Below, piece by piece: positions 1-64,000 of a stretch of 64,000 bases of DNA. The position numbers and the translations under genes were made by a program. Within the stretch, counting starts at the first letter, position 1. The number at the start of each line of letters is the position of its first letter. The notes under the pieces were generated by a model. The model was not told where the DNA came from. It saw only the letters and a program-made list of their open reading frames with translations, and did not search any database. The DNA comes from a virus: IMG/VR virus record IMGVR_UViG_3300031251_000005, positions 1-64,000 of that record; one strand, given 5' to 3'.

Positions 1-2774
1 TAGTTATTTGGTAAGAAACTAATTACATCAAAACCTTTTACACTAACTGGTTTATTAGCAGATAAATCTTCAATAAATTCAGATTTAGAAATAGTAGTAT
101 TAGATATATGTTTAGATATAATTGATCTAGTTAAAGATTCAATGTCTGTAGTAAGAGCATCATTCTTAAGATCTTCTTCAGTTAGATAGAATACTATATA
201 AGGAGATAGAGCGCCACTTACTTGAGTTGTTATATTATCACCTATATAAACCTCTAAAGTGTTAGGTTCACCCATAGGTGCATAGTATAAATTAACTCTT
301 TCATTTAAAGTACCTGCAATTGGATTTACTTCATCTTTTAAATAACCAATTATAATATCTGGTATATTAGCAGTATAACTAGCAGTAGTAATAGCTGTAG
401 CTAATTTATACTTAATATCTATCATAGTTATACCCACTACTTGTAAAGTAGAGTTAACATAATTAGTAACTGGTATAACATTTCCATTGCTATCTAATAT
501 ATAATCGCCTACATTATGTATTACAATTGGTTTTCCATCTCTATCTAATATGGTATCTCCAGCATTATGTTGTATTAGAAAATCTATAGTACCATCTGTA
601 TTAGTATTATATAAAAACCCATTAGGTCCAGATTGATATATATCTTCTTTATAAGTAGCATATACTACACTTGTATACTTTTGATATTCACCTACTGATA
701 GTATTTCTCTAGCTGGACAATATAATCCAGTCAAAGCTTTACCAAACTCTATGTTAATAGTTTCTTGAGTAGCTCCTATTACAGCAGGCATATCTTTACT
801 AATAAAATATAGATTATCAAAATTGGTTTCTAACCCAGTATTATCTCCAGCTACTAAGTAGAATATATTAAAATTACTATTTATATTTAAAAATATAGGA
901 GAAGTATTATTAATGATATTAAACATATTTAGTATTTCAGTCTCATCAAATTGATTAATATCAAAATTAGTATTAAAAGTAAAAGTAAAAGTAGCTACAC
1001 TATTTGATATACTAGAAACACTATTTAAATAGATAGTAGTCTTACTAGGTGCATCATAATAACTAAGTTGACATAATACATTTGATATACCTGGTGGTAT
1101 ACTAGCAGATAATACTAAAATATAATTATCATCTACTAGTGTAATATTAGCCCCTATTGTTCTTATATTATAATTTCTATTTAAATTAGTAGCTACATAT
1201 GTTCTACCTAACACATTAGGGGCAGATAAGTAATATGGTCTAGCTGTCATAATAGGTAAAGTATAATCTATTACATAATGAAATGGGCTATACATATATG
1301 TTTGATTATTAACATAATCACATAAATCCGAATTAGATAATCCATTTATATATAACAAATCATCATCACTTAAAATAGATATATTGCCATTAATATTTAA
1401 ATAGATAGCGTTAGGTAATATAGTAGTACGTCGTATTGAGTGAGTTACCATAGATTTATTATATCCACCACCAGATAAACCCCCACTAATATTAAATGCT
1501 ACTGAGCTATTAGCTGCTAATGGTGTAGATACTAATTTATTAATAGTTCTAGTGGGTAAACTCTTACTAGTTAGATAAATTTTATCAGTTACTGAATCTA
1601 CAATCTTTTGTGTAGAATAACCTAATAATACTAAATCCATTATTATATCAGATGGCCTAATAGGAGGTATTGTAGCGTTAATATGATAAATTGATCTTTG
1701 TCTAATTTCATCTATAGTAGCAGTATTACTACCACCAGATAATGTAGTGTTAGATAAGAATAAAATATCATTTATTTTACCTAATGTTGCAGCGCCTAGG
1801 TTTGGATTTAATGTATCAAAATCTACCCATTTAGCTGAAAAATTATTTATAGGGATTTGTGATAAATCTAAATTTAATACTCCTAATGTAGAATATATAT
1901 CTACTCGTATAGAAGTAGCTGAAGTGTTTATATTTTGATAAATATCAGGTAAATTAACTGTTAATGAATTAGTAGTATCATCTACTTGTAATAGTAATGT
2001 AGGTTTAGTAATATCATAGACCATAGGGCTATGTGTAGTTAATATTTCTACCCACTTACCTAAACCAGTATTAATATATGCTCTAGCATAATAGAAAGAA
2101 TTAGAATATGCTATTGTTTGTGAAAAAGCCGCAGCACTATTTAAAGTATATACTTTAGAAATATTAGTATATTGGATTACAGGAGCTGTAAATTGTAGAT
2201 ACTGTGTATTATTATATACTACTACCGCACTAGGTAATAGATTGTTAGATAAAGGTAATAATGGATTTGAAATTGTAGTATCATAAATTACTTGTATAAT
2301 GTTAGTATTCAAAATATTTATTTGAATAGGATAACATATACCTAAGTCTGTACCATTTACCGTAATTAATGTATCTCTAGGAAATACTACAGATTTAACA
2401 TTTGTACTATTATCTAAATAAACAGCATTAGCTAATAATTGTTGATAAGGTAACATCACTGTTATCTCACCTTTAGCGCCAGTTGCAAATATACCAATAA
2501 AGTCTTTATCAGACATATGACCGAATATATCTTGTTGTGTTTGAGCTAATTGTTTATATAATTTTCTAGTGCTAGAATTACTAGCAGAAATAGCAGCAGC
2601 TGTATTAGTAGCTGATACTTCTAATAAAAAACAAAAAGGACTAGTAGGGTCTACTACATCATCTCCATTTAATACATATTCTAATACATCTAAAGAAGCT
2701 TGTTGAATACTAGATGGATTAGAATTAAATGTGTTTATTTTACTCAATAATAGTTTAGTAGCTGTAGTAGTCAT
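1..2774 (-). CDS. Large virion structural protein, probably baseplate (partial, runs off left edge)
   Basis: An open minus-strand frame runs from the ATG at 2774 to the window edge without a stop, so only the first 924 or so codons are visible. The protein is rich in Asn, Thr, Ser and Ile with many predicted beta strands and no enzyme motif. Around positions 470-570 it carries two near-repeats of the form HNxGDxILDxxG, a style I associate with large baseplate wedge proteins. The ATG directly abuts the stop of the upstream structural gene at 2775, so the two are co-transcribed and probably translationally coupled. A baseplate role is inference from size and context; structural nature is fairly safe. 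Confidence 0.7.
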   Translation of the reverse strand, partial: MTTTATKLLLSKINTFNSNPSSIQQASLDVLEYVLNGDDVVDPTSPFCFLLEVSATNTAAAISASNSSTRKLYKQLAQTQQDIFGHMSDKDFIGIFATGAKGEITVMLPYQQLLANAVYLDNSTNVKSVVFPRDTLITVNGTDLGICYPIQINILNTNIIQVIYDTTISNPLLPLSNNLLPSAVVVYNNTQYLQFTAPVIQYTNISKVYTLNSAAAFSQTIAYSNSFYYARAYINTGLGKWVEILTTHSPMVYDITKPTLLLQVDDTTNSLTVNLPDIYQNINTSATSIRVDIYSTLGVLNLDLSQIPINNFSAKWVDFDTLNPNLGAATLGKINDILFLSNTTLSGGSNTATIDEIRQRSIYHINATIPPIRPSDIIMDLVLLGYSTQKIVDSVTDKIYLTSKSLPTRTINKLVSTPLAANSSVAFNISGGLSGGGYNKSMVTHSIRRTTILPNAIYLNINGNISILSDDDLLYINGLSNSDLCDYVNNQTYMYSPFHYVIDYTLPIMTARPYYLSAPNVLGRTYVATNLNRNYNIRTIGANITLVDDNYILVLSASIPPGISNVLCQLSYYDAPSKTTIYLNSVSSISNSVATFTFTFNTNFDINQFDETEILNMFNIINNTSPIFLNINSNFNIFYLVAGDNTGLETNFDNLYFISKDMPAVIGATQETINIEFGKALTGLYCPAREILSVGEYQKYTSVVYATYKEDIYQSGPNGFLYNTNTDGTIDFLIQHNAGDTILDRDGKPIVIHNVGDYILDSNGNVIPVTNYVNSTLQVVGITMIDIKYKLATAITTASYTANIPDIIIGYLKDEVNPIAGTLNERVNLYYAPMGEPNTLEVYIGDNITTQVSGALSPYIVFYLTEEDLKNDALTTDIESLTRSIISKHISNTTISKSEFIEDLSANKPVSVKGFDVISFLPNN

Positions 2775-3965
2775 TTATTTTCCTTTTGTATCTAATGGCA
2801 TTACTGGTGAACCAGACCAAGGTGATAGAGTAGCTGCTCCGGTAGGATTACTATTTGTATTATTCTTATTCTCATTTGCAGCATTGCCTACTATACTCAT
2901 AATTTCATTATATTCATCTATATAAGCGTACCACTCTAACTCCATAGTAGGACTAATGCGCGGATACATTCTAAAGTTCATTAAAGATTTTCTAGGTATT
3001 CCTAGACTAGTAATACCAGATACTTTTATTAGTTTAGTAATTACACCATTAGAATTGGGTACCATATCTGGATTGAAAGTAGCCACAGTTCTATTAAATT
3101 CTATTATTAAGATAGGATCATCATACGTAGCACCTTGACATCTTAGATTAATCTGAATTTGATCAGACTCTTGTGACATATGTGTACCTAGAGTATATCC
3201 ATGTGGAGCACCTAATGGTGCACTAGTAGGGAATGCTATTGTAGAAAATATTTTTTGTACAAAAGTTCTAGATCTATCTAAAACTAATCTCCAAATTCTA
3301 GTTTCATAGTCTTTTCTATTCTCTATTACATTAATAGGAAATGGTAACATAGAACCTTCAGTTACTCTAGTTCCATATTCTAACCAAGTAGAAAACATAG
3401 CATTAATTGGATCACCTTCCATATTAGCAAAAGTTGCAGTTAAATCATATGCATTATAGATACCAGGTTTGCCATCAATCATGCTAATCTGTTCTTTATT
3501 ATATCCCTCATTACTAGTATATGTATCTGCTACAAAATCAGGTGGTTGTGATAAAGATATTAATAAGTTTGATATAGGTATAAATGCACATTTATCATCT
3601 ATAATTTCTGATCTATTATTATCACCAACTACATTTGGTACATCATCTTTCCATGTTATAGAACCTTTATCAAAACCAATTGGATTTAACATACATCTTA
3701 TCAAAGCACCCATACTACGTGGGTTACTATTGGCTAGAAAGCTCATTTTACGTATACCTATTACATTATAGTATGATAGGTTTAAATGGGGTTTTGTGAA
3801 GAAAACTAAACCTTGGTTATCAGAATTGTGTGGTATAGCAGGTATCCCTCCGAGTGCATTTAGCCCTCGAAAAACAGAATAAGTAGATACACCAATTCCC
3901 CCAAAACCAGGACCTCTAGATGCTAAATCATCTAAGTCTAAATTTCTATTATTAATATCAACCAT
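2775..3965 (-). CDS. Virion structural protein of unknown function
   Basis: This 396-residue protein has a Gly/Ser/Pro-rich start (residues 14-45), a mixed alpha/beta middle and a low-complexity Asn/Thr/Ser/Pro tail after about residue 360. No catalytic motif, signal peptide or membrane segment is visible. It is the first gene of the minus-strand unit that continues into the large structural gene at 2774 and is divergent from the plus-strand gene at 3999, with only 33 bp between the two starts, so both promoters must overlap or lie within coding sequence. I do not recognise the family; tail or baseplate is the likely location given the neighbour. Confidence 0.65.
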   Translation of the reverse strand: MVDINNRNLDLDDLASRGPGFGGIGVSTYSVFRGLNALGGIPAIPHNSDNQGLVFFTKPHLNLSYYNVIGIRKMSFLANSNPRSMGALIRCMLNPIGFDKGSITWKDDVPNVVGDNNRSEIIDDKCAFIPISNLLISLSQPPDFVADTYTSNEGYNKEQISMIDGKPGIYNAYDLTATFANMEGDPINAMFSTWLEYGTRVTEGSMLPFPINVIENRKDYETRIWRLVLDRSRTFVQKIFSTIAFPTSAPLGAPHGYTLGTHMSQESDQIQINLRCQGATYDDPILIIEFNRTVATFNPDMVPNSNGVITKLIKVSGITSLGIPRKSLMNFRMYPRISPTMELEWYAYIDEYNEIMSIVGNAANENKNNTNSNPTGAATLSPWSGSPVMPLDTKGK

Positions 3966-3998
3966 GTTTTTTATCCATTAAAGGTAAGGAAAGTAAAA

Positions 3999-5237
3999 AT
4001 GAAAATAGATTTAACACCCTTAGAAATTGCCCAGCAAGCTGCAGGAGCTATCAATGCTGCTAGATTTTCTTCTTTGCCTGAGTATACTGCATCCACGAGA
4101 TTAGCACCTATTGTTCTTATTGATAAACGTGTATTAGTCACTGATCCTAAATTAACCACTGCTTTATTACAGACTTTACTTTCAGTTTATTGCAGTTATT
4201 ATTTAACTGCAATAAACTTATCTATGCAAGTTGGTAATGTTAAAGTTATGCGCTTATTAGATCAATTCTCCACTAATAGAGATTTATTAACTGCTGCTAG
4301 TAACAATATCGCTTTTACACTAGAAGATATTGATGATGACTCAACCGTACTACCTAATTATAGTTTAGAGTCTGGTACTATATCAGATGATGGAAATGTT
4401 TATAAATATAATAAAAAATATAAAAAACCAAATTATGGAGGTAGTATAAAATATAGTAACACATCTACTACATCAAATAATAATAGTAACACATCTACTA
4501 CATCAAATAATAATGGAGCATATCAAGCTGGTTTAGATAAAGCCAGATCTAGTGAAAAACCTTATAGTGTTGATAAAACCATTCATAACATTATTGATGA
4601 AAGTAATTTAGCAGTGGGTAAATTACTAGAGGTACATTTAGTACAAGGTAATCAAAGTGTAACTATTCCAGTGCATGCTACTCTAGTACCTAAGTCTATT
4701 GAGCCTGAAGATTTTATTGATATAGCTAAAGCTAATTCAGTTGATAAATCAGCTTCAGGTAGATGGCATCAATGGCGCGCTGGTGAAATTAGATTTATTA
4801 AAGACTATCTATTAACTCAAGATTTAATTGAGGCAGATAAGAAAGCTCTACTAGCTGATAAAACTGGTACTCTTTTAAGCACTAGATCTAAACGCACCAA
4901 AGGTGTTTTTGCGGCTTTATTAAGCGGGTATGCATCGCCTAATGCTGTTTCTACTATGATTATTATTAGTAAACAGACAGCTAGTGATTTAGAACTAGCT
5001 ATTAAAGGTAGTTTAAAGAATGCTCATGTTAGACAACAATACTTTGAAAGTAATTCTACTATGATGTTAGTAGTTGTTGATGTGCGTATGGAAAGGTTCA
5101 CTATTTATCAACGTGGTATTGCTGATTATAAAGAACATACATTAGAAGATATTAAAGGGAATAATAGTAAGACAAATGGTACTGATCTCGAAGCTATATT
5201 AAAAGCATACCAATTAGGTAATGCTGCACCTATTTAA
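3999..5237 (+). CDS. Putative virion structural protein with short internal repeat
   Basis: A 412-residue protein that starts at an ATG preceded by an AAGGAAAG-like ribosome site. The first 120 residues are helical with hydrophobic stretches; residues about 150-175 are a Ser/Thr/Asn linker encoded by two exact 30-bp direct repeats; the C-terminal 250 residues are mixed alpha/beta. No known catalytic motif was found. It heads a plus-strand run of structural-type genes. The linker repeat suggests a flexible hinge that can change length by slippage. Function is not recognised. Confidence 0.6.
   Translation: MKIDLTPLEIAQQAAGAINAARFSSLPEYTASTRLAPIVLIDKRVLVTDPKLTTALLQTLLSVYCSYYLTAINLSMQVGNVKVMRLLDQFSTNRDLLTAASNNIAFTLEDIDDDSTVLPNYSLESGTISDDGNVYKYNKKYKKPNYGGSIKYSNTSTTSNNNSNTSTTSNNNGAYQAGLDKARSSEKPYSVDKTIHNIIDESNLAVGKLLEVHLVQGNQSVTIPVHATLVPKSIEPEDFIDIAKANSVDKSASGRWHQWRAGEIRFIKDYLLTQDLIEADKKALLADKTGTLLSTRSKRTKGVFAALLSGYASPNAVSTMIIISKQTASDLELAIKGSLKNAHVRQQYFESNSTMMLVVVDVRMERFTIYQRGIADYKEHTLEDIKGNNSKTNGTDLEAILKAYQLGNAAPI
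4455..4514 (+). repeat. Two tandem copies of a 30-bp in-frame repeat
   Basis: Positions 4455-4484 and 4485-4514 are identical 30-bp units that encode SNTSTTSNNN twice. They lie in the linker of the gene at 3999. The unit is a multiple of three, so copy-number change would keep the frame. Confidence 0.95.
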
Positions 5238-5281
5238 TTAAGATAAATATATTACTATTATTACTTTATAGGATTTAGAAA

Positions 5282-6190
5282 ATGGCAGTATCAATTTACA
5301 ATATGGGAAATTATTTTAAATCTTTATTACCATCTTTTAAAAGGAAAGATGTAATAACAGATGCATTGCATAGTTTTGAAGAACTTAGCACTACTATTCA
5401 GTCAGCTTATTCTTTAGCTATTCCTGAGTTAAAAGGTAAAACTTTAGATAATACTACAGTTCAATTTAAAAGACAAATAAATAGTTTTGATAAATCTACT
5501 TTTAAAACAATTGCTAAAGCTATTGATATTATCTTAGATAATCAAGATAAAATTACAGAAGTTATTCATAGTGAATTTACTGATGAGACTCTAAAAATAA
5601 ATGTAGATTATTATAAACTAAACTTACTAAAATATCTAGAAGCTATTAATCTATTTAATGACTACACTAGAATGTGGTTAAATGCAGTAGTATATGAAAC
5701 TCTAGTGGAAAAGAATATTTTAGTAGGGATTGATAGTCCTACTATTAAAAAAGATATTGCTCATGTAAATTCTTTAGATTTAATTTCTAGCTTTGCTACT
5801 GCTGTAAATATGTTAGCTATTCCTTTTAGTGAATTTTTAACTTCTATTAAGAGTTTAAAAGGACATTTATATAATGAGAGTGATTGGGATTCTGGGCACA
5901 ACATAATAAATAATAAATTAGATCCATTTAGATCTAATTTCTTGCCTGTAAATTGGAATCCTTTTTATCATCTTGGTTTAATGGTAAATGCGTGGCGCAT
6001 GGCTAAATATGAGCGTAATAAAGCAGAATTAGCAAGATTACAATTAATGTTATTATCATTAGATCAACAAAAAGAAGTAGCTACTAGTCAAGAAAAGAAA
6101 GATAATCTTGAAAAACAAATCAAGTATTATTCTAACCTAAGTAACAAGATCTCTGCTAAAATAGAAGACCTTGAAGAATCAGCTAGGTAA
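5282..6190 (+). CDS. Helical virion-associated protein, unknown function
   Basis: A 302-residue, mostly alpha-helical protein starting at ATG 5282 behind a TAGGA site. The last 60 residues (about 240-302) are strongly charged, with heptad-like Leu spacing typical of a coiled coil. No signal peptide or catalytic motif is seen. It lies between two structural-type genes and the next gene starts 4 bp after its stop, so the genes are coupled. I do not recognise the family; a scaffold or structural role would be inference from position only. Confidence 0.6.
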   Translation: MAVSIYNMGNYFKSLLPSFKRKDVITDALHSFEELSTTIQSAYSLAIPELKGKTLDNTTVQFKRQINSFDKSTFKTIAKAIDIILDNQDKITEVIHSEFTDETLKINVDYYKLNLLKYLEAINLFNDYTRMWLNAVVYETLVEKNILVGIDSPTIKKDIAHVNSLDLISSFATAVNMLAIPFSEFLTSIKSLKGHLYNESDWDSGHNIINNKLDPFRSNFLPVNWNPFYHLGLMVNAWRMAKYERNKAELARLQLMLLSLDQQKEVATSQEKKDNLEKQIKYYSNLSNKISAKIEDLEESAR

Positions 6191-6194
6191 CAAT

Positions 6195-6830
6195 ATGATA
6201 GAATTTGATCAAAATGTATGTCTATTAGTTCATACTATCTTTAAGGATCAGTATAATACCCCTAATCGTAAGTTACCATTTTTAATGGAAATCTTAAAAC
6301 TAGTAAACACTTATAATGTTAATTTACCAGCATTTAATAAGAGTGTAGCTTATTGGGAATTTATGAATGCTTGTTTAAAGAATATTGAAATGGGCACATG
6401 GGTTACTTTACCTAGATTCTGGATAGAATATTGTTGCGCTTCTTCTCATTTGCCTTTAACAGAGTTAGAAGCTAAACTAGAATATAAGAAGTATTTAGCT
6501 AATAGAGAAACTATATTAAAAAGATTAGGATTACCTATCCAAGAACAAAATGACAAATATGTTATTTTATATTGGGCTAGAATTAAAAAGAATGATGAGA
6601 ATATAATGGGTATAGCACATGCTTTATTGAGAATATACTTATATTTTCAAAAAGGACATTTACATGGAATAGAGAATAATGGAGCAGTGGGTCCTAAACC
6701 ATTAGATCAATCTATTTGGCCTTCTTTTGATAGTGCTAATTTAAACTCTAACCCATTAGTTGGTAATAATAAATTTGAAGTATTAAAATATAATGCCTTT
6801 GGCAATGATGATAGAAATAGAATGATCTAA
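6195..6830 (+). CDS. Hypothetical protein in the structural operon
   Basis: 211 residues from ATG 6195. A longer reading from a TTG at 6171 would overlap the upstream gene by 20 bp; the ATG is preferred because an AGGTAA ribosome site sits just upstream of it. The protein is helical with several Trp/Tyr-rich segments (for example WVTLPRFWIEYCC near residues 70-80) and no known motif. It is tightly packed between the helical protein at 5282 and the small protein at 6840. Function is not recognised. Confidence 0.55.
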   Translation: MIEFDQNVCLLVHTIFKDQYNTPNRKLPFLMEILKLVNTYNVNLPAFNKSVAYWEFMNACLKNIEMGTWVTLPRFWIEYCCASSHLPLTELEAKLEYKKYLANRETILKRLGLPIQEQNDKYVILYWARIKKNDENIMGIAHALLRIYLYFQKGHLHGIENNGAVGPKPLDQSIWPSFDSANLNSNPLVGNNKFEVLKYNAFGNDDRNRMI

Positions 6831-6839
6831 GGAGTTTCT

Positions 6840-7052
6840 ATGAGTGATGCACTACCAATTGTTAGAGATTCTAAAGGTAGAATCTCACATGTACAAAAAA
6901 GAAAACTAATGTTAGCTATTGTTAGCCCTAAATTACCAGGGCCAGCTAAAAAGATAATTCAAAAATGGCTAACTACACGTACCCCAGTAGTGGGTAGTAC
7001 CAGTCTATATAACGCTTTAGTAGCAGCACAAAACATTAAAGCTATTTGGTAA
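6840..7052 (+). CDS. Small protein sharing a domain with a tail-fibre-region protein
   Basis: A 70-residue basic protein with a good ribosome site (AAGGAG) 8 bp before the ATG. Almost its whole length aligns with the first 66 residues of the protein at 43119-43673. Shared positions include M-[ST]-D, R, G, Q, LA, KWL and a GST-like turn, with most other positions conservative. Here the domain stands alone; there it is joined to a fibre-type C-terminal domain. The domain may be a small helical oligomerisation or attachment module, but that is inference. A hairpin terminator follows. Confidence 0.65.
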   Translation: MSDALPIVRDSKGRISHVQKRKLMLAIVSPKLPGPAKKIIQKWLTTRTPVVGSTSLYNALVAAQNIKAIW

Positions 7053-7062
7053 ATAAATTTAG

Positions 7063-7106
7063 AATACATAAGGTTAGTATATTAAATATACTAATCTTAT
7101 GTATTT
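7063..7106 (+). terminator. Long hairpin terminator
   Basis: An inverted repeat of about 20 bp per arm (AATACATAAGGTTAGTATAT and its near-perfect complement), followed by ATTTAAT. It separates the small gene at 6840 from the inner-head-type gene at 7161. Confidence 0.7.
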
Positions 7107-7160
7107 AATACAACTGAAGTACTTTTAATTAATTAATTAAACATATTTAGGATATACAAA

Positions 7161-8501
7161 ATGAGAAGATTAGACTTAGGTTTAGAAGAAATTCAAGAAG
7201 TAATTGATTTTGGTGATGACAGTGAATTAACTGTATATGGAGAAAACGAATTCGAAAGTAGCGGTGCTACTGATGTTTTGGAATCTGCTATTGAAACTGC
7301 TTCTGAAGCAGCAGTTGGTTTGGAAGAAATTAAAGAAGCTTTGGAACTATCGTTGACCAATGGTGGATTGACTGAACAAGGTGCACTCTTTGCTAATATT
7401 GCTATTAAAAATACAGTAGCTGCTGGTTATGGCGTCGCTAAACCATTGCCATCAATGGAATCTATTAATAGTAATACTGGTCGTATGCAAATTACTGGTT
7501 TTGCTTTAGAGACTGTTAATAAAGAAGCAGAAGGTATTTTTGCGCGTATTAAAGCCTTTATTCAAAAATGGATTCAAAAAGTAGTAGAATTTTGGAATAA
7601 ATATATTAGTAATGTAGGCCGATTAGTTTTTAGTGCAAAAAAATTAGCAACCAAAGCCCGTGAACATAAAGGTGTGGTAAAAGAAAAAGAGATTGAACTA
7701 AGCGGCGCACTTTTAGAAAATTTACAAATTAATAGTGAAATTAATTTTTCAAAAATTATTGCTGGTATTAAAAGTTTAGAGACCACAGTAAACCCAAAAA
7801 ATTCAGAAACAATAGCTTTAATTCTTGAACAAACAGCAGAAAAACTAAGTAACTTTGATGTTTCTACCGTTGAAAAAGCTGAAGCACTGAAAACCATTTT
7901 AGATGGAGAAATATTTAGTTCAGATCACGAGATTGCTCAATGGAAATCCGGTGGTTGGACCGAATCTACTTATAAACAATTTTTATCTACCAACACGGTT
8001 ACATATTTAGTCACACCTAAACTCATTGGTGATAAGATCAATGTTGTTGAAATTAAAAATGATTTAAGTGGTCGTACTACTGGTATTAAAGTGGCATTAA
8101 AAGACATACCTGGGGTTGGAAGATTAATCAAAGCTCAAAAAGTTAAAGCTTTAACACCTGATGAAATTGAAACCGCAGCTAATGCCGTTGTCAGCATAGC
8201 AGGTCACATTGTATCATTTAAAAATGTTATTTCTGAAAGAGAAAAAATTGTTAATAACATTGTTAAGTCTGCTGAAAAACTTTCTTCTAAATTAGAAAAA
8301 ACTAACTTAGAAGCTTCTAAAACAGAAACATATGTTTTTCTGAAATTTTATTTATCTAGTATTCCAGCAATCGCTCAAGCTACTGTTGCACCAATTCTTG
8401 ATGCACAAAAAGTTGCAACTGGTTCTAGTAGAAGTTTGTATGATTATGCGGTATATTCTTACAAAAATCTAGGGGAAAAATCAACAGATAAAAAAGATTA
8501 A
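7161..8501 (+). CDS. Putative inner-head (packaged) protein with capsid-targeting N-terminus
   Basis: 446 residues. The first twelve, MRRLDLGLEEIQ, are identical to those of the protein at 12141 although the rest is unrelated. This resembles the short capsid-targeting peptides of T4 internal proteins. Residues 13-117 are acidic and contain PSME100|S and FALE117|T, matching the maturation-protease motif seen in the capsid protein and portal. An amphipathic helix with aromatic residues (about 125-150) follows. Codon use is unlike most neighbours (more CGT for Arg, more TTG/CTG for Leu) and resembles that of the capsid gene, suggesting an abundant product. It is a single-gene unit flanked by hairpins. 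Packaging and cleavage are inference. Confidence 0.65.
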   Translation: MRRLDLGLEEIQEVIDFGDDSELTVYGENEFESSGATDVLESAIETASEAAVGLEEIKEALELSLTNGGLTEQGALFANIAIKNTVAAGYGVAKPLPSMESINSNTGRMQITGFALETVNKEAEGIFARIKAFIQKWIQKVVEFWNKYISNVGRLVFSAKKLATKAREHKGVVKEKEIELSGALLENLQINSEINFSKIIAGIKSLETTVNPKNSETIALILEQTAEKLSNFDVSTVEKAEALKTILDGEIFSSDHEIAQWKSGGWTESTYKQFLSTNTVTYLVTPKLIGDKINVVEIKNDLSGRTTGIKVALKDIPGVGRLIKAQKVKALTPDEIETAANAVVSIAGHIVSFKNVISEREKIVNNIVKSAEKLSSKLEKTNLEASKTETYVFLKFYLSSIPAIAQATVAPILDAQKVATGSSRSLYDYAVYSYKNLGEKSTDKKD

Positions 8502-8527
8502 TTAACTATTAGTTGATTAGCTATATT

Positions 8528-8557
8528 AGGAGAGTAGGGGATATCCCCTACTCTCCT
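8528..8557 (+). terminator. Perfect 15-bp-arm terminator with T run
   Basis: A perfect palindrome with arms of AGGAGAGTAGGGGAT is followed directly by a T run. It closes the inner-head gene at 7161. Confidence 0.9.
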
Positions 8558-8588
8558 TTTTTATGCTGTTCTTTATTAATATGATCGA

Positions 8589-8598
8589 TAATCGTATA
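8589..8598 (+). promoter_or_regulatory. Candidate late promoter element TAATCGTATA
   Basis: The decamer TAATCGTATA lies about 32 bp upstream of the structural gene at 8631. The same decamer occurs at 13367, about 26 bp before another structural gene and likewise just after a terminator. Two sites are too few to prove a promoter. Confidence 0.35.
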
Positions 8599-8630
8599 GT
8601 AACCAAGAACATCTACTGAGGTAATAATAT

Positions 8631-10130
8631 ATGCCTAAATTAGTAATACCAGTAGCAGATACAGATAGTACTATTAGTAGACTAGTTGTTAAATCTGTTA
8701 TTGAACAACTTTTATATTCTACAGAGATAGAATATATTAAAGATATAGTTTATCATCAACGTGGTGATATCAATGCTACTTCACAATTATATAACAGCAA
8801 TGAAACTTTGAGATTGGAAGTGAATGATTTAATAGAAGTAGATTATAAGAGTACTCAAGATGAAGATACCTTCGATTTTACTAAGTATCAGTTTGAATAT
8901 CCACCTATATTTATAGCTAAAGAGTTAGGTATTAATATTCATCCAATGCATGCTAAAGAACAATTAACTATTAATTTCACATATAGATCTAAAAGTTACG
9001 ATAAATTAACTACTTGGTTAAACAGCTTTAGACGTAAAATTAATATATCCTCACCTAGTGCTTTTCATGATATACAATATAACTATAGTATACCATCTGA
9101 CTTATCTGCTTATTTACATCAGGTATATACATTACAAGAGACAGTAGCTCCATATGGAATTACATTAAGAGATTTCTTATTACAGAATTTTGCCAATAGT
9201 GGATTAGTAACTAGACGCAATCAAAGTGATACTAAACAAACCTTAGCTATGAATGTTAAGAATACTGGTTGTTTAGGTATGTTTACCGTATTACCTGAGA
9301 TACAAGAAACTGGACATGAACCACCTCTATCTATGGTTACTTTTACTTATGTTATTAGATATGATAGAGTAACCTCTTTATTATTGGAATATCAAAAGTA
9401 TATTCATAATCAAGTGATAGATTTACAGTTTATTAATAAATACCATGATCGTAGATATCATAATAACCCACATTCTGGTATCACTACTTTTTCTCAATCA
9501 GTTAATAAAGCCACAGCAAATCAATATGGTTTATTAGATTATCCAGACAATGGAGTATATACTGGAGATGGTTGGTATCCTAAGTTAAACTTTGAACATG
9601 TTAAATCTAGTCAGATTATCCCTATCCAAATGGATTTAACTAACTTAAGATCAGTTTTAGATTTAAATCTATTATCTACTGTAGGTTTTCCTCAGTGGTT
9701 ACTTACATTAATGGGTAGATTTTATTCTCATTTATGTACACCATATAAATGGCCTTATTTATTTGAAGTCTTTGAAGTAAATTCAAAAGATACATTATTA
9801 CCAGTTTTTGTAGATAGTAATTTTCATCTAGTATCTGAGATAGATATGAACCCTAGAAATAGGTATTATATTAGAATTACATTATTTACTTTTTTATTTA
9901 ATGTAGACTTTACTGATTTATATACTGAACCAGCTACTCTATTACAATTATTACAATATATAAATCCTAAAGTTACCCTAGATATAATAGGGAATGGTAG
10001 TTATGCTACTCCACAGAGTGTATTTAAAGCTCTAAATCTTATAAATAATAGTGACTCAATATTAATGGGGTTACCTACACAAATGTTTTCAAATTTAATT
10101 GTTAGGAGAATGACTGATGCCACTGTATAA
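8631..10130 (+). CDS. Virion structural protein of unknown function
   Basis: A 499-residue protein rich in Tyr, Asn, Thr and Leu with no signal peptide, membrane segment or enzyme motif. It starts an operon of structural-type genes after a terminator and a candidate late promoter. Its 3' end overlaps the next gene by 14 bp, so the two products are probably made in a fixed ratio. The beta-rich character and aromatic content suit a tail or baseplate protein; the family is not recognised. Confidence 0.65.
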   Translation: MPKLVIPVADTDSTISRLVVKSVIEQLLYSTEIEYIKDIVYHQRGDINATSQLYNSNETLRLEVNDLIEVDYKSTQDEDTFDFTKYQFEYPPIFIAKELGINIHPMHAKEQLTINFTYRSKSYDKLTTWLNSFRRKINISSPSAFHDIQYNYSIPSDLSAYLHQVYTLQETVAPYGITLRDFLLQNFANSGLVTRRNQSDTKQTLAMNVKNTGCLGMFTVLPEIQETGHEPPLSMVTFTYVIRYDRVTSLLLEYQKYIHNQVIDLQFINKYHDRRYHNNPHSGITTFSQSVNKATANQYGLLDYPDNGVYTGDGWYPKLNFEHVKSSQIIPIQMDLTNLRSVLDLNLLSTVGFPQWLLTLMGRFYSHLCTPYKWPYLFEVFEVNSKDTLLPVFVDSNFHLVSEIDMNPRNRYYIRITLFTFLFNVDFTDLYTEPATLLQLLQYINPKVTLDIIGNGSYATPQSVFKALNLINNSDSILMGLPTQMFSNLIVRRMTDATV

Positions 10131-11343
10131 TGATGAGCAAGTAGTACCACCTATTACTCCAGGGGCACCTACTGATACAATGCCCGTATATATAGATACA
10201 GCTAGTAATTATTCTAACTTACAATATAAAGATAACATAATAGCATATTTAGATGGTACTCCATGGCAAGTTACTTATTATGCTCAATATCTAGGTGAGG
10301 ATGATGTAGTAGTTAATAGTAATGACATAGATGATCCTACCTTAAGACAATATCTAAAAATTAATCAGTTTGAATTAAGGGTAACATCAGCTTTATCTAA
10401 TACTTTTAATATAGCTACCAATACTAATATAATAATAGGTGAATCAAATGTATATCCAGTAATTACACCTACTGTGGGTGATGTATTTATTGGTATGATA
10501 CAGGATGGAGCGTTTGGTATCTTTGAAGTAACTAGTATTACTAGATACTCTATGTTTAAACAGTCTGCATGGGCTATTAGTTATTCTCAAATAAATTTTA
10601 GTACTCCAGATAGAGTAGCGGTATATGATAGTTATGTGGTTAATGAATTAACATTTGATGTTTCTAAACTAGACTCTGGTAGTAACCCTTTATTCACTAC
10701 ATCTGAATATTATCAACTGAATCAAAAACAAGATATAATATTAAATCTGGTAGAACAATACTTTATTGATTACTTTGATTATGTGACTAATACTTTTATA
10801 GTACCTAATGATGGTAGTTATACTGGAAAGTTATATGATCCATTTATTGTAGAGTTTTGGAATAAATTTATTGATAGAGATTTATACCCTAAATATAAAT
10901 CCCCTACTGCTTATAATATAAAAAACAATATAAGTAACTCACCATTTATTACTATTTTTGATATATTGGAGCAACAATCTATTACACAATTAAAGAACTG
11001 TGTTAAATATATGTCAAATACTCCCGTAGGTGAGTTTAATGCAACATTTCAAAGACACACAGTGGTAGTTAGCCATATTGACTATGTAGTGTATCCTGAT
11101 GATTCTGATGTGGATTTAGATAATACTGATATACCTTCACTTTATTTATTTAGTAATAACTTTTATAATAATGTAACTGGATCACAAACATCTTTAGAGT
11201 TACAAGTTATTAAAGCTATTTCAAAACAAGTAATTGCTTTTAGTGATATTCAGCCTTTATTAACTAGTTTAGATTCAGCTACTCCTGTAAATAAATTTTA
11301 TCAAACCCCAATTATAATAGCTTTATTATTATTAGCTAGGTAA
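10117..11343 (+). CDS. Virion structural protein of unknown function
   Basis: 408 residues starting at an ATG inside the end of the previous gene, with an AGGAG ribosome site (10103-10107). The N-terminal 200 residues are beta-rich and Pro/Thr/Asn-rich (residues 10-25 are a Pro-rich arm); the C-terminal half is more helical. No catalytic motif is visible. The next gene begins 3 bp after its stop. Assigned as structural by composition and operon only. Confidence 0.65.
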   Translation: MPLYNDEQVVPPITPGAPTDTMPVYIDTASNYSNLQYKDNIIAYLDGTPWQVTYYAQYLGEDDVVVNSNDIDDPTLRQYLKINQFELRVTSALSNTFNIATNTNIIIGESNVYPVITPTVGDVFIGMIQDGAFGIFEVTSITRYSMFKQSAWAISYSQINFSTPDRVAVYDSYVVNELTFDVSKLDSGSNPLFTTSEYYQLNQKQDIILNLVEQYFIDYFDYVTNTFIVPNDGSYTGKLYDPFIVEFWNKFIDRDLYPKYKSPTAYNIKNNISNSPFITIFDILEQQSITQLKNCVKYMSNTPVGEFNATFQRHTVVVSHIDYVVYPDDSDVDLDNTDIPSLYLFSNNFYNNVTGSQTSLELQVIKAISKQVIAFSDIQPLLTSLDSATPVNKFYQTPIIIALLLLAR

Positions 11344-11346
11344 GTT

Positions 11347-12048
11347 ATGTATAATTATAAAGAAGAATTAGTAGATCTTGTAAATATTCTATTTAGTAAG
11401 CCAATGGTAATAGAATCTACAAAAGTTAGTTTATCTTTATTAAATAAGGATATAGAAATTAAAGACTTATTTAAAGTGCCAGAAATGACTTCAGGCTCTT
11501 TTAAAACAATCAATGGAGTTACTATATCTGAAACTAATAGTAATATAGATGGATTAAAAGAACTATTAAGTGGCACTTCTAGAAATAGTCTAGGTGGTGA
11601 GTTCTATGAGAAATTTAATATAACATCTATTGAAACTGCTAGTTTACCCATTTCTGAAATAGCTCTATTGATATATAGAAAAGGTTCTGTTACTTTAGTA
11701 AATGTAGATGACTCTGTTTTTATTCACAAAACAGTTGGTAGATACTTAACTCTAGTAGAACAAAGAAAGTTATATGAATTACATTATCAAGCTCCACCAG
11801 AAGAAGATATATTAGCATTTCAAACTTTATATGACTTAATAACTGATATGGCTAGTTCTAGAGTTAGACAGGGTGAAGGCGGATCATTATTGTCTGAGTT
11901 AATTAGATTATCCTCAACTACAGCTAGTGGTGATATGTTTAAAAACGATAAAGTAGTTTTAAATGGTAAAAGAAGAACTGCATTACTAACTGAGAATAAT
12001 GAACCTAGATTATCTGGTTTGGAGAATGTAAAAGCTTTTAAAAAATAA
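11347..12048 (+). CDS. Hypothetical protein in the structural operon
   Basis: A 233-residue alpha/beta protein with an ATG 3 bp downstream of the preceding stop, consistent with translational coupling. It has a basic C-terminus (KNDKVVLNGKRRTALL near residues 198-213). No family, signal peptide or membrane segment is recognised. It is the last gene of the 8631-12048 operon; about 90 bp of AT-rich sequence separates it from the inner-head-type gene at 12141. Confidence 0.55.
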   Translation: MYNYKEELVDLVNILFSKPMVIESTKVSLSLLNKDIEIKDLFKVPEMTSGSFKTINGVTISETNSNIDGLKELLSGTSRNSLGGEFYEKFNITSIETASLPISEIALLIYRKGSVTLVNVDDSVFIHKTVGRYLTLVEQRKLYELHYQAPPEEDILAFQTLYDLITDMASSRVRQGEGGSLLSELIRLSSTTASGDMFKNDKVVLNGKRRTALLTENNEPRLSGLENVKAFKK

Positions 12049-12140
12049 AAGGGTTTATTAATTTCACTTTAATTTAGAATAAAAGAAAATGTAAAAATTG
12101 AAACATTAAAATGTATGATTGATAATAATTGGGAATTTAG

Positions 12141-13310
12141 ATGAGAAGATTAGATTTAGGTTTAGAAGAAATTCAAGATAATGTAGAAATTAGTATAGAA
12201 GAAATCTTTGATGAGATTGAAACTACTTGTTTAAAAAACTTAGGTTTATTAGAACAAGAGAATTATTCCATGGAAGGTTTGTTTGATAAACTAAAAGACT
12301 TTAAAGGAAAATTAATTGATCTCAAAGATTCAATAGATAAAAATATTAAAGAAAATAATATAATGACTAATAATAATTTAGATGTACTTGAAAAACATCT
12401 AATAAGCTTATTAGAAGAGATAGATTTATCTAAAAAACCAAAACTAGATAAAATAGAAATCCCAGGTAGAGCGCATGATTATTTAGAATTTGATAATTCT
12501 TATGATAACTATCTAGCTGGATTAAAACACACAAGTAATTTGATGTGTGATATAAATGCTATTACACCTGAACATTTTATTTTTAAAACAAGAATTCCAA
12601 AAGTAATAGAGTTATTAAATAAAAATAAATTAACAGAAGAAGGTTTATTAACTACATTTCAAGAGTTACATAAATCTAAAATATTTAATATAGATAGTCT
12701 TATGGATGAATATATTAAAACTACTAGTTTACCTTTAGAAAAAGTACTAGATAGAAGTAAATATAAATGGATGGAACAAAATAATGGGCAGAGATATGCT
12801 ATATCTAAGCACATTTATCCATTTGAGGAAATGGTTGTAATCCTGTTTACCCCAATTAATAATGAGAAAGTAACTACTGATACAACTTTTTGTGTTGGAG
12901 CTGGGGTATACTATTATTATCCTCATAAAAAAAGTAGACTTAAAAATGTAGAAGTAAAAGCTTTATCAGCTGCAGAATGTAAAATAGTACTAACTGAATG
13001 TATAACAGCTATTAATAAAGTAGATAGTTATTTTAAAATTCAAAAGCGTGCTGAAGAAGATAGAAATATTGATAATAGGTTAGCAATAGATTTATTAGAT
13101 GACATAACAACTATAATGAGAAACAATGATAAATTAAAAAAAGAAACAAAAGATGAAATATATATTCTTGGATATCTTTTATATCAATATGGTTATCAAG
13201 AAAATTCATCCTTTAAAGTTAATATAAATTATGAAATGCTGCATATAACGATACTCACAATTAAAGCTGCATATGTTTTAGCTAGTAAAAGTATACACAA
13301 TTTAAAGTGA
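12141..13310 (+). CDS. Second putative inner-head protein with capsid-targeting N-terminus
   Basis: 389 residues starting MRRLDLGLEEIQ, identical over twelve residues to the protein at 7161 and nearly identical at DNA level over those 36 bp, with no clear similarity afterwards. An acidic stretch follows, then NYSME45|G, a close match to the maturation-protease motif, then a charged helical region. The predicted mature protein would be 344 residues. Unlike the 7161 gene it uses the ordinary AT-rich codons of the phage. It is bounded downstream by a strong hairpin. It may be an ejected head protein; the mature part gives no recognisable fold. Confidence 0.6.
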   Translation: MRRLDLGLEEIQDNVEISIEEIFDEIETTCLKNLGLLEQENYSMEGLFDKLKDFKGKLIDLKDSIDKNIKENNIMTNNNLDVLEKHLISLLEEIDLSKKPKLDKIEIPGRAHDYLEFDNSYDNYLAGLKHTSNLMCDINAITPEHFIFKTRIPKVIELLNKNKLTEEGLLTTFQELHKSKIFNIDSLMDEYIKTTSLPLEKVLDRSKYKWMEQNNGQRYAISKHIYPFEEMVVILFTPINNEKVTTDTTFCVGAGVYYYYPHKKSRLKNVEVKALSAAECKIVLTECITAINKVDSYFKIQKRAEEDRNIDNRLAIDLLDDITTIMRNNDKLKKETKDEIYILGYLLYQYGYQENSSFKVNINYEMLHITILTIKAAYVLASKSIHNLK

Positions 13311-13314
13311 AAGT

Positions 13315-13340
13315 ATAGAGAGGAGTAATCTCCTCTCTAT
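13315..13340 (+). terminator. Hairpin terminator
   Basis: Arms ATAGAGAGGAG and CTCCTCTCTAT around a TAAT loop, just after the stop of the inner-head-type gene at 12141. Confidence 0.85.
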
Positions 13341-13366
13341 ATGCCGTATTTATTAACTAAGCCTAC

Positions 13367-13376
13367 TAATCGTATA
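13367..13376 (+). promoter_or_regulatory. Candidate late promoter element TAATCGTATA
   Basis: Identical decamer to that at 8589, again between a terminator and a structural gene (ATG at 13403). Function is inferred from this placement only. Confidence 0.35.
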
Positions 13377-13402
13377 TGACCCATCACTATGAGTAAACTA
13401 TT

Positions 13403-14746
13403 ATGATCTTAGATGATATTGCGTTTAGAAAGCTATTTAGTAAAATAGATCCTAATAAAGTAAACCCTGTTAATTGGAAGTATAAAGCTATATTTACAGA
13501 TGAAAATAAAAATATTTTAGAAGTACATAACGTATTATCAGTTACTAAGATATCTAAATATAATACATCAGTTTCTGATTATATATTTGTTACTGTACAG
13601 TTGTATAAGAGTGTTTACTTTAAACTATTAAGAACTAATAGAAGAATGTTACAAATGCAGTTAACTAAAACCCCTAATTCAGTTACTGGTATTACACTAT
13701 CTAATAGTTTATCTATTATAGAAAACTATGATGCATATTTAACTGATAATACTTCTGAATCTATAGAGACTAGAACTGGTGGTAATTCTGGACTATATAC
13801 AGATGACATAGGTGAATTAGTTGAAGTAGATGTACATTTGATAGAAAGAGGCTTATCTGAATTTAGATTATGGGACATTGGTGGTGTTTATAGAAATTGT
13901 AGTATTACTGCTTTATTACAAGGTTTTATGTCACAGCCATTAAAATCATTAGGTGAAACCCAACCAGTTGGTTTTAATACAACAATATACCCAGTTGATA
14001 ATAAAGAAATATATTATCATTTATTAATCCCAAATGGTGTACATTTAGTTGACTTTCCTGGGTGGTTACAAAAGAGAAGAGGTATATACTCTACTGGGAT
14101 GGGATATTATTTAAATCAGGGTATGTGGTATATATATCCGTTGTATGATGTAACTAGATATGATAAATCTAAAAAAAGATTAACTATTATTAATGTACCT
14201 GTTAATGAAATGCAAGGGCTTACCAATAGTTATGTTACTGAAGATTTAGAAACTTATATATTTGCAACTGGTAATACTAAACATATAGATACTTCAGATA
14301 GATTAATAGATAGTCAAGGTGCTGGCTTTAGAGCAGCTAAGATGGCTAATATTTTTAATAAGTTTTCAGAAAGTAGTAAAGGTGAAACTACTGTACCTAT
14401 AGGTAGAAATATGATATCTCTTAGTTATGAACAAAGAGAAGGTGACTTAGATAATATTAAAGCAGTACCTGGATTATTCACTAGTAATATTTGGGAAGAC
14501 TCTAGTAAAGTGGTAGCTAATATGGGTAATATAGTAATATTAGATTGGCATTATAGCAATCCTAATATATTATACCCCGGTATGCCTTTACGCTTTATAT
14601 ATAAAGCCTCTGGTGTAGCACATAGTCTTACTGGTATATTACTAGCTGTAGAAACTGTAGTAAGTACTCCTATGTCATCTGTATTAGATACTAGATACGT
14701 TAGTAATAGTAGATTAACATTATATATTGAACGAGCTATTAATTAG
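13403..14746 (+). CDS. Virion structural protein, possibly baseplate hub
   Basis: 447 residues, beta-rich. The N-terminal 90 residues read like a hub-type strand-rich domain, and residues about 100-240 contain regularly spaced hydrophobic strands with few charged runs. No catalytic motif is seen. It is followed with a 7-bp gap by the SNF2-like helicase, so a late structural gene and a DNA-metabolism gene share a transcript. The hub idea is a weak inference; virion protein is more secure. Confidence 0.55.
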   Translation: MILDDIAFRKLFSKIDPNKVNPVNWKYKAIFTDENKNILEVHNVLSVTKISKYNTSVSDYIFVTVQLYKSVYFKLLRTNRRMLQMQLTKTPNSVTGITLSNSLSIIENYDAYLTDNTSESIETRTGGNSGLYTDDIGELVEVDVHLIERGLSEFRLWDIGGVYRNCSITALLQGFMSQPLKSLGETQPVGFNTTIYPVDNKEIYYHLLIPNGVHLVDFPGWLQKRRGIYSTGMGYYLNQGMWYIYPLYDVTRYDKSKKRLTIINVPVNEMQGLTNSYVTEDLETYIFATGNTKHIDTSDRLIDSQGAGFRAAKMANIFNKFSESSKGETTVPIGRNMISLSYEQREGDLDNIKAVPGLFTSNIWEDSSKVVANMGNIVILDWHYSNPNILYPGMPLRFIYKASGVAHSLTGILLAVETVVSTPMSSVLDTRYVSNSRLTLYIERAIN

Positions 14747-14753
14747 GATTAAT

Positions 14754-16799
14754 ATGGGTATTTTTACATATGTGCGAAGGCACTTTAGTACTTGGTGTGA
14801 ACAAGATGATAAAAAAGGAATAATCACTATTCATAATGTTTCTACAAAAAAAATATTAAAAGATTTAAAAACAGTTTGGAAAACAGAAGCTATATCTAAA
14901 TATATGTTTTTGAATGTATCTTATTCATCTATTAGTTTCTATAAGTTTTATTGTCCTGATATATATTTTACTTTAACTAAAATATTAGAATATAAAAAGA
15001 GAATAAGTAAAAAATCAGAAATAAAATCTATATTAGAAGGATTAGAAAATGATACATGGTTTAAAAACTATTTTCAAGAACATGGTAATATTTTAGATTT
15101 TAGTCAATTAAAGACTTTAAAATATACTTTATTACCACCACAACGAGAAGCGGTTGAAGCATATAATAGATTAGTACCAAAAATGGGATTAAATGGGTTT
15201 CTATTATCTGCTGATGTGGGTACTGGGAAATCGGTGATGGCTATAGCAATTGGTGCTTGTCTAAAAGCTAATCCTTATATAGTTGTTTGTCCTAAGTTTT
15301 TGATAGATAGTGTCTGGGTAGATGCTATGGATGTACAATTTAATAAAACTAAAAAAATATGGAAATCAAATAGTGAGGAAATGCTATTACCTGGATATGA
15401 TGTTTATATTTTTCATTATGAATACTTAGAAAAAGCTTCTGATTTTTTTAAAGTAAACCCATGTCCAAACTCAATAGTAATTCTAGATGAATCTCACAAT
15501 ATGAATAACTTTAAGTCTGGTAGAACGGATGCTTATCTAGATATGTGTAAAAACTTACAAACTAAAAACATTTTACATACTAGTGGGACTAGTGTAAAGG
15601 CTTTAGCTACAGAAACAATTCCATTATTTAGAGCTATTGATCCATTATTTATTCCTGAAGTAGAAGTTAATTTTAAAAAACTATATAGTAAATCTGCTAC
15701 TAGGGCTTTGGAAGTAATAGCTAATAGATTAGGTTTAATATCATTTAAGATATCTAAAGATAAAGTAATGGGTGATGCTAGACCAATACAAATACAGATA
15801 AACGTAAAAATGCCTAATTCTGAAATATATACTTTACCATATATTAAAGAAGAGTTTGCTAAATTTTCAAAAGAAAAAACTGCACAATATTTAAAAGAGA
15901 TGCCTCATCATGAAAAAGTATATCAAGAAGCATTATCTATTTATAGAAAGACTATTACATCTTCTTCTGATATAAAAGAATATAATTTATATATATCTTA
16001 TCTTGCAACTATTAGAAGTGGGTTTGATGCTAGAACTATGGGGCCGCTGAGCACTTATTGTAATAAATTTGAAAAAGAGAAAATTATACCTAGATTACCT
16101 GCCTCTTTAAAAAAGGAGTTTCTTAATAGCAGAGCTGTTTATAAATACTACACCTTAAAAATAGTAGGAGAATATCTAGGGATATTAGGTAGAATGCGAG
16201 CTGAGCTAGCTTCTAAACTGATTGAGTATAGTAAAATAGATAAAATTGTAAATGAAGCTGAAAAGAAAACTATTTGTTTTACGGATTATGTAGATACAGC
16301 TTTAGCTTGTAATGAGTATTTTATAAAAAGAGGTTTTAAACCAGCACTTATATATGCGGAAACTAATAAAGATGTATTTCCTATTTTAGAAGATTTTAAA
16401 AAGAGTGATGTTAAAAATCCTTTAATAGCTACAATTAAATCTTTATCTGTTGGGGTTACTGTATTATCAGCTAATGTTATTATCTTTTTAAATCAACCAT
16501 TTCGTAGTGGTGAAAAGGAACAAGCAGCAGCTAGAGCATTTCGTTTCGGGCAGGATACCCAAGTATATATTTATGACATAATTTTAGACACTGGAGAGAT
16601 TCCAAACTTATCCACTAGAGCACAACAAATTTTACAATGGAGTGAAGATCAGGTTACTGCTATATTAAACTTAGATCGTAGTAAAACTGCACCAATTAAT
16701 GGTAACACAATAGCTTATAATCTATTAGGTAAAAATATATTATACTTAGATATAGTGTTGAGGGATGTAAAGAAATTTTTAGGTATTTTTAAATTATAG
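14754..16799 (+). CDS. SNF2/DEAD-like superfamily 2 DNA helicase
   Basis: 681 residues from ATG 14754, which has an AGGAT ribosome site; a TTG at 14727 would extend it into the preceding gene and is less likely. Helicase motifs appear in order: LPPQREA (127-133), Walker A ADVGTGKS (153-160), DESH (245-248) and HTSGTS (near 280). In the C-terminal half come VGVTVLSANVIIFLNQPFR (motif V region) and a motif VI region with AAARAFRFGQ. This order is typical of SNF2-like translocases used in phage replication, repair or transcription control. The N-terminal 120 residues are unassigned. A small membrane protein follows 8 bp downstream. Confidence 0.88.
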   Translation: MGIFTYVRRHFSTWCEQDDKKGIITIHNVSTKKILKDLKTVWKTEAISKYMFLNVSYSSISFYKFYCPDIYFTLTKILEYKKRISKKSEIKSILEGLENDTWFKNYFQEHGNILDFSQLKTLKYTLLPPQREAVEAYNRLVPKMGLNGFLLSADVGTGKSVMAIAIGACLKANPYIVVCPKFLIDSVWVDAMDVQFNKTKKIWKSNSEEMLLPGYDVYIFHYEYLEKASDFFKVNPCPNSIVILDESHNMNNFKSGRTDAYLDMCKNLQTKNILHTSGTSVKALATETIPLFRAIDPLFIPEVEVNFKKLYSKSATRALEVIANRLGLISFKISKDKVMGDARPIQIQINVKMPNSEIYTLPYIKEEFAKFSKEKTAQYLKEMPHHEKVYQEALSIYRKTITSSSDIKEYNLYISYLATIRSGFDARTMGPLSTYCNKFEKEKIIPRLPASLKKEFLNSRAVYKYYTLKIVGEYLGILGRMRAELASKLIEYSKIDKIVNEAEKKTICFTDYVDTALACNEYFIKRGFKPALIYAETNKDVFPILEDFKKSDVKNPLIATIKSLSVGVTVLSANVIIFLNQPFRSGEKEQAAARAFRFGQDTQVYIYDIILDTGEIPNLSTRAQQILQWSEDQVTAILNLDRSKTAPINGNTIAYNLLGKNILYLDIVLRDVKKFLGIFKL

Positions 16800-16807
16800 G
16801 TAATAAC

Positions 16808-17008
16808 ATGATAGAATTTATTGGGTTTATTTTGATAATCAGTGCTTTTGTATTATTTAAAGAGCAGGAAAAATTATTATCTAGCAAGATTAGAAGTATA
16901 ACTGATAGGAAGACTATGTTTAAATACCTCAGTTATAGCATTATAGACATATTTCTATTTTTTATGGGTACAATGCTACTACTTGATATTATTAAATATT
17001 TTAAATAA
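16808..17008 (+). CDS. Small two-helix membrane protein
   Basis: 66 residues with two hydrophobic segments (about 3-18 and 45-63) separated by a basic loop containing KIRSITDRK. The ribosome site TAGGTAA lies 4 bp before the ATG. It is the last gene of the helicase transcript and is followed by a 15-bp-arm hairpin. Holin-like topology is possible but nothing else supports it. Confidence 0.6.
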   Translation: MIEFIGFILIISAFVLFKEQEKLLSSKIRSITDRKTMFKYLSYSIIDIFLFFMGTMLLLDIIKYFK

Positions 17009-17020
17009 TTAACATTAAAG

Positions 17021-17060
17021 AATAATCAATCTCTACTGTCATATGTAGAGATTGATTATT
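17021..17060 (+). terminator. Hairpin terminator after the helicase operon
   Basis: Arms AATAATCAATCTCTA (17021-17035) and its exact complement (17046-17060) around a 10-nt loop, followed by TTCTATT. Confidence 0.85.
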
Positions 17061-17069
17061 TCTATTCTA

Positions 17070-17100
17070 ATTATTTTGATATATATATTATTAACTAGCT
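17070..17100 (+). promoter_or_regulatory. Candidate early promoter (ATATATTATT type)
   Basis: The stretch contains TTATTTTGAT, then ATATATATTATT, then ACTAGCT. The same arrangement recurs at 25389-25419, including ACTAGCTAT. Related ATATATTATT or ATATATAATA cores occur in all four 95-bp leaders and before the dCTP deaminase gene. It sits between a terminator and the GNAT gene. Confidence 0.55.
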
Positions 17101-17137
17101 ATAATATAAATATAACATTTTACATGGAAACTAAAAA

Positions 17138-17608
17138 GTGACTATTGAAATTAAAAAAGCAATGTTATTTGATAAAGATGTTCTTAGAGCACTACAAAAA
17201 ACACTTACTAAAGAAAGTAATTATCTACCATATGGTATAATAGAGGAAGAAAAAGATATTAGTATTTTAAAGAACACTAGAAAGACTAATAGTAGTTATT
17301 TTAAAATAATCAGAATAGATGGTAAAACTGTAGGATTTTCTTCATTAACAAAGACTAGTGTGGATAAAGGATATATTAAAATAGGGGTTTTAAAACAGTA
17401 TCAAAGAAATGGCTATGGAGAAATGCTATTAAGAAACATAATTGATGATGCTAGGAGTAATAACTTACACAGCTTGTTTTTATATGTGACTATTAATAAT
17501 GTCGCTGGTGTAGCATTGTTTCTTAAGAATAATTTTATTATAAAAGAAACAGTAAATCTAAAACCATTTGGTAATCACTATAGAATGGGAATAGAGTTAA
17601 CTAACTAA
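17138..17608 (+). CDS. GNAT-family N-acetyltransferase
   Basis: 156 residues. Strand 1 (TIEIKKAM) and the acetyl-CoA loop QRNGYGEMLL (about residues 88-97), followed by DARSNNLHSLFLYV and NNVAGVALFLKNNF, give the full GNAT pattern. The substrate is unknown. The start is a GTG, chosen because the first strand would be lost from the next ATG at 17162. A five-codon frame METKK begins at the ATG at 17124 and its TGA overlaps the GTG, so a coupling leader peptide is possible. It is expressed from its own candidate early promoter and could modify a host or phage protein. Confidence 0.8.
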   Translation: MTIEIKKAMLFDKDVLRALQKTLTKESNYLPYGIIEEEKDISILKNTRKTNSSYFKIIRIDGKTVGFSSLTKTSVDKGYIKIGVLKQYQRNGYGEMLLRNIIDDARSNNLHSLFLYVTINNVAGVALFLKNNFIIKETVNLKPFGNHYRMGIELTN

Positions 17609-17687
17609 AGAATTAAAGAGATCTGGGGTTATGTCTATATTGGTAAGCCAAAGTATCAAAAACCGTATTCAAAAATAGGAGTTTATA

Positions 17688-17876
17688 ATGGAAGAATTAT
17701 TAGAAGAATTACCATCTTTATTACAAGAGGCTAGTATTAATAAATCACTAAATGAACTGGTAGCAATGGATAGACAAGAATTAATTGACATATTACAAAA
17801 AGTAGCTATTCTTCCGGCTGCTAAGATTTTACACATAGTAGATATATGCAGATCTACTATTCCTAAATATTTATAA
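17688..17876 (+). CDS. Small acidic helical protein
   Basis: 62 residues with a strong ribosome site (ATAGGAG) before the ATG. Composition is acidic at the N-terminus (MEELLEELPSLLQEA) and entirely helical by appearance. First of a cluster of tiny genes. No homologous family is recognised. Confidence 0.6.
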   Translation: MEELLEELPSLLQEASINKSLNELVAMDRQELIDILQKVAILPAAKILHIVDICRSTIPKYL

Positions 17877-17891
17877 CATTGGAGATAGAAG

Positions 17892-18014
17892 ATGGATATT
17901 AATAAAATAAAAGAACAAATACCTAAATTAGATACTATCATTAACTGGACTGATAGTTATCTTAAACCTAATCAAATTACATGGACAGTTAATAATAACT
18001 CTTTTTTTCTTTAA
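17892..18014 (+). CDS. Tiny protein of 40 residues
   Basis: An ATG-started frame 15 bp after the previous stop with a GGAG ribosome site about 8 bp upstream. The product begins MDINKIKEQIPKLDT and ends NNNSFFL. Co-transcribed with its neighbours; function unknown. Confidence 0.5.
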   Translation: MDINKIKEQIPKLDTIINWTDSYLKPNQITWTVNNNSFFL

Positions 18015-18034
18015 TTAACAATTTAATCTATTAC

Positions 18035-18247
18035 ATGACAAAATCTGAATTTTTACAATCTATATCTGATGCTGTAAAGTTACCTAATAATTTTCACCCT
18101 AAAGAAACTACTCTACATATGAAAGAAAGTTATAAAGGTGAACTATTTGGTGATATTACTAAAGGTACTATATATAGAGTATATAACACATTTGTAGTTA
18201 TTTTAAATGATAAATATAGAATAAAGGATAGAATTTTCTTTACTTAA
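18035..18247 (+). CDS. Small hypothetical protein
   Basis: 70 residues, alpha then beta-rich: a helical start (TKSEFLQSISDAVKLP) followed by strands with a GELFGDITKGTIYRVY segment that looks like a small barrel domain. No clear ribosome site precedes the ATG, which weakens the call. It lies in the small-gene cluster. Confidence 0.5.
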   Translation: MTKSEFLQSISDAVKLPNNFHPKETTLHMKESYKGELFGDITKGTIYRVYNTFVVILNDKYRIKDRIFFT

Positions 18248-18275
18248 TAAAATTAATTAAATAGGAATAAATAAA

Positions 18276-18467
18276 ATGATAAAGGCTAAACTTAAAAAAA
18301 GTATTACTAACGCTATTATAGAATCTATTAGTAACTCCATTGATATTAATATTAGTAATCCTATATTGATGTATATTATTCATAGTAACATACTTCCTGG
18401 TGATTTTATTGATATTCCAGTTGAAGATGTTATTAGATCAAAAATATACAGTAAGGAGCAGACATGA
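18276..18467 (+). CDS. Small hypothetical protein
   Basis: 63 residues with an ATAGGAA ribosome site. Ile/Ser/Asn-rich helices, no motif. Its stop overlaps the ATG of the next gene by 4 bp (ATGA), so the pair is translationally coupled. Confidence 0.55.
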   Translation: MIKAKLKKSITNAIIESISNSIDINISNPILMYIIHSNILPGDFIDIPVEDVIRSKIYSKEQT

Positions 18468-18661
18468 GAACAATGGTAACATTAGAAGATCTGATTGATG
18501 ATAAAATGGGTATATATACCTATATACCTGCAACTATGGATGTTAAAGATATCATACAAGATAAAGTGTGTTTTCAACTGTCTAATACGGCAGCTATAGT
18601 TATTCCATGGGTTATTGACAATAAAATAGGAAACTCACATGAAAAGATCAAAAACAAGTAG
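18464..18661 (+). CDS. Small hypothetical protein
   Basis: 65 residues with AAGGAG upstream of the ATG and a 4-bp ATGA overlap with the preceding gene. The next small gene starts inside its 3' end (18639). No recognised motif. Confidence 0.55.
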   Translation: MRTMVTLEDLIDDKMGIYTYIPATMDVKDIIQDKVCFQLSNTAAIVIPWVIDNKIGNSHEKIKNK

Positions 18662-18812
18662 TAAAATATATAATATTTTAGGCAATGATATACATCATAT
18701 ATTTTATAATAGTAATAAGTTAAATGAACATATACAGGACTCATTATATAAACATTTTACTAATATACCTCTTGATGAGGTATATAGTGTATTATATTTT
18801 AAATTAAGATAA
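18639..18812 (+). CDS. Small hypothetical protein of 57 residues
   Basis: ATG at 18639 lies inside the end of the previous gene, with an ATAGGAAA ribosome site about 5 bp upstream; the stop is at 18810-18812. The product starts MKRSKTSSKIYNILGND and is basic at the N-terminus. Last gene of the tiny-gene cluster, just before a convergent terminator. Confidence 0.5.
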   Translation: MKRSKTSSKIYNILGNDIHHIFYNSNKLNEHIQDSLYKHFTNIPLDEVYSVLYFKLR

Positions 18813-18820
18813 ACTTTTTG

Positions 18821-18862
18821 TTTAATAGACTAGATTAGCATATGCTAATCTAGTCTATTAAA
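18821..18862. terminator. Perfect 42-bp palindrome between convergent genes
   Basis: A perfect inverted repeat with 21-bp arms meeting at GCATATGC lies between the plus-strand small genes and the minus-strand helicase unit. Both directions are followed by T-rich sequence, so it can stop transcription both ways. Confidence 0.9.
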
Positions 18863-18874
18863 TGTTATTATATT

Positions 18875-19090
18875 TTATTTTTTTAGTTCAAACTTATCAA
18901 AGAACTCTTCAAACTCTCTAACATGTAACTCATCATCATTTACTTTCTTATAAATAATTATCTTAGTTCCTTCTCTTATATTAGTTCTGTCATGACCTTT
19001 ACCTAATATAATATATTCATTACCAGATTTTTTATTTATCCAGATCTGATTTAATTTTACAGAATTATTTAGTTTTGATATTAACTCCAC
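18875..19090 (-). CDS. Small beta-barrel-like protein (DUF1653-like)
   Basis: 71 residues. The pattern W-x-NKKSGNEYIILG, then KIIIYKK, then VREFEEFFDKFE resembles the DUF1653-type small domain found in many phages, which has a conserved strand-turn-strand and a final VRxxxxFxxxF. Start is a GTG directly abutting the stop of the helicase gene, so translation is coupled to it. It shares the minus-strand unit with the helicase; function in replication is only inferred. Confidence 0.55.
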   Translation of the reverse strand: MELISKLNNSVKLNQIWINKKSGNEYIILGKGHDRTNIREGTKIIIYKKVNDDELHVREFEEFFDKFELKK

Positions 19091-20608
19091 TTATTCTTCC
19101 CATTCTACTAAGTTACTTGAATCAATTACTTTTGGTAAATTATACAAAGCCCTAGGAGCTTCACCATAGTCTGGTATGATACCACCTATAGCTTCAAATT
19201 TATACATAAAGTGTTTTAACTTATGAGGTACTATAGCCCCTCTATGTTTTCCTTTAGATACCATTAGATATGAGAAACCATCAATATGATGATGAATATG
19301 TAAGAACAGCTCTATATCTAATTTAGTATGTAATGACTTACAATCCTTATACCAACCACCAACAGATACTTTTTGGGTTAAAGTAGAAGGATGTTCTCTA
19401 GCTAAAGTACCTGCTTCTGTACTTAACTGTGAACCAGTGAAAAAGGTAATTCCTTTTGGATAACAAAAATTCCTAACCATTTCATAGGTTTTTTGAATTT
19501 TTGAATCTGTTCTTTCACCAAAAGTATTATCAGCTATTAAGGTTAAATAATCTGTAAAGCACCCATGTATTTCAAATCCACTATCTAAATATTTATTTAA
19601 AATAGTAATTAAATCATAAACACAGAAAGCAGCTGGGTCATAATGTTCCATTTGGAAAGTATATCCACGCTGCTGAAAGAATTCTTTTATTTCTTTCTTA
19701 GCACTATTAATATCTATCTTTGATGTTTCTACTTTCTTATTATGAGTTAATTCATATATCTTACTATAAAGAATAACTATATTTTGATCTATAGTATTTT
19801 CAAAGGTAATAAATAATAATAAAGGTTTTTTAGTATTATCCCACATCCATGGATCATTAAATCTAGATATATTCATAGCTAAATCTATTAACATACCAGT
19901 TTTATAGTTATGGGTAATAGCACCTATATTAACCATAGCCCCTCTAAAAACACCACCCGCTAATGCATCATTTAATCCTATTAATCCAGTATTTAACATA
20001 CCTTCTACATTAGATAGTTCTACACCTTTAGTTAAAGCATTCTCAATATCTTCATCGTTAGAAAAATCTACTTTACCAACTAGACCTGAAATCTCTGTAG
20101 TAGTATTAGTATGCAGATCATCTAACTCCATTTTTAAATCATTAATAAATGGATTAATCTCAAAATATTGTCCACTGAAATTAACCATTGCGTTGGCTTT
20201 AGAAATTGTCTGCTTTAATGAATTACGTTTTTTTTCATATCGTAACTCATGCATAATTGTGTTTACACGTTTTCTAGCATCTACTGTTGTGATATTCTCA
20301 TCTAATAGAGACTTAGCTGTTTCTATATAGTCATTATTACCTTGTAGATTTATTGTAAGTCTTTGTAATAAATCTAATCTATTATAATTACCATCTTTAT
20401 TATATACCATCCATTCTGCAGTATATCTTAAAGCTTCAATAACACCATCATCACTACCTAATCCTGCACCTGCTCTAGGGTCTATCTTAATATCCTTTAA
20501 TATCGTATGTAACTCATCATATATTTGATGATTGCTATCCTCAGCTTTATCATTAAAATATAGAGCAGTAATTACTTTAATCAAGGTTAGTATTGTATTT
20601 TCTATCAT
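19091..20608 (-). CDS. DnaB-like replicative helicase (RecA fold)
   Basis: 505 residues. The N-terminal 200 residues are helical, followed by a RecA-type ATPase core: nucleotide loop GAITHNYKTGM (229-239), an ITFE strand with Glu270, Walker B-like HGCFTDYLTLIA (near 347) and GSQLS (near 385). The phosphate loop lacks the canonical GxxxxGK[ST] and reads HNYKTG, a form I recall from DnaB-like helicases of giant phages. A histidine-rich segment (HIHHHIDG) lies near residue 435. It is preceded by an AAGGAAT ribosome site and followed by a coupled small gene. The helicase role is well supported; the loader is not in the window. Confidence 0.82.
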   Translation of the reverse strand: MIENTILTLIKVITALYFNDKAEDSNHQIYDELHTILKDIKIDPRAGAGLGSDDGVIEALRYTAEWMVYNKDGNYNRLDLLQRLTINLQGNNDYIETAKSLLDENITTVDARKRVNTIMHELRYEKKRNSLKQTISKANAMVNFSGQYFEINPFINDLKMELDDLHTNTTTEISGLVGKVDFSNDEDIENALTKGVELSNVEGMLNTGLIGLNDALAGGVFRGAMVNIGAITHNYKTGMLIDLAMNISRFNDPWMWDNTKKPLLLFITFENTIDQNIVILYSKIYELTHNKKVETSKIDINSAKKEIKEFFQQRGYTFQMEHYDPAAFCVYDLITILNKYLDSGFEIHGCFTDYLTLIADNTFGERTDSKIQKTYEMVRNFCYPKGITFFTGSQLSTEAGTLAREHPSTLTQKVSVGGWYKDCKSLHTKLDIELFLHIHHHIDGFSYLMVSKGKHRGAIVPHKLKHFMYKFEAIGGIIPDYGEAPRALYNLPKVIDSSNLVEWEE

Positions 20609-20698
20609 TTTTATTCCTTTTATTTAAATAAACCTTTTTAATATAGCTCTAAAAGTGCATTATTATTTGAATACTATAGTACACTGGGAGACACAAGA

Positions 20699-21154
20699 TT
20701 GGACTCATTAATTTTTTTAAATCTAAATCAAAAAAAGATTTTAGATCAAGCAGGAATTGGAGTAAAGTCACTTACTAAAGAAACTTTACAAGATTATTTA
20801 ACTGCTACAGATTGTTTTAATATTTTAAATAATTCTCAAGATTTACAATCAGAAGGAAAACTATTATATACCTTTGGTTTTACTGATGGGTTTCCTATAT
20901 GTGAAAATGACCGTGGTTTAACAATATCTTATGGTAAAAACATATTTAAAAATTTACCAACAGATATAGTTATCAATGCAGCTTGTCAAAATAAAAATGC
21001 GATAGTTTTATGGGAAGAAGAGTGCTGCAGCACAACCCCTAATGATATGTTTGGTAAAAGTTGCATGAACATATTAAAAGCTTTTCAATTGGTTATACCT
21101 TTTGAGCAACTAAAACAATTAAAATTATTTGAATTATATCTGCTGAATCAATAA
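20699..21154 (+). CDS. Hypothetical protein upstream of the capsid gene
   Basis: 151 residues starting at a TTG with a GGGAG ribosome site 8 bp upstream; no better ATG exists near the N-terminus. It is Cys-containing (C38, a CC pair in EEECCST, SCMN) with a mixed alpha/beta pattern. Its position 30 bp before the major capsid gene suggests the same late transcript. No family is recognised. Confidence 0.55.
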   Translation: MDSLIFLNLNQKKILDQAGIGVKSLTKETLQDYLTATDCFNILNNSQDLQSEGKLLYTFGFTDGFPICENDRGLTISYGKNIFKNLPTDIVINAACQNKNAIVLWEEECCSTTPNDMFGKSCMNILKAFQLVIPFEQLKQLKLFELYLLNQ

Positions 21155-21184
21155 TAAATTTATACCCTTAAGGATCATATTAAT

Positions 21185-23350
21185 ATGCGAAATCGTAAAC
21201 AAATTGGGCGTCATAGCACTCCTGCTGCAATTTATCAAAATGCTGTATCTAAAGTAGAAACAATTATTGCCACTAATGGCACCAAATACACAAGTAAAGA
21301 TTTGGCTGATTCTTTTATTGGTTTAGAAAGTATCAGTGATGATAGATTCCTATCCGTTGCTAGAACCCAAGAAGAATTAGTACAAGAATTGCGTGATAGC
21401 GATTTTACTAATTTATTTCCAGATAACATTTCTCCTGAAAAACTATCTTTGGGCTTAGAAGCAGCAGCGTATACTCTATTAGTAGGCGCAAGTCCTGCTG
21501 AATATTTTAAACGTGCAGCTGAAGGTGCTAATACTTTCTCTGGCACAGCTGGTGTTGTTATGACTCCAGCAGATGGTGGTCACTCTGCATTTGGTTTGGA
21601 ATCTTTTGAAGCTGGCTCTATTCAAAAATATCTGGCACAAACTGCTGTTGCAAATGCACAAGCAGCAGTACTAGGTGGTTTTGAAGATGTATGGTTTCCA
21701 CAACAATTAGTACCTGCTGGTCAAAATGGTGTAGATATTCTGGTAACTATTCCACAAGTATTTACTACTACTACTCACACTGAAACTACCGGTGCACCAT
21801 ATACTATTATTAAACAATCACTGATCTCTGCAGTTATTGATCCTAGTATCTTGGAAAGCAATGCAACTACTATTGTTCCTTGGGCTCAAGGTACTGATAG
21901 TACATCTGATCCACATTTGGTTCCAGCTGCACAAGTACCTACAACTACAGCTACTGTTGGTGGTTTGACTGTTAATACTCGTCCTATTGTCTTTGGTAGT
22001 AAAACCAGTTTGATTGGTATCTCCAATGCTACTAACCTGCTTAATGTTGGTATCTTTGATGAAACGGATGCACTTGATCCAATTATTAACATTGGCACTG
22101 TTTATTATAAACTAACAGTAACTACTGGTGCTAATACTCAGTCTCCTGTTACCAATTATGTATATCTGGCAACTGATGTTAGTAATCAAGCTGGTACCTT
22201 GCTGACTCAAGTACAAGCAGGTCGTATTCAAGCGCTGCAAACTACTGCTACAGTTAGTTTGCCTATTAACCATAGTATCGTCCCAGTTAATGGTTCAGCT
22301 GCTCCTTTGATTACCGCTTTGGAAGGTATTCTTGGTATTGGTGCTGGTGTTGCATTTACTATTGTTGCTACTGTTGATTTGTCTGCTACTGCCGATACCG
22401 AATATGGTAATATGACAGTTAATGCAAACTCACCAGTAATTGCTAAACTGTATGATGCTACAAACACAGCTGCTCCTTTGACACCATTTTCTGCTACTGG
22501 TGTTTCTGTTACTATTACTCCATTAGGTTTTACTCCATTGGCTCGTCGTACTAATAGCAACCTACGTCAAAATGGTACCATCATTGATAGCAACACAACT
22601 ATTACTTATCGTTACCCAGTAAACTTGCAAGCTCCTATTATCTCACAATCTCCAATCGGTGGTGCTACTAACACTACTCTGGAAGGTTTGGGTCATGCTA
22701 GTCGTATTCGTCAAAATGGTCGTGCGGTAACTGCATTGGCTAATGCTGAATCTTCATTGGCTACATATTCAGGTATTTCTGGTTCTTCACCATTTGTTGG
22801 TTCCTTGTTTGTAACTCCTACCTATGTAGCACATGGTGTAGATGTTTCAACTCTGGTAACTACAATGAACTCACAAGAAAACTTGATTAACTTGCGTGGT
22901 GCTTTAGTTTCTGCTATTACCAACACAGTTAATGAGTTGTTGATTAAATCTGGTTATCCAGCAGCTCTTGAGTTGACTAATGGTGATCCTGATGCATTTG
23001 AAATCATTGTTGCTACAGATCAAGAGATTGCTCCACATATCTGGGAGTCTGGTGATATTCGTACATTTGGTGATGCACGTAATTATAAAATTACTAAATC
23101 TAACAATAAATTCTTTAAAGGTAAAGTTTATATTTCCTTTAGAAGAACTACTCGTTCAGATGAAATTCATCCTTTGGACTTTGGCCGTATGTTGGTAACT
23201 CCACCATTGACTTATGATGTTGCTATTAATCGTAATGGTCGTACTACCAATGAGATTCATACCATTCCACGTGTGAATGCATATGTTACTCTACCAATTT
23301 TGGGTGTACTATCTATTACTAATCTTGAATCTATTTATATTAGTTCTTAA
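21185..23350 (+). CDS. Major capsid protein precursor
   Basis: 721 residues, similar in length to phiKZ-type capsid proteins. The N-terminal 139 residues form a charged, helical prodomain ending SAFGLE139|S, a strong match to the presumed maturation-protease motif; the weaker sites IGLE48|S and LGLE92|A lie within it. The mature part (582 residues) begins with an Ala-rich arm and FEDVWFPQQLVP and is beta-rich, Gly/Thr/Val-rich, fitting an HK97-type shell protein. Codon use is distinct (CGT for nearly all Arg, TTG/CTG for Leu), as expected for a very abundant product. AAGGAT precedes the ATG and a strong terminator follows. Identity rests on size, codon bias and prodomain logic. Confidence 0.75.
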   Translation: MRNRKQIGRHSTPAAIYQNAVSKVETIIATNGTKYTSKDLADSFIGLESISDDRFLSVARTQEELVQELRDSDFTNLFPDNISPEKLSLGLEAAAYTLLVGASPAEYFKRAAEGANTFSGTAGVVMTPADGGHSAFGLESFEAGSIQKYLAQTAVANAQAAVLGGFEDVWFPQQLVPAGQNGVDILVTIPQVFTTTTHTETTGAPYTIIKQSLISAVIDPSILESNATTIVPWAQGTDSTSDPHLVPAAQVPTTTATVGGLTVNTRPIVFGSKTSLIGISNATNLLNVGIFDETDALDPIINIGTVYYKLTVTTGANTQSPVTNYVYLATDVSNQAGTLLTQVQAGRIQALQTTATVSLPINHSIVPVNGSAAPLITALEGILGIGAGVAFTIVATVDLSATADTEYGNMTVNANSPVIAKLYDATNTAAPLTPFSATGVSVTITPLGFTPLARRTNSNLRQNGTIIDSNTTITYRYPVNLQAPIISQSPIGGATNTTLEGLGHASRIRQNGRAVTALANAESSLATYSGISGSSPFVGSLFVTPTYVAHGVDVSTLVTTMNSQENLINLRGALVSAITNTVNELLIKSGYPAALELTNGDPDAFEIIVATDQEIAPHIWESGDIRTFGDARNYKITKSNNKFFKGKVYISFRRTTRSDEIHPLDFGRMLVTPPLTYDVAINRNGRTTNEIHTIPRVNAYVTLPILGVLSITNLESIYISS

Positions 23351-23359
23351 TTAAAATCA

Positions 23360-23394
23360 TTGATACTACTAGCATTACGCTAGTAGTATCAATA
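23360..23394 (+). terminator. Terminator after capsid gene, duplicated at 62688
   Basis: Arms ATTGATACTACTAGC and complement around ATTAC. The same hairpin, with loop ATTGC, lies at 62688-62722; both are followed by ATTACCC and a 95-bp cassette leader. Confidence 0.9.
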
Positions 23395-23409
23395 TTACCC
23401 CTATTTTTT

Positions 23410-23504
23410 AAAGATTCTAATTTTTTGAAGATATATATTATTGTTGTAGTATTAGAATAGTATTGCATTATTCTAATCTTTTTAAATTAAATAGGAGTAA
23501 GAAC
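23410..23504 (+). promoter_or_regulatory. 95-bp cassette leader, copy 1
   Basis: Contains AAAGATTCTAAT, the promoter-like GAAGATATATATTATT, a hairpin with arms ATTAGAATA (23451-23459) and TATTCTAAT (23469-23477), a conserved CTTTTTAAATTAAA spacer and the ribosome site ATAGGAGT, ending at the ATG. Three other 95-bp copies precede genes at 24514, 36748 and 62833. The leader keeps an open frame into the gene from a TTG, but the ribosome site lies inside it, so this is an untranslated leader. Confidence 0.85.
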
Positions 23505-24356
23505 ATGAAGAAAGAAGTAAATCCAAACGTATTCAATGAAATCTTGTCAGTGTTAACTAAAAACGGCCATCTGTTTCCACAGATTGGATCACGGTACTTT
23601 GGGTATGATCATGAGCTCTCGGATTACGATTTTATGACTACCCATAATGAGATGAAAAGTGGTCTAGTCACCACTTTTACTAGTATTAAAAATTTAAGTG
23701 GGGGTGCAGAGTATTCTAGTGATCAGTCCCTTCAGGGGACTCTGTATGAAATCATTGATACCGACGGACGCAAGATTCAAATATTAGCCTTCGACACGGA
23801 GGCGGATTGTCTTACCCAAATCCGTAGGAACAGGGAACTAAAGGGGTTCTTATTAAACAATGCAGATATACTACCTTATATAGCGCAGCAAAAAAGGAAG
23901 TATCATTCAGAGGAAAGTAACGGCAGTATATTTTTCAATGAAATGTTAGAATTTATAAAATTTGAACACATGGACAGATGGCAATTTACTGAATGGAGTG
24001 ATAGTTATCGCTCCATACAAGAGGCAAAAGGTAGAAAATGGGTGGCGAATATGATGCTACCTATATTTTCTATGGTTATGTCATCAGCATGTACTCCCAC
24101 TTTATTACCACCAAAGGTAAGAGTATTAACTATTAAGGCTGATGATTGTTTTGGTTTAGATGAGCAACTAATTATAAATGACCAACCATCCACAGTGGTT
24201 GGAGATGGGGTGTCTTATCAGTGGGTAAAAAACCACCACTTATTAGTAAAAGTATTTCAGAATGGTCAGCTTTCTGAAACATATCTATGTGATGTTGAAA
24301 ACAACCTCAAATATAAGTTAGCACCTGTCCAACCTACAGAGTTGATAGTTAGTTGA
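23505..24356 (+). CDS. Nucleotidyltransferase-fold protein, paralogue 1
   Basis: 283 residues. GSRYFGYDHELSDYDF (28-43) matches the nucleotidyltransferase superfamily signature GS...SDxD, with Asp40 and Asp42 as metal ligands; Asp97 in KIQILAFD is a candidate third ligand. An RRNRELKGFL helix follows, and the C-terminal 80 residues are a separate beta-rich domain. About 60% alike by eye to the next gene, with identical stretches such as GAEYSSDQSLQGTLYEI. GC content and codons (CGG, GGG, CTC) differ from the phage average. It stands alone behind a cassette leader and before a perfect terminator. Substrate unknown: tRNA, protein or nucleotide are all possible. Confidence 0.75.
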   Translation: MKKEVNPNVFNEILSVLTKNGHLFPQIGSRYFGYDHELSDYDFMTTHNEMKSGLVTTFTSIKNLSGGAEYSSDQSLQGTLYEIIDTDGRKIQILAFDTEADCLTQIRRNRELKGFLLNNADILPYIAQQKRKYHSEESNGSIFFNEMLEFIKFEHMDRWQFTEWSDSYRSIQEAKGRKWVANMMLPIFSMVMSSACTPTLLPPKVRVLTIKADDCFGLDEQLIINDQPSTVVGDGVSYQWVKNHHLLVKVFQNGQLSETYLCDVENNLKYKLAPVQPTELIVS

Positions 24357-24364
24357 TAAAGCAG

Positions 24365-24396
24365 GTAGATGGATACGCATATGCGTATCCATCTAC
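24365..24396 (+). terminator. Perfect 16-bp-arm terminator
   Basis: Arms GTAGATGGATACGCAT and exact complement, followed by TATTTATTATCTTTTATTTT. An identical hairpin and tail is at 25331-25362 after the second paralogue, so the duplication included the terminator. Confidence 0.9.
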
Positions 24397-24418
24397 TATT
24401 TATTATCTTTTATTTTTT

Positions 24419-24513
24419 AAAGATTTGAATTTTTTGAAGATATATATTATTGTTGTAGTATTAGAATAGTATTGCATTATTCTAATCTTTTTAAATTAAA
24501 TAGGAGTAAGAAC
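24419..24513 (+). promoter_or_regulatory. 95-bp cassette leader, copy 2
   Basis: Nearly identical to copy 1 (AAAGATTTGAAT instead of AAAGATTCTAAT), including the ATATATTATT core, the ATTAGAATA hairpin and TAGGAGT. It drives the second nucleotidyltransferase-like gene. Confidence 0.85.
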
Positions 24514-25323
24514 ATGAAGAAAGAAGTAAATCCAACAGAGTTTAATGAAATATTGGCTGTGTTAACGAAACACTGCCACGTATATTTAGAGATTGGCTCA
24601 AGGTACTTTGGGTACAATCACGATCTGTCGGACTATGATTTCATGACTTCCCAGAATGGGATAAAATGTGGTTTAGTAACCACGTTTACGAGCATTAAAG
24701 ACTTGTCGGGGGGGGCAGAGTATTCTAGTGATCAGTCCCTTCAGGGGACTTTGTATGAAATTGTTGCCACCGATGGCAGAAAGATTCAAATCTTGGCATT
24801 TGATAGGGATGAAGACTTGCATACCCAAGTCCGTAGGAACCGAGAGTTAAAGGGGTTTCTCTTAAACAATGAGTTTCTCTTACCTTATATAGCTAATCAA
24901 AAAAGGATGTTTAATTCGGAAAAAGGAAATGGATCAATATTTTTCAACGAAATACTGGAGTGGATACAGTTAGAACCCATGGACGGATGGCAATTTACTG
25001 TATGGTGTAATAACTATTACTCCATACAAGAGGCAAAAGGTAGAAAATGGGTGACTCGAATGATGTTACCTATATTTTCTATGGCCTCTGCCCAATCATC
25101 TAAACCAAAGGTAAGAGTATCATCTATTGGTTTTGATGAGCGACTAATAATCAATGACCAACCAACCACTATCCATGGTTCTGGGGTAGCTTATCATTGG
25201 GTAAAAAACCATCTGCTAGTAAAAGTAATTCTGAATGAGCGTTCTAAAACCTTTCTAGTTGATATTGAAAACAATATCAAATTTGATGCAGATTTTCACC
25301 ACACAGAGTTGATAGTTGAATAA
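24514..25323 (+). CDS. Nucleotidyltransferase-fold protein, paralogue 2
   Basis: 269 residues, paralogous to the preceding gene along its whole length. It retains GSRYFGYNHDLSDYDF with the two metal-binding Asp residues and KIQILAFD, so it should be active if the fold call is right. Divergence is mostly in surface residues and in a shortened segment near residue 195, where the first copy has extra Ser/Ala/Thr/Pro. The leader, the terminator and the gene are all duplicated, and the preserved motif argues against decay. A specialised second substrate is possible. Confidence 0.75.
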   Translation: MKKEVNPTEFNEILAVLTKHCHVYLEIGSRYFGYNHDLSDYDFMTSQNGIKCGLVTTFTSIKDLSGGAEYSSDQSLQGTLYEIVATDGRKIQILAFDRDEDLHTQVRRNRELKGFLLNNEFLLPYIANQKRMFNSEKGNGSIFFNEILEWIQLEPMDGWQFTVWCNNYYSIQEAKGRKWVTRMMLPIFSMASAQSSKPKVRVSSIGFDERLIINDQPTTIHGSGVAYHWVKNHLLVKVILNERSKTFLVDIENNIKFDADFHHTELIVE

Positions 25324-25330
25324 ATAGTAG

Positions 25331-25362
25331 GTAGATGGATACGCATATGCGTATCCATCTAC
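25331..25362 (+). terminator. Perfect 16-bp-arm terminator, copy of 24365
   Basis: Same arms and tail as the hairpin at 24365-24396; closes the second nucleotidyltransferase-like gene. Confidence 0.9.
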
Positions 25363-25388
25363 TATTTATTATCTTTTATTTTTTCAAA

Positions 25389-25419
25389 TTATTTTAATAC
25401 ATATATTATTTACTAGCTA
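25389..25419 (+). promoter_or_regulatory. Candidate early promoter (ATATATTATT type)
   Basis: TTATTTTAATAC, ACATATATTATT and ACTAGCTAT in the same order and spacing as the site at 17070-17100. It lies between a terminator and the gene at 25487. Confidence 0.5.
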
Positions 25420-25486
25420 TTCCCTTTGATCCATTAATTAACTAAGATACAAGTCTTAGAAATAACCGTAACCTAACCTTTCCAAA

Positions 25487-26599
25487 ATGAGTAATGATAA
25501 TGTTTTAAATAATGCTAAACTAATTAATACCGATAAGATACTGGTCGGTGATAAATGTGCAGTATCTAATAACTATGCTAATTCTTTATCAACAAAATTA
25601 AAAATAGTTAATTTATCATCCCATCATTTAGTTGTATATTTTCGAGATGGATGTATTGCTGAATTACCTCCTTTAGAGGGTGGTCCATATCCTGATACAG
25701 TAATCATTGGTCATGCTAAACAAAATTCTTTAGGTAGAATAAACGCTATAGCTGGCATGGAGTGTGAAAAAACAAATACAATAAGAGTAGAGCTTGCTAA
25801 GAATAGAAATAAGCACCTTTACTATGAAGAAGTAATTGATGTTAATTCGATTATGAATAGTAGAAATGGGATATATGTTACGACTGCTGATATTATTATT
25901 ATAATGGCAGATAGGGTACAGAATATACCATTTCATCCATTTTGTACGCAGAGTATTCATAATTTATATCTTATTGCCACTGAGGGGTTTGATAGTACTA
26001 CAGATATAAATGTTGGTATTAGATTAATTAATAATGATGGATTACAATCTAGAGTATATATTATCTTTCATGATAGATTAATGGTGTTATGGCCTAAAAG
26101 ATCTACCACATTAAAAGATGGCTTATATATAACTGGGTTAACACATTTACACACTGAGGTAAGTAATGGTATTAGAAAAGATGAATATTTTACAATAGAA
26201 GAAGCATTAGATGGTAAGTGCCCTGTTAAAGTTTATTCAAATATAGTAGCTGCTAGAGATGCTTTAAATGCATCTAGAGTAGAGGAAGCTAAAGAGGTAA
26301 TATTATCAAGAGAACATGAAACTACAATAATAAACATGAAACGCCAAAAAGAAATATTGGAGAATGAAAATGTATTACTAAAAGCACAGCAAGTTAAAGA
26401 AAAAGAATTAGCAGCAGAGAGTGCTGCAAAAAGGGAAGCTGAAATAACAGCTGAGAAACATAGAATAGAAAAGGAGCTACTAATGTTAAAAGAAGAGGCT
26501 GCATTAAAAGCATTAGAACAAAAGAAGTGGACTGAAGCTGCTAAATTAGTTGGTACTGTCTGTGCAGTAGGTTTAACAATTTATAAAATACTAAAGTAA
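25487..26599 (+). CDS. Coiled-coil protein with C-terminal membrane anchor
   Basis: 370 residues. Residues 1-250 are a mixed alpha/beta region with no known motif; residues about 260-345 are a long charged coiled coil (Glu/Lys/Ala-rich, KEKELAAESAAKREAE); residues about 350-367 (LVGTVCAVGLTIYKIL) form one hydrophobic segment at the extreme C-terminus. That layout fits a tail-anchored membrane protein with its bulk in the cytoplasm. No clear ribosome site precedes the ATG, though an early-type promoter lies 70 bp upstream. Function not recognised. Confidence 0.6.
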   Translation: MSNDNVLNNAKLINTDKILVGDKCAVSNNYANSLSTKLKIVNLSSHHLVVYFRDGCIAELPPLEGGPYPDTVIIGHAKQNSLGRINAIAGMECEKTNTIRVELAKNRNKHLYYEEVIDVNSIMNSRNGIYVTTADIIIIMADRVQNIPFHPFCTQSIHNLYLIATEGFDSTTDINVGIRLINNDGLQSRVYIIFHDRLMVLWPKRSTTLKDGLYITGLTHLHTEVSNGIRKDEYFTIEEALDGKCPVKVYSNIVAARDALNASRVEEAKEVILSREHETTIINMKRQKEILENENVLLKAQQVKEKELAAESAAKREAEITAEKHRIEKELLMLKEEAALKALEQKKWTEAAKLVGTVCAVGLTIYKILK

Positions 26600-26654
26600 C
26601 TAATGATATACCTATTTGGTAACCATTATTTTAGTAATAGGAGGTATTAGTATC

Positions 26655-28241
26655 ATGATTGATACAAAATTGTTAAGCCTAGTCAGTAGCAAAATGCCCC
26701 AAATCAATAAGAAAGCCATGGAAGGTATAGCCATGTCTCAATTATCTGAAGTAGAAGAATATATTCATAATACTTTCAGATGTGCTGCAGAGAGTTTTCC
26801 ACCTGGTTTAAAATATATAGGTGGTAGAAGATGTACCCCTTTAGAACAATATAGAGAAATCATTAGGCCATTAAAACCAAAGAAAGCTTTTGAGATGTTA
26901 AGGTCAGATGTATATTTGATGAAATATCTTTTTACTTTTAATGGGATTGAATTAAGACCTTTCTATATATTCTTACCATTTGTTAGTGATGGTGGAATAA
27001 TGTTTCTCAAAGGCACGCAATATAAGGTAACACCAGTCTTAGGTGGTAAGGTATTTAATATTGAGCACAATAATATTTATATGCCTACCCCTAGAATGCG
27101 TATGGGGTTTAGTCAATATACAGTTAGTTGCATATTAAATGATAAGATAGTACATTCTAATTGTGTAGCTAGTTATTTATACAATATGAATAAAGTTGAT
27201 AGATCAGTTTTATATCCTACACTAATGCATTATATCTTAGCTAAGTATGGGTTACAAACCGCTTTATTAAAGTTATTTAATGTGCATATTACCGTTGGTA
27301 AGTATGAGTTAGATAAATTATCTCAACAAGGCTATAAGGTTTATCGTAGTAGACAGATTCCATATAGAAAAGTAATTTCTTATGAACCAAGTGAAGTAAG
27401 GATTGCTATTCCAGAAAATGAATATTATCCTCTATTGGATAATATCATTAGTACAGTTTTTTACATCATTGATAATTGTACAGATGCAACTAATGAAATT
27501 GAGGAATTAGAAAATCCTAAATTATGGTTACGTCTTTTGGATAGATTTATCTTTAAAGATCAAGGTACGGAAAAGAAAAGATTTGAAAAAATGGAGGAAC
27601 ATTTACAGAATACAGAAAATACCTATGATCCAGTGACTCGTAGGACATTAATGTCTGATTCAATTTTATGTAATGATATCTTTGAATTGTTTAGGTATAT
27701 ATGTTTAAACTATCAGGATATAGTAATTCATCATGATGTTGGCACAATGTATTATAAAGAATTAACTACTACTAAACATCTATTGTTTAATGTAGTATAT
27801 AATATATTTATAGCTATGTATGAATTACAGAAACTACCTGAGAATCTGTTAACTGTTGAAAAGATATCTAAAGTGTTAATAGATAATCTAAGAAAAGATA
27901 AAATCTTTTCCACATTAGGACATGGGGAATTAACATCAACTGGAATAGCTACTGATTGTAAATACTTTGGTGCTACTGGTAATATGATTTCTCATAGTAA
28001 GGCTACAGCAGTAGCTGGTAGTAAAAGATCTAAAAAGACTACTAATGATCCTGGATTATTATTACATGAATCTCAAGTAGAGGTAGCAACTTATGCTTGG
28101 ATTACTAACAGATGTCCACATGGAAGATCTAAGATTAACCCATTTATTAATTTTGGAGAGAAATTTCAGATATTACCATCCCCACAATTGGAACATACAC
28201 TAACTGGGCTTAGAGAGCTTTTAAGAAAGAATAAGCGTTAA
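26655..28241 (+). CDS. Large protein of unknown function, conserved-looking enzyme or polymerase-associated protein
   Basis: 528 residues from ATG 26655, chosen because the strong ribosome site ATAGGAGG lies 12 bp upstream; a longer frame from a TTG at 26616 would contain that site. Mixed alpha/beta with conserved-looking segments (PPGLKYIGGRRC, FLPFVSDGGIMFLKG, CKYFGATGNMISHSKA) and a basic C-terminus. No membrane segment. Its length is compatible with the accessory subunit of phiKZ-type non-virion RNA polymerase, but nothing visible proves that. An 88-bp piece of this gene (27227-27314) is copied exactly at 37330-37417. Confidence 0.6.
   Translation: MIDTKLLSLVSSKMPQINKKAMEGIAMSQLSEVEEYIHNTFRCAAESFPPGLKYIGGRRCTPLEQYREIIRPLKPKKAFEMLRSDVYLMKYLFTFNGIELRPFYIFLPFVSDGGIMFLKGTQYKVTPVLGGKVFNIEHNNIYMPTPRMRMGFSQYTVSCILNDKIVHSNCVASYLYNMNKVDRSVLYPTLMHYILAKYGLQTALLKLFNVHITVGKYELDKLSQQGYKVYRSRQIPYRKVISYEPSEVRIAIPENEYYPLLDNIISTVFYIIDNCTDATNEIEELENPKLWLRLLDRFIFKDQGTEKKRFEKMEEHLQNTENTYDPVTRRTLMSDSILCNDIFELFRYICLNYQDIVIHHDVGTMYYKELTTTKHLLFNVVYNIFIAMYELQKLPENLLTVEKISKVLIDNLRKDKIFSTLGHGELTSTGIATDCKYFGATGNMISHSKATAVAGSKRSKKTTNDPGLLLHESQVEVATYAWITNRCPHGRSKINPFINFGEKFQILPSPQLEHTLTGLRELLRKNKR
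27227..27314 (+). repeat. 88-bp segment duplicated exactly at 37330-37417
   Basis: The source copy lies inside the gene at 26655 and encodes about residues 191-220. The second copy is 10 kb downstream in a non-coding scar, in the same orientation. Identity stops abruptly at both ends. Confidence 0.95.
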
Positions 28242-28370
28242 TTAATAATAGTAGCTACTATGTTAGCATAAATATGTTATCATGGCTTAAATAGCTTCTA
28301 TGTGCGTTTAATGATATGATTTATTACACCATATCAATAGATATAACTTTAATTTAAAATAGGAGAAGTA

Positions 28371-29918
28371 ATGTATACTCAGCAATATCAATATGCATCT
28401 CCCCCGATGGATATATGTCAACAGTATAGACCTTTTATAGATAATGTATTTGGGGCAGCAATTAATTCAATTTTACCAGTTGCTAGATTAGAACAAGGGT
28501 TAGCTAATTATGTTTATAACATTTTAGTTACAACAGGTTATGATTTAGTTCAGGATTTTTTATACTTTGAATTTAGTAATAAACAATTTCATGAAGGAAC
28601 TGCACAGAATACTATTGTTGCTACTATTGAATTTATAATTGCTAGAGAGATTTTTCAATATGGCATTCAAATCCCTGAATTTAATGAAGCAGTCAATTGG
28701 GTAAACAATAATATAGATCAAGTAATGAGGTTTGCTGGATCTAGAAATCAACCACAAATGCCACCTATTAATAACTTCCCAGTGAATAGAAATATATCTA
28801 ATTCATTCGGTGGTGGAAATGGTATGCCTGTGAATAATAACATGCGACCTAACAATATACCTTTAACATCAAATAATAGTAGTTTTTCATTTAATCAACC
28901 CACTAATGTAGTAAATAATCCTGTAACATTAGGTGGTGGCCTGGAGAGTATAGCAGTGAATAAAGCAAATCATCTTTTCCCAAATGCTGAAGCTCATGAT
29001 TTTAGAGCAGGGCAAGCTAGAACTACACCTAGTGTAACTCAGCCTCCTATAGTAAATCCCCCTGAAAAACCAAAACAGTCTGCTTTAAATATTACGGTTT
29101 ATGATATACGCGATAGAAATGCTATTGATAATTTAGATAATGCATCAAAAAGCGATAATCTTGAACATATTATTCTAGCAGATATTGCTATTCGTGCAAA
29201 TGATAGCATGAATCCATTTCTGTTAAATGTTGTTAAAGAAAAAATATTTCCAGTACCATTAAAATTATCTGAAGATTTTATCAATGCTATTGATAGAATA
29301 GAAGAAGCAGAAACAATATTCGATATCATTAGCATATTAAATGATTTAGAAGAAAATTATGACCTAGTTAAGTTTAGAGCTAACTTAAGTGCATTGATTA
29401 CCAATACAGCTTTAACAGCACTTAAGTATCGTTATGATATTAACAATATGAATGGTTTTCCATTTCTATCTAACCCAGATCTATGTATTAAATTTTTAAG
29501 GGAAAAAGGTATTCTAGAAGAAATAGAAACATTAGTGGTAAATAAAGTCAGACATATTTTTACTATGTATTCTTTTATTACTAGTAGTATTCCTGAATCT
29601 GATGATAAAAAGAATATTAAATTATTAAATACCTTTAAAGCTTTAAGTGAAGTAAAATTAATAGGTTGCTTATATGAAATACCTGTGGTAATTTTACCAT
29701 GGTTAACTGTATATCAATTTGCAAAGAAACAGTTAGCTATACATAATCTACAAGATGATTGTGCATTAGATGTGGCATATAATCAAACCTTTAAACTTTT
29801 AGATGAGGATGATCTATATTTTGATTTATATGATAATGCCTTAAATCATTATCGTGTTTACAGAATTGGTAAAAATACATTATCACCTTCTACCTTTACA
29901 GTTGAATATATAGAATAA
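28371..29918 (+). CDS. Large protein of unknown function with Asn/Pro-rich linker
   Basis: 515 residues in three parts: a helical N-terminal domain (about 15-120), a low-complexity Asn/Pro/Gly/Ser linker (about 125-245) that contains GGGLE192|S, a weak match to the maturation-protease motif, and a helical C-terminal domain (about 250-500). A good ATAGGAG ribosome site precedes the ATG. The upstream 129-bp gap holds small hairpins only. A two-domain protein with a flexible linker would suit an adaptor or scaffold; no family is recognised. A perfect terminator follows. Confidence 0.6.
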   Translation: MYTQQYQYASPPMDICQQYRPFIDNVFGAAINSILPVARLEQGLANYVYNILVTTGYDLVQDFLYFEFSNKQFHEGTAQNTIVATIEFIIAREIFQYGIQIPEFNEAVNWVNNNIDQVMRFAGSRNQPQMPPINNFPVNRNISNSFGGGNGMPVNNNMRPNNIPLTSNNSSFSFNQPTNVVNNPVTLGGGLESIAVNKANHLFPNAEAHDFRAGQARTTPSVTQPPIVNPPEKPKQSALNITVYDIRDRNAIDNLDNASKSDNLEHIILADIAIRANDSMNPFLLNVVKEKIFPVPLKLSEDFINAIDRIEEAETIFDIISILNDLEENYDLVKFRANLSALITNTALTALKYRYDINNMNGFPFLSNPDLCIKFLREKGILEEIETLVVNKVRHIFTMYSFITSSIPESDDKKNIKLLNTFKALSEVKLIGCLYEIPVVILPWLTVYQFAKKQLAIHNLQDDCALDVAYNQTFKLLDEDDLYFDLYDNALNHYRVYRIGKNTLSPSTFTVEYIE

Positions 29919-29924
29919 TAAAAC

Positions 29925-29969
29925 GTAATAGATACAGATAACTCACAATGAGTTATCTGTATCTATTAC
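29925..29969. terminator. 21-bp-arm terminator between convergent genes
   Basis: Arms of 21 bp (start GTAATAGATACAGATAACTC) around a CAA loop, between the plus gene ending at 29918 and the minus gene ending at 29972. Confidence 0.9.
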
Positions 29970-29971
29970 TA

Positions 29972-30304
29972 TCATTTTTCTTTTTTGTCTTTAGAAAATT
30001 TAGATAACTTAGCCAACATAGTCTGAGCTGTCTTTTTGTCTTTCCATTTTTTATAAAATAGATTAGTTACCTTATAAACATTATAAATATTATAGATAAC
30101 TACTAAAATAGCTGGAAAATGTTTTACTGTATAAATAATAAAAGAATCTATAACTAAATGAATATCATCTAATAGTGTAAGATTTTCAAATGCATCTTGT
30201 TTTATATGTAGTTCTTGAAATAGATCTATATATATACTAGCCTCTTTTATAAAAGTATTGACATCATTAGCATCAATCTTTTGTAAATATTCCATTAGAC
30301 TCAT
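29972..30304 (-). CDS. Small membrane protein
   Basis: 110 residues: a helical N-terminal 50, a hydrophobic segment at about 61-80 (IYTVKHFPAILVVIYNIYNV) and a very basic Lys-rich C-terminus (KKWKDKK, KFSKDKKEK). The layout suggests a single-span membrane protein with a cytoplasmic basic tail. Start ATG has an AGGTGA ribosome site. Possible holin or accessory lysis factor, unproven. Confidence 0.55.
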   Translation of the reverse strand: MSLMEYLQKIDANDVNTFIKEASIYIDLFQELHIKQDAFENLTLLDDIHLVIDSFIIYTVKHFPAILVVIYNIYNVYKVTNLFYKKWKDKKTAQTMLAKLSKFSKDKKEK

Positions 30305-30384
30305 TTATCACCTATTTATAGTTAGTTTTTAATATCAATTTCTGAACTACATATAGCGATACATCTATCTATCATGCTATTCAT

Positions 30385-30939
30385 TTAAGGGGTATTAAGT
30401 AAAATACATAGAGCTAATCCTGCAGCAATGGCATCTACTGTATGCTCATCAAAGGTTAAAGGGGATAAATACTCTTCATAAGATATATCTTTAAGTAATA
30501 AAGCATTTCTCATAAGTGACTTATCCCCACTAGTACCTTTAACTTTTAAAGCATTCTTAATAGTACTAGGATCAATAGTAGAAAAACTAGTAGAAGGGTT
30601 ATAATTAAATACTGTTGATCTAATTATACTAATTACTTCTACTAGTACTCCATAAGCTCCTGGTCTTAATCTATTATAAAAAGGGGATTCAGATATAACC
30701 ATATCTGGTTTATATAAATATAATAACTTTTCTATTTGTCTAGATATAGCAATTAATCTAGCATACTTATCACCATGGATAAATGCTACGTCTTTATAAT
30801 ATCTAGATAAATATTCAGCATCTATTGTTTCTGCATATATAACATGAGTTTTTTCTTCAGAATAATCTAGAATTGAGGTACCACACTTAGAACTACCTGG
30901 GTCTATACTAAGTACTCTCAATGTGGAATTATAAGTCAT
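30385..30939 (-). CDS. ruvC: RuvC-family Holliday junction resolvase
   Basis: 184 residues. The RNase H-like fold shows Asp13 in LSIDPGSSKCG, Glu84 in MVISESPF, and a C-terminal acidic pair around Asp164/Asp169 in FDEHTVDAIAAGL, the four-acid arrangement of RuvC resolvases. It would cut branched DNA during recombination-dependent replication and clear junctions before packaging. The ATG overlaps the stop of the upstream virion gene by 1 bp, so this DNA enzyme is translated from a structural-gene transcript. Confidence 0.85.
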   Translation of the reverse strand: MTYNSTLRVLSIDPGSSKCGTSILDYSEEKTHVIYAETIDAEYLSRYYKDVAFIHGDKYARLIAISRQIEKLLYLYKPDMVISESPFYNRLRPGAYGVLVEVISIIRSTVFNYNPSTSFSTIDPSTIKNALKVKGTSGDKSLMRNALLLKDISYEEYLSPLTFDEHTVDAIAAGLALCILLNTP

Positions 30940-31778
30940 TAGGTAGCTACATATGGGCTAGAATTAGCCAATGAGAATTGCAAAGTAAGGGAGGATGGAT
31001 ATACTTGTAATTCTTGACTAGTAGCTGCATAAGCCATTACTTGTGCACATTGTAGATCTGTATAAACAGCTGAATTACCACCTAATGTGGTAGTGACTGT
31101 AACATCAAACCCACTAACCATCCCTACTTCAGAAATTGTAGCATATCTAATATCACCATACTTTGTTATACAAGCATCAATAATATTATTAATATCTACA
31201 GTGTTAAAATTAACAGGTAATATAGCTTGTGTAACAAAATGACTACCATTTGTTACATTAACTGTTGTATTACTAATATCAACTGGAGTTGGTGATAAAT
31301 TAATAGCTGATGGAATATAAGCTAAATCACTAGTCTGTGCTCCATTAGTAATAGTAATGATACGTCGATCTACACTAATACCTGTGGTTGGTAAAACCAT
31401 TAAGTAATAAGAATAATAATCAACTCCACCTATAGTTTCCAATATACGTAATCTAAATCTACTCCTTTCTGTAGGTTGTAAATCTGCAGTAGTAGGTACC
31501 ATGACAAACGGTATCTGTTCAAAGAAAGCCCCATCTGTTACATTATGTTGTAACATATCTACTAATGTATTATTACCAGAGCCTATTACATTAGTTTTAC
31601 CACCTCTACCTATTCCTATATAACCTATAGTAGGATAACCATCAGAAGGTGGATTAACATTACCTACATTAAATTTTTCATTTAATGTACTATATTGATC
31701 TGGTACAAATGGAAGATTTAAAGATCTTTGAATTTCCATTAGAGTAAAGTTTTTTGATTTTACAGCATTAATACTCAT
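30939..31778 (-). CDS. Virion structural protein
   Basis: 279 residues, beta-rich with a Gly-rich strand-turn segment (YIGIGRGGKTNVIGSGN near 52-68) and Thr/Val/Asn-rich C-terminus; no helix-rich or catalytic part. It lies downstream of the 718-residue structural gene in the same minus unit and upstream of the resolvase. Likely tail or baseplate. Confidence 0.6.
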   Translation of the reverse strand: MSINAVKSKNFTLMEIQRSLNLPFVPDQYSTLNEKFNVGNVNPPSDGYPTIGYIGIGRGGKTNVIGSGNNTLVDMLQHNVTDGAFFEQIPFVMVPTTADLQPTERSRFRLRILETIGGVDYYSYYLMVLPTTGISVDRRIITITNGAQTSDLAYIPSAINLSPTPVDISNTTVNVTNGSHFVTQAILPVNFNTVDINNIIDACITKYGDIRYATISEVGMVSGFDVTVTTTLGGNSAVYTDLQCAQVMAYAATSQELQVYPSSLTLQFSLANSSPYVAT

Positions 31779-31824
31779 ATTACTTGTTCCTAAAAAATAA
31801 TGATAGATATAAAATAATGTTCTT

Positions 31825-33981
31825 TTATATTAATTTAAGAAATGCGCCTGCTTCAATTCGATATTCATCGTTACAAATAACACCACAACCTATATCTAAA
31901 CCTATATTTAAAGATCTAGTAATAATATCCATATAAGTGTTAGTAATATCAATAGAGCTATTAACAATAACTGGTATTCTAATATTACTCACTATACTAA
32001 GATTATCATTAACATCTAGACCGTGAGAAGTTTCTATTGGGGACAATACAGTGGCACCTTCCTTACTATTTACTATACTAAATTCCCAAGGAATAGGTTC
32101 TATGTCATTAGTAGGTGCGCCATTTACAAATTGTACCATATAACTACATAGAGTACGAAGAATACCCATCATTTCTATATATGGACTTTGTAATGTGCTT
32201 GTATTAGGTGAAATACCAATAAACACTTTAGCTAAAGTAGTAGCTATAGATATAAATGTAGTATCAGAGAAATAACTCACATCTACTTCTAATCTATGAA
32301 AGAAATCAGTATAAGTTGTTTCTTCTACAAAACTACAAGGTATATTTTGATAGAATAAATTAACTAAAGATTGTAACTCTGATCTACCTATAGGATTTTG
32401 TTCTAATGTAGGTAATAATCTATGTTGTACTTTATTACTTACTATTTGATCTATATAAATATTAAATTGATCTAAAGTAATCATATCATGCGGATATGTT
32501 TGTGCGCTTAATAAATCTTGAAATCTATTCCATGTAACTAATGGATTAGTATTTAATATTGAACCAGATACAAACCTAGATTCAATTATAGCTAATATCT
32601 CTTGATCAGTTAACTGTGGATGTACCATTATATCCCTAACTACTGGTGTAGGAATATCTATTAGTTTATTACCAGTATAAGCGGAAGCAGCATACATTAA
32701 GAATACAGCAGCATCAGCTGCAGATAAAGTTATATCAGGTATACCCTCAGATGGTAATTTCAATATATACTTATATCTAATCTTATTTTGATTAGTACTG
32801 GCTAAATATAACCAATTGTGTATTTGTTCAGAAACCCGACTAACTAAAGCAATAGTAGTATTTTGTATTATGCTACCTTCAATCACATTAGTTGGTATGT
32901 CAGTGGATGGTGTATGTAACAAAGCTTCTTCTAATTTTAAAACATCTATATCTATGTTTTGTGGATTTAAAGAAGCCTGTGATTCTAATTTATCTACTAA
33001 ATCTGGTATAGTAAAGAATTTAGTAGTATCTGTTACTTGAGTAGGCGTATTATAAGGGTACCTATTTACTTTTACTTCATTACCTAAATTCTTATAATCT
33101 TTATTATCTAAAGTTTTTAATGATTGCCCAATGTCTTGCCTTATATCATATTTATATAATTGTAAGCCAAATGGAAAAGCAAAGTTATCATTAAGAAAAT
33201 CTAATGTAGAAGATAAACCAGCATTAGCTACAATATACTCTATATTTCTATATAGAAAATAAGCTTGTTCATAAGGTATAACATTTTTATAAGAACCTAA
33301 ATCAAAATAGTTAGATAAATAATTCCATAAATGAAATTCATGTACTTGTGGTGTTTTACAATTATTTAATCTAATATTAATAATAACAGGTATTAAATTT
33401 TGATATAGTATACCTAAAAAAGCAGCTGTATATAAATTATCTGTAACAGCATATGCAACTACATCCCATCTAGTAGTATAATTAGTAATCCATTTTTGAA
33501 TATCACTAATTAATCTAGTTTCACCTGCACCAATAAAAGAAGGATCATAATCTAGTAAGATATAGTTATCAGCATCTATTGCTGTTTGTATATCTACTGG
33601 AGATAATACACCACGAATTAACATATCCTGGTTTGGATATTGAGTTATTAAATTATTATAAGAAGTACCATATGTTAATAGATCAGTTAATGTAATAGGG
33701 TGTTGTATAATTATATCTGGTAAGAAGTTTATTAACTCATTAGTATCTAATGAGTAAACTTGTATATTAGGATCATTTAAATATCCTGTAGTACCCACAT
33801 ATGGTAAGCCAGCTATATTCCTATAATATTTCCAGTCAGCAGGATTTATAGATAACTCATCTCCACCTGCTGCTAAATATGAATTAATAGTGTTTATCGT
33901 TTGTGTAGATTTAATTACAAAACTCCTTACAAGTTTTATTATATCTGAAACGTAAGCGTAATATGTATCACTTATGAGCAT
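31825..33981 (-). CDS. Large virion structural protein
   Basis: 718 residues, Asn/Tyr/Ile/Thr-rich with alternating strand and helix, no signal peptide or enzyme motif. An AGAGGAAGC ribosome site precedes the ATG. It heads a three-gene minus unit (this gene, the 279-residue protein and the resolvase) and is divergent from the portal gene with 71 bp between starts. A baseplate or tail role is inferred from composition. Confidence 0.65.
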   Translation of the reverse strand: MLISDTYYAYVSDIIKLVRSFVIKSTQTINTINSYLAAGGDELSINPADWKYYRNIAGLPYVGTTGYLNDPNIQVYSLDTNELINFLPDIIIQHPITLTDLLTYGTSYNNLITQYPNQDMLIRGVLSPVDIQTAIDADNYILLDYDPSFIGAGETRLISDIQKWITNYTTRWDVVAYAVTDNLYTAAFLGILYQNLIPVIINIRLNNCKTPQVHEFHLWNYLSNYFDLGSYKNVIPYEQAYFLYRNIEYIVANAGLSSTLDFLNDNFAFPFGLQLYKYDIRQDIGQSLKTLDNKDYKNLGNEVKVNRYPYNTPTQVTDTTKFFTIPDLVDKLESQASLNPQNIDIDVLKLEEALLHTPSTDIPTNVIEGSIIQNTTIALVSRVSEQIHNWLYLASTNQNKIRYKYILKLPSEGIPDITLSAADAAVFLMYAASAYTGNKLIDIPTPVVRDIMVHPQLTDQEILAIIESRFVSGSILNTNPLVTWNRFQDLLSAQTYPHDMITLDQFNIYIDQIVSNKVQHRLLPTLEQNPIGRSELQSLVNLFYQNIPCSFVEETTYTDFFHRLEVDVSYFSDTTFISIATTLAKVFIGISPNTSTLQSPYIEMMGILRTLCSYMVQFVNGAPTNDIEPIPWEFSIVNSKEGATVLSPIETSHGLDVNDNLSIVSNIRIPVIVNSSIDITNTYMDIITRSLNIGLDIGCGVICNDEYRIEAGAFLKLI

Positions 33982-34052
33982 AATGCTTCCTCTAAAAATA
34001 TTATAGTTCTATATAATATTTTAATCGATTTATTTTTTAAAGAGACTTTAGT

Positions 34053-36596
34053 ATGGCTAAAAAAGATGAAAATAAAAAACCAGTTGAAGATGATATCTCT
34101 ACCACTGAGAAAGTATGGAGAGTACCTAAGACTGATTTAGTAGCACCTACTAATAAAAAGAAATACACTAGCAATCTAGATATTGATTTTAGTAGATTAA
34201 AACGTATAGTACTAGACCACTCTGATAGACTGGATGATGCAGCTGGTATTATGGAAACTTTACCAGATCTAGAAATAGTCAAAGAGACTCTAGTAGCTAG
34301 CATATTATCACCCAAAGATTTAAAAGAAGTAAAACTAAATATAACAATTAATAAAAATGCTCCACCAGAAATAGCTGAATTAGTAAGAGATCACTTTACA
34401 TCAGAATTTAATCTAGAGAGTAAATTATCTGTAATATTAGAGGAGTCTCTTTTTACTAAAGGCAGTTATATTTTAATGACATTACCACCTAATGCTATTA
34501 GAAAGATTATTGTTGAAAATACATATGGATTAGAATCAGCTAAGTATAATATAACTAATTTAGATATTGATAACTTTAGCTTGCCTAATATTGGTTTATT
34601 ACATTCTAATCTAGATAATGTAAACTATAGTTTAGAAAGTATCACTGATGAACGTAATTCTAAATTCTCTTTAGAAGGCGTAAACTGTAGTTTTACTAAA
34701 GGTGAAGATTTTAATGAATATAAAAAGTATGTAGAAATTAGTGATAATTGTTTACATTTAATCAGACCTGCAATTAAATCTTATAGTGGTAAGAAAAAAG
34801 TAAGTGATATATTAAAGAATGCTTTTGGTATGGAAGCAGTTCAAAATACTGTTAATGTTGAATCTATTTATTTAAGTAGATCAGCTACTACTATTCCTTT
34901 GCTAACTATGTCAGAAGATGTAGAAAAAGAAACTGAATTTAATCCAGTGGTTTTAACATTACCACAAGAATCAGTTATTCCAGTGCATGTTCCAGGTGAG
35001 CCTACTAATCATGTTGGTTATTATGTCTTTTTAGATGAGGATGGTAATCCAATTAGATATACTAGTACTAGTAATAAATTTAAAGAATTAAACACTAGAT
35101 TAAATAATACTATTAAAAATCAAACTTTAATGAATAATATTGGCTTAGGTGTAACCTATGCTAATAATTCAGTATCTAAAAACGCTAATGCTATTAATAA
35201 TAGACTTTTATTAGAGGCTTATTATAAAAAGTTTGAAAATGATTTAAAAGAAAAGATAGCTAAAGGTGGAACTGGGCAAACTGTAGAAATCAGTAACCCT
35301 GGTGAATTATATAGAATTATGTTTGCTAGGCAACTAGAAAAACAAAAAACTAAAGTTATCTATGTTCCTAAAGAAATGATTAGTTATATAGCGTTTAATT
35401 ACAATGAAACCGGCACTGGTATCTCATTGATTGAAAAGACTAAATTAATATCTTCTTTTAGGGCTGTATTAATGTTTGCTACTTTAATGGCTCATGTTAA
35501 AAGTTCAGTAAATCTAAGAACTCTTAGTATTACTTTAGATCAAGATGATCCAGATCCAACAGCTACGGTAGAATCTATATTAAATGAAACAGTAGCCTTA
35601 AGTGCATCTGGTATGCCTTTAGGTAGAACAAATCCATTAGATATAGTAGACTCGTTACAAAAGTCTGGATTACAGATTAAAGTAGATGGTGGTACCAGAT
35701 ACCCTAATACTAACATTGATTTAGCAGAAACTAAAAGAAACATTACTCCCCCTTCTTTAGATTTATCTGATATGTTAAGAGATATGCATTATTCAGCTCT
35801 ATGGGTAAATCCTGAAACTATTACTAGATCTGCAGATATTGATTTTGCTTCTACTCTTACATCAATAAATTTATTACAAGCTAAACGTATTACTGAAGTG
35901 CAAACTAAATACACAGCAGCTCTAAGCGGTGTAATAAAGAACTATATCTATATGGGTGGACCTTTATACACTACAATTAAAGAAAAATATAATTCTGCTA
36001 AAAGCTCTTTAACTTTAGAAGAAGTAATTGACAGTATAGCTGTTACATTACCTAAACAAGACAATGCAGTTATTTTAACACAAGCTAAAGAATATGCAGA
36101 TTATTGTACATTTATAGAAACCGCTGTGGACTCTTATATATCAGATGGTATGATTAAAGATTTATTAACTGGTGAATATATTGGTTTAAGCATAGATGAT
36201 GTTAGAAATACTATTTTAGATAAATTAAAACGTGATTGGTTACGTGGTCAAAATATGTTACCTGAATTAGATACTATTATTATTAATGAAGATAATAATG
36301 CTACTAAAAATTTAGAATTACATAATGACAATGTAATTAAATTCATCAGCGAAATCTTAAGGCACGTTAAAAAAACTGAACATGATGAAGATGAAAAAAC
36401 TAAAGAAGAAATAGATAAGTTAAATCCTCCACCACCTGAAGAAGAAACTACAGATGTAGATAACCCATCTCCAAAAGAAGGTGAGGAAAATACAGATATA
36501 TCTGAAGATAACAATGAAAATGATCTAGATAAAGACTTAGATAATCCTGATGAGTCAGATAAACCAAAGGATGATGATAAGGATACCAAAAAGTAA
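34053..36596 (+). CDS. Portal protein (probable) with internal protease sites
   Basis: 847 residues. A charged N-terminus, a middle region with the KVIYVPKEMISYIAFNYNE strand-helix typical of large portal proteins, long helices after residue 590 and a highly acidic, Pro-rich tail (about 785-847). Four close matches to the head-protease motif cluster between residues 157 and 262: YGLE161|S, YSLE195|S, FSLE208|G and FGME261|A. The segment between the first and last is Asn/Ser-rich and looks like an insertion. Length matches giant-phage portals. Alternative: another large head protein. AAAGAGA precedes the ATG. Confidence 0.6.
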   Translation: MAKKDENKKPVEDDISTTEKVWRVPKTDLVAPTNKKKYTSNLDIDFSRLKRIVLDHSDRLDDAAGIMETLPDLEIVKETLVASILSPKDLKEVKLNITINKNAPPEIAELVRDHFTSEFNLESKLSVILEESLFTKGSYILMTLPPNAIRKIIVENTYGLESAKYNITNLDIDNFSLPNIGLLHSNLDNVNYSLESITDERNSKFSLEGVNCSFTKGEDFNEYKKYVEISDNCLHLIRPAIKSYSGKKKVSDILKNAFGMEAVQNTVNVESIYLSRSATTIPLLTMSEDVEKETEFNPVVLTLPQESVIPVHVPGEPTNHVGYYVFLDEDGNPIRYTSTSNKFKELNTRLNNTIKNQTLMNNIGLGVTYANNSVSKNANAINNRLLLEAYYKKFENDLKEKIAKGGTGQTVEISNPGELYRIMFARQLEKQKTKVIYVPKEMISYIAFNYNETGTGISLIEKTKLISSFRAVLMFATLMAHVKSSVNLRTLSITLDQDDPDPTATVESILNETVALSASGMPLGRTNPLDIVDSLQKSGLQIKVDGGTRYPNTNIDLAETKRNITPPSLDLSDMLRDMHYSALWVNPETITRSADIDFASTLTSINLLQAKRITEVQTKYTAALSGVIKNYIYMGGPLYTTIKEKYNSAKSSLTLEEVIDSIAVTLPKQDNAVILTQAKEYADYCTFIETAVDSYISDGMIKDLLTGEYIGLSIDDVRNTILDKLKRDWLRGQNMLPELDTIIINEDNNATKNLELHNDNVIKFISEILRHVKKTEHDEDEKTKEEIDKLNPPPPEEETTDVDNPSPKEGEENTDISEDNNENDLDKDLDNPDESDKPKDDDKDTKK

Positions 36597-36610
36597 GTAA
36601 ACAAGGAAAT

Positions 36611-36640
36611 ATATACTAGGTGCATTTGCACCTAGTATAT
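36611..36640 (+). terminator. Hairpin terminator after the portal gene
   Basis: Arms ATATACTAGGTGCA and complement around TT, followed by GACCTATTTTTT. It directly precedes cassette leader copy 3. Confidence 0.85.
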
Positions 36641-36652
36641 GACCTATTTTTT

Positions 36653-36747
36653 AAAGATTCTAATTTTTTGAATATATATATAATAGAAATGGTATTAGAA
36701 TAGTATTGCATTATTCTAATCTTTTTAAATTAAATAGGAGTATTAAA
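36653..36747 (+). promoter_or_regulatory. 95-bp cassette leader, copy 3
   Basis: Same length and layout as the other copies: AAAGATTCTAAT, GAATATATATATAATA core, ATTAGAATA hairpin, TAGGAGT. Together with copy 4 it forms a subtype with AGAAATGGT after the core, where copies 1 and 2 have GTTGTAGT. Confidence 0.85.
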
Positions 36748-37086
36748 ATGAGTATCGTAGAAATTAATGAAGTACAAATGTCAGAATTAAACCTTGCATT
36801 AGAAGGTAAAGCATTTGCAAAAAAATGCCGGAGCCAACTAATGGAAGGCCGGGCCATCATTGGAAACGGGGGTGTTACTGGTTGTATAGAAGTACATCTT
36901 TGTGAAAGTAGTCATGGTGCTGTCGAGTGGCATGTATGTATCATGCCAGAAAGAAAACCTGAAGATCTTGCCAGAGGCAAACACTCTTACCCTGGTAGAC
37001 TAGAAATCAACCATGTGTCTACATTTACAGACTGGGACCCAATGGTGAAATTTGTTAAGGATACCGTTATATCTGACTATATCTAA
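36748..37086 (+). CDS. Cassette cargo protein, unknown function
   Basis: 112 residues from the ATG at the end of the leader. Composition is less AT-biased than neighbours (GCCGG, GGGCC). Segments NLALEGKAFAKKC (about 14-26) and CIEVHLCESSHGAVEWHVCIMPERKPEDLARG suggest a compact alpha/beta domain with several Cys/His residues. The LEGKAxAKKC stretch resembles SIESKAKKC in the cargo protein at 62833. No known family. It is a monocistronic unit bounded by two hairpins. Confidence 0.6.
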   Translation: MSIVEINEVQMSELNLALEGKAFAKKCRSQLMEGRAIIGNGGVTGCIEVHLCESSHGAVEWHVCIMPERKPEDLARGKHSYPGRLEINHVSTFTDWDPMVKFVKDTVISDYI

Positions 37087-37096
37087 ACCGAACACC

Positions 37097-37124
37097 ATTA
37101 TGGATGTCAAATGACATCCATAAT
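37097..37124. terminator. Hairpin terminator
   Basis: Arms ATTATGGATGTCA and complement around AA, followed on the plus strand by a run of nine T at 37141. It ends the cargo gene at 36748 and faces the broken transglycosylase copy. Confidence 0.85.
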
Positions 37125-37148
37125 GCCCATCTTTAATTGTTTTTTTTT

Positions 37149-37329
37149 TCAATTGTAAACAGTTAACACTCTACTAACATAATTAGCTGTTTGAATTGAT
37201 CGTTGTCCAATAATAGTTGGTAAACATCGCATCATAGATTCATATAGGTTTGATTGGCATTTATTAACAGCACGCTGTATATTGCCTTGTCCAGCATTAT
37301 AACTCGCTAATAGCATTTTTGTTTTATTA
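37149..37329 (-). pseudogene. 3' remnant of a lytic transglycosylase gene
   Basis: Read on the minus strand, 59 codons up to the TGA at 37149-37151 give MLLASYNAGQGNIQRAVNKC and, further on, ANYVSRVLTVYN. This aligns without gaps to the C-terminus of the intact transglycosylase at 37501-38154 (ILASYNAGIGNVNKAKKLC to YVQNVLTLYN). The catalytic Glu region and signal peptide are gone, replaced at 37330 by the 88-bp copy of another gene. It is therefore a truncated paralogue, not a functional gene. Confidence 0.85.
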
Positions 37330-37417
37330 GCATTATATCTTAGCTAAGTATGGGTTACAAACCGCTTTATTAAAGTTATTTAATGTGCATATTACCGTTG
37401 GTAAGTATGAGTTAGAT
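37330..37417 (+). repeat. 88-bp exact copy of an internal part of the gene at 26655
   Basis: Identical to 27227-27314. It joins the broken transglycosylase on the left and on the right continues in its original frame into twelve codons ending DNSDNLDIPK and a stop, which are not from the source gene. The 37087-37500 gap thus holds a terminator, a gene remnant, this fragment and a second terminator. Confidence 0.95.
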
Positions 37418-37463
37418 GATAATTCAGATAATTTAGATATACCTAAATAATAATTAGCATAGG

Positions 37464-37497
37464 CATAGATACTAGGACAATTGTCCTAGTATCTATG
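37464..37497. terminator. Perfect 17-bp-arm terminator
   Basis: A perfect palindrome with arms CATAGATACTAGGACAA and complement lies directly beyond the 3' end of the transglycosylase gene and the scar. Confidence 0.9.
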
Positions 37498-37500
37498 TAT

Positions 37501-38154
37501 TTATGCAAAAGAATTATAAAGTGTTAAAACATTTTGAACATATATAATAGTTTCTGTAGAATTATTACCTGTTACTTTTTTTAAGCATGGCATAATATCT
37601 TCGTATTGAGATGACTTACATAATTTCTTAGCTTTATTGACATTACCTATACCAGCATTATAGGAAGCTAAGATAATTTTAACTTTATTTGAGTCATATG
37701 TATAATTATCCCAATAAGAGGATATTTGATTAAGATAAAAAGCAGCAGCATGAATAGAAGCATCAGGATTATTATGCCCTGTTTTAGCTTTTATATTTGC
37801 TCTCTTTTTAATAGCAGAAAATGTATTAGGCATTAATTGACAGAGTCCTAAAGCTCCTTCTTTTGATATAGCTTTAGGGTTTAAATTTGACTCAATAGTA
37901 CATAGTGCTTTTAATAATTTATAATCACTATATGGTAAATATTCTTTTGTATATTTTTTAAAGTTTTGATCATATTTTAATTCAGTTAAAAACTTACGTT
38001 TATATTGAACTAATTTCAATTGTTTAGCTGATATTTTACAGATATTTTTACTAGCATATCTATGTGATGTTGATGTATCTTTTATAGTGGTAGAAGCATA
38101 AGCATCCACAGATACTATAAATAACAACATTAAAAATACAAATAGATTTCTCAT
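37501..38154 (-). CDS. Exported lytic transglycosylase (SLT fold)
   Basis: 217 residues with a signal peptide (MRNLFVFLMLLFIVSVDAYA, cleavage after about residue 20). The SLT domain shows catalytic Glu88 in CTIESNLNP, GALGLCQLMP (100-109) and ASYNAG (near 162), the three hallmark motifs of lysozyme-like transglycosylases. It would cleave peptidoglycan in the periplasm, either for lysis or for DNA entry if virion-borne. A signal peptide favours lysis or local wall remodelling. A second, broken copy lies immediately downstream, so the locus once held a tandem pair. Confidence 0.88.
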   Translation of the reverse strand: MRNLFVFLMLLFIVSVDAYASTTIKDTSTSHRYASKNICKISAKQLKLVQYKRKFLTELKYDQNFKKYTKEYLPYSDYKLLKALCTIESNLNPKAISKEGALGLCQLMPNTFSAIKKRANIKAKTGHNNPDASIHAAAFYLNQISSYWDNYTYDSNKVKIILASYNAGIGNVNKAKKLCKSSQYEDIMPCLKKVTGNNSTETIIYVQNVLTLYNSFA

Positions 38155-38186
38155 AATAGACCTTAAATATTAAATTAAACATAATT

Positions 38187-38214
38187 AGATATACCTGGAT
38201 ATCCAGGTATATCT
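38187..38214. terminator. Perfect 14-bp-arm hairpin
   Basis: Arms AGATATACCTGGAT and complement, between the transglycosylase start and the end of the Ig-like gene at 38254. Confidence 0.8.
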
Positions 38215-38253
38215 AAAACAAAGTTTTTAAACATTTTAATTAACTTTGTACCT

Positions 38254-38721
38254 TTATCTAGGAGTAGCTATATTATCAAATTCATTTGATGTAATAACTA
38301 ATTTAATTGTTTCCTCCGGATGTATTTTATAAGTAATAGTATTTATAGACTTAATAATACCATAATCAGGTTCAGAAATATCTGCTGTAATAGTAATAGT
38401 AACAGTTTCACCATTATTACCTGGAACTCTTGTTACTACGCCATCACTACTTACAGTAGCAATTTTAGTATCAGAAGATACATATTTAATGTTAGTAATA
38501 TGTTGATTATTATTAGTACGAGCAATAGTAATTCTGTGTTTTTTCTTCAAAATAAAAACATCAGGTTCAGCAGGCACTACTGTATCTTCTACTTCTTTAG
38601 TTAATTCTTTAATAGCATTAGTAGTACTTTTAAGAGTATTATCTAATTTATCAAATTCTTCTTGTACATCATATAAAACATCATTATCAAAATGCTTTAC
38701 ATTATGTTCTTGATTACTCAT
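38254..38721 (-). CDS. Ig-like (BIG2-type) domain virion protein
   Basis: 155 residues from ATG 38721, which has a strong AAAGGAGAG site; a longer frame from 38754 would include that site and is rejected. Residues 1-45 are an acidic helix or coiled coil; residues about 60-125 match a bacterial Ig-like group 2 domain (YVSSDTKIATVSSDGVVTRV and GNNGETVTITITA). Such domains decorate capsids and tails and bind cell-surface carbohydrates. The helical stem would attach or oligomerise it. Exact virion site unknown. Confidence 0.7.
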   Translation of the reverse strand: MSNQEHNVKHFDNDVLYDVQEEFDKLDNTLKSTTNAIKELTKEVEDTVVPAEPDVFILKKKHRITIARTNNNQHITNIKYVSSDTKIATVSSDGVVTRVPGNNGETVTITITADISEPDYGIIKSINTITYKIHPEETIKLVITSNEFDNIATPR

Positions 38722-38747
38722 TGACCTCTCCTTTGTGAGATTAAAAA

Positions 38748-38768
38748 GTAACACATCCTTGTGTTATT
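38748..38768 (-). terminator. Small hairpin terminator
   Basis: On the minus strand AACACA-AGGA-TGTGTT is followed by ACTTTTT, closing the gene at 38785. Confidence 0.6.
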
Positions 38769-38784
38769 TATTTTTAAGCTAAAC

Positions 38785-39486
38785 TTAACCAACAACACCA
38801 GTAGTAGCTTGAGCGCCAGCTACTGTATCTTGTGAAGTAGGTGCAACTGGAGTTTCTGCTGCACTAACAGGAGCAAAAGCGTCAACCGCTGGAGCTACTG
38901 CAGGTGCTGGATCAACAGCTGTTGGAGCTACTTGATCTGTGGGTGCAACAACAGGTGCAACAGGTGCTTCTGGAGCTGCGGTAGCAGCGCTATCAACCAC
39001 TGGTGTAGCTTCTACGGCAGCTGGCGCTACTGGGGTAGGTTCAACCACAGGAGCGGGTTGTTCAACTGGAGCTACCGGAGCAACATCGGCAACCGCTGGA
39101 GCTGCATCTTGTACCACAGGTTGTGCTGGTGCTTCTACAGGCGCAGCAGCAGGAGTACTATCTACCAACGCAGCTTGGCTTGCTTCAACTGCAGCAGCAG
39201 GAGCTGTAGCAATAGTTTGTGCTGCTTGTTCGGCTGCCAGATCCGCATTAGCAGAAGCAGTTGAGGTTTGAATAGCAGCATCAGCAGCGTCAATAGCAGC
39301 TTGTGTTTCTGGTGTGATTGCAGGTGCAACACTCAGAGCATTCAATTGATCTGTCAATGCAGTGATTTGTGCACCACGAGCATTATAACCAGAGATCAAA
39401 GTAGCAGTTTCAGCTTTATAAGCAGCCAGCGCTGCAACCAAAGCTTGTGAGTGAATAATAAGTTGAGCAAGGGTAGTTCCAGACAT
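38785..39486 (-). CDS. Ala/Pro/Val-rich low-complexity protein
   Basis: 233 residues. An N-terminal helical domain (1-60, with LAQLIIHSQALVAALAAYKAE) is followed by about 170 residues of almost only Ala, Pro, Val, Thr, Glu, Gln and Asp in irregular repeats such as APVEAPAQPVV. The coding sequence is much more GC-rich than its surroundings and uses host-like codons, as the capsid gene does. AGGAG precedes the ATG. Extended Pro/Ala arms occur in phage head fibres and in inner-membrane spanners; high expression makes a virion protein more likely. Function unproven. Confidence 0.6.
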   Translation of the reverse strand: MSGTTLAQLIIHSQALVAALAAYKAETATLISGYNARGAQITALTDQLNALSVAPAITPETQAAIDAADAAIQTSTASANADLAAEQAAQTIATAPAAAVEASQAALVDSTPAAAPVEAPAQPVVQDAAPAVADVAPVAPVEQPAPVVEPTPVAPAAVEATPVVDSAATAAPEAPVAPVVAPTDQVAPTAVDPAPAVAPAVDAFAPVSAAETPVAPTSQDTVAGAQATTGVVG

Positions 39487-39590
39487 AAAATCTCCTAGGA
39501 TTATTTGATTTATAAAAAGTGATTAATCATTTTAATATAGAGTTAAGAAAACTTTTACTCTACACATTATATTTGGTTTTTAGTTTATTT

Positions 39591-39932
39591 TTATTTAGTT
39601 GAAGAAGAGGAAGTATCTAATACTGGTGTATTAGCTGGTACTGCTACCGATACCGCTGCTAATGCATTTAATTTTTCAGATACACTAGCTGATACTTTAG
39701 CAGCTTCTTTAATACCATCAACTAAAGATTGATTAGCACCAGCATCTTGCGCTACTTGTCCAGCAATAGGTGCTATTACTTTAACTGAATTAGAAACTAC
39801 TTCGATGGTAGCTTCAATGTTTTTTAAATCAGAATTAGCCTGAGCAATAATTTGCTCATGTGTTTGGTTTTGACAAGCTGATAATACAATGGACATAATT
39901 GCCATTAATAAAAATGATTTAGCTTTATACAT
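39591..39932 (-). CDS. Small lipoprotein
   Basis: 113 residues with a lipoprotein signal: basic start, hydrophobic core and lipobox LSAC (Cys at about 20), then a helical Ala/Ser/Val-rich mature part and a Ser/Thr tail. It would be anchored in the envelope of a Gram-negative cell. TTGGAG precedes the ATG. It could act in lysis (outer-membrane spanin-like) or superinfection exclusion; no partner inner-membrane spanin is adjacent. Confidence 0.7.
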   Translation of the reverse strand: MYKAKSFLLMAIMSIVLSACQNQTHEQIIAQANSDLKNIEATIEVVSNSVKVIAPIAGQVAQDAGANQSLVDGIKEAAKVSASVSEKLNALAAVSVAVPANTPVLDTSSSSTK

Positions 39933-40002
39933 GATAACTCCAAAAAAATAAGTAAAGGAAATAGAGCATAATATTACTTAGACTATTAATTAAAGATTTA
40001 AG

Positions 40003-40034
40003 ATAGAGATAGGAGATTAATCTCCTATCTCTAT
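40003..40034 (-). terminator. Hairpin terminator
   Basis: Arms ATAGAGATAGGAGA and complement around TTAA, between the end of the fibre gene at 40053 and the lipoprotein start. Confidence 0.85.
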
Positions 40035-40052
40035 TATTACCTAGTTACTTAA

Positions 40053-43000
40053 TTAAGCACCATGTGGTACTCTAGGTTCCCAACAACCTGGTGTTGGTGG
40101 AGTACCAAAATATTGTCCATTAATATCAATATATCCATTACTTAATATTTCTCCAGCCCCAATAGCAGGGCTGTTTGGTGCTGGTCTAGGATCGCCATAT
40201 ACTGCCCCTGGAAACCATAGATTTAAGTCACTAGCAAGTACACCTGCCACTAATCCAGTGGAAGTGTGAGTAATATCTGTACTATTAACTTTTAATACAT
40301 TATTAATAACATTACTAAAACTAGTACCAGGTATAGTAGTTGTATTACCAAACCCTACTGTTATATTTCCTCTTACTAAATAGTTAGTAACATTACCAGC
40401 ATTTAATACAACTTTACTACCACCAAAGGCACCAGTAGCATCAATAGCAACATTATTAGCATATACAAAATTAGCAAAAGGATCGCCATTATAGGAATAA
40501 CTGTTATGTACCGCTGTTGCAGTTATGCCCATTGAAGGACCAATAGGTATTGAGCTTGGTGATACATTTCCAGTCCATATGTAAGTATTATGAATAATAA
40601 CCATATTTTGAGTTAAAGAACTAGTGATAGAACTAGTATCAAAGGTAGCTACAATACAGTCTATAAATAAGTTACCAACTGTTAATGAAATACCGGTACT
40701 ACAGTTATGTTGAATAGCTATACCACATTGCTCTATAATATTTCCATGATATATTGTATTCTGTGAACCTTGTTCACTATAGAAAGCAGAGCCATCGTTA
40801 GCATTACCACCAGTACCACATCTAGCTCTTAATACATAATTACCAAAACAGGTGTGTTTTGTACCAGCAGTACCTTGAATGTACAATAATGCACCACCAT
40901 TTGATGAACATAAATTACCATCAATAAGTATATTATTTTTAATCTCATAACTATATGTATTACCACCAGAAACTTTTTCATTGTCAATATGCACAGTATA
41001 AGTTGTGGTATTAGTAACATAGTTATTAAAGAACTCAAAACTACATTCAGCCGCTGGTGAACAATGATTAGTCAGATAAGTAGGTTGACACCAGTTAAAT
41101 GAACAATACTCAAATCGTAAACCAGTCATTGGTGTGCTAGTTGGTACAGATTCTACTACCCTACATTTTTCAAATTTAAGACCATGGAATATAACATTAG
41201 ATAACCCATTATTACTAGCCCTAAACATTGCAGTGGGCCCAAACACGCTAAAGTTTTGGTAAGTAGCAGACGGTGAGCTGGATGTAGATGAATGATAAAA
41301 TACAATATATGTGCTATCAAAAATAAAATCACCAAAATTTACAAGATCTGTATAATCATTACCAGCATTACCAGTACCATTAGTTTGGTTAACAGCTAAT
41401 ACTGCAGCTTTTGTAACACCACCAACATCATACGTAATATTTAATAACCAGATATCTGAGCCAGGATACCCGTTACCAACCCATGGTAGTCTCCATAATC
41501 CACCACCACTACTTCCATACGGTTGCCAATAAGACCAATCTGAATTAACCACTTTACCATAATAACGAATTATTGGTTGTGGGTTAGTTAAGTTAGTTAA
41601 ACGTCTAGGCATATATGGTTTGAAAACTATAGGTGCCCCAGTTGTACCTACCCAGTTGTTAGCATTATTACCAGTAAACCAAGTGCGCACAGGTGCACCA
41701 CTATTACCAGCATATGTTCCCCAAGCCTCTCCATAGTCATATACACCATCAGCTGCTATATAAATAGTATCACCAGGACTTAAAGTTTTTCCGCTTAGTT
41801 TATAAATACTCTGCCAAGGACCAGTGGTACTACCAGATGTTATAGTAGTAGGTGCTAAACCTGTATTACTATCATTACCAGCTACACTGTCAATGTAATA
41901 TGAAGTACCAGAATCAGTAGGAATACTAGTAGGTATATTAGGTATTACTCTTTGACCATCAGTTGCTAAAAGAGATCTATACTTAGAATGAATACCAAGT
42001 GTAGATGCTGCTAAATTACCTACAAATGTAGCTACCCCACTAGACACTGAATATCTAGTATTAATTACTTCATAAATACCATTAGGTAAACCATTAGTTA
42101 CATCAGTATTAAATGTGTATAAATTGGTATAGAAAGCTTTACCCATTAAGACGGTACCATTCCATGTGTATAGACCATTATTAACAGTACAATTATAAGT
42201 ACCATTTGGTAAATGAGCAGTAGCTACTGCTGTAGTTAAAGCTTGAAAGGTAGAAAATGTACCAGTTGCTGTTAAAGCAGTACCATCATAGGTAGCAGTT
42301 ACATTAACACTAGCATAAATTACAGTATATAGATTACTAGCTGTTTTAAAAGCACTAGCTAAGTTAGCAAATGAGCTAAAAGTAGTAGGTGCACCTGAAC
42401 CACCTGAACCGGGTGCACCAGTCCACCCGGTCCAACCAGTAGCACCAGTCCACCCGGTCCAACCAGTAGCACCCATAGGACCAGCAGTACCTTGAGCACC
42501 AGTAGGACCTGGAGCACCAGTAGCTCCTGGTACACCTTGAATACCTTGAGCACCTTGAGCACCAGTAGGACCAGTCCATCCAGTTCCTGAAGTACCACCA
42601 CCAGTGCCTAACTGTATTAAAGTAGTGCCATCATAAGTATATACTGCACCACTTACTCTATATGTTCCTGGGGGTAACACAGCTAAACCCTGAGCACCTG
42701 TTAATAGTGAATAAAGATTAAAATAACCATGTGCATCTAAGACACTACCATCAAATGAAACTTGTAATGCAAAACTACCCGCTGTATATACATGTGATAT
42801 ACCAATTGGTAATGTACCAGCTGTTTTAGCTGAGTATAAAGTTGATAAATTAGGGTATGCGTTTACAATAGATTTTGGTTGCCAGGTTACACCATCATAC
42901 TGAAATATGGATAGTGTATCCATTGTAATAGCTAACATACCTTTTCTTAATCTAAGAACAGGTATTGCTGATAATGCCGCTTGATTGACTACCTCTCGAT

Positions 43001-43109
43001 AGCCACCCACACCATATATTGCATCATGTGTAGCATATGGGTCTTGATCTGTAAAAGGTACAATCGGCCCTGGCAGATTAATACCTGATAATGGAATTGC
43101 TGTAGTCAT
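40053..43109 (-). CDS. Tail fibre/spike with collagen-like stalk and beta-helix (possible depolymerase)
   Basis: 1018 residues. After about 165 N-terminal residues, a collagen-like stretch of Gly-X-Y triplets (about 170-245) includes repeated [10 protein letters not shown] units. Further small domains follow, with the recurring NGxYxVxxxxYTxxG pattern. From about residue 395, [19 protein letters not shown] begins a long right-handed beta-helix of pectate-lyase type that fills most of the C-terminal 600 residues. Beta-helix spikes on phages commonly bind or degrade surface polysaccharide. An AAGGAG site precedes the ATG. Host specificity should reside here. Confidence 0.8.
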
Positions 43110-43118
43110 TTTATCTCC

Positions 43119-43673
43119 TTACAACCAATTAATAGTAATATCTTTTCCAGTTTCTAGATTATTAAATCTTAATACGTTATATATTACTGGGTTTTTATTT
43201 GAATCTGTGATAGTTAGAGTAGACAATGTATAATCATTAAATTGTAAAGTACCAGCCTCAGTAACTAAGGTTGGCATAGTAGGTAAACCAAAACTAGCTG
43301 GATATGCATAATAAGGATATTTACCACCAGCACAATTAAATATAGTAGTATTAACTAAACTAGTACTTAATAAATTACCAGATAGTTTTAATACCTGATC
43401 TGGCATTAAATATCGTAAAGGACTAGTGCCATAATAAACGGGTTTAGTATTACTATCTAGAACTAAAACTGGATGAATAGTATTAGCCTTTATTAATATC
43501 TTTTCTATGGTACTACCAGCAGTTACTATTGCTTCACTACTTAACCATTTTAATAAAGTTGGTTTTAATTTGGCATCTATTTTATTACTAGCTAAGGCTA
43601 ATTTAATTTGTTTAGCTTGATTACTAGTTAAACTACCATTTGCTGTTCTTTGTAAAGCTATTGAATCAGTCAT
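43119..43673 (-). CDS. Chimeric tail-fibre-associated protein
   Basis: 184 residues made of two modules found elsewhere in the window. Residues 1-66 align with the whole small protein at 6840-7052; residues about 80-184 align with the C-terminal 105 residues of the neighbouring fibre at 43692, sharing YPYYAYPASFGLP and INW near the end. The C-terminal module is a compact beta domain likely exposed on the fibre. The gene sits 9 bp upstream of the collagen-like spike gene. It looks like a short fibre or adaptor built by module exchange. Confidence 0.7.
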   Translation of the reverse strand: MTDSIALQRTANGSLTSNQAKQIKLALASNKIDAKLKPTLLKWLSSEAIVTAGSTIEKILIKANTIHPVLVLDSNTKPVYYGTSPLRYLMPDQVLKLSGNLLSTSLVNTTIFNCAGGKYPYYAYPASFGLPTMPTLVTEAGTLQFNDYTLSTLTITDSNKNPVIYNVLRFNNLETGKDITINWL

Positions 43674-43691
43674 TTTTATTATCCTTTTTTA

Positions 43692-44981
43692 TTACTGCCA
43701 GTTAATAGTAATAGCTGACCCAGTTTGTAAATTACTAAATCTAATTACATTATACAATTGAGTTACCTCAGCAGAATTAGTAATGTTAATAGTAGTAATT
43801 GTATAATCTGAGAATTTAAAATTACCAGCTGAAGTTGCTATAGTTGTATTAGTAGGTAACCCAAAACTAGCAGGATATGCATAATAAGGGTAAGTTCCAC
43901 CAGAACAATTATAAGTAACTGTTTTTGCAAAAGAACCAGACAAAGCAGTATTACCTAAGGCTTTAATTTGTAAAGCTGTTAATGAAGCTGCATTACTAAT
44001 ACCCCAATATAATGAAGAGGTAAACAATACAGTAACACTTTGTGAAGTAGTGTGAGTGCCATCACTAGCAGTTAAAGTATAAATAGTATTAGCTGTTAAA
44101 TTAGCATTACTAACCGTATATGAACCTAATGACGGGTCTATAGCACCAATACCATTATTTAAACTCAAAGAGGTAAATGCTGAGTTAGGATTCCAAGTAA
44201 GGGTTACAGAAGGAACTGTAGTGCCTATTTGTACATTAGTTACTGAACTAGCAAAGTTAGAAATCTTTAATGTATTAGCTGAATTACTCAACATTAATAC
44301 ACCATTAACAATAGCAAAGTCTGGACCTAGAGTATTAAATAAAGTACTAGAATTACTAAATTGATTAGCTAACTTATTTACATCTTTTCTTAGATTAGCT
44401 ATTAAAGCCAATACTTTATCTATTCTATCTGATAAATAAGCTCCAGATAATACAGGTACTCTAGTGCTAACTAAAGCTAAGTATATTTTATTCATAGCTA
44501 TTTGCAAAGCATTTAACCCTGTCAAATCAGTTAGAATATTGTGCGTGTGAGGACCTGTGGGATATACCTGTGGTTTATTTAATACTTCACTCCAAGTAAC
44601 TGGAGCCCCACCTAAAGTAGCAATAGCTGCTCGTAACTGAGTGGTTAAAGAAGAGTTCTCCCCTTCAGCTCCACCAACTGCTTGATAAGTTAAAGAGACA
44701 TTACCATTAATTGATTGATTCAGAATTTTAATAGCACCTGCTACTTCAAAACCAGTTAATGCTGTGATATCTGAATCTAATGATAGGAATACATAATCTA
44801 TTCCTAATGTTAAAAATTGTTGAGTTATTAAACCCTGAATTACTACAGACTTAGTATAAAATAACCCATATTCTGGTACTACAACTGAACCAATCGTGGC
44901 TGACAGTGTATGTACCTCATCTGGAATTAAATTATTAGGACTGACAGCAGTAGGGTCAAAAGCATGTGTATACACTGCCAT
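43692..44981 (-). CDS. Tail fibre protein
   Basis: 429 residues. Residues 1-110 match the N-termini of the fibres at 45451 and 47924: FDPT, then N-x-I-x-[DN]E, FYT and a final LTYQAVGG. This is a presumed virion-attachment domain. A PTGPHTHNI segment and a coiled coil follow, then an Ig-like beta region (about 240-320), then the C-terminal YPYYAYPASFGLP domain shared with the protein at 43119. It is part of the minus-strand fibre block and follows a hairpin at 45010. Confidence 0.78.
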   Translation of the reverse strand: MAVYTHAFDPTAVSPNNLIPDEVHTLSATIGSVVVPEYGLFYTKSVVIQGLITQQFLTLGIDYVFLSLDSDITALTGFEVAGAIKILNQSINGNVSLTYQAVGGAEGENSSLTTQLRAAIATLGGAPVTWSEVLNKPQVYPTGPHTHNILTDLTGLNALQIAMNKIYLALVSTRVPVLSGAYLSDRIDKVLALIANLRKDVNKLANQFSNSSTLFNTLGPDFAIVNGVLMLSNSANTLKISNFASSVTNVQIGTTVPSVTLTWNPNSAFTSLSLNNGIGAIDPSLGSYTVSNANLTANTIYTLTASDGTHTTSQSVTVLFTSSLYWGISNAASLTALQIKALGNTALSGSFAKTVTYNCSGGTYPYYAYPASFGLPTNTTIATSAGNFKFSDYTITTINITNSAEVTQLYNVIRFSNLQTGSAITINWQ

Positions 44982-45009
44982 TAATTTTCTCCCTATTTAT
45001 AGGCAAATA

Positions 45010-45039
45010 AGCAATTAGCCTTAATTAAGGCTAATTGCT
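45010..45039 (-). terminator. Perfect 15-bp-arm hairpin
   Basis: Arms AGCAATTAGCCTTAA and complement, between the fibre-assembly-type gene at 45065 and the fibre gene at 43692, splitting the fibre block into two units. Confidence 0.8.
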
Positions 45040-45064
45040 ATTTATTATTTTTTTGAAATAGTAT

Positions 45065-45448
45065 TTATGGCAAAGTAATAGGTATATTATTATTAGTCGC
45101 AGATGTTTTAATTTTTATTAAAGCTTCAGGATCTAATAAACCTTTTGTTACTGCATCCTCAATTAAAGCTGCTGCATCTACAAATTCACCTAATTCAATT
45201 GTACTAAAGAAAATAGGATATTCTTTAGCTAAATTATTAGAATTAACTATACCACCTATAGCTGCTTTAATATCTTGAATAAATGCAGTTATATTTGGGG
45301 TAGTAGATGGTGGTAATATTGCAGCAAGAGTAGCTGCTTCTTCATCTGTAATTTCTACTGAGCCGGATGGAAGTAAAGCCTCTCCACCGTTACTAATATC
45401 TTCATCAGATAAATAATGTACTACGTTATTTGTATCTTTATAATGCAT
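45065..45448 (-). CDS. Putative tail fibre assembly/XkdW-like protein
   Basis: 127 residues. The opening MHYKDTNNVVHYLSDEDI and the phrase VEITDEEAATLAAIL are typical of small proteins encoded next to tail fibres (tail fibre assembly and XkdW-like families), where Pro-Ser-Gly-x-x-x-ITDEE is common. The rest is helical. It lies 2 bp from the 823-residue fibre gene, consistent with a dedicated chaperone or cap. Confidence 0.6.
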   Translation of the reverse strand: MHYKDTNNVVHYLSDEDISNGGEALLPSGSVEITDEEAATLAAILPPSTTPNITAFIQDIKAAIGGIVNSNNLAKEYPIFFSTIELGEFVDAAALIEDAVTKGLLDPEALIKIKTSATNNNIPITLP

Positions 45449-45450
45449 TT

Positions 45451-47922
45451 TTAATTCCTCAACTCAGACCAGGTATTTACACCAGTAGTATTATTCATAT
45501 TAACTAAATACGATTTGCCATTTGGTACTGCAAAAGTTATAGATGCTGTGCTGAATGCAACTGAAGATAATGAACCTACATTTGTATATCCATCTACAGC
45601 TGCAGAAATACTACCACCAGCAGCCCCGTTATTTGCTGATACTGTTACTAATATATCTTGCCCAGTGGTATTATAATAGGTAGTATTAAGTGCTCTTATT
45701 AAAGTACCACCGGTACCAATATGTTGTAAAGTCCTACCAGAGGTAACATTAGCGATGTTAGTAATATCTTGACCACCAATAGGCTGTACTAAAGTGGGGC
45801 TACTATCCCAAGTACCAGCTGTTGTTTCTGCAATATCAAAATAACCAACTACACGATATTGTGAGTTAGCAACTACTGCTGCTTGTGAATAAACAACATT
45901 AGCTGATGTAGCAGCAGTAGAAATAATAGTAGGGGCAGTAGTTAATAAATTAGATTCATCTAATTTTAAACCACCACTAGCATTAGCAACACACAATACT
46001 GGTGAACCAGCATTATAAGCAATCAATACAATAAATCTATTAGAAGCTACTACACTACTATTTTGAGTACCTAGTGTTGCAGTAGATGGTATTACCAGAG
46101 GTGTTACATTTACAGATACATTAGGAATAGTAGAACCATCAGTAAGGGTACTTGATCTAAAATCTAACACTGTAGATGGCACTGAAATAGTTAAAGTATG
46201 TGTAGAACTATTCGCTGTTACAGATAGAGCAGTTAACTGACTAGATGGGGTAATAATACCATGACCAGGATTTTGTAAAACCCATTTATTAAGTGTACCA
46301 TCCCATTGTAACAATAATCTATGACCAGGTCCTGTAATATCCCCTAGTGCTAATGGTAAATTAGCACCTTTAACAATTGTGTGAGCTGTAGTAGCATTAG
46401 CAGCGAATGTAGGGGTAGTAGTAGTGTTTACTGCGCCTGCTCTAACAGCTAATAACATCCCATCATATAAGGTAGTAATTGCTGGTGTAAAGGTTGCAGT
46501 AATTGCATCTGAAGTACCACCAGCTGGTGCTGTAACAAGACTACCAGATTGTATTACAGAGTTAGTAGCATACCCAGTTAAAATGTTATTTAAACTAAGA
46601 GTATTAGTGTAATTACTTAATGCAGTAGCTAAAGCTGTATTTGTTATATAAGTATTTAAATAACTAGTTACCCAACTATACACAGAGGCTATAGTAGGAT
46701 AATGTGTATCACTAGGTGATCCACTATTATAATCTGCAGAATATGTTGCTGAGGTTACTTTATTACTCACATTCTCAGAAGTATAGTTAAGTGCAGATGG
46801 TATAACAAGCCAGTTTGTAGCTGTTTGACCAGGGGCATCGATAAGTGCTCTAATAACCGTACCAACTGGTTCTGTAACACTATTTAAAGTACCCGCTACT
46901 GTAAGAGTCCACATATCCCCCTTTTTAACAGTTCCAGTGGTACCACTACCACCTGTAACTGGAAAGAGATTAGTAGAAGCATTATATCCACCACGATCAT
47001 TAACCGTGTTAAGTCCAGCAGCATCAGTATAGGCTTTAGCAGCGTTGAGAGCAGCAGTAGCAGCAGCATTTGCTGCACCAGCTGCATCAAACGCACTAGC
47101 TGATTGAGAAGATGCTGTACCTAAACTTAAGCCAGAAATAGCATTAGTTAAAGCTGTTGGTGTAACATAATCTGTATTAGCTACCGCCGCTGAGAATGCC
47201 CCTGAACCATTGCCTTTAATAATACCAGAAATAGTATTAAAACTACCTACTGCATTATTTAACTGTGCGGTAACCCAAGTGGTAGTAGCAAAACTACCAG
47301 ATAAAATACCACTATTACTTAATGTAGTATTCCATGAATTAACTTGTGTTTTAAGAGTAGCAATATCTGTTTGTGCATTAGCAAAAGAACTATTAATAAA
47401 GGTAAGATACGTTGATGGAGTACCTAATGAATCTGCTATAGCTTGTAATTTATTTGTAAATAAATTAGTTACATTAGTATTATTTAGATCTAAATTTAAA
47501 GTTGGATTGTTTAATACTGCAGCATCACCAGTAAATAATAACCAATTATCAATCAAGGTTCTATCAAACACACCAGCTGCTGTAATTTCTGCAGCTAGAA
47601 TTGGATCATTACCACCACCTACTGCATGGTAAGTTAAAGTAATGTTACTCCAGTTTGTATAATTAGTTAATAAGATATAACTATATACTTCTTTACCGGT
47701 TTGTCCTGATCTTACAGAAAACAAAGGAGAATAAATAAAATCTGCATATTCAGTTAACTGTATTGGGGAACCACCAGAAACTGGTGATCCATATACAGTC
47801 AATCCTGAAGTATAAAATGGGCCTTGTGTAGGTACTATATCTGGTTCTGTAATGGAGTTAATTACTTCATTAGTTATCAGATTTGCCACAAGAACACCAG
47901 TGGGGTCAAATGCTACTGTCAT
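45451..47922 (-). CDS. Large tail fibre protein
   Basis: 823 residues. N-terminal 105 residues are paralogous to the other two fibres. Residues about 270-300 hold an Ala-rich trimerisation segment (SAFDAAGAANAAATAALNAA) followed by RGGYNASTNLFP and KKGDMWTL, a module widespread in phage adhesins. Repeated beta modules and a C-terminal Gly/Ser/Thr-rich head follow. It starts 2 bp after the stop of the next fibre gene, so the fibres are co-translated. Confidence 0.82.
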   Translation of the reverse strand: MTVAFDPTGVLVANLITNEVINSITEPDIVPTQGPFYTSGLTVYGSPVSGGSPIQLTEYADFIYSPLFSVRSGQTGKEVYSYILLTNYTNWSNITLTYHAVGGGNDPILAAEITAAGVFDRTLIDNWLLFTGDAAVLNNPTLNLDLNNTNVTNLFTNKLQAIADSLGTPSTYLTFINSSFANAQTDIATLKTQVNSWNTTLSNSGILSGSFATTTWVTAQLNNAVGSFNTISGIIKGNGSGAFSAAVANTDYVTPTALTNAISGLSLGTASSQSASAFDAAGAANAAATAALNAAKAYTDAAGLNTVNDRGGYNASTNLFPVTGGSGTTGTVKKGDMWTLTVAGTLNSVTEPVGTVIRALIDAPGQTATNWLVIPSALNYTSENVSNKVTSATYSADYNSGSPSDTHYPTIASVYSWVTSYLNTYITNTALATALSNYTNTLSLNNILTGYATNSVIQSGSLVTAPAGGTSDAITATFTPAITTLYDGMLLAVRAGAVNTTTTPTFAANATTAHTIVKGANLPLALGDITGPGHRLLLQWDGTLNKWVLQNPGHGIITPSSQLTALSVTANSSTHTLTISVPSTVLDFRSSTLTDGSTIPNVSVNVTPLVIPSTATLGTQNSSVVASNRFIVLIAYNAGSPVLCVANASGGLKLDESNLLTTAPTIISTAATSANVVYSQAAVVANSQYRVVGYFDIAETTAGTWDSSPTLVQPIGGQDITNIANVTSGRTLQHIGTGGTLIRALNTTYYNTTGQDILVTVSANNGAAGGSISAAVDGYTNVGSLSSVAFSTASITFAVPNGKSYLVNMNNTTGVNTWSELRN

Positions 47923-47923
47923 A

Positions 47924-48907
47924 TTAGAATCCTATTGCGAAGTATGTAATTAAGCGATTATTAATTAGATTTGTAGTATCATAGGTAACAGCTACATCTA
48001 CACCACTTTTAGTAGGTATTTTGTTTTTTACTCTGTCATTACTAATACCAATTGAATTATCTGCAAAATAAATGCTAGGTATAAAAAATAAGCACTGATT
48101 GCCAAATGGTGGATCAACAAAATTAATATGACTAGGAGCATTACCATATGCAAACTGTATTGAACCAACTTTAATAGTTAATCCTTTAAAAATTGTAAAG
48201 CTATAATGCTGTAAATCAGGTGGTATTGTTTTTGCTTGATTTTCAGGTTTTAATGCTGCTATAAAATTAGTAATCATACTAGCCATTGTATTGTTATTAT
48301 CATTAACCGAGTTCATTAAACTCATAAATGGTTCTACAATAGTATTTAAATAGACTTGTGAGTAATCCTGAATATCATCTACATGTACACCACGAGCCGG
48401 TGATTGTAGTGCATTAGCTATATTATCTAATCCCTGATAGATTTGATTCATACCAGAAAATTGACTCAACGCTTCAGTATGTGGTGTAGGAGGAAATACT
48501 GTAGGTGCAGTACTCCAGTCTACATTTACATACTGAGCTGCTAATGCAATAAGACCATCTGTAATAGCTAGACTAGGTGCAGTAACATAATCACCACCTA
48601 TAGTTTGATAATTTACTTTATATACCCCAACTACCCAATTAGGTATTAGAGTAATAGTACCATAAATTTCTTTACCTACAGAATCACTGGCTTGTGCCCA
48701 GTGATGAGTTAGATAATAATCAACACCTTCAGTTAAAGTATTACCAGATGCATCAACTATATATAAACTATCACCATAAAATGGCGCTGCTTCTGGCACT
48801 ATTAGAAAAGCCTGCTGTCCAATACCAGCAGTAACACTGTGTGCTTCATTAATTATTTTATTTAACGGGTTAATTCCCGTACTATCAAAAGCTGGAATTG
48901 ATGGCAT
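47924..48907 (-). CDS. Tail fibre protein (proximal or short)
   Basis: 327 residues. Residues 1-115 share the attachment-domain pattern (FDSTGINPLNKIINEAH, then FYGDSLYIVD, then VGKEIYGTI and VNYQTIGG) with the fibres at 43692 and 45451. The remainder is a beta-rich domain lacking collagen or Ala-rich trimerisation motifs. An ACGAGGA ribosome site precedes the ATG. It is the first gene of the minus fibre block and is divergent from the structural gene at 49045. Confidence 0.75.
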   Translation of the reverse strand: MPSIPAFDSTGINPLNKIINEAHSVTAGIGQQAFLIVPEAAPFYGDSLYIVDASGNTLTEGVDYYLTHHWAQASDSVGKEIYGTITLIPNWVVGVYKVNYQTIGGDYVTAPSLAITDGLIALAAQYVNVDWSTAPTVFPPTPHTEALSQFSGMNQIYQGLDNIANALQSPARGVHVDDIQDYSQVYLNTIVEPFMSLMNSVNDNNNTMASMITNFIAALKPENQAKTIPPDLQHYSFTIFKGLTIKVGSIQFAYGNAPSHINFVDPPFGNQCLFFIPSIYFADNSIGISNDRVKNKIPTKSGVDVAVTYDTTNLINNRLITYFAIGF

Positions 48908-49044
48908 GTTAATCCTCGTTTTTAAATAGGGATAAATCCTATTTTCATATGATTAAGCTTCTATGAAGTGTGATTCATACATTATTATAATAATGCAGCA
49001 AATGATATGACTACCAAAAAGCTACTATTTATCTAGGAGACCAT

Positions 49045-50253
49045 ATGTATAATATAAATGAAGTATTGGTTAGAAAGAATAGATCATGGTCTACTATTGA
49101 CTTTTCTACTATTACTGTACAGCAATTAATTAGTGACTATAATTTAGTATTGATTAAAATATCACCAAGTGATTCTACTTTATTACTTCAATATAATTTA
49201 ATTGAGTTTCCAGGTATCTATTTAGTTGATAACCTTACTACTATATCTAATTTTATTAGTAGTTTTAATGGGGAATTACCAGATGCTATTTATCCACAAA
49301 AAAGTTTATCTACCGCTAAGTATATAACTTATAGCGATTTATTTGGTTTTGGTTTAGATGCAAATAGAGTAGCATATTCTTCTTCTGTTTTAAATTACAA
49401 TGTAAATTATTTACCAGATATTTGTATATCTAAACCTGATTCATATCCAAATGAAATATCTACTCTACATAATAAAGTATTATATACTGTAAATGGTAAG
49501 ATTGTGTTTGAAGTTATTGAGAATGAGAAAGCTTATTTAGTAAAAGGAGCTAATATTTTAGATAGGTATAAGTCACAACATTTAGGAATTATAGATTTCT
49601 CAGCTTTAGGTGGTTTTACTAAAACTATATTGGATACTACTCATGTAAGTATCTTTTCAGCAGATGATAGAAAAGCAATAATGTATATTACTTTACCTGA
49701 ACCTATGGCTGGTAAAACACCTTTATTAGTAGTAAATGGTAATCTAAGAATTATGGAAGATATATATACAGTTATCAATAGTACACAGATTGCAATTAAA
49801 TTAGATTATTTACAAATGTTAAATGATGTATCTGGAATGAAAGCTTCTGATGTAAATTGGGTATCTGCTGTTAACGGTAATGATGATGGGTTTAATTTAG
49901 CTACTGTAAATCCAACTGCTTATTTAACTAGTGGCACTTCAGCTGTAATATTAGTAGATACTACAGAATTAAGTATGGATAAAATAAATCTATTGCCAAC
50001 TGGATTTGCAGAGAGATATGTTTCATCAGAAATTCCTACTGGAATTATGTTTCTACAAGATGGTACTATTGGAGATTATAATACAACTGCTATTACTTAT
50101 TATGGTAATGAAATATCTACTAGTAAACCTAAGTCTATAAATATGTTAAAAGATACAATACCATCAAATAAAGTAGTAGGTGTTAATAATGCTAATTTAA
50201 CTTTTGATAGTACTTTATCTTCAGCAGTTATAGTAGATTTATATATTCTATAA
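49045..50253 (+). CDS. Virion structural protein
   Basis: 402 residues from an ATG with a TAGGAG ribosome site. Beta-rich, Asn/Ser/Thr/Leu-rich, no catalytic motif, no signal peptide. It begins the plus-strand operon that also carries RNase H, further structural genes, DHFR and the SbcC-like ATPase. Family not recognised; tail or baseplate is likely by location beside fibres and spike. Confidence 0.6.
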   Translation: MYNINEVLVRKNRSWSTIDFSTITVQQLISDYNLVLIKISPSDSTLLLQYNLIEFPGIYLVDNLTTISNFISSFNGELPDAIYPQKSLSTAKYITYSDLFGFGLDANRVAYSSSVLNYNVNYLPDICISKPDSYPNEISTLHNKVLYTVNGKIVFEVIENEKAYLVKGANILDRYKSQHLGIIDFSALGGFTKTILDTTHVSIFSADDRKAIMYITLPEPMAGKTPLLVVNGNLRIMEDIYTVINSTQIAIKLDYLQMLNDVSGMKASDVNWVSAVNGNDDGFNLATVNPTAYLTSGTSAVILVDTTELSMDKINLLPTGFAERYVSSEIPTGIMFLQDGTIGDYNTTAITYYGNEISTSKPKSINMLKDTIPSNKVVGVNNANLTFDSTLSSAVIVDLYIL

Positions 50254-50306
50254 TTATATACTAAACAGTGATATTCTATGACTCATAAATCGTAGGAATA
50301 TATTCC

Positions 50307-51713
50307 ATGTTATATAATGACACTTTACCAACATCTATAGAAGCTTATACAGATGGTTCTACTATTCCAAACCCAGGCCCTAGTGGATATGGATTTTATG
50401 CAATAGATGATACTAAAATTGTATACCATGGGTATGGTAGTGCAGGTATTAATGCTACTAACAATATAGCTGAATTAACAGCTGTAATTAAATTTCTTAG
50501 GTTTATTAAAACCATACCTAGCATTGAAACTATCACTATTAATAGTGATAGTAAATATGTGGTAGATAATATACAATTTATTTCTAAATGGGAATCTAAA
50601 AATTGGGAATCTTCTACTGGCGAATTAATTAAGAATATTGTTCTATGGCAACAATTACAAGAAGAGTTAAAATATCTTAATAATAAGAAGATATCTTTTA
50701 AATGGGTAAGAGGGCATTCTGGAATATTAGGGAATGAAACTGCAGATATTAATGCTAATAAAGGTAGGATAGCATTAATGCATGGTGATATTAATGATAT
50801 TGTTATCACTGAGAATAGTGTACATCCTATTGAAGAAGAGTCTATAATAAAGGAAGGTAATAAAACTAAACCTGAAAAGAAAGTAAAAAAGAAAGCTATT
50901 ATTCCTTTAAATCCATTATTTACAGGTAAGCGTTGGTTCTTTATTTCTAATAAACCTATTCAACTTTCAGATGGTAGATTCTTTTACTTATCTTCTACTT
51001 ATAAAGAAGATGCTAAAAAACCTAATCAAAATTTAGGTAAGCGTAGTCCAGATACTAGTTATTCTATTTTACTTACTAAAAATAACATTAGTGAACTAGA
51101 TAGCTTAAGAGATAAATATAATATTAATTTTAGTAATATGCATTTACCAGTAATTGGTGATATGGCTACTATCACAAAAGCATCTAACTGGACTACTATT
51201 GTAGAATCACAGAATGCTTTAACAGTTATTAAAGGTGAATTGGCAGTAATGCCAGATAGTACAGTATTAGCTTATATAGTAAATCCTCCTAAATTAGTAT
51301 TTAGGTTAGAAGATATTTATAACTATGGTTTTACTTTATTAAGTAAATTTGAAAACAAAGACCCAAATATTGTATTTATTGATATAACTGATAATATTTT
51401 AACTAAAGTAAAAGATAAACAAACAATCAATTCAAACTTTATATTGGGTATGAATTCATATACTATACCTGATGTAGTAATATCTGATATATTAATTAGT
51501 GATGTTAAATTACAAATCGGTGTAGACTTACCAGTACGAAACACATTTACAGGTTTATTAAAACAAACTAAAGAACCTATTAAAGTAACTCTAGCTATAT
51601 TTGAAATAACGGGAAACAGCTTTAGAATAGTTACCATTATAGAAAATGAAGATAATTTAGGTATTTACTATAGCCCAGATTCAAACTATAGATTAGTATC
51701 AAATAACAAATAA
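50307..51713 (+). CDS. rnhA: RNase H fused to a large C-terminal domain
   Basis: 468 residues. The first 155 are a type I ribonuclease H with Asp16 (AYTDGS), Glu56 (NNIAEL), Asp81 (NSDSKYVV), His137 (VRGHSG) and Asp147 (NETADINA), a full catalytic set for cleaving RNA in RNA-DNA hybrids and removing primers. A Lys-rich linker (about 190-205) joins an unrecognised 260-residue beta-rich domain, which could tether the nuclease or be a structural part. The gene lies between structural genes, which is unusual for a replication enzyme. Confidence 0.85.
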   Translation: MLYNDTLPTSIEAYTDGSTIPNPGPSGYGFYAIDDTKIVYHGYGSAGINATNNIAELTAVIKFLRFIKTIPSIETITINSDSKYVVDNIQFISKWESKNWESSTGELIKNIVLWQQLQEELKYLNNKKISFKWVRGHSGILGNETADINANKGRIALMHGDINDIVITENSVHPIEEESIIKEGNKTKPEKKVKKKAIIPLNPLFTGKRWFFISNKPIQLSDGRFFYLSSTYKEDAKKPNQNLGKRSPDTSYSILLTKNNISELDSLRDKYNINFSNMHLPVIGDMATITKASNWTTIVESQNALTVIKGELAVMPDSTVLAYIVNPPKLVFRLEDIYNYGFTLLSKFENKDPNIVFIDITDNILTKVKDKQTINSNFILGMNSYTIPDVVISDILISDVKLQIGVDLPVRNTFTGLLKQTKEPIKVTLAIFEITGNSFRIVTIIENEDNLGIYYSPDSNYRLVSNNK

Positions 51714-51728
51714 CTTATAGGATTTTTT

Positions 51729-53009
51729 ATGTTAATTGGTTTTTATAATATAAATTCATTTATTAATAACAATATAGGAACAGTTAATCCTATTGGTGAA
51801 TTAAGTGAATTAGGAAATACTTACTCTAGAACTATATCTCAGTATGCAGGCACTAAAGGTAATCTATCTATTTTTGATGTAGGTGATTTAACTATTAGTC
51901 AAAGAGTATTAACTCAACAAGTTTGTACACAAATAGCTGGTATGTTAGATAATATAGTTAATTATAATACCAGCTCTGGTAATCTATTAGCTAACTTTCA
52001 AGCTGAATTAGGAAATACAGTAACTAACCTTTCTTTGGGTTTACCTATTTTAAACCCTGATGATAATCAATTATACCCAACTTGGATACAATTTGATACT
52101 GTACAACAAGGTTTAGTCTGGACATTTAAGATATGGTTATCAGACACTGATTTTAGAAACAATTATCCAGCAGGGCATATTCAGTTAATTTTTCCTATTT
52201 CTAATCTAGCACACTTATTCTCTGATTATACAGGGTCAGCTGCTATTGTAAATGCATTAAAACCCACTAGTCTAACTATACTAGCTGCTAATCAAGTAAC
52301 TGATGTAGTAACTGGTTATGATGAAATGACTATTAGAGTATACAATGCTAATGATATCACTCAGTTTTTTGATTTTCCAGTATTAGTAGCTTTCAATGGA
52401 GGTGATTTATTCTGTAATAGAGTTAATTACTTCAAAGCTTTTAAAGATGCTATATTAGCAGTGCCTGGTTTAACCTTAGCTCAATGGCTAACCGTAATAC
52501 CTAGTTTAGAGCCTTTAAATAAATATTATGTTTTACCTAATTGGATTAATACAGCTATAGTTAACTTAGCAGTTCAATCACCTATTTGTAGCCCTACTAT
52601 CTTAGTATCTGCACCTGATGCTTTTGCTGCTAAATATTTTCCAGATTACACTCTGCAACAAGTATCTGATTATTTAAATTATACAGTAGCAATGTATAAG
52701 TCACTTGGTTTATATATAGTGCCTGATTTATTAAATCTGGATGGTAGATTACCATGGAGAGTTAAACTACCTGATTATTTCTTAGTATCTTTGAATGATT
52801 TAAATATTCAACAAATGTCAGTAGCTACACAAAATGTAGTAGTGTTATTAGATAGAATGATTAGATTTGCAGAAACATACACGGTTGATACTGTTTTACC
52901 AGATACTATTACAATAGAAAAAAGAGGTACTTTACTATATGCTTGTTCTTCTATTGAGAATATACAACTCTGTGTATTAACACGCGCATCATCAATTGCC
53001 ACTGGATAG
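51729..53009 (+). CDS. Virion structural protein
   Basis: 426 residues, Leu/Asn/Thr/Pro-rich with mixed strand and helix and no enzyme signature. A TAGGAT ribosome site precedes the ATG and the next gene follows after 8 bp. In the same operon as the proteins at 49045 and 53018; family not recognised. Confidence 0.6.
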   Translation: MLIGFYNINSFINNNIGTVNPIGELSELGNTYSRTISQYAGTKGNLSIFDVGDLTISQRVLTQQVCTQIAGMLDNIVNYNTSSGNLLANFQAELGNTVTNLSLGLPILNPDDNQLYPTWIQFDTVQQGLVWTFKIWLSDTDFRNNYPAGHIQLIFPISNLAHLFSDYTGSAAIVNALKPTSLTILAANQVTDVVTGYDEMTIRVYNANDITQFFDFPVLVAFNGGDLFCNRVNYFKAFKDAILAVPGLTLAQWLTVIPSLEPLNKYYVLPNWINTAIVNLAVQSPICSPTILVSAPDAFAAKYFPDYTLQQVSDYLNYTVAMYKSLGLYIVPDLLNLDGRLPWRVKLPDYFLVSLNDLNIQQMSVATQNVVVLLDRMIRFAETYTVDTVLPDTITIEKRGTLLYACSSIENIQLCVLTRASSIATG

Positions 53010-53017
53010 ATATAATC

Positions 53018-53647
53018 ATGATATTACCTCAAATAAATACTTTCGGTGTATTTAACTTAAAAATACCATTTATTATTAGTAGTGTAAATTATAAAGTAAC
53101 TAGTATCTCTTTAATAACTAATTTATTAGAATCTGGCATTGATGTATATAGTGTATATTACTCCCCATTTAATTTAACTCAAGATCAATATCAAACTGAT
53201 TTAAATAATGGTGTTTCTATTATAACATTAGAAAGTGCTGATGGCCCTGAGATATTCGTACCTAGTAGTTATATAGATACAATGCCAGTAGCATTAGCTG
53301 TACCTTATAGTAGATTAGTGTTATCATTAGATTTGGGTGAATTACCAGATGATTTACCAATTACTAATTTACTAAATAATTTAAAGATGATGGCTGATGA
53401 TTATGTTGGCATATCATCTAACCCTAAGTTACATAAACTACCATCTATATACACTTATAGTAAATTACAATCTCAAATTAAAGAGCAGCAGCGTTTAATA
53501 AATATTCGGAATCAAACTTCAATATTAACTGGAAAAATAAATTCAGATGCTTTATTAAATAGTGCTAATCTAAAAATAATGATGTTAGAAGCAGCACTAG
53601 TTACTGCTAATAAGAAAATAACTGAGTTAGAAAATCTAGGTATTTAA
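53018..53647 (+). CDS. Virion-associated protein with C-terminal coiled coil
   Basis: 209 residues. Residues 1-125 are beta-rich; residues about 150-209 form a coiled coil (KLQSQIKEQQRLINIRN and LEAALVTANKKITELENL). Such a layout suits a trimeric tail protein. It ends the structural part of the operon; a perfect terminator follows before DHFR. Confidence 0.6.
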   Translation: MILPQINTFGVFNLKIPFIISSVNYKVTSISLITNLLESGIDVYSVYYSPFNLTQDQYQTDLNNGVSIITLESADGPEIFVPSSYIDTMPVALAVPYSRLVLSLDLGELPDDLPITNLLNNLKMMADDYVGISSNPKLHKLPSIYTYSKLQSQIKEQQRLINIRNQTSILTGKINSDALLNSANLKIMMLEAALVTANKKITELENLGI

Positions 53648-53661
53648 AATAACAAATAAGA

Positions 53662-53695
53662 TAGATACTATAGGCACTAGTGCCTATAGTATCTA
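53662..53695 (+). terminator. Perfect 17-bp-arm terminator
   Basis: Arms TAGATACTATAGGCACT and complement, followed by TACTTTTGCC. It lies between the structural gene at 53018 and DHFR and supports the internal ATG at 53719 as the DHFR start. Confidence 0.9.
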
Positions 53696-53718
53696 TACTT
53701 TTGCCTTTAAGGATAAAT

Positions 53719-54189
53719 ATGAAAATAATATTAGTTGTAGCTATGAGTGAAAACCAAGTAATTGGTGATAGTAATAAATTACCATGGCATTACCCTGGTG
53801 ATCTAAAACACTTTAAAGATATAACACTTAATAAAACTGTAGTAATGGGACGTAAGACTTATGAGTCTATAGGTAAACTTCTTACTAAAAGAAAGAATAT
53901 AATCTTAACTAAAAATAATAATTACATAGCTAAAGGTTGTTTAGTATACACCTGTTTAGATATGTTATTAAAATTCCATAAACATGAAGACTTGTATATT
54001 ATTGGTGGAGCTAAGATATATAAATTGTTTCTACCAATAGCCACTGAGATTCATTTAACCCTTATACATAGAAATGTAGAGGGGGATGCTATATTTCCAG
54101 ATATAAACACTAAAGAATGGAAATGCATACATGAATTCAATGAAGCACCTCACCCAGATTATGACTTCTACCACTTAACTAGAATATGA
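53719..54189 (+). CDS. folA: Dihydrofolate reductase
   Basis: 156 residues from ATG 53719, which has an AAGGA site; the frame is open further upstream but through the terminator. Family marks are LPWHYPGDLKHFK with the active-site Asp, VVMGRKTYESIG and YIIGGAKIY. It regenerates tetrahydrofolate consumed by the phage thymidylate synthase at 61697. Its stop overlaps the ATG of the SbcC-like gene by 4 bp, so the two are translationally coupled. Confidence 0.92.
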   Translation: MKIILVVAMSENQVIGDSNKLPWHYPGDLKHFKDITLNKTVVMGRKTYESIGKLLTKRKNIILTKNNNYIAKGCLVYTCLDMLLKFHKHEDLYIIGGAKIYKLFLPIATEIHLTLIHRNVEGDAIFPDINTKEWKCIHEFNEAPHPDYDFYHLTRI

Positions 54190-56666
54190 GAATCTTAAAT
54201 ATTTATCTAAAATACTTTAGTCCTATTTCTTTTATTAGTAATATAGAAGAAATACAGATAGATTTTGAAAATGTAATGACTTTAATCATTGGTACTAATG
54301 GGTGTGGAAAATCTAGTTTAATTAAAGAATTAACACCATTACCACCTAGTCCAGACTTATATAGATCTGGTGGTGAGAAAAGAATATGTATAGAATACAA
54401 TGGGGATCAATACTTACTAATATCGGTTATTAAAAAAGACTTTAAACACACCTTTATTAAAAATGGAGAAACTCTATATTCTAATATTACCACTACTCAA
54501 TTTAGAGAAATAGTAATCAATGAATTTAATTACTCTCCATTAATACATAAAGTCTTAACTGGTGAGTTAAAGTTTACTGAAATGACACCTGCTGCACGTA
54601 GAGAAATTCTAACGATTATAAGCCCTTTAAATTTGGACTATGGTATACAGCTATATAATTTAGTAAAAGAGGCTGTAAGAGACACCCATGGGGCTTTAAA
54701 GCATGTTATTACAAGGAGCACAGATATAAAAACTAAATTGGCAGATATGCATATACCTGAGGATACTGAAACTCGTAAAGTAGAAATAGAATCAGAATTA
54801 AATTCTTTGTTACCATATACAACACCTAACTTACCTAATTTAAGAGAGATCATATCAGATATAGAAATGGATTTTTCTAGACTATTACAAATAAAACAGA
54901 AGTTAGATAAATTTGATGACTTAAGATTACCTATAGATAATATAAACTCAGTAGAAGAGTTAAATGAATATATTGGTATCTGTGCTGGTAAGATTACTGC
55001 CATTCAAATGAATATAACTAATATCTCTAATGAAATAGAAAACTTAAGCGGTGTTACTAATTCTATTTTAGATAATAATTTATCTTTAGATGAATTAAAG
55101 TATAGAATATCTACTATTGAAGCTAGTCTATCTCATTATACAGAAACTAATTATGTTAATAGTAACTTTGATTCTTACTTAAATACTATAATAGAATTTG
55201 CAGTAGAGGTAGAGGTAATTCTAGGTAATTGTAGAAATATATCTTATTATCCAGTAGAACAAAGAGTTACTAAACTAAAAGAAGCTAATTTACTAAAAGA
55301 GTCTATACTGTTAGTTACTAACTCTTTAAAAAATATTGATAGTAAGATAGAGCATCTAACTAATTCTGACGTTAAAGCCACTTGCCCTAAATGCAAAATA
55401 GAATTTAGTATTAATAAAACTACACCTGAATCTAATCTAGAGAAATTAAAAGAATTAAGAAGTATTAAAGAAAGTGAATTACTTAAACTAAATAAAGAAT
55501 TAACTACTTATGATTTTGCTCTATCTAGTATCAATATAATAGAATTAGCTATAGCTAAGTTTAAAGTAATTAAGTCTAGTATTTATATGCCTTTTGAATT
55601 TTGGGAGAATATGCCAGATATAGAAGATATATTAGCTAATAATCATAAGCTACATAATTATCTTACTAAATGGAGAATGAATATAGAAGATAGTAAAGCT
55701 AAACAAGAATTAAAGATAGAACTAGACTCTTGTAATAAAGCGTTACAAATCTTTAATAAATATGGAAGAGAAATAGATGTTAAGTTAGTACACTTAGAAG
55801 ATTCTGTTGTTAAAGAACTAAATAATAAGAAGATTATAGAAACTCAATATGCTATTTGTAAAACTGTATTAAAGAATATTACTCAATATAATGAAATCTA
55901 TAATCAAGCGGATTCTATATTAAAGAATTTGAGTAATAAATTTAAAGTAGCTATTGAATCTGAAATACAAGTAAAAGCTAAATCTCATAGTGCTAATCTA
56001 TACGATGAATTAGCAGAAAGAAAGAATCTATTAAATATTGTTAATAATCTAACTAATACTATTACTGAATTAGAAGAAGATTATAATAATCTATCTACTG
56101 AAAAGAAATGTTTATCTATATTAGAAGAACAATTGTCTTATAATAAAGGTTTATTAGCTGAGCAGCTATTAGGCTATATAGGTAGTTTTGTTGAACATAT
56201 TAATATTATCTGTAAAGAGATATGGGGGTATCAAATAGAAGTAGGTATATGTAATGTAGATAATGGGGTGTTAGATTACTCTTTTCCATTACTAATTGAA
56301 GATGAAACTGTAAAGGATATTAAGTTTGCTAGTCAGGCACAATCTGACCTAATTAATCTAGCTTTTACTTTAGTAATGAGACAACATCTATCTCTTACTA
56401 ACTATCCATTATATCTAGATGAAACAGGTAATAGTTTTGATGAACAACATAGAATCAGAATTATCCAATATATTAAACAATTACAACATTCTAAACAATT
56501 TTCTCAGTTATTTATTATAAATCATTATATACAATTTATAGGTGGATTTACTGGACAAGACATAGTAGTATTAGATACTAGGAATATTACCCTACCGAAT
56601 AGTTATAATACTAGTGTAATAATCAAGCACAGAGGTGATGTATGCCAGAAAACAATAGTAACCTAA
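54186..56666 (+). CDS. SbcC/Rad50/T4 gp46-like recombination ATPase
   Basis: 826 residues. Walker A GTNGCGKSS (36-44), long coiled coils on both sides of a zinc hook CPKC (near 400-403) and a C-terminal lobe with Walker B LYLDETGNSFDE (near 741). The ABC signature position reads FASQAQSDLINLAF rather than the usual LSGGE/Q, a divergence worth noting. With an SbcD/gp47 nuclease, not in this window, it would process DNA ends for recombination-dependent replication. It overlaps DHFR by 4 bp and the spike gene by 25 bp. Confidence 0.88.
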   Translation: MRILNIYLKYFSPISFISNIEEIQIDFENVMTLIIGTNGCGKSSLIKELTPLPPSPDLYRSGGEKRICIEYNGDQYLLISVIKKDFKHTFIKNGETLYSNITTTQFREIVINEFNYSPLIHKVLTGELKFTEMTPAARREILTIISPLNLDYGIQLYNLVKEAVRDTHGALKHVITRSTDIKTKLADMHIPEDTETRKVEIESELNSLLPYTTPNLPNLREIISDIEMDFSRLLQIKQKLDKFDDLRLPIDNINSVEELNEYIGICAGKITAIQMNITNISNEIENLSGVTNSILDNNLSLDELKYRISTIEASLSHYTETNYVNSNFDSYLNTIIEFAVEVEVILGNCRNISYYPVEQRVTKLKEANLLKESILLVTNSLKNIDSKIEHLTNSDVKATCPKCKIEFSINKTTPESNLEKLKELRSIKESELLKLNKELTTYDFALSSINIIELAIAKFKVIKSSIYMPFEFWENMPDIEDILANNHKLHNYLTKWRMNIEDSKAKQELKIELDSCNKALQIFNKYGREIDVKLVHLEDSVVKELNNKKIIETQYAICKTVLKNITQYNEIYNQADSILKNLSNKFKVAIESEIQVKAKSHSANLYDELAERKNLLNIVNNLTNTITELEEDYNNLSTEKKCLSILEEQLSYNKGLLAEQLLGYIGSFVEHINIICKEIWGYQIEVGICNVDNGVLDYSFPLLIEDETVKDIKFASQAQSDLINLAFTLVMRQHLSLTNYPLYLDETGNSFDEQHRIRIIQYIKQLQHSKQFSQLFIINHYIQFIGGFTGQDIVVLDTRNITLPNSYNTSVIIKHRGDVCQKTIVT

Positions 56667-57496
56667 GGTTTATATCCCTAGGTATAGTTTTAGCTGATAA
56701 AAATGACAATAGCCCCTTTGCTTTAGTAATGCCAAAAGAACATCTCCCTTTTCATGAGGGAGATGTGACTGCTGATATTACTACTATTAATAGAACAGGT
56801 ATAGATATAGATGGTAATGCCTATTCTATTAATCTACAAAAAGGATTAGGTGTAAAAGCAAAGTGGTATGGTAATGGAAATCGTAGGACTGCACCTAATG
56901 TAGTAAAAGGTGAGGAAGTAGAATTATATGAAATAAATAACACAGGCATTTATCTATGGAAGGAAATAGGTAATGATAATCACCTACGTAGACAGGAAGC
57001 TGTCACATGGGCTTTTAGAGCCTCATCAGCTCCAGTGGATACAGATATACCACCTACAGCTGATGATTGCTATACAGCAACTGTAGATGGCAAAAACGGC
57101 CATATTACAATAGCTACCTCTACCAATAATCAAGAGAGAGCAAAATATACAGCGCAATTAAACGGCAGAGATGGCCATCTCACCCTATCAGATAACAAAG
57201 GTAATCTAATCCAAATAGATTCTGAAACTGGCACAATAGTAGCTCTTAATAACTCTGGCAGCCATGTATCTATCCAAGGTACAGAGATAACAGCTCAAGC
57301 TAAAGATACTATCACTATTATTTCTACTAATGTAAATATAATAGCAAACACTACTACTATCTCAGGTGATGTAATAATACAAAAGTCATTAACTGTAGAT
57401 GGTGAATCTAATCTAAAAGGAAATATATCTGGTAATAATGCTAATATTACTAATGTAACTACACAAAATCTATCAGCAGCTAATAATCCAATTTAA
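56642..57496 (+). CDS. Baseplate central spike (gp5/gpV-like, no lysozyme domain)
   Basis: 284 residues. An N-terminal beta domain (about 1-125) suits the OB-fold region of spike proteins. From about residue 150 short strand repeats (KNGHITIATS, RDGHLTLSD, GNLIQIDSETGTIVAL, SHVSIQGTEITAQA and IIQKSLTVDGESNLKG) are typical of triple-stranded spike beta-helices. No lysozyme domain and no terminal metal-binding His motif are seen, so a separate tip is expected. It would pierce the outer membrane. The ATG lies inside the end of the SbcC-like gene with an AGAGGTGA site. Confidence 0.78.
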   Translation: MPENNSNLRFISLGIVLADKNDNSPFALVMPKEHLPFHEGDVTADITTINRTGIDIDGNAYSINLQKGLGVKAKWYGNGNRRTAPNVVKGEEVELYEINNTGIYLWKEIGNDNHLRRQEAVTWAFRASSAPVDTDIPPTADDCYTATVDGKNGHITIATSTNNQERAKYTAQLNGRDGHLTLSDNKGNLIQIDSETGTIVALNNSGSHVSIQGTEITAQAKDTITIISTNVNIIANTTTISGDVIIQKSLTVDGESNLKGNISGNNANITNVTTQNLSAANNPI

Positions 57497-57498
57497 TA

Positions 57499-57882
57499 AT
57501 GAATAAAGAAAAACAAGATATACTAAATCAATTAGAGGAATATAAGTTACTAAAACCGGAGTGGTATAACTCTAATACCATCAAACCCACTATAAACAAC
57601 ATTACCTCAATCATCTCTATAATTAATACTATTCCAGAAAATTATAATTATCCAAAACTAATGATATCTGGACCTAATAGTCAAATAGGTTTGTATTATG
57701 ATATTCCAGCTAATCTTTATATAGATATAGAGCTAGAAGAAAATAATACTATATCTATCTTTAAGAAGAACTATATAACAAATAAACAAACCTATATAGA
57801 TAACATTAAGATAGATGATCTTACTATAGACTGGTATAAAGATAATCTACCTGAGTTAAGTAAAGATATATTAATAATATAA
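57499..57882 (+). CDS. Hypothetical protein downstream of the spike
   Basis: 127 residues starting 2 bp after the spike stop. Helical start (KEKQDILNQLEEYKLLKPEWY), then Ile/Asn-rich strands. The position next to the spike suggests a baseplate or spike-assembly role, but no family is recognised. It ends the plus operon. Confidence 0.55.
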   Translation: MNKEKQDILNQLEEYKLLKPEWYNSNTIKPTINNITSIISIINTIPENYNYPKLMISGPNSQIGLYYDIPANLYIDIELEENNTISIFKKNYITNKQTYIDNIKIDDLTIDWYKDNLPELSKDILII

Positions 57883-57900
57883 TCAAATAACAAACATAGA

Positions 57901-57937
57901 CTATACTAGGAGAGCATTATTAGCTCTCCTAGTATAG
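57901..57937 (+). terminator. 15-bp-arm terminator
   Basis: Arms CTATACTAGGAGAGC and complement around a 7-nt loop; closes the operon that ends with the gene at 57499. Confidence 0.9.
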
Positions 57938-58135
57938 TATTACCACTTTTTCATTTTCAGCTCTCTATCACAATATATTACAGAATTTTTTATATTTAAT
58001 TCTATCTCTCTATATATACTATTGTTTTCTCTTATATATTAACTATAATGTTTTACTATATATAGTTTTGTTATCTTACTATATATAAACTATTATTACT
58101 TACATATATAGTTCATTATAATAACATTTATTAAT

Positions 58136-58291
58136 AAAGGAGATTATAGAGGACTTAAGTCCTCTATAATACTTAGTTATATTTATTTTAAAGGAGACTA
58201 TATAATACATTAGTATTATATAGTACTATCTACTAGTAATGAACTATGTCATTACTAAAGGAGAGAGTAGAGGACTTAAGTCCTCTACTCT
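58136..58291 (+). repeat. Three AAAGGAG-plus-palindrome modules
   Basis: AAAGGAG is followed at once by a perfect or near-perfect hairpin three times: at 58143-58170 (arms ATTATAGAGGACTT), 58197-58224 (arms ACTATATAATAC) and 58264-58291 (arms AGAGTAGAGGACTT). The first and third share the core AGAGGACTTAAGTCCTCT. A fourth hairpin (58235-58256) lies between the second and third. No ATG follows any of the AAAGGAG sites. Confidence 0.85.
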
Positions 58292-58939
58292 AGTATTATA
58301 TCTTGTTTATATATAAACATATATTTAATTAATTAAAATAAGAACCCCCTGGAGGAGTGGGGGTTAGTTTGACATAAAATAATGGATAATAAATATTTTT
58401 TTATTTAAATATTGAATCTGGATTCAGACTGTACATTAAAGAATATCGGCCTTCGTGGGCCGATATATTCATTTGTAGAAAAAATCACTCCGTAATTTTT
58501 TGAAAAGGAATACCCAAACAAGTTGTGTATGCTTTTGGATTATTTTTTTTGGGGTGCCCTCCAAAAAAAATTTAAATAAGGAGGTGGGGGTTCCCCCCAC
58601 ACCATTTTAATTACAAAAAATAAGAAACACAAGTATTTTTTTATTTAAATTGATTTTTTAACAGTTTACTAGTTAAAAAATTTATTAGTTTTTAATAGTA
58701 AAATTAAGAAAAAACTTATAAAAGAAAGAAAAACATAGAAGAAAATATCTCCACTAAATACGGTTAGGTAGTTAGTGGAGATATATTGAGAAACTAATTA
58801 CTGGAAGTTAGATTGAATAGTTTTACTATGATTACACACAAAAACACAGATAAGAGAAAGATTTAATATCGCGCATTTTTTTGGCGCGATTCTAATTGAT
58901 TGGTAAATTTCCATTATATGCTTATATTGGAAATAAATG

Positions 58940-58960
58940 AATACATATATTATTTAAATG
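58940..58960 (+). promoter_or_regulatory. Candidate early promoter before dCTP deaminase
   Basis: ATACATATATTATTTAAA matches the ATATATTATT-type core seen at 17070, 25389 and in the cassette leaders. It is about 60 bp upstream of the next gene. Confidence 0.45.
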
Positions 58961-59018
58961 CTGAGAAAGACTGTGATGCTAATTTAATTTAAATAGGAAA
59001 AAAGAAGGGAAATGTATA

Positions 59019-59585
59019 ATGTCAATTTTAATAGATAGTCAAATAAAAGAATTGTGTATAATTAAGAATATGATAACACCATTTATTGATCAACCTGTTA
59101 GAGAGGTAAATGGTAAGAAAGTATTGTCATATGGGTTGAGTTCAGCTGGTTATGATGTGCGTATTGGTGATGAGTTTAAGATATTTACTAATATTAATTC
59201 AACAGTAATTGATCCATTAAACTTTGATGAAAGGTGCTTACACAGTTTTAAAGGTGAAGTTTGTGTTATACCACCACATAGTTATGTATTAGCTGTGACA
59301 TTAGAGTACTTTCATATCCCTAGGGATATAATGGTGGTGTGTTTAGGAAAGAGTACATTGGCTAGAGCTGGGTTAATAGTAAATGTTACACCTATTGAGC
59401 CTGAGTTTGAAGGTACTGTGGTTATAGAGATAGCTAATACAGCGCCATTACCTGCTATCATTAGGGCTAATGAAGGTGTTGCACAGTTTCTTTTCTTTAA
59501 AGCTACACAAGAGTGTGAGATGTCTTATTTAGATAAGAAAGGTAAGTACCAAGGTCAAATTGGTATGACTTATGCTAAAGGTTGA
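59019..59585 (+). CDS. dcd: dCTP deaminase
   Basis: 188 residues. [23 protein letters not shown] (Ser and Arg of the active site), [17 protein letters not shown] with the catalytic Glu, and the C-terminal [12 protein letters not shown] are the full family pattern. It deaminates dCTP to dUTP (or to dUMP in bifunctional forms), feeding the phage thymidylate synthase. AGAAGGGAAA lies before the ATG. It is the first gene after the hairpin array. Confidence 0.92.
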
Positions 59586-59775
59586 CGTTATAATGAGATC
59601 AATTAAAAAATTCATAGTTTACATCTTACTTTAACAAACTATTTTGATAGAGATATCTATTATTAGGTATGTATTAATAATATTTTTGGTAAGCCACTGA
59701 ATTCTATGCATAGTAATATTGATACTAGTGTTTATAATGTTATTAGCACAAAACCAATTAAATAGGAATTTAAAA

Positions 59776-60231
59776 ATGAAACAAACAATAGAAGAAAGAA
59801 GAAAAGAGTGTGGTAATAAAATAAAGGAATTTAGATTAGAGAGGGGATATAATCAAGTTGACTTTGGTAAAGCTTTGGGTTATAGCAATGTCTATCTATC
59901 TGTAATAGAGAATGGGCAACGTAGATTACCTAGGGTTATCTGTGATAGAATAAAAATAACCTTTGGGTTAGACTTATCTAATTACTTAGAGGAAATGGAT
60001 AAAGATGCTAATTTAACCCCTATGGGTAAATTAATCTTTAAGATTATAGCTGATAAAAAATTAGATGAGGAAACATTAGCTAAAGAGCTAAACACTCCAT
60101 GTGCAGTAATAAGAGCTATATTGTACAATATCAATGAAAAAGATGTAGCTATTAAATTACAAAGAAAGTTTCCTGAATACATAGAAGAGACTAAAGAATC
60201 TCTTAAGTATCTACAACCTAGTAAAGCATAG
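59776..60231 (+). CDS. XRE-type helix-turn-helix regulator
   Basis: 151 residues from ATG 59776 with TAGGAA upstream; a longer frame from 59719 is rejected. Residues 12-67 are a Cro/CI-type HTH (IKEFRLERGYNQVDFGKALGY, then VYLSVIENGQRRLP). A second HTH-like helical unit lies at about 75-125 (KLDEETLAKELN and AVIRAILYNINE). No integrase or partner repressor is visible, so it is more likely a regulator of phage or host genes in a lytic cycle than a lysogeny switch. Confidence 0.82.
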   Translation: MKQTIEERRKECGNKIKEFRLERGYNQVDFGKALGYSNVYLSVIENGQRRLPRVICDRIKITFGLDLSNYLEEMDKDANLTPMGKLIFKIIADKKLDEETLAKELNTPCAVIRAILYNINEKDVAIKLQRKFPEYIEETKESLKYLQPSKA

Positions 60232-60320
60232 GGGTTTAAATGACAGTAACTATCTTTATTATCTTTAAAACTAAACAAATTGGAAAATTAAATAACTGAA
60301 GTAGTTAACAACTAGTATTA

Positions 60321-60350
60321 ATAGAGAGTAGCCAATTGGCTACTCTCTAT
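60321..60350 (+). terminator. Perfect 15-bp-arm terminator
   Basis: Arms ATAGAGAGTAGCCAA and complement, followed by AGTTTATTCTCTTTTT. It lies between the regulator and the lipoprotein gene. Confidence 0.9.
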
Positions 60351-60417
60351 AGTTTATTCTCTTTTTATTTTTTATTAAGTATTTCAATAGTATGTTATTA
60401 CTAATTGGATACCTATA

Positions 60418-61281
60418 ATGAAATCCTTTCTAAAAAAACATTTAATCTTATTTATTGTATTAGCTATTATATTAATATCATTTACAGCATGTACTCCCAC
60501 TTTTACTGGTAAACCAGAACCAGTAACAGATGAAGACACTATCTTAGAGCAATCTATTGTTGATACCACTCAAGATATTATCAATAAATGTAATATTGCT
60601 AATACTACTATATGTAGAAATAAAATTATCTATTCTAAAATGATAGGAATAGATATTAAGTATTTTGAATTTCAAACACAATTAGTAAACTCATACAGAG
60701 AACTTACTTTTGGCACAGCTATTACTACCATAGGTCTAAATGCAGCAGAGGTATATACAGGGTATCCTTTATTATCTGTTTTATCTACTGCTATAATAGG
60801 TAGTAAAGCTGCTTATGATAGTAATATATTAATGGATAAAGCTATTTCTGGTATACAAACAGAAATGATATCACAAAGAAATATAGTAAAGATTAGATTA
60901 ATCCAAGGTATGCAACAAGACGTTAATACATATCCATTAGAATTAGCTTTAATAGATTTAACTGATTACTATAATGCTGGTACTTTAATAGCTGCTTACA
61001 ATGGATTGTCTGAGTCTGCTAGTAATAAGTCTACTGAGGTAAATAAAAAACTCAGTCAAGTAATTACAGCTAAGTATACTAATACTAAATCTAGTGATAT
61101 AATTCATAACTATATATTAGATAAAGATAATAACCCTATTATTGCTAATATACATACTTTAGATAACTGGTTAAAGGGTAAAGGTATTCCTGAACATTCT
61201 TCTATGTTTATGAATGATAGTAATCCTGATATTGAATTAAAGAGACAAGAAGCTATCACTGAATTAAATATTAATAACTGA
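60418..61281 (+). CDS. Lipoprotein of 287 residues
   Basis: A basic start (MKSFLKKH), a hydrophobic core and the lipobox FTAC (Cys at about 25) define a lipoprotein signal. The mature part is helical with a hydrophobic central stretch (about 98-130, GTAITTIGLNAAEVYTG and LSVLSTAIIGSKAAYDS) and ends in a charged helix. It would face the periplasm from the inner or outer membrane. A role in superinfection exclusion or lysis is possible; no family recognised. Confidence 0.7.
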   Translation: MKSFLKKHLILFIVLAIILISFTACTPTFTGKPEPVTDEDTILEQSIVDTTQDIINKCNIANTTICRNKIIYSKMIGIDIKYFEFQTQLVNSYRELTFGTAITTIGLNAAEVYTGYPLLSVLSTAIIGSKAAYDSNILMDKAISGIQTEMISQRNIVKIRLIQGMQQDVNTYPLELALIDLTDYYNAGTLIAAYNGLSESASNKSTEVNKKLSQVITAKYTNTKSSDIIHNYILDKDNNPIIANIHTLDNWLKGKGIPEHSSMFMNDSNPDIELKRQEAITELNINN

Positions 61282-61292
61282 GGTATTATATA

Positions 61293-61451
61293 ATGACTGA
61301 AATAGAAGTAAGAGAAGAAATAGAGGAAGATGTACCACCATCTAAACTCCATGAGAAATTATCTATCATAGAAGCTAGTGGTGGAACTCATGAAGTATCT
61401 TTACAAATCAATGGTAATTATACAATTACCGCTACTTATTCAATATCTTAA
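61293..61451 (+). CDS. Small acidic protein of 52 residues
   Basis: ATG 11 bp after the lipoprotein stop with AGGT upstream; stop at 61449-61451. The first 15 residues are very acidic (TEIEVREEIEEDVPP), and the rest is strand-like, ending NYTITATYSIS. Co-transcribed with the lipoprotein and the DUF7220-like gene. Function unknown. Confidence 0.55.
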   Translation: MTEIEVREEIEEDVPPSKLHEKLSIIEASGGTHEVSLQINGNYTITATYSIS

Positions 61452-61456
61452 TAATT

Positions 61457-61678
61457 ATGGAAAATAAAGGTCAATCAATAAAATATAGTTTTCTAGAATC
61501 ATTTACTAATACTATACTTGGGTATATTATAGGGGTAATGGTACAAATGTGGATATTTCCTTTATATGGTGTTAATATATCAGTTTTTGATAATATGTTT
61601 ATAGTAGCCGTGTTTACAACTATATCTTTTATTAGGACATATCTTTTACGTAGATTTTTTAATTTACTTTCAAAATAA
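61457..61678 (+). CDS. DUF7220-like two-helix membrane protein
   Basis: 73 residues. The pattern SFLESFTNTILGYIIGVMVQ, IFPLYGVN, DNMFIVAVFTTISFIRTYLLRRFFN matches a small membrane protein family common in phages and prophages, with two transmembrane helices and a final RxYxLRRxFN. Its role is unknown. Five bp after the preceding stop. Confidence 0.72.
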   Translation: MENKGQSIKYSFLESFTNTILGYIIGVMVQMWIFPLYGVNISVFDNMFIVAVFTTISFIRTYLLRRFFNLLSK

Positions 61679-61696
61679 CATTTCATAGGTAATTGC

Positions 61697-62548
61697 ATGC
61701 AACAATATTTAAATTTATTAGAAGACATTTTAACTAATGGAGAGATAGTTAGTAATAGAACTGGGATTAATACAATTCGGGTTGAAGGAAGGATGTTAGA
61801 GTTTGATATGAATAAAGGGTTTCCTTTATTAACTATTAATAAAGTTTATTATAAAAAAGCTTTTGCAGAAATGTTGTGTTTTATGAAAGGCCCTACTGAT
61901 GCAGCTAAACTACGATTAGCTGGTTGTAATTGGTGGGATAAGAATGCTAATGAAAATAAACAATGGTTAGCTAATCCTAATAGAAAGGGCATAGATGATC
62001 TAGGTAGAGTATATGGTGCACAATGGCGAGATTATAGAGCACCAGATGGTAGAATAATTGATCAATTAAAAATAGCAGTAGAGACTATTATTAAAGATCC
62101 TGATAGTAGACGAATTATTGTTGAAACATGGAACCCTGGTGAGTTAGATAGAATGGCACTACCACCTTGTCATAAATCCTATCAATTTATTTGTAATAAA
62201 TTAACCAATGAGTTATCTCTTATAGTAGATATTCGTTCATCAGATGTAATTTTAGGGCTATCTACTAACATAGCTATGTATGCTCTATTACTTAAGATAG
62301 TTTGTTATGCAACTGCTTATAAATCAAAGAAATTAATATTTTCTTTAAAAGACACACATATTTATGAAAATCACTTAGAAGGAGTAAGAGAGTTATTAAC
62401 TAGAACTCCAACCGAATTACCCAAACTACAAATTCATATGGGTCAAGAGTATCATGGAATGAAAGTAATAGATAAAATAAAAACCACAGATATTAAGGTT
62501 TTAGATTATAAAGCACAAAAACATTTAAATTTTGAAATGGCTGTCTAA
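61697..62548 (+). CDS. thyA: Thymidylate synthase (ThyA type)
   Basis: 283 residues. Catalytic Cys158 in MALPPCHKSYQF, the phosphate-binding Arg180-Ser-Ser-Asp183, GLSTNIAMY with Asn191 and GRVYGAQWRDY are present. Asn191 at the pyrimidine-selecting position points to dUMP as substrate; dCMP hydroxymethylases have Asp there. The strand before RSSD reads LIVDIRSSD rather than the usual xYQRSxD, a small deviation. It makes dTMP with methylene-tetrahydrofolate and pairs with DHFR and dCTP deaminase. AGGTAAT precedes the ATG. Confidence 0.9.
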   Translation: MQQYLNLLEDILTNGEIVSNRTGINTIRVEGRMLEFDMNKGFPLLTINKVYYKKAFAEMLCFMKGPTDAAKLRLAGCNWWDKNANENKQWLANPNRKGIDDLGRVYGAQWRDYRAPDGRIIDQLKIAVETIIKDPDSRRIIVETWNPGELDRMALPPCHKSYQFICNKLTNELSLIVDIRSSDVILGLSTNIAMYALLLKIVCYATAYKSKKLIFSLKDTHIYENHLEGVRELLTRTPTELPKLQIHMGQEYHGMKVIDKIKTTDIKVLDYKAQKHLNFEMAV

Positions 62549-62565
62549 ATATAGAGTTATATTTT

Positions 62566-62676
62566 ATGAGAGAATTTTTATATAAACTATTTATTTGGTT
62601 CATAGTTATCAATGTAGCTTTAGGTGAACTAGTATATGAGAGATATCAAGATATAATAAAGTTTATTAAAAAATAA
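62566..62676 (+). CDS. Tiny membrane peptide of 36 residues
   Basis: ATG 17 bp after the thymidylate synthase stop; stop TAA at 62674-62676. MREFLYKLFIWFIVINVALG is a hydrophobic helix after a charged start, followed by a basic tail ending KFIKK. Single-span topology. No strong ribosome site, so moderate support only. Confidence 0.45.
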   Translation: MREFLYKLFIWFIVINVALGELVYERYQDIIKFIKK

Positions 62677-62687
62677 TAATATATGAG

Positions 62688-62722
62688 ATTGATACTACTA
62701 GCATTGCGCTAGTAGTATCAAT
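62688..62722 (+). terminator. Terminator, copy of the one at 23360
   Basis: Same 15-bp arms as at 23360-23394 with one loop change (ATTGC for ATTAC). It lies directly before cassette leader copy 4. Confidence 0.9.
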
Positions 62723-62737
62723 ATTACCCATATTTTT

Positions 62738-62832
62738 AAAGATTAGAATTATTTGAATATATATATAATAGAAATGGTATTAGAATAGTATTGCATTATT
62801 CTAATCTTTTTAAATTAAATAGGAGTAAGAAC
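62738..62832 (+). promoter_or_regulatory. 95-bp cassette leader, copy 4
   Basis: AAAGATTAGAAT, GAATATATATATAATA core, ATTAGAATA hairpin and TAGGAGT, ending at the ATG of the Cys-rich gene. Here the first 12 bp are an inverted copy of the later ATTCTAATCTTT, so a longer alternative stem is possible. Confidence 0.85.
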
Positions 62833-63576
62833 ATGAATTGGTTTACAAAAGCTTTTGTTAGCACACTTTCAATAGAAAGCAAAGCTAAAAAATGTTCACA
62901 GATGGATTGCTGTGAACACGTTGAGGCTGATAACTCACTGTTGTCGGTAATTAGCCGTGAGAATGACTCGTTCGGCAGTGAGGCATATGGCATGTGTGAT
63001 GCATGCAATGAATGGAGTATGGAAGAAGAAGGCAAGGAAGAAGTAGTCTGCCATGACTGCAAAGAAACAAAGGAAAAGAAGGACACATATGAATGGAAGT
63101 GGTATGATTTTTATGCACCACAAGGAGATGAACCTCTATGTATTTGCGATGCCTGTCGTAAATTACCTAAGCATATTGCTCGGGTAAAAAAGGATAGACA
63201 GGAAAGGGATGAAGAGTTGTATGGGAACCAAGACTGTGATAGTGATCAGGATGACTACTATAGCTATTATTTAACTGGTGAGGAGAAACAGGAATTGGGT
63301 AATAATTCCACTGTTTTGGAATTGCAAGAGGCAGATGTAGAGTTTTACACTTTCAGGATGAAAGAACTTGTAAGTAAATTCGAAAAAGACTTTATCCCAA
63401 AAGAAAATAGTCTTCCAGAATATGTCGAACTCTATAATCTTGTATTGGAATGGTTGTCACAACAGGTCCATCCATACTGGAAGTTAGGTGAATTTGAAGC
63501 CGTTTTCAGTAGATTTCCAAAGGCATGGTTGGCTGATATGGCGCCACTAATCACTGGTAAAACAAAACCATTTTAA
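62833..63576 (+). CDS. Cassette cargo protein with Cys-rich zinc-binding region
   Basis: 247 residues from the leader-adjacent ATG. Cys clusters CSQMDCC (about 21-27), CDAC and CHDC (54-76), and CICDAC (about 102-107), with interspersed His, look like two or three zinc ribbons. An acidic region (DQDDYYSYY) and a helical C-terminal domain (about 160-240) follow. GC content is above the local average. The N-terminal LSIESKAKKC resembles LALEGKAFAKKC of the cargo protein at 36748. It could bind nucleic acid or a host protein; no family recognised. Confidence 0.65.
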   Translation: MNWFTKAFVSTLSIESKAKKCSQMDCCEHVEADNSLLSVISRENDSFGSEAYGMCDACNEWSMEEEGKEEVVCHDCKETKEKKDTYEWKWYDFYAPQGDEPLCICDACRKLPKHIARVKKDRQERDEELYGNQDCDSDQDDYYSYYLTGEEKQELGNNSTVLELQEADVEFYTFRMKELVSKFEKDFIPKENSLPEYVELYNLVLEWLSQQVHPYWKLGEFEAVFSRFPKAWLADMAPLITGKTKPF

Positions 63577-63589
63577 TTAACCACTATCG

Positions 63590-63621
63590 TTATTCTAGTG
63601 AGCATATGCTCACTAGAATAA
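63590..63621 (+). terminator. Perfect 16-bp-arm terminator
   Basis: Arms TTATTCTAGTGAGCAT and complement, followed by ATCTATTATTTTTT. It closes the Cys-rich cargo gene. Confidence 0.9.
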
Positions 63622-63647
63622 ATCTATTATTTTTTGGGAGTATTAGA

Positions 63648-64000
63648 ATGTACAATACATTTACCAATGAAGAAATTATTAAATCTTTACTATTGAAACA
63701 AACATTGGAGAATGATGGTAGGGAATTTAAATTTATACGAGCACTTCCCGATAAATGCAACCCATGGCTATATGTAGAATATTACGAGGTAGATAAATTC
63801 CATTATCATCGTTTTATTTATAATGAAGAGATCGGCCTTAAACCAGTAAGTGCATTACAAAGCCTTATATTCCTACCTACTGGTACCACTGCGTATACGG
63901 ATGAAGATGTTACTGTAAATGGTCATGGTTGGGAATCTACTAATGATCGTGCTTCTCTTAGTATTAAATCTACGTTTGGTTATCGGCATATTTGCCGACT
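63648..64000 (+). CDS. Hypothetical protein (partial, runs off right edge)
   Basis: A frame from ATG 63648, with GGGAG about 8 bp upstream, stays open for 117 codons to the window end. The product starts MYNTFTNEEIIKSLLLKQTL and is alpha/beta with several Tyr/His residues (YVEYYEVDKFHYHRF). GC content resembles the cargo genes, but no 95-bp leader precedes it; only a terminator and a T-rich stretch do. Family not recognised. Confidence 0.55.
   Translation, partial: MYNTFTNEEIIKSLLLKQTLENDGREFKFIRALPDKCNPWLYVEYYEVDKFHYHRFIYNEEIGLKPVSALQSLIFLPTGTTAYTDEDVTVNGHGWESTNDRASLSIKSTFGYRHICR

Follow-up and report, generated by a model that had tools for sequence, protein, structure and literature searches.

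The closest described counterpart of the locus analysed here is found in Salmonella phage SPN3US, where gp53 and gp54 are identical over their first 15 residues, a feature that has been likened to the targeting sequences of T4 (PMC5694885). Targeting through the propeptide has been suggested in the SPN3US papers, where its role is described as unsettled; giant phages load tens of megadaltons of ejected protein into their heads. The specificity of the prohead protease is S/A/G-x-E in phiKZ and A-x-E in SPN3US. Cleavage at E125 of gp53 and at E124 and E137 of gp54 has been mapped by mass spectrometry, and gp53 may also be cleaved at ARE-12, inside the shared N-terminus (PMC10052503). In phiKZ, gp93 is cut at SLE-13. 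Some head proteins of SPN3US are packaged uncut, and the coupling between tag and cleavage is thus not strict.

The window, a stretch of 64,000 nucleotides from the IMG/VR record IMGVR_UViG_3300031251_000005, belongs to an 87,976 bp contig representing part of the genome of a phiKZ-like giant phage, with a phiKZ-type capsid protein, a portal, a DnaB-like helicase and the corresponding order of head genes. This conserved gene order is common to the contig and the Vibrio phages BONAISHI and sm033, and the major capsid protein is 30–34% identical to those of the closest Vibrio giant phages. Its predicted maturation site is FGLE-139/S (the slash marks the predicted cut), in which E139 is invariant in a three-way alignment. 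The portal-like protein contains the protease-type sites GLE-161, SLE-195, SLE-208 and GME-261. A prohead protease of the gp175 type is absent from the 88 kb fragment, and protease specificity was therefore inferred from relatives; in BONAISHI the protease gene and the genes of the internal head proteins are ~75 kb apart. The features of the locus are collected in Table 1.

Table 1. Positions in the window of the shared peptide, the two proteins that carry it, their protease-type sites and the surrounding head genes.
Feature	Position	Strand	Evidence or remark
IP1, internal head protein, 446 aa	7161..8501	+	Pfam PF12699 phiKZ_IP, PHROG 2497, Foldseek
IP1 codons 1–12 (MRRLDLGLEEIQ), proposed capsid-targeting peptide	7161..7196	+	Identical in ORF 12141
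IP1 GLE-9, protease-type site	7185–7187	+	Fits S/A/G-x-E
IP1 acidic propeptide, residues 10–117, net −16	7188..7511	+	
IP1 site SME-100	codon 7458–7460	+	Aligns with SPN3US gp54 E124
IP1 site ALE-117 (FALE117/T)	codon 7509–7511	+	Aligns with SPN3US gp53 E125, gp54 E137
Conserved gene upstream of P2, 233 aa, in head-gene region	11347..12048	+	Homologues adjoin 13403 homologue
P2, orphan accessory protein, 389 aa	12141..13310	+	No family, no phage homologue
P2 codons 1–12 (MRRLDLGLEEIQ)	12141..12176	+	37/38 bases as in 7161–7198, one silent change
P2 GLE-9, protease-type site	12165–12167	+	Inside shared peptide
P2 acidic stretch, residues 10–45, net −10, ending at YSME-45/GLFDKLKDF	12168..12275	+	
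Conserved gene downstream of P2, 447 aa	13403..14746	+	PHROG 3245, phiKZ gp101 homologue
Major capsid protein, phiKZ-like	21185..23350	+	tblastn to giant-phage capsid proteins, PHROG 3231
Portal-like virion structural protein	34053..36596	+	PHROG 3004

Elsewhere on the contig, a near-identical element of ~105 bp recurs at window positions 23403–23504, 24412–24513, 36646–36747 and 62731–62832, with a fifth, partial copy at contig position 64313. It lies upstream of five genes, ends with an AGGAG ribosome site and an ATG, and is a repeated promoter/5′ leader that probably belongs to one early regulon. Tandem nucleotidyltransferase-like paralogues (IGSRYFGYDHELSDYDF; window 23505–24356 and 24514–25323) have one leader copy each. 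The MHYSNLFKLNRS 'N-termini' of four ORFs were considered as a protein tag and rejected, being a DNA repeat read through TTG. On the minus strand, a 725 aa protein (contig 81979–84156; L003:2980–5157) contains a mid-sequence cluster of protease-type sites, SSVME/GISSGME/GISVAAEE/GLAG, the sequence of which suggests an internally processed virion protein.

The initial annotation stated that the proteins starting at 7161 (IP1) and 12141 (P2) share their first 12 residues exactly. This is the case: both are started by ATG and read MRRLDLGLEEIQ over residues 1–12, and at the DNA level 37 of 38 bases are equal, the sole mismatch being a silent GAC/GAT change in codon 5. The match starts at the first base of the ATG and ends two bases into codon 13; 5′ of the start codons the two DNAs are unrelated. 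As a stop codon is found 0 or 8 codons upstream of these ATGs with no start in between, they are the first usable starts of both genes. The exact onset at the ATG together with the silent difference indicates that what is shared is a protein end and not an upstream DNA element. Identity of the 11 non-Met residues has a chance probability of ~8e-14 per pair, and chance is therefore rejected as the source of the sharing. Ten of the 11 codons are identical compared with 6.1 expected from codon bias (p ~0.013), so that the first codons may have been copied fairly recently.

Beyond this segment nothing obvious had been seen to be shared, and we come to the same result. BLASTP aligns only the first 13 residues of IP1 and P2, identity is 92–100% over these 13 residues and then falls to noise, and the segments after residue 20 are no more similar than noise. 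Across all plausible starts of the contig no third protein with MRRLDLGLEEIQ is present; the next-best start scores 22 against 53 and is a TTG inside the IP1 gene. The search for other proteins starting with MRRLDLGLEE that had been proposed yields IP1 and P2 only in the 87,976 bp contig fragment, and no such start is found in IMG/VR contigs with an exact degenerate pattern. While the dodecapeptide as such stands, the initial annotation overlooked a third protease-type site within it, GLE-9, which resembles the candidate site of the major capsid protein. Judged from its sequence, the tag is probably MRRLDLGLE, ending at GLE-9 and cut apart from the rest of the propeptide.

IP1 matches PF12699 over residues 37–405 with E=1.4e-19 and 71 bits (curated cut-off 27) and belongs to PHROG 2497, internal head protein. 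An AlphaFold model made with nine relatives is of moderate quality (pLDDT 54) and, compared with BFVD using Foldseek, matches internal head proteins of giant phages. The gene occupies the position on the contig where relatives carry their internal head proteins, and close relatives of IP1 were not found in viral contigs. Virion presence and ejection are known for relatives of IP1, and we propose that IP1 is the resident inner-body/ejection protein.

P2 presents a different picture. It has no family in Pfam or NCBIfam, with no match to PF12699 at E≤10, nothing better than E=0.006 in PHROG, no significant match to PDB sequences and no phage homologue in viral contigs or phage records. Once the dodecapeptide is removed, its match to internal-head-protein profiles is marginal at best and not significant. 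Its relation to the internal head protein alignment, evaluated by profile comparison and with our own profiles, is weak, and P2 was therefore kept out of PF12699. The AlphaFold model from its single sequence (pLDDT 38) is unreliable. Identification of P2 as the homologue of phiKZ gp153/SPN3US gp214 was rejected, as that gene is located at contig 68529–69395 on the minus strand (L002:5530–6396; E 5e-10 in the second profile round), where it has an early SLE site, MKLDTILDSNINIHGVDFSLE/DGSF. The two genes flanking P2 are adjacent in five relatives (L005–L009), with a gap of −1 to 13 bp, and are separated by 1,354 bp here. P2 fills this gap and is therefore an accessory gene inside the head-gene block. 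It is probably accessory cargo that gained its tag, probably via duplication of the first codons, and would likely travel into the host with the DNA.

Acidic stretches ending at head-protease-type sites after residues 117 and 45 had been described for IP1 and P2, respectively, and both the stretches and the sites (FALE117/T and YSME45/G) are borne out. When ten internal head proteins are aligned, the mapped residues E125 of SPN3US gp53 and E137 of gp54 fall on E117 of IP1, and E124 of gp54 falls on E100; both IP1 residues are nearly invariant. Because P2 is not alignable to internal head proteins, we used a junction matrix covering 18 residues around the maturation Glu, derived from 11 relatives and including no sequence of the contig. 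P2 E45 (ENYSME/GLFDKLKDFKGK) ranks first among the 1,180 Glu residues scored on the contig (16.4 bits), followed by IP1 E117 (6.7 bits). The score of P2 is reached by nine of 28,351 Glu residues in six giant phage genomes, eight of which are in internal head proteins, and by 3 of 20,000 shuffles of P2 13–130. Positions 117 and 45 thus have independent support, and both E117 of IP1 and E45 of P2 are predicted maturation junctions of the internal-head-protein type, located before an amphipathic helix.

Next, the N-termini were compared across the family using a rule of three elements: a net positive start, an [SAG]-x-E motif ending within residues 8–22 and net acidity of the next 35 residues. 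The rule selects 21 of 47 internal head proteins compared with 13 of 906 other ORFs (p=1e-21). Leaving out phiKZ and SPN3US, it selects 16 of 37 internal head proteins (p=4e-17), a hold-out that is only partly independent because the rule was written after viewing several of these phages. Since only around half of these proteins fit, the tag is either degenerate or not the only route. Among the 13 other ORFs selected are gp153 of phiKZ and gp96 of Noxifer, the latter with a virion structural annotation. On the contig, the rule selects IP1, P2 and ORF 62833 only. The last of these (window 62833–63576) is a Cys-rich protein of PHROG 8344 that starts with MNWFTKAFVSTLSIE/S and sits 3′ of the repeated leader element. 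No prior account of a quantified family-wide signature was found in the literature searched, two earlier phiKZ papers lying outside it.

Within individual phages the N-termini of internal head proteins are related: MNLNKLLDSLE, MTFKLNEYLDSLE and MMVNIHKYVASLE in phiKZ, MSVTKRVLGR and MSITRRVLGT in PCH45, and VERVSLEE and IERVSQEE in Noxifer. In the propeptides of paralogues, similarity is usually highest in the N-terminal segment, and the N-terminal 10-mers of paralogues mostly exceed the 95–99% level of random protein pairs; this similarity is weak in FLC9 and EaH1. PCH45 ORF 874 (MSITKRILG) matches the N-termini of the internal head proteins of that phage and lacks an early protease site. 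In Noxifer (NC_041994), the unannotated gp210, gp218 and gp219 have similar starts (MDIDNWLGEN, MDINNYLDEN and MSENIQKFLDEN; loci 268018–269894 and 273203–274129, L188). Maturation sites are predicted for gp210 and gp218, and all three are candidate packaged cargo like P2.

We interpret MRRLDLGLEEIQ as a T4-like capsid-targeting peptide carried by a resident internal protein and by an accessory cargo protein, with a probability of roughly 0.73. T4-type targeting had already been put forward in the initial annotation. It agrees with all points that the sequence can address (the PF12699 assignment of IP1, the junctions and the recurrent N-termini), with the amendment that the tag probably ends at GLE-9. 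By analogy with T4 (PMC9026906) and SPN3US (PMC5694885), the free N-termini of IP1 and P2 would bind the prohead core during head assembly, such that both proteins become enclosed. A prohead protease of the phiKZ gp175/SPN3US gp245 type would remove the tag by cleavage behind GLE-9 and would also trim the acidic propeptides, at SME-100 and ALE-117 in IP1 and at SME-45 in P2. Mature proteins of ~329 (IP1) and ~344 (P2) residues would be left in the head, stay with the DNA and leave the head with it.

An alternative is that IP1 and P2 are highly diverged internal-head-protein paralogues in which the N-terminus is the best conserved part, while the head-targeting element resides in the propeptide or the mature domain. 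The maturation junction of P2 is in agreement with this, as are a VKAL(S/T)xxE stretch present in both proteins and the low-confidence model of P2, in which a helix, strands and helices follow in a similar order. However, without the 12 residues the real score is reached by 489 of 954, 380 of 858 and 31 of 939 shuffles, and an abrupt fall from near-identity to noise is not ordinary divergence. P2 is furthermore located elsewhere and is missing from relatives, and we consider common descent of the two proteins unlikely. Even under common descent, an N-terminus kept selectively would suggest that this end has a function.

The peptide might instead recruit a chaperonin or an assembly factor and not the prohead core, in the way that the N-terminus of T4 gp23 recruits GroEL (cited in PMC10052503). 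That peptide belongs to a capsid protein, whereas the present one is found on internal proteins and, like the targeting peptides of T4, ends in an early protease-type site, which makes such a role very improbable. Finally, the 36–38 bp could be shared as nucleic acid, either as a translation-start/mRNA element or as a recent gene-conversion patch, with no meaning for the protein. The excess of identical codons would fit, but the boundary at the ATG, the unrelated upstream DNA and the silent change do not, and other giant phages show the same pattern at the protein level, encoded by different DNA. The real DNA repeat of this phage is also different and sits upstream of genes, and a nucleic acid element can hardly be credited.

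Returning to a capsid-targeting peptide, the presence of one dodecapeptide on a resident protein and on an accessory protein unrelated to it sets the tag apart from the remainder of the protein, and the family-wide signature makes the targeting idea testable. We tentatively suggest, with the odds somewhat against it, that phiKZ-like giant phages each use a modular capsid-targeting peptide in a dialect of their own, which unrelated accessory genes acquire by copying the first codons. If true, searching for the peptide of the resident internal head protein at the starts of other genes would find injected accessory cargo; P2 would be such cargo and Noxifer gp210, gp218 and gp219 possibly more. 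New here are an N-terminal peptide shared exactly by an internal head protein and an accessory protein with no relation to it, and the quantified signature.

Compared with SPN3US gp53/gp54 (MANFVKSKLARESVE; PMC5694885, PMC10052503), the likeness comprises a phiKZ-like giant phage, PF12699, an acidic propeptide, a protease-type site (ARE-12) inside the shared residues and maturation sites that align with IP1 E117. In contrast to gp53 and gp54, which are recognisable paralogues (34% identity), P2 is an orphan with no detectable relation to IP1, and it has a shorter propeptide (45 residues) and an accessory position. In phiKZ, an N-terminal peptide containing an SLE site is likewise present in gp97 (NIHKYVASLE), which belongs to PF12699, and in the head protein gp153 (NIHKYAKSISLE), which does not, and gp153 is processed at SQE-52, akin to the predicted SME-45 of P2. 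The phiKZ peptides are similar but not identical, and gp153 is a conserved core gene with its own homologue on the contig, which P2 is not. T4 provides the general scheme, in which an N-terminal peptide of ~10 residues is found on the different internal proteins IPI, IPII, IPIII and Alt (PMC9026906, PMC7411985), those of IPII and IPIII being identical; its x-x-E end is cut by the prohead protease and the proteins that carry it are ejected. A short peptide (~10–20 aa) on distinct internal proteins is likewise found here, with P2 presumed to be internal. It has no sequence relation to the T4 peptides, is followed by an extra acidic propeptide and is predicted, by analogy, to serve the same targeting.
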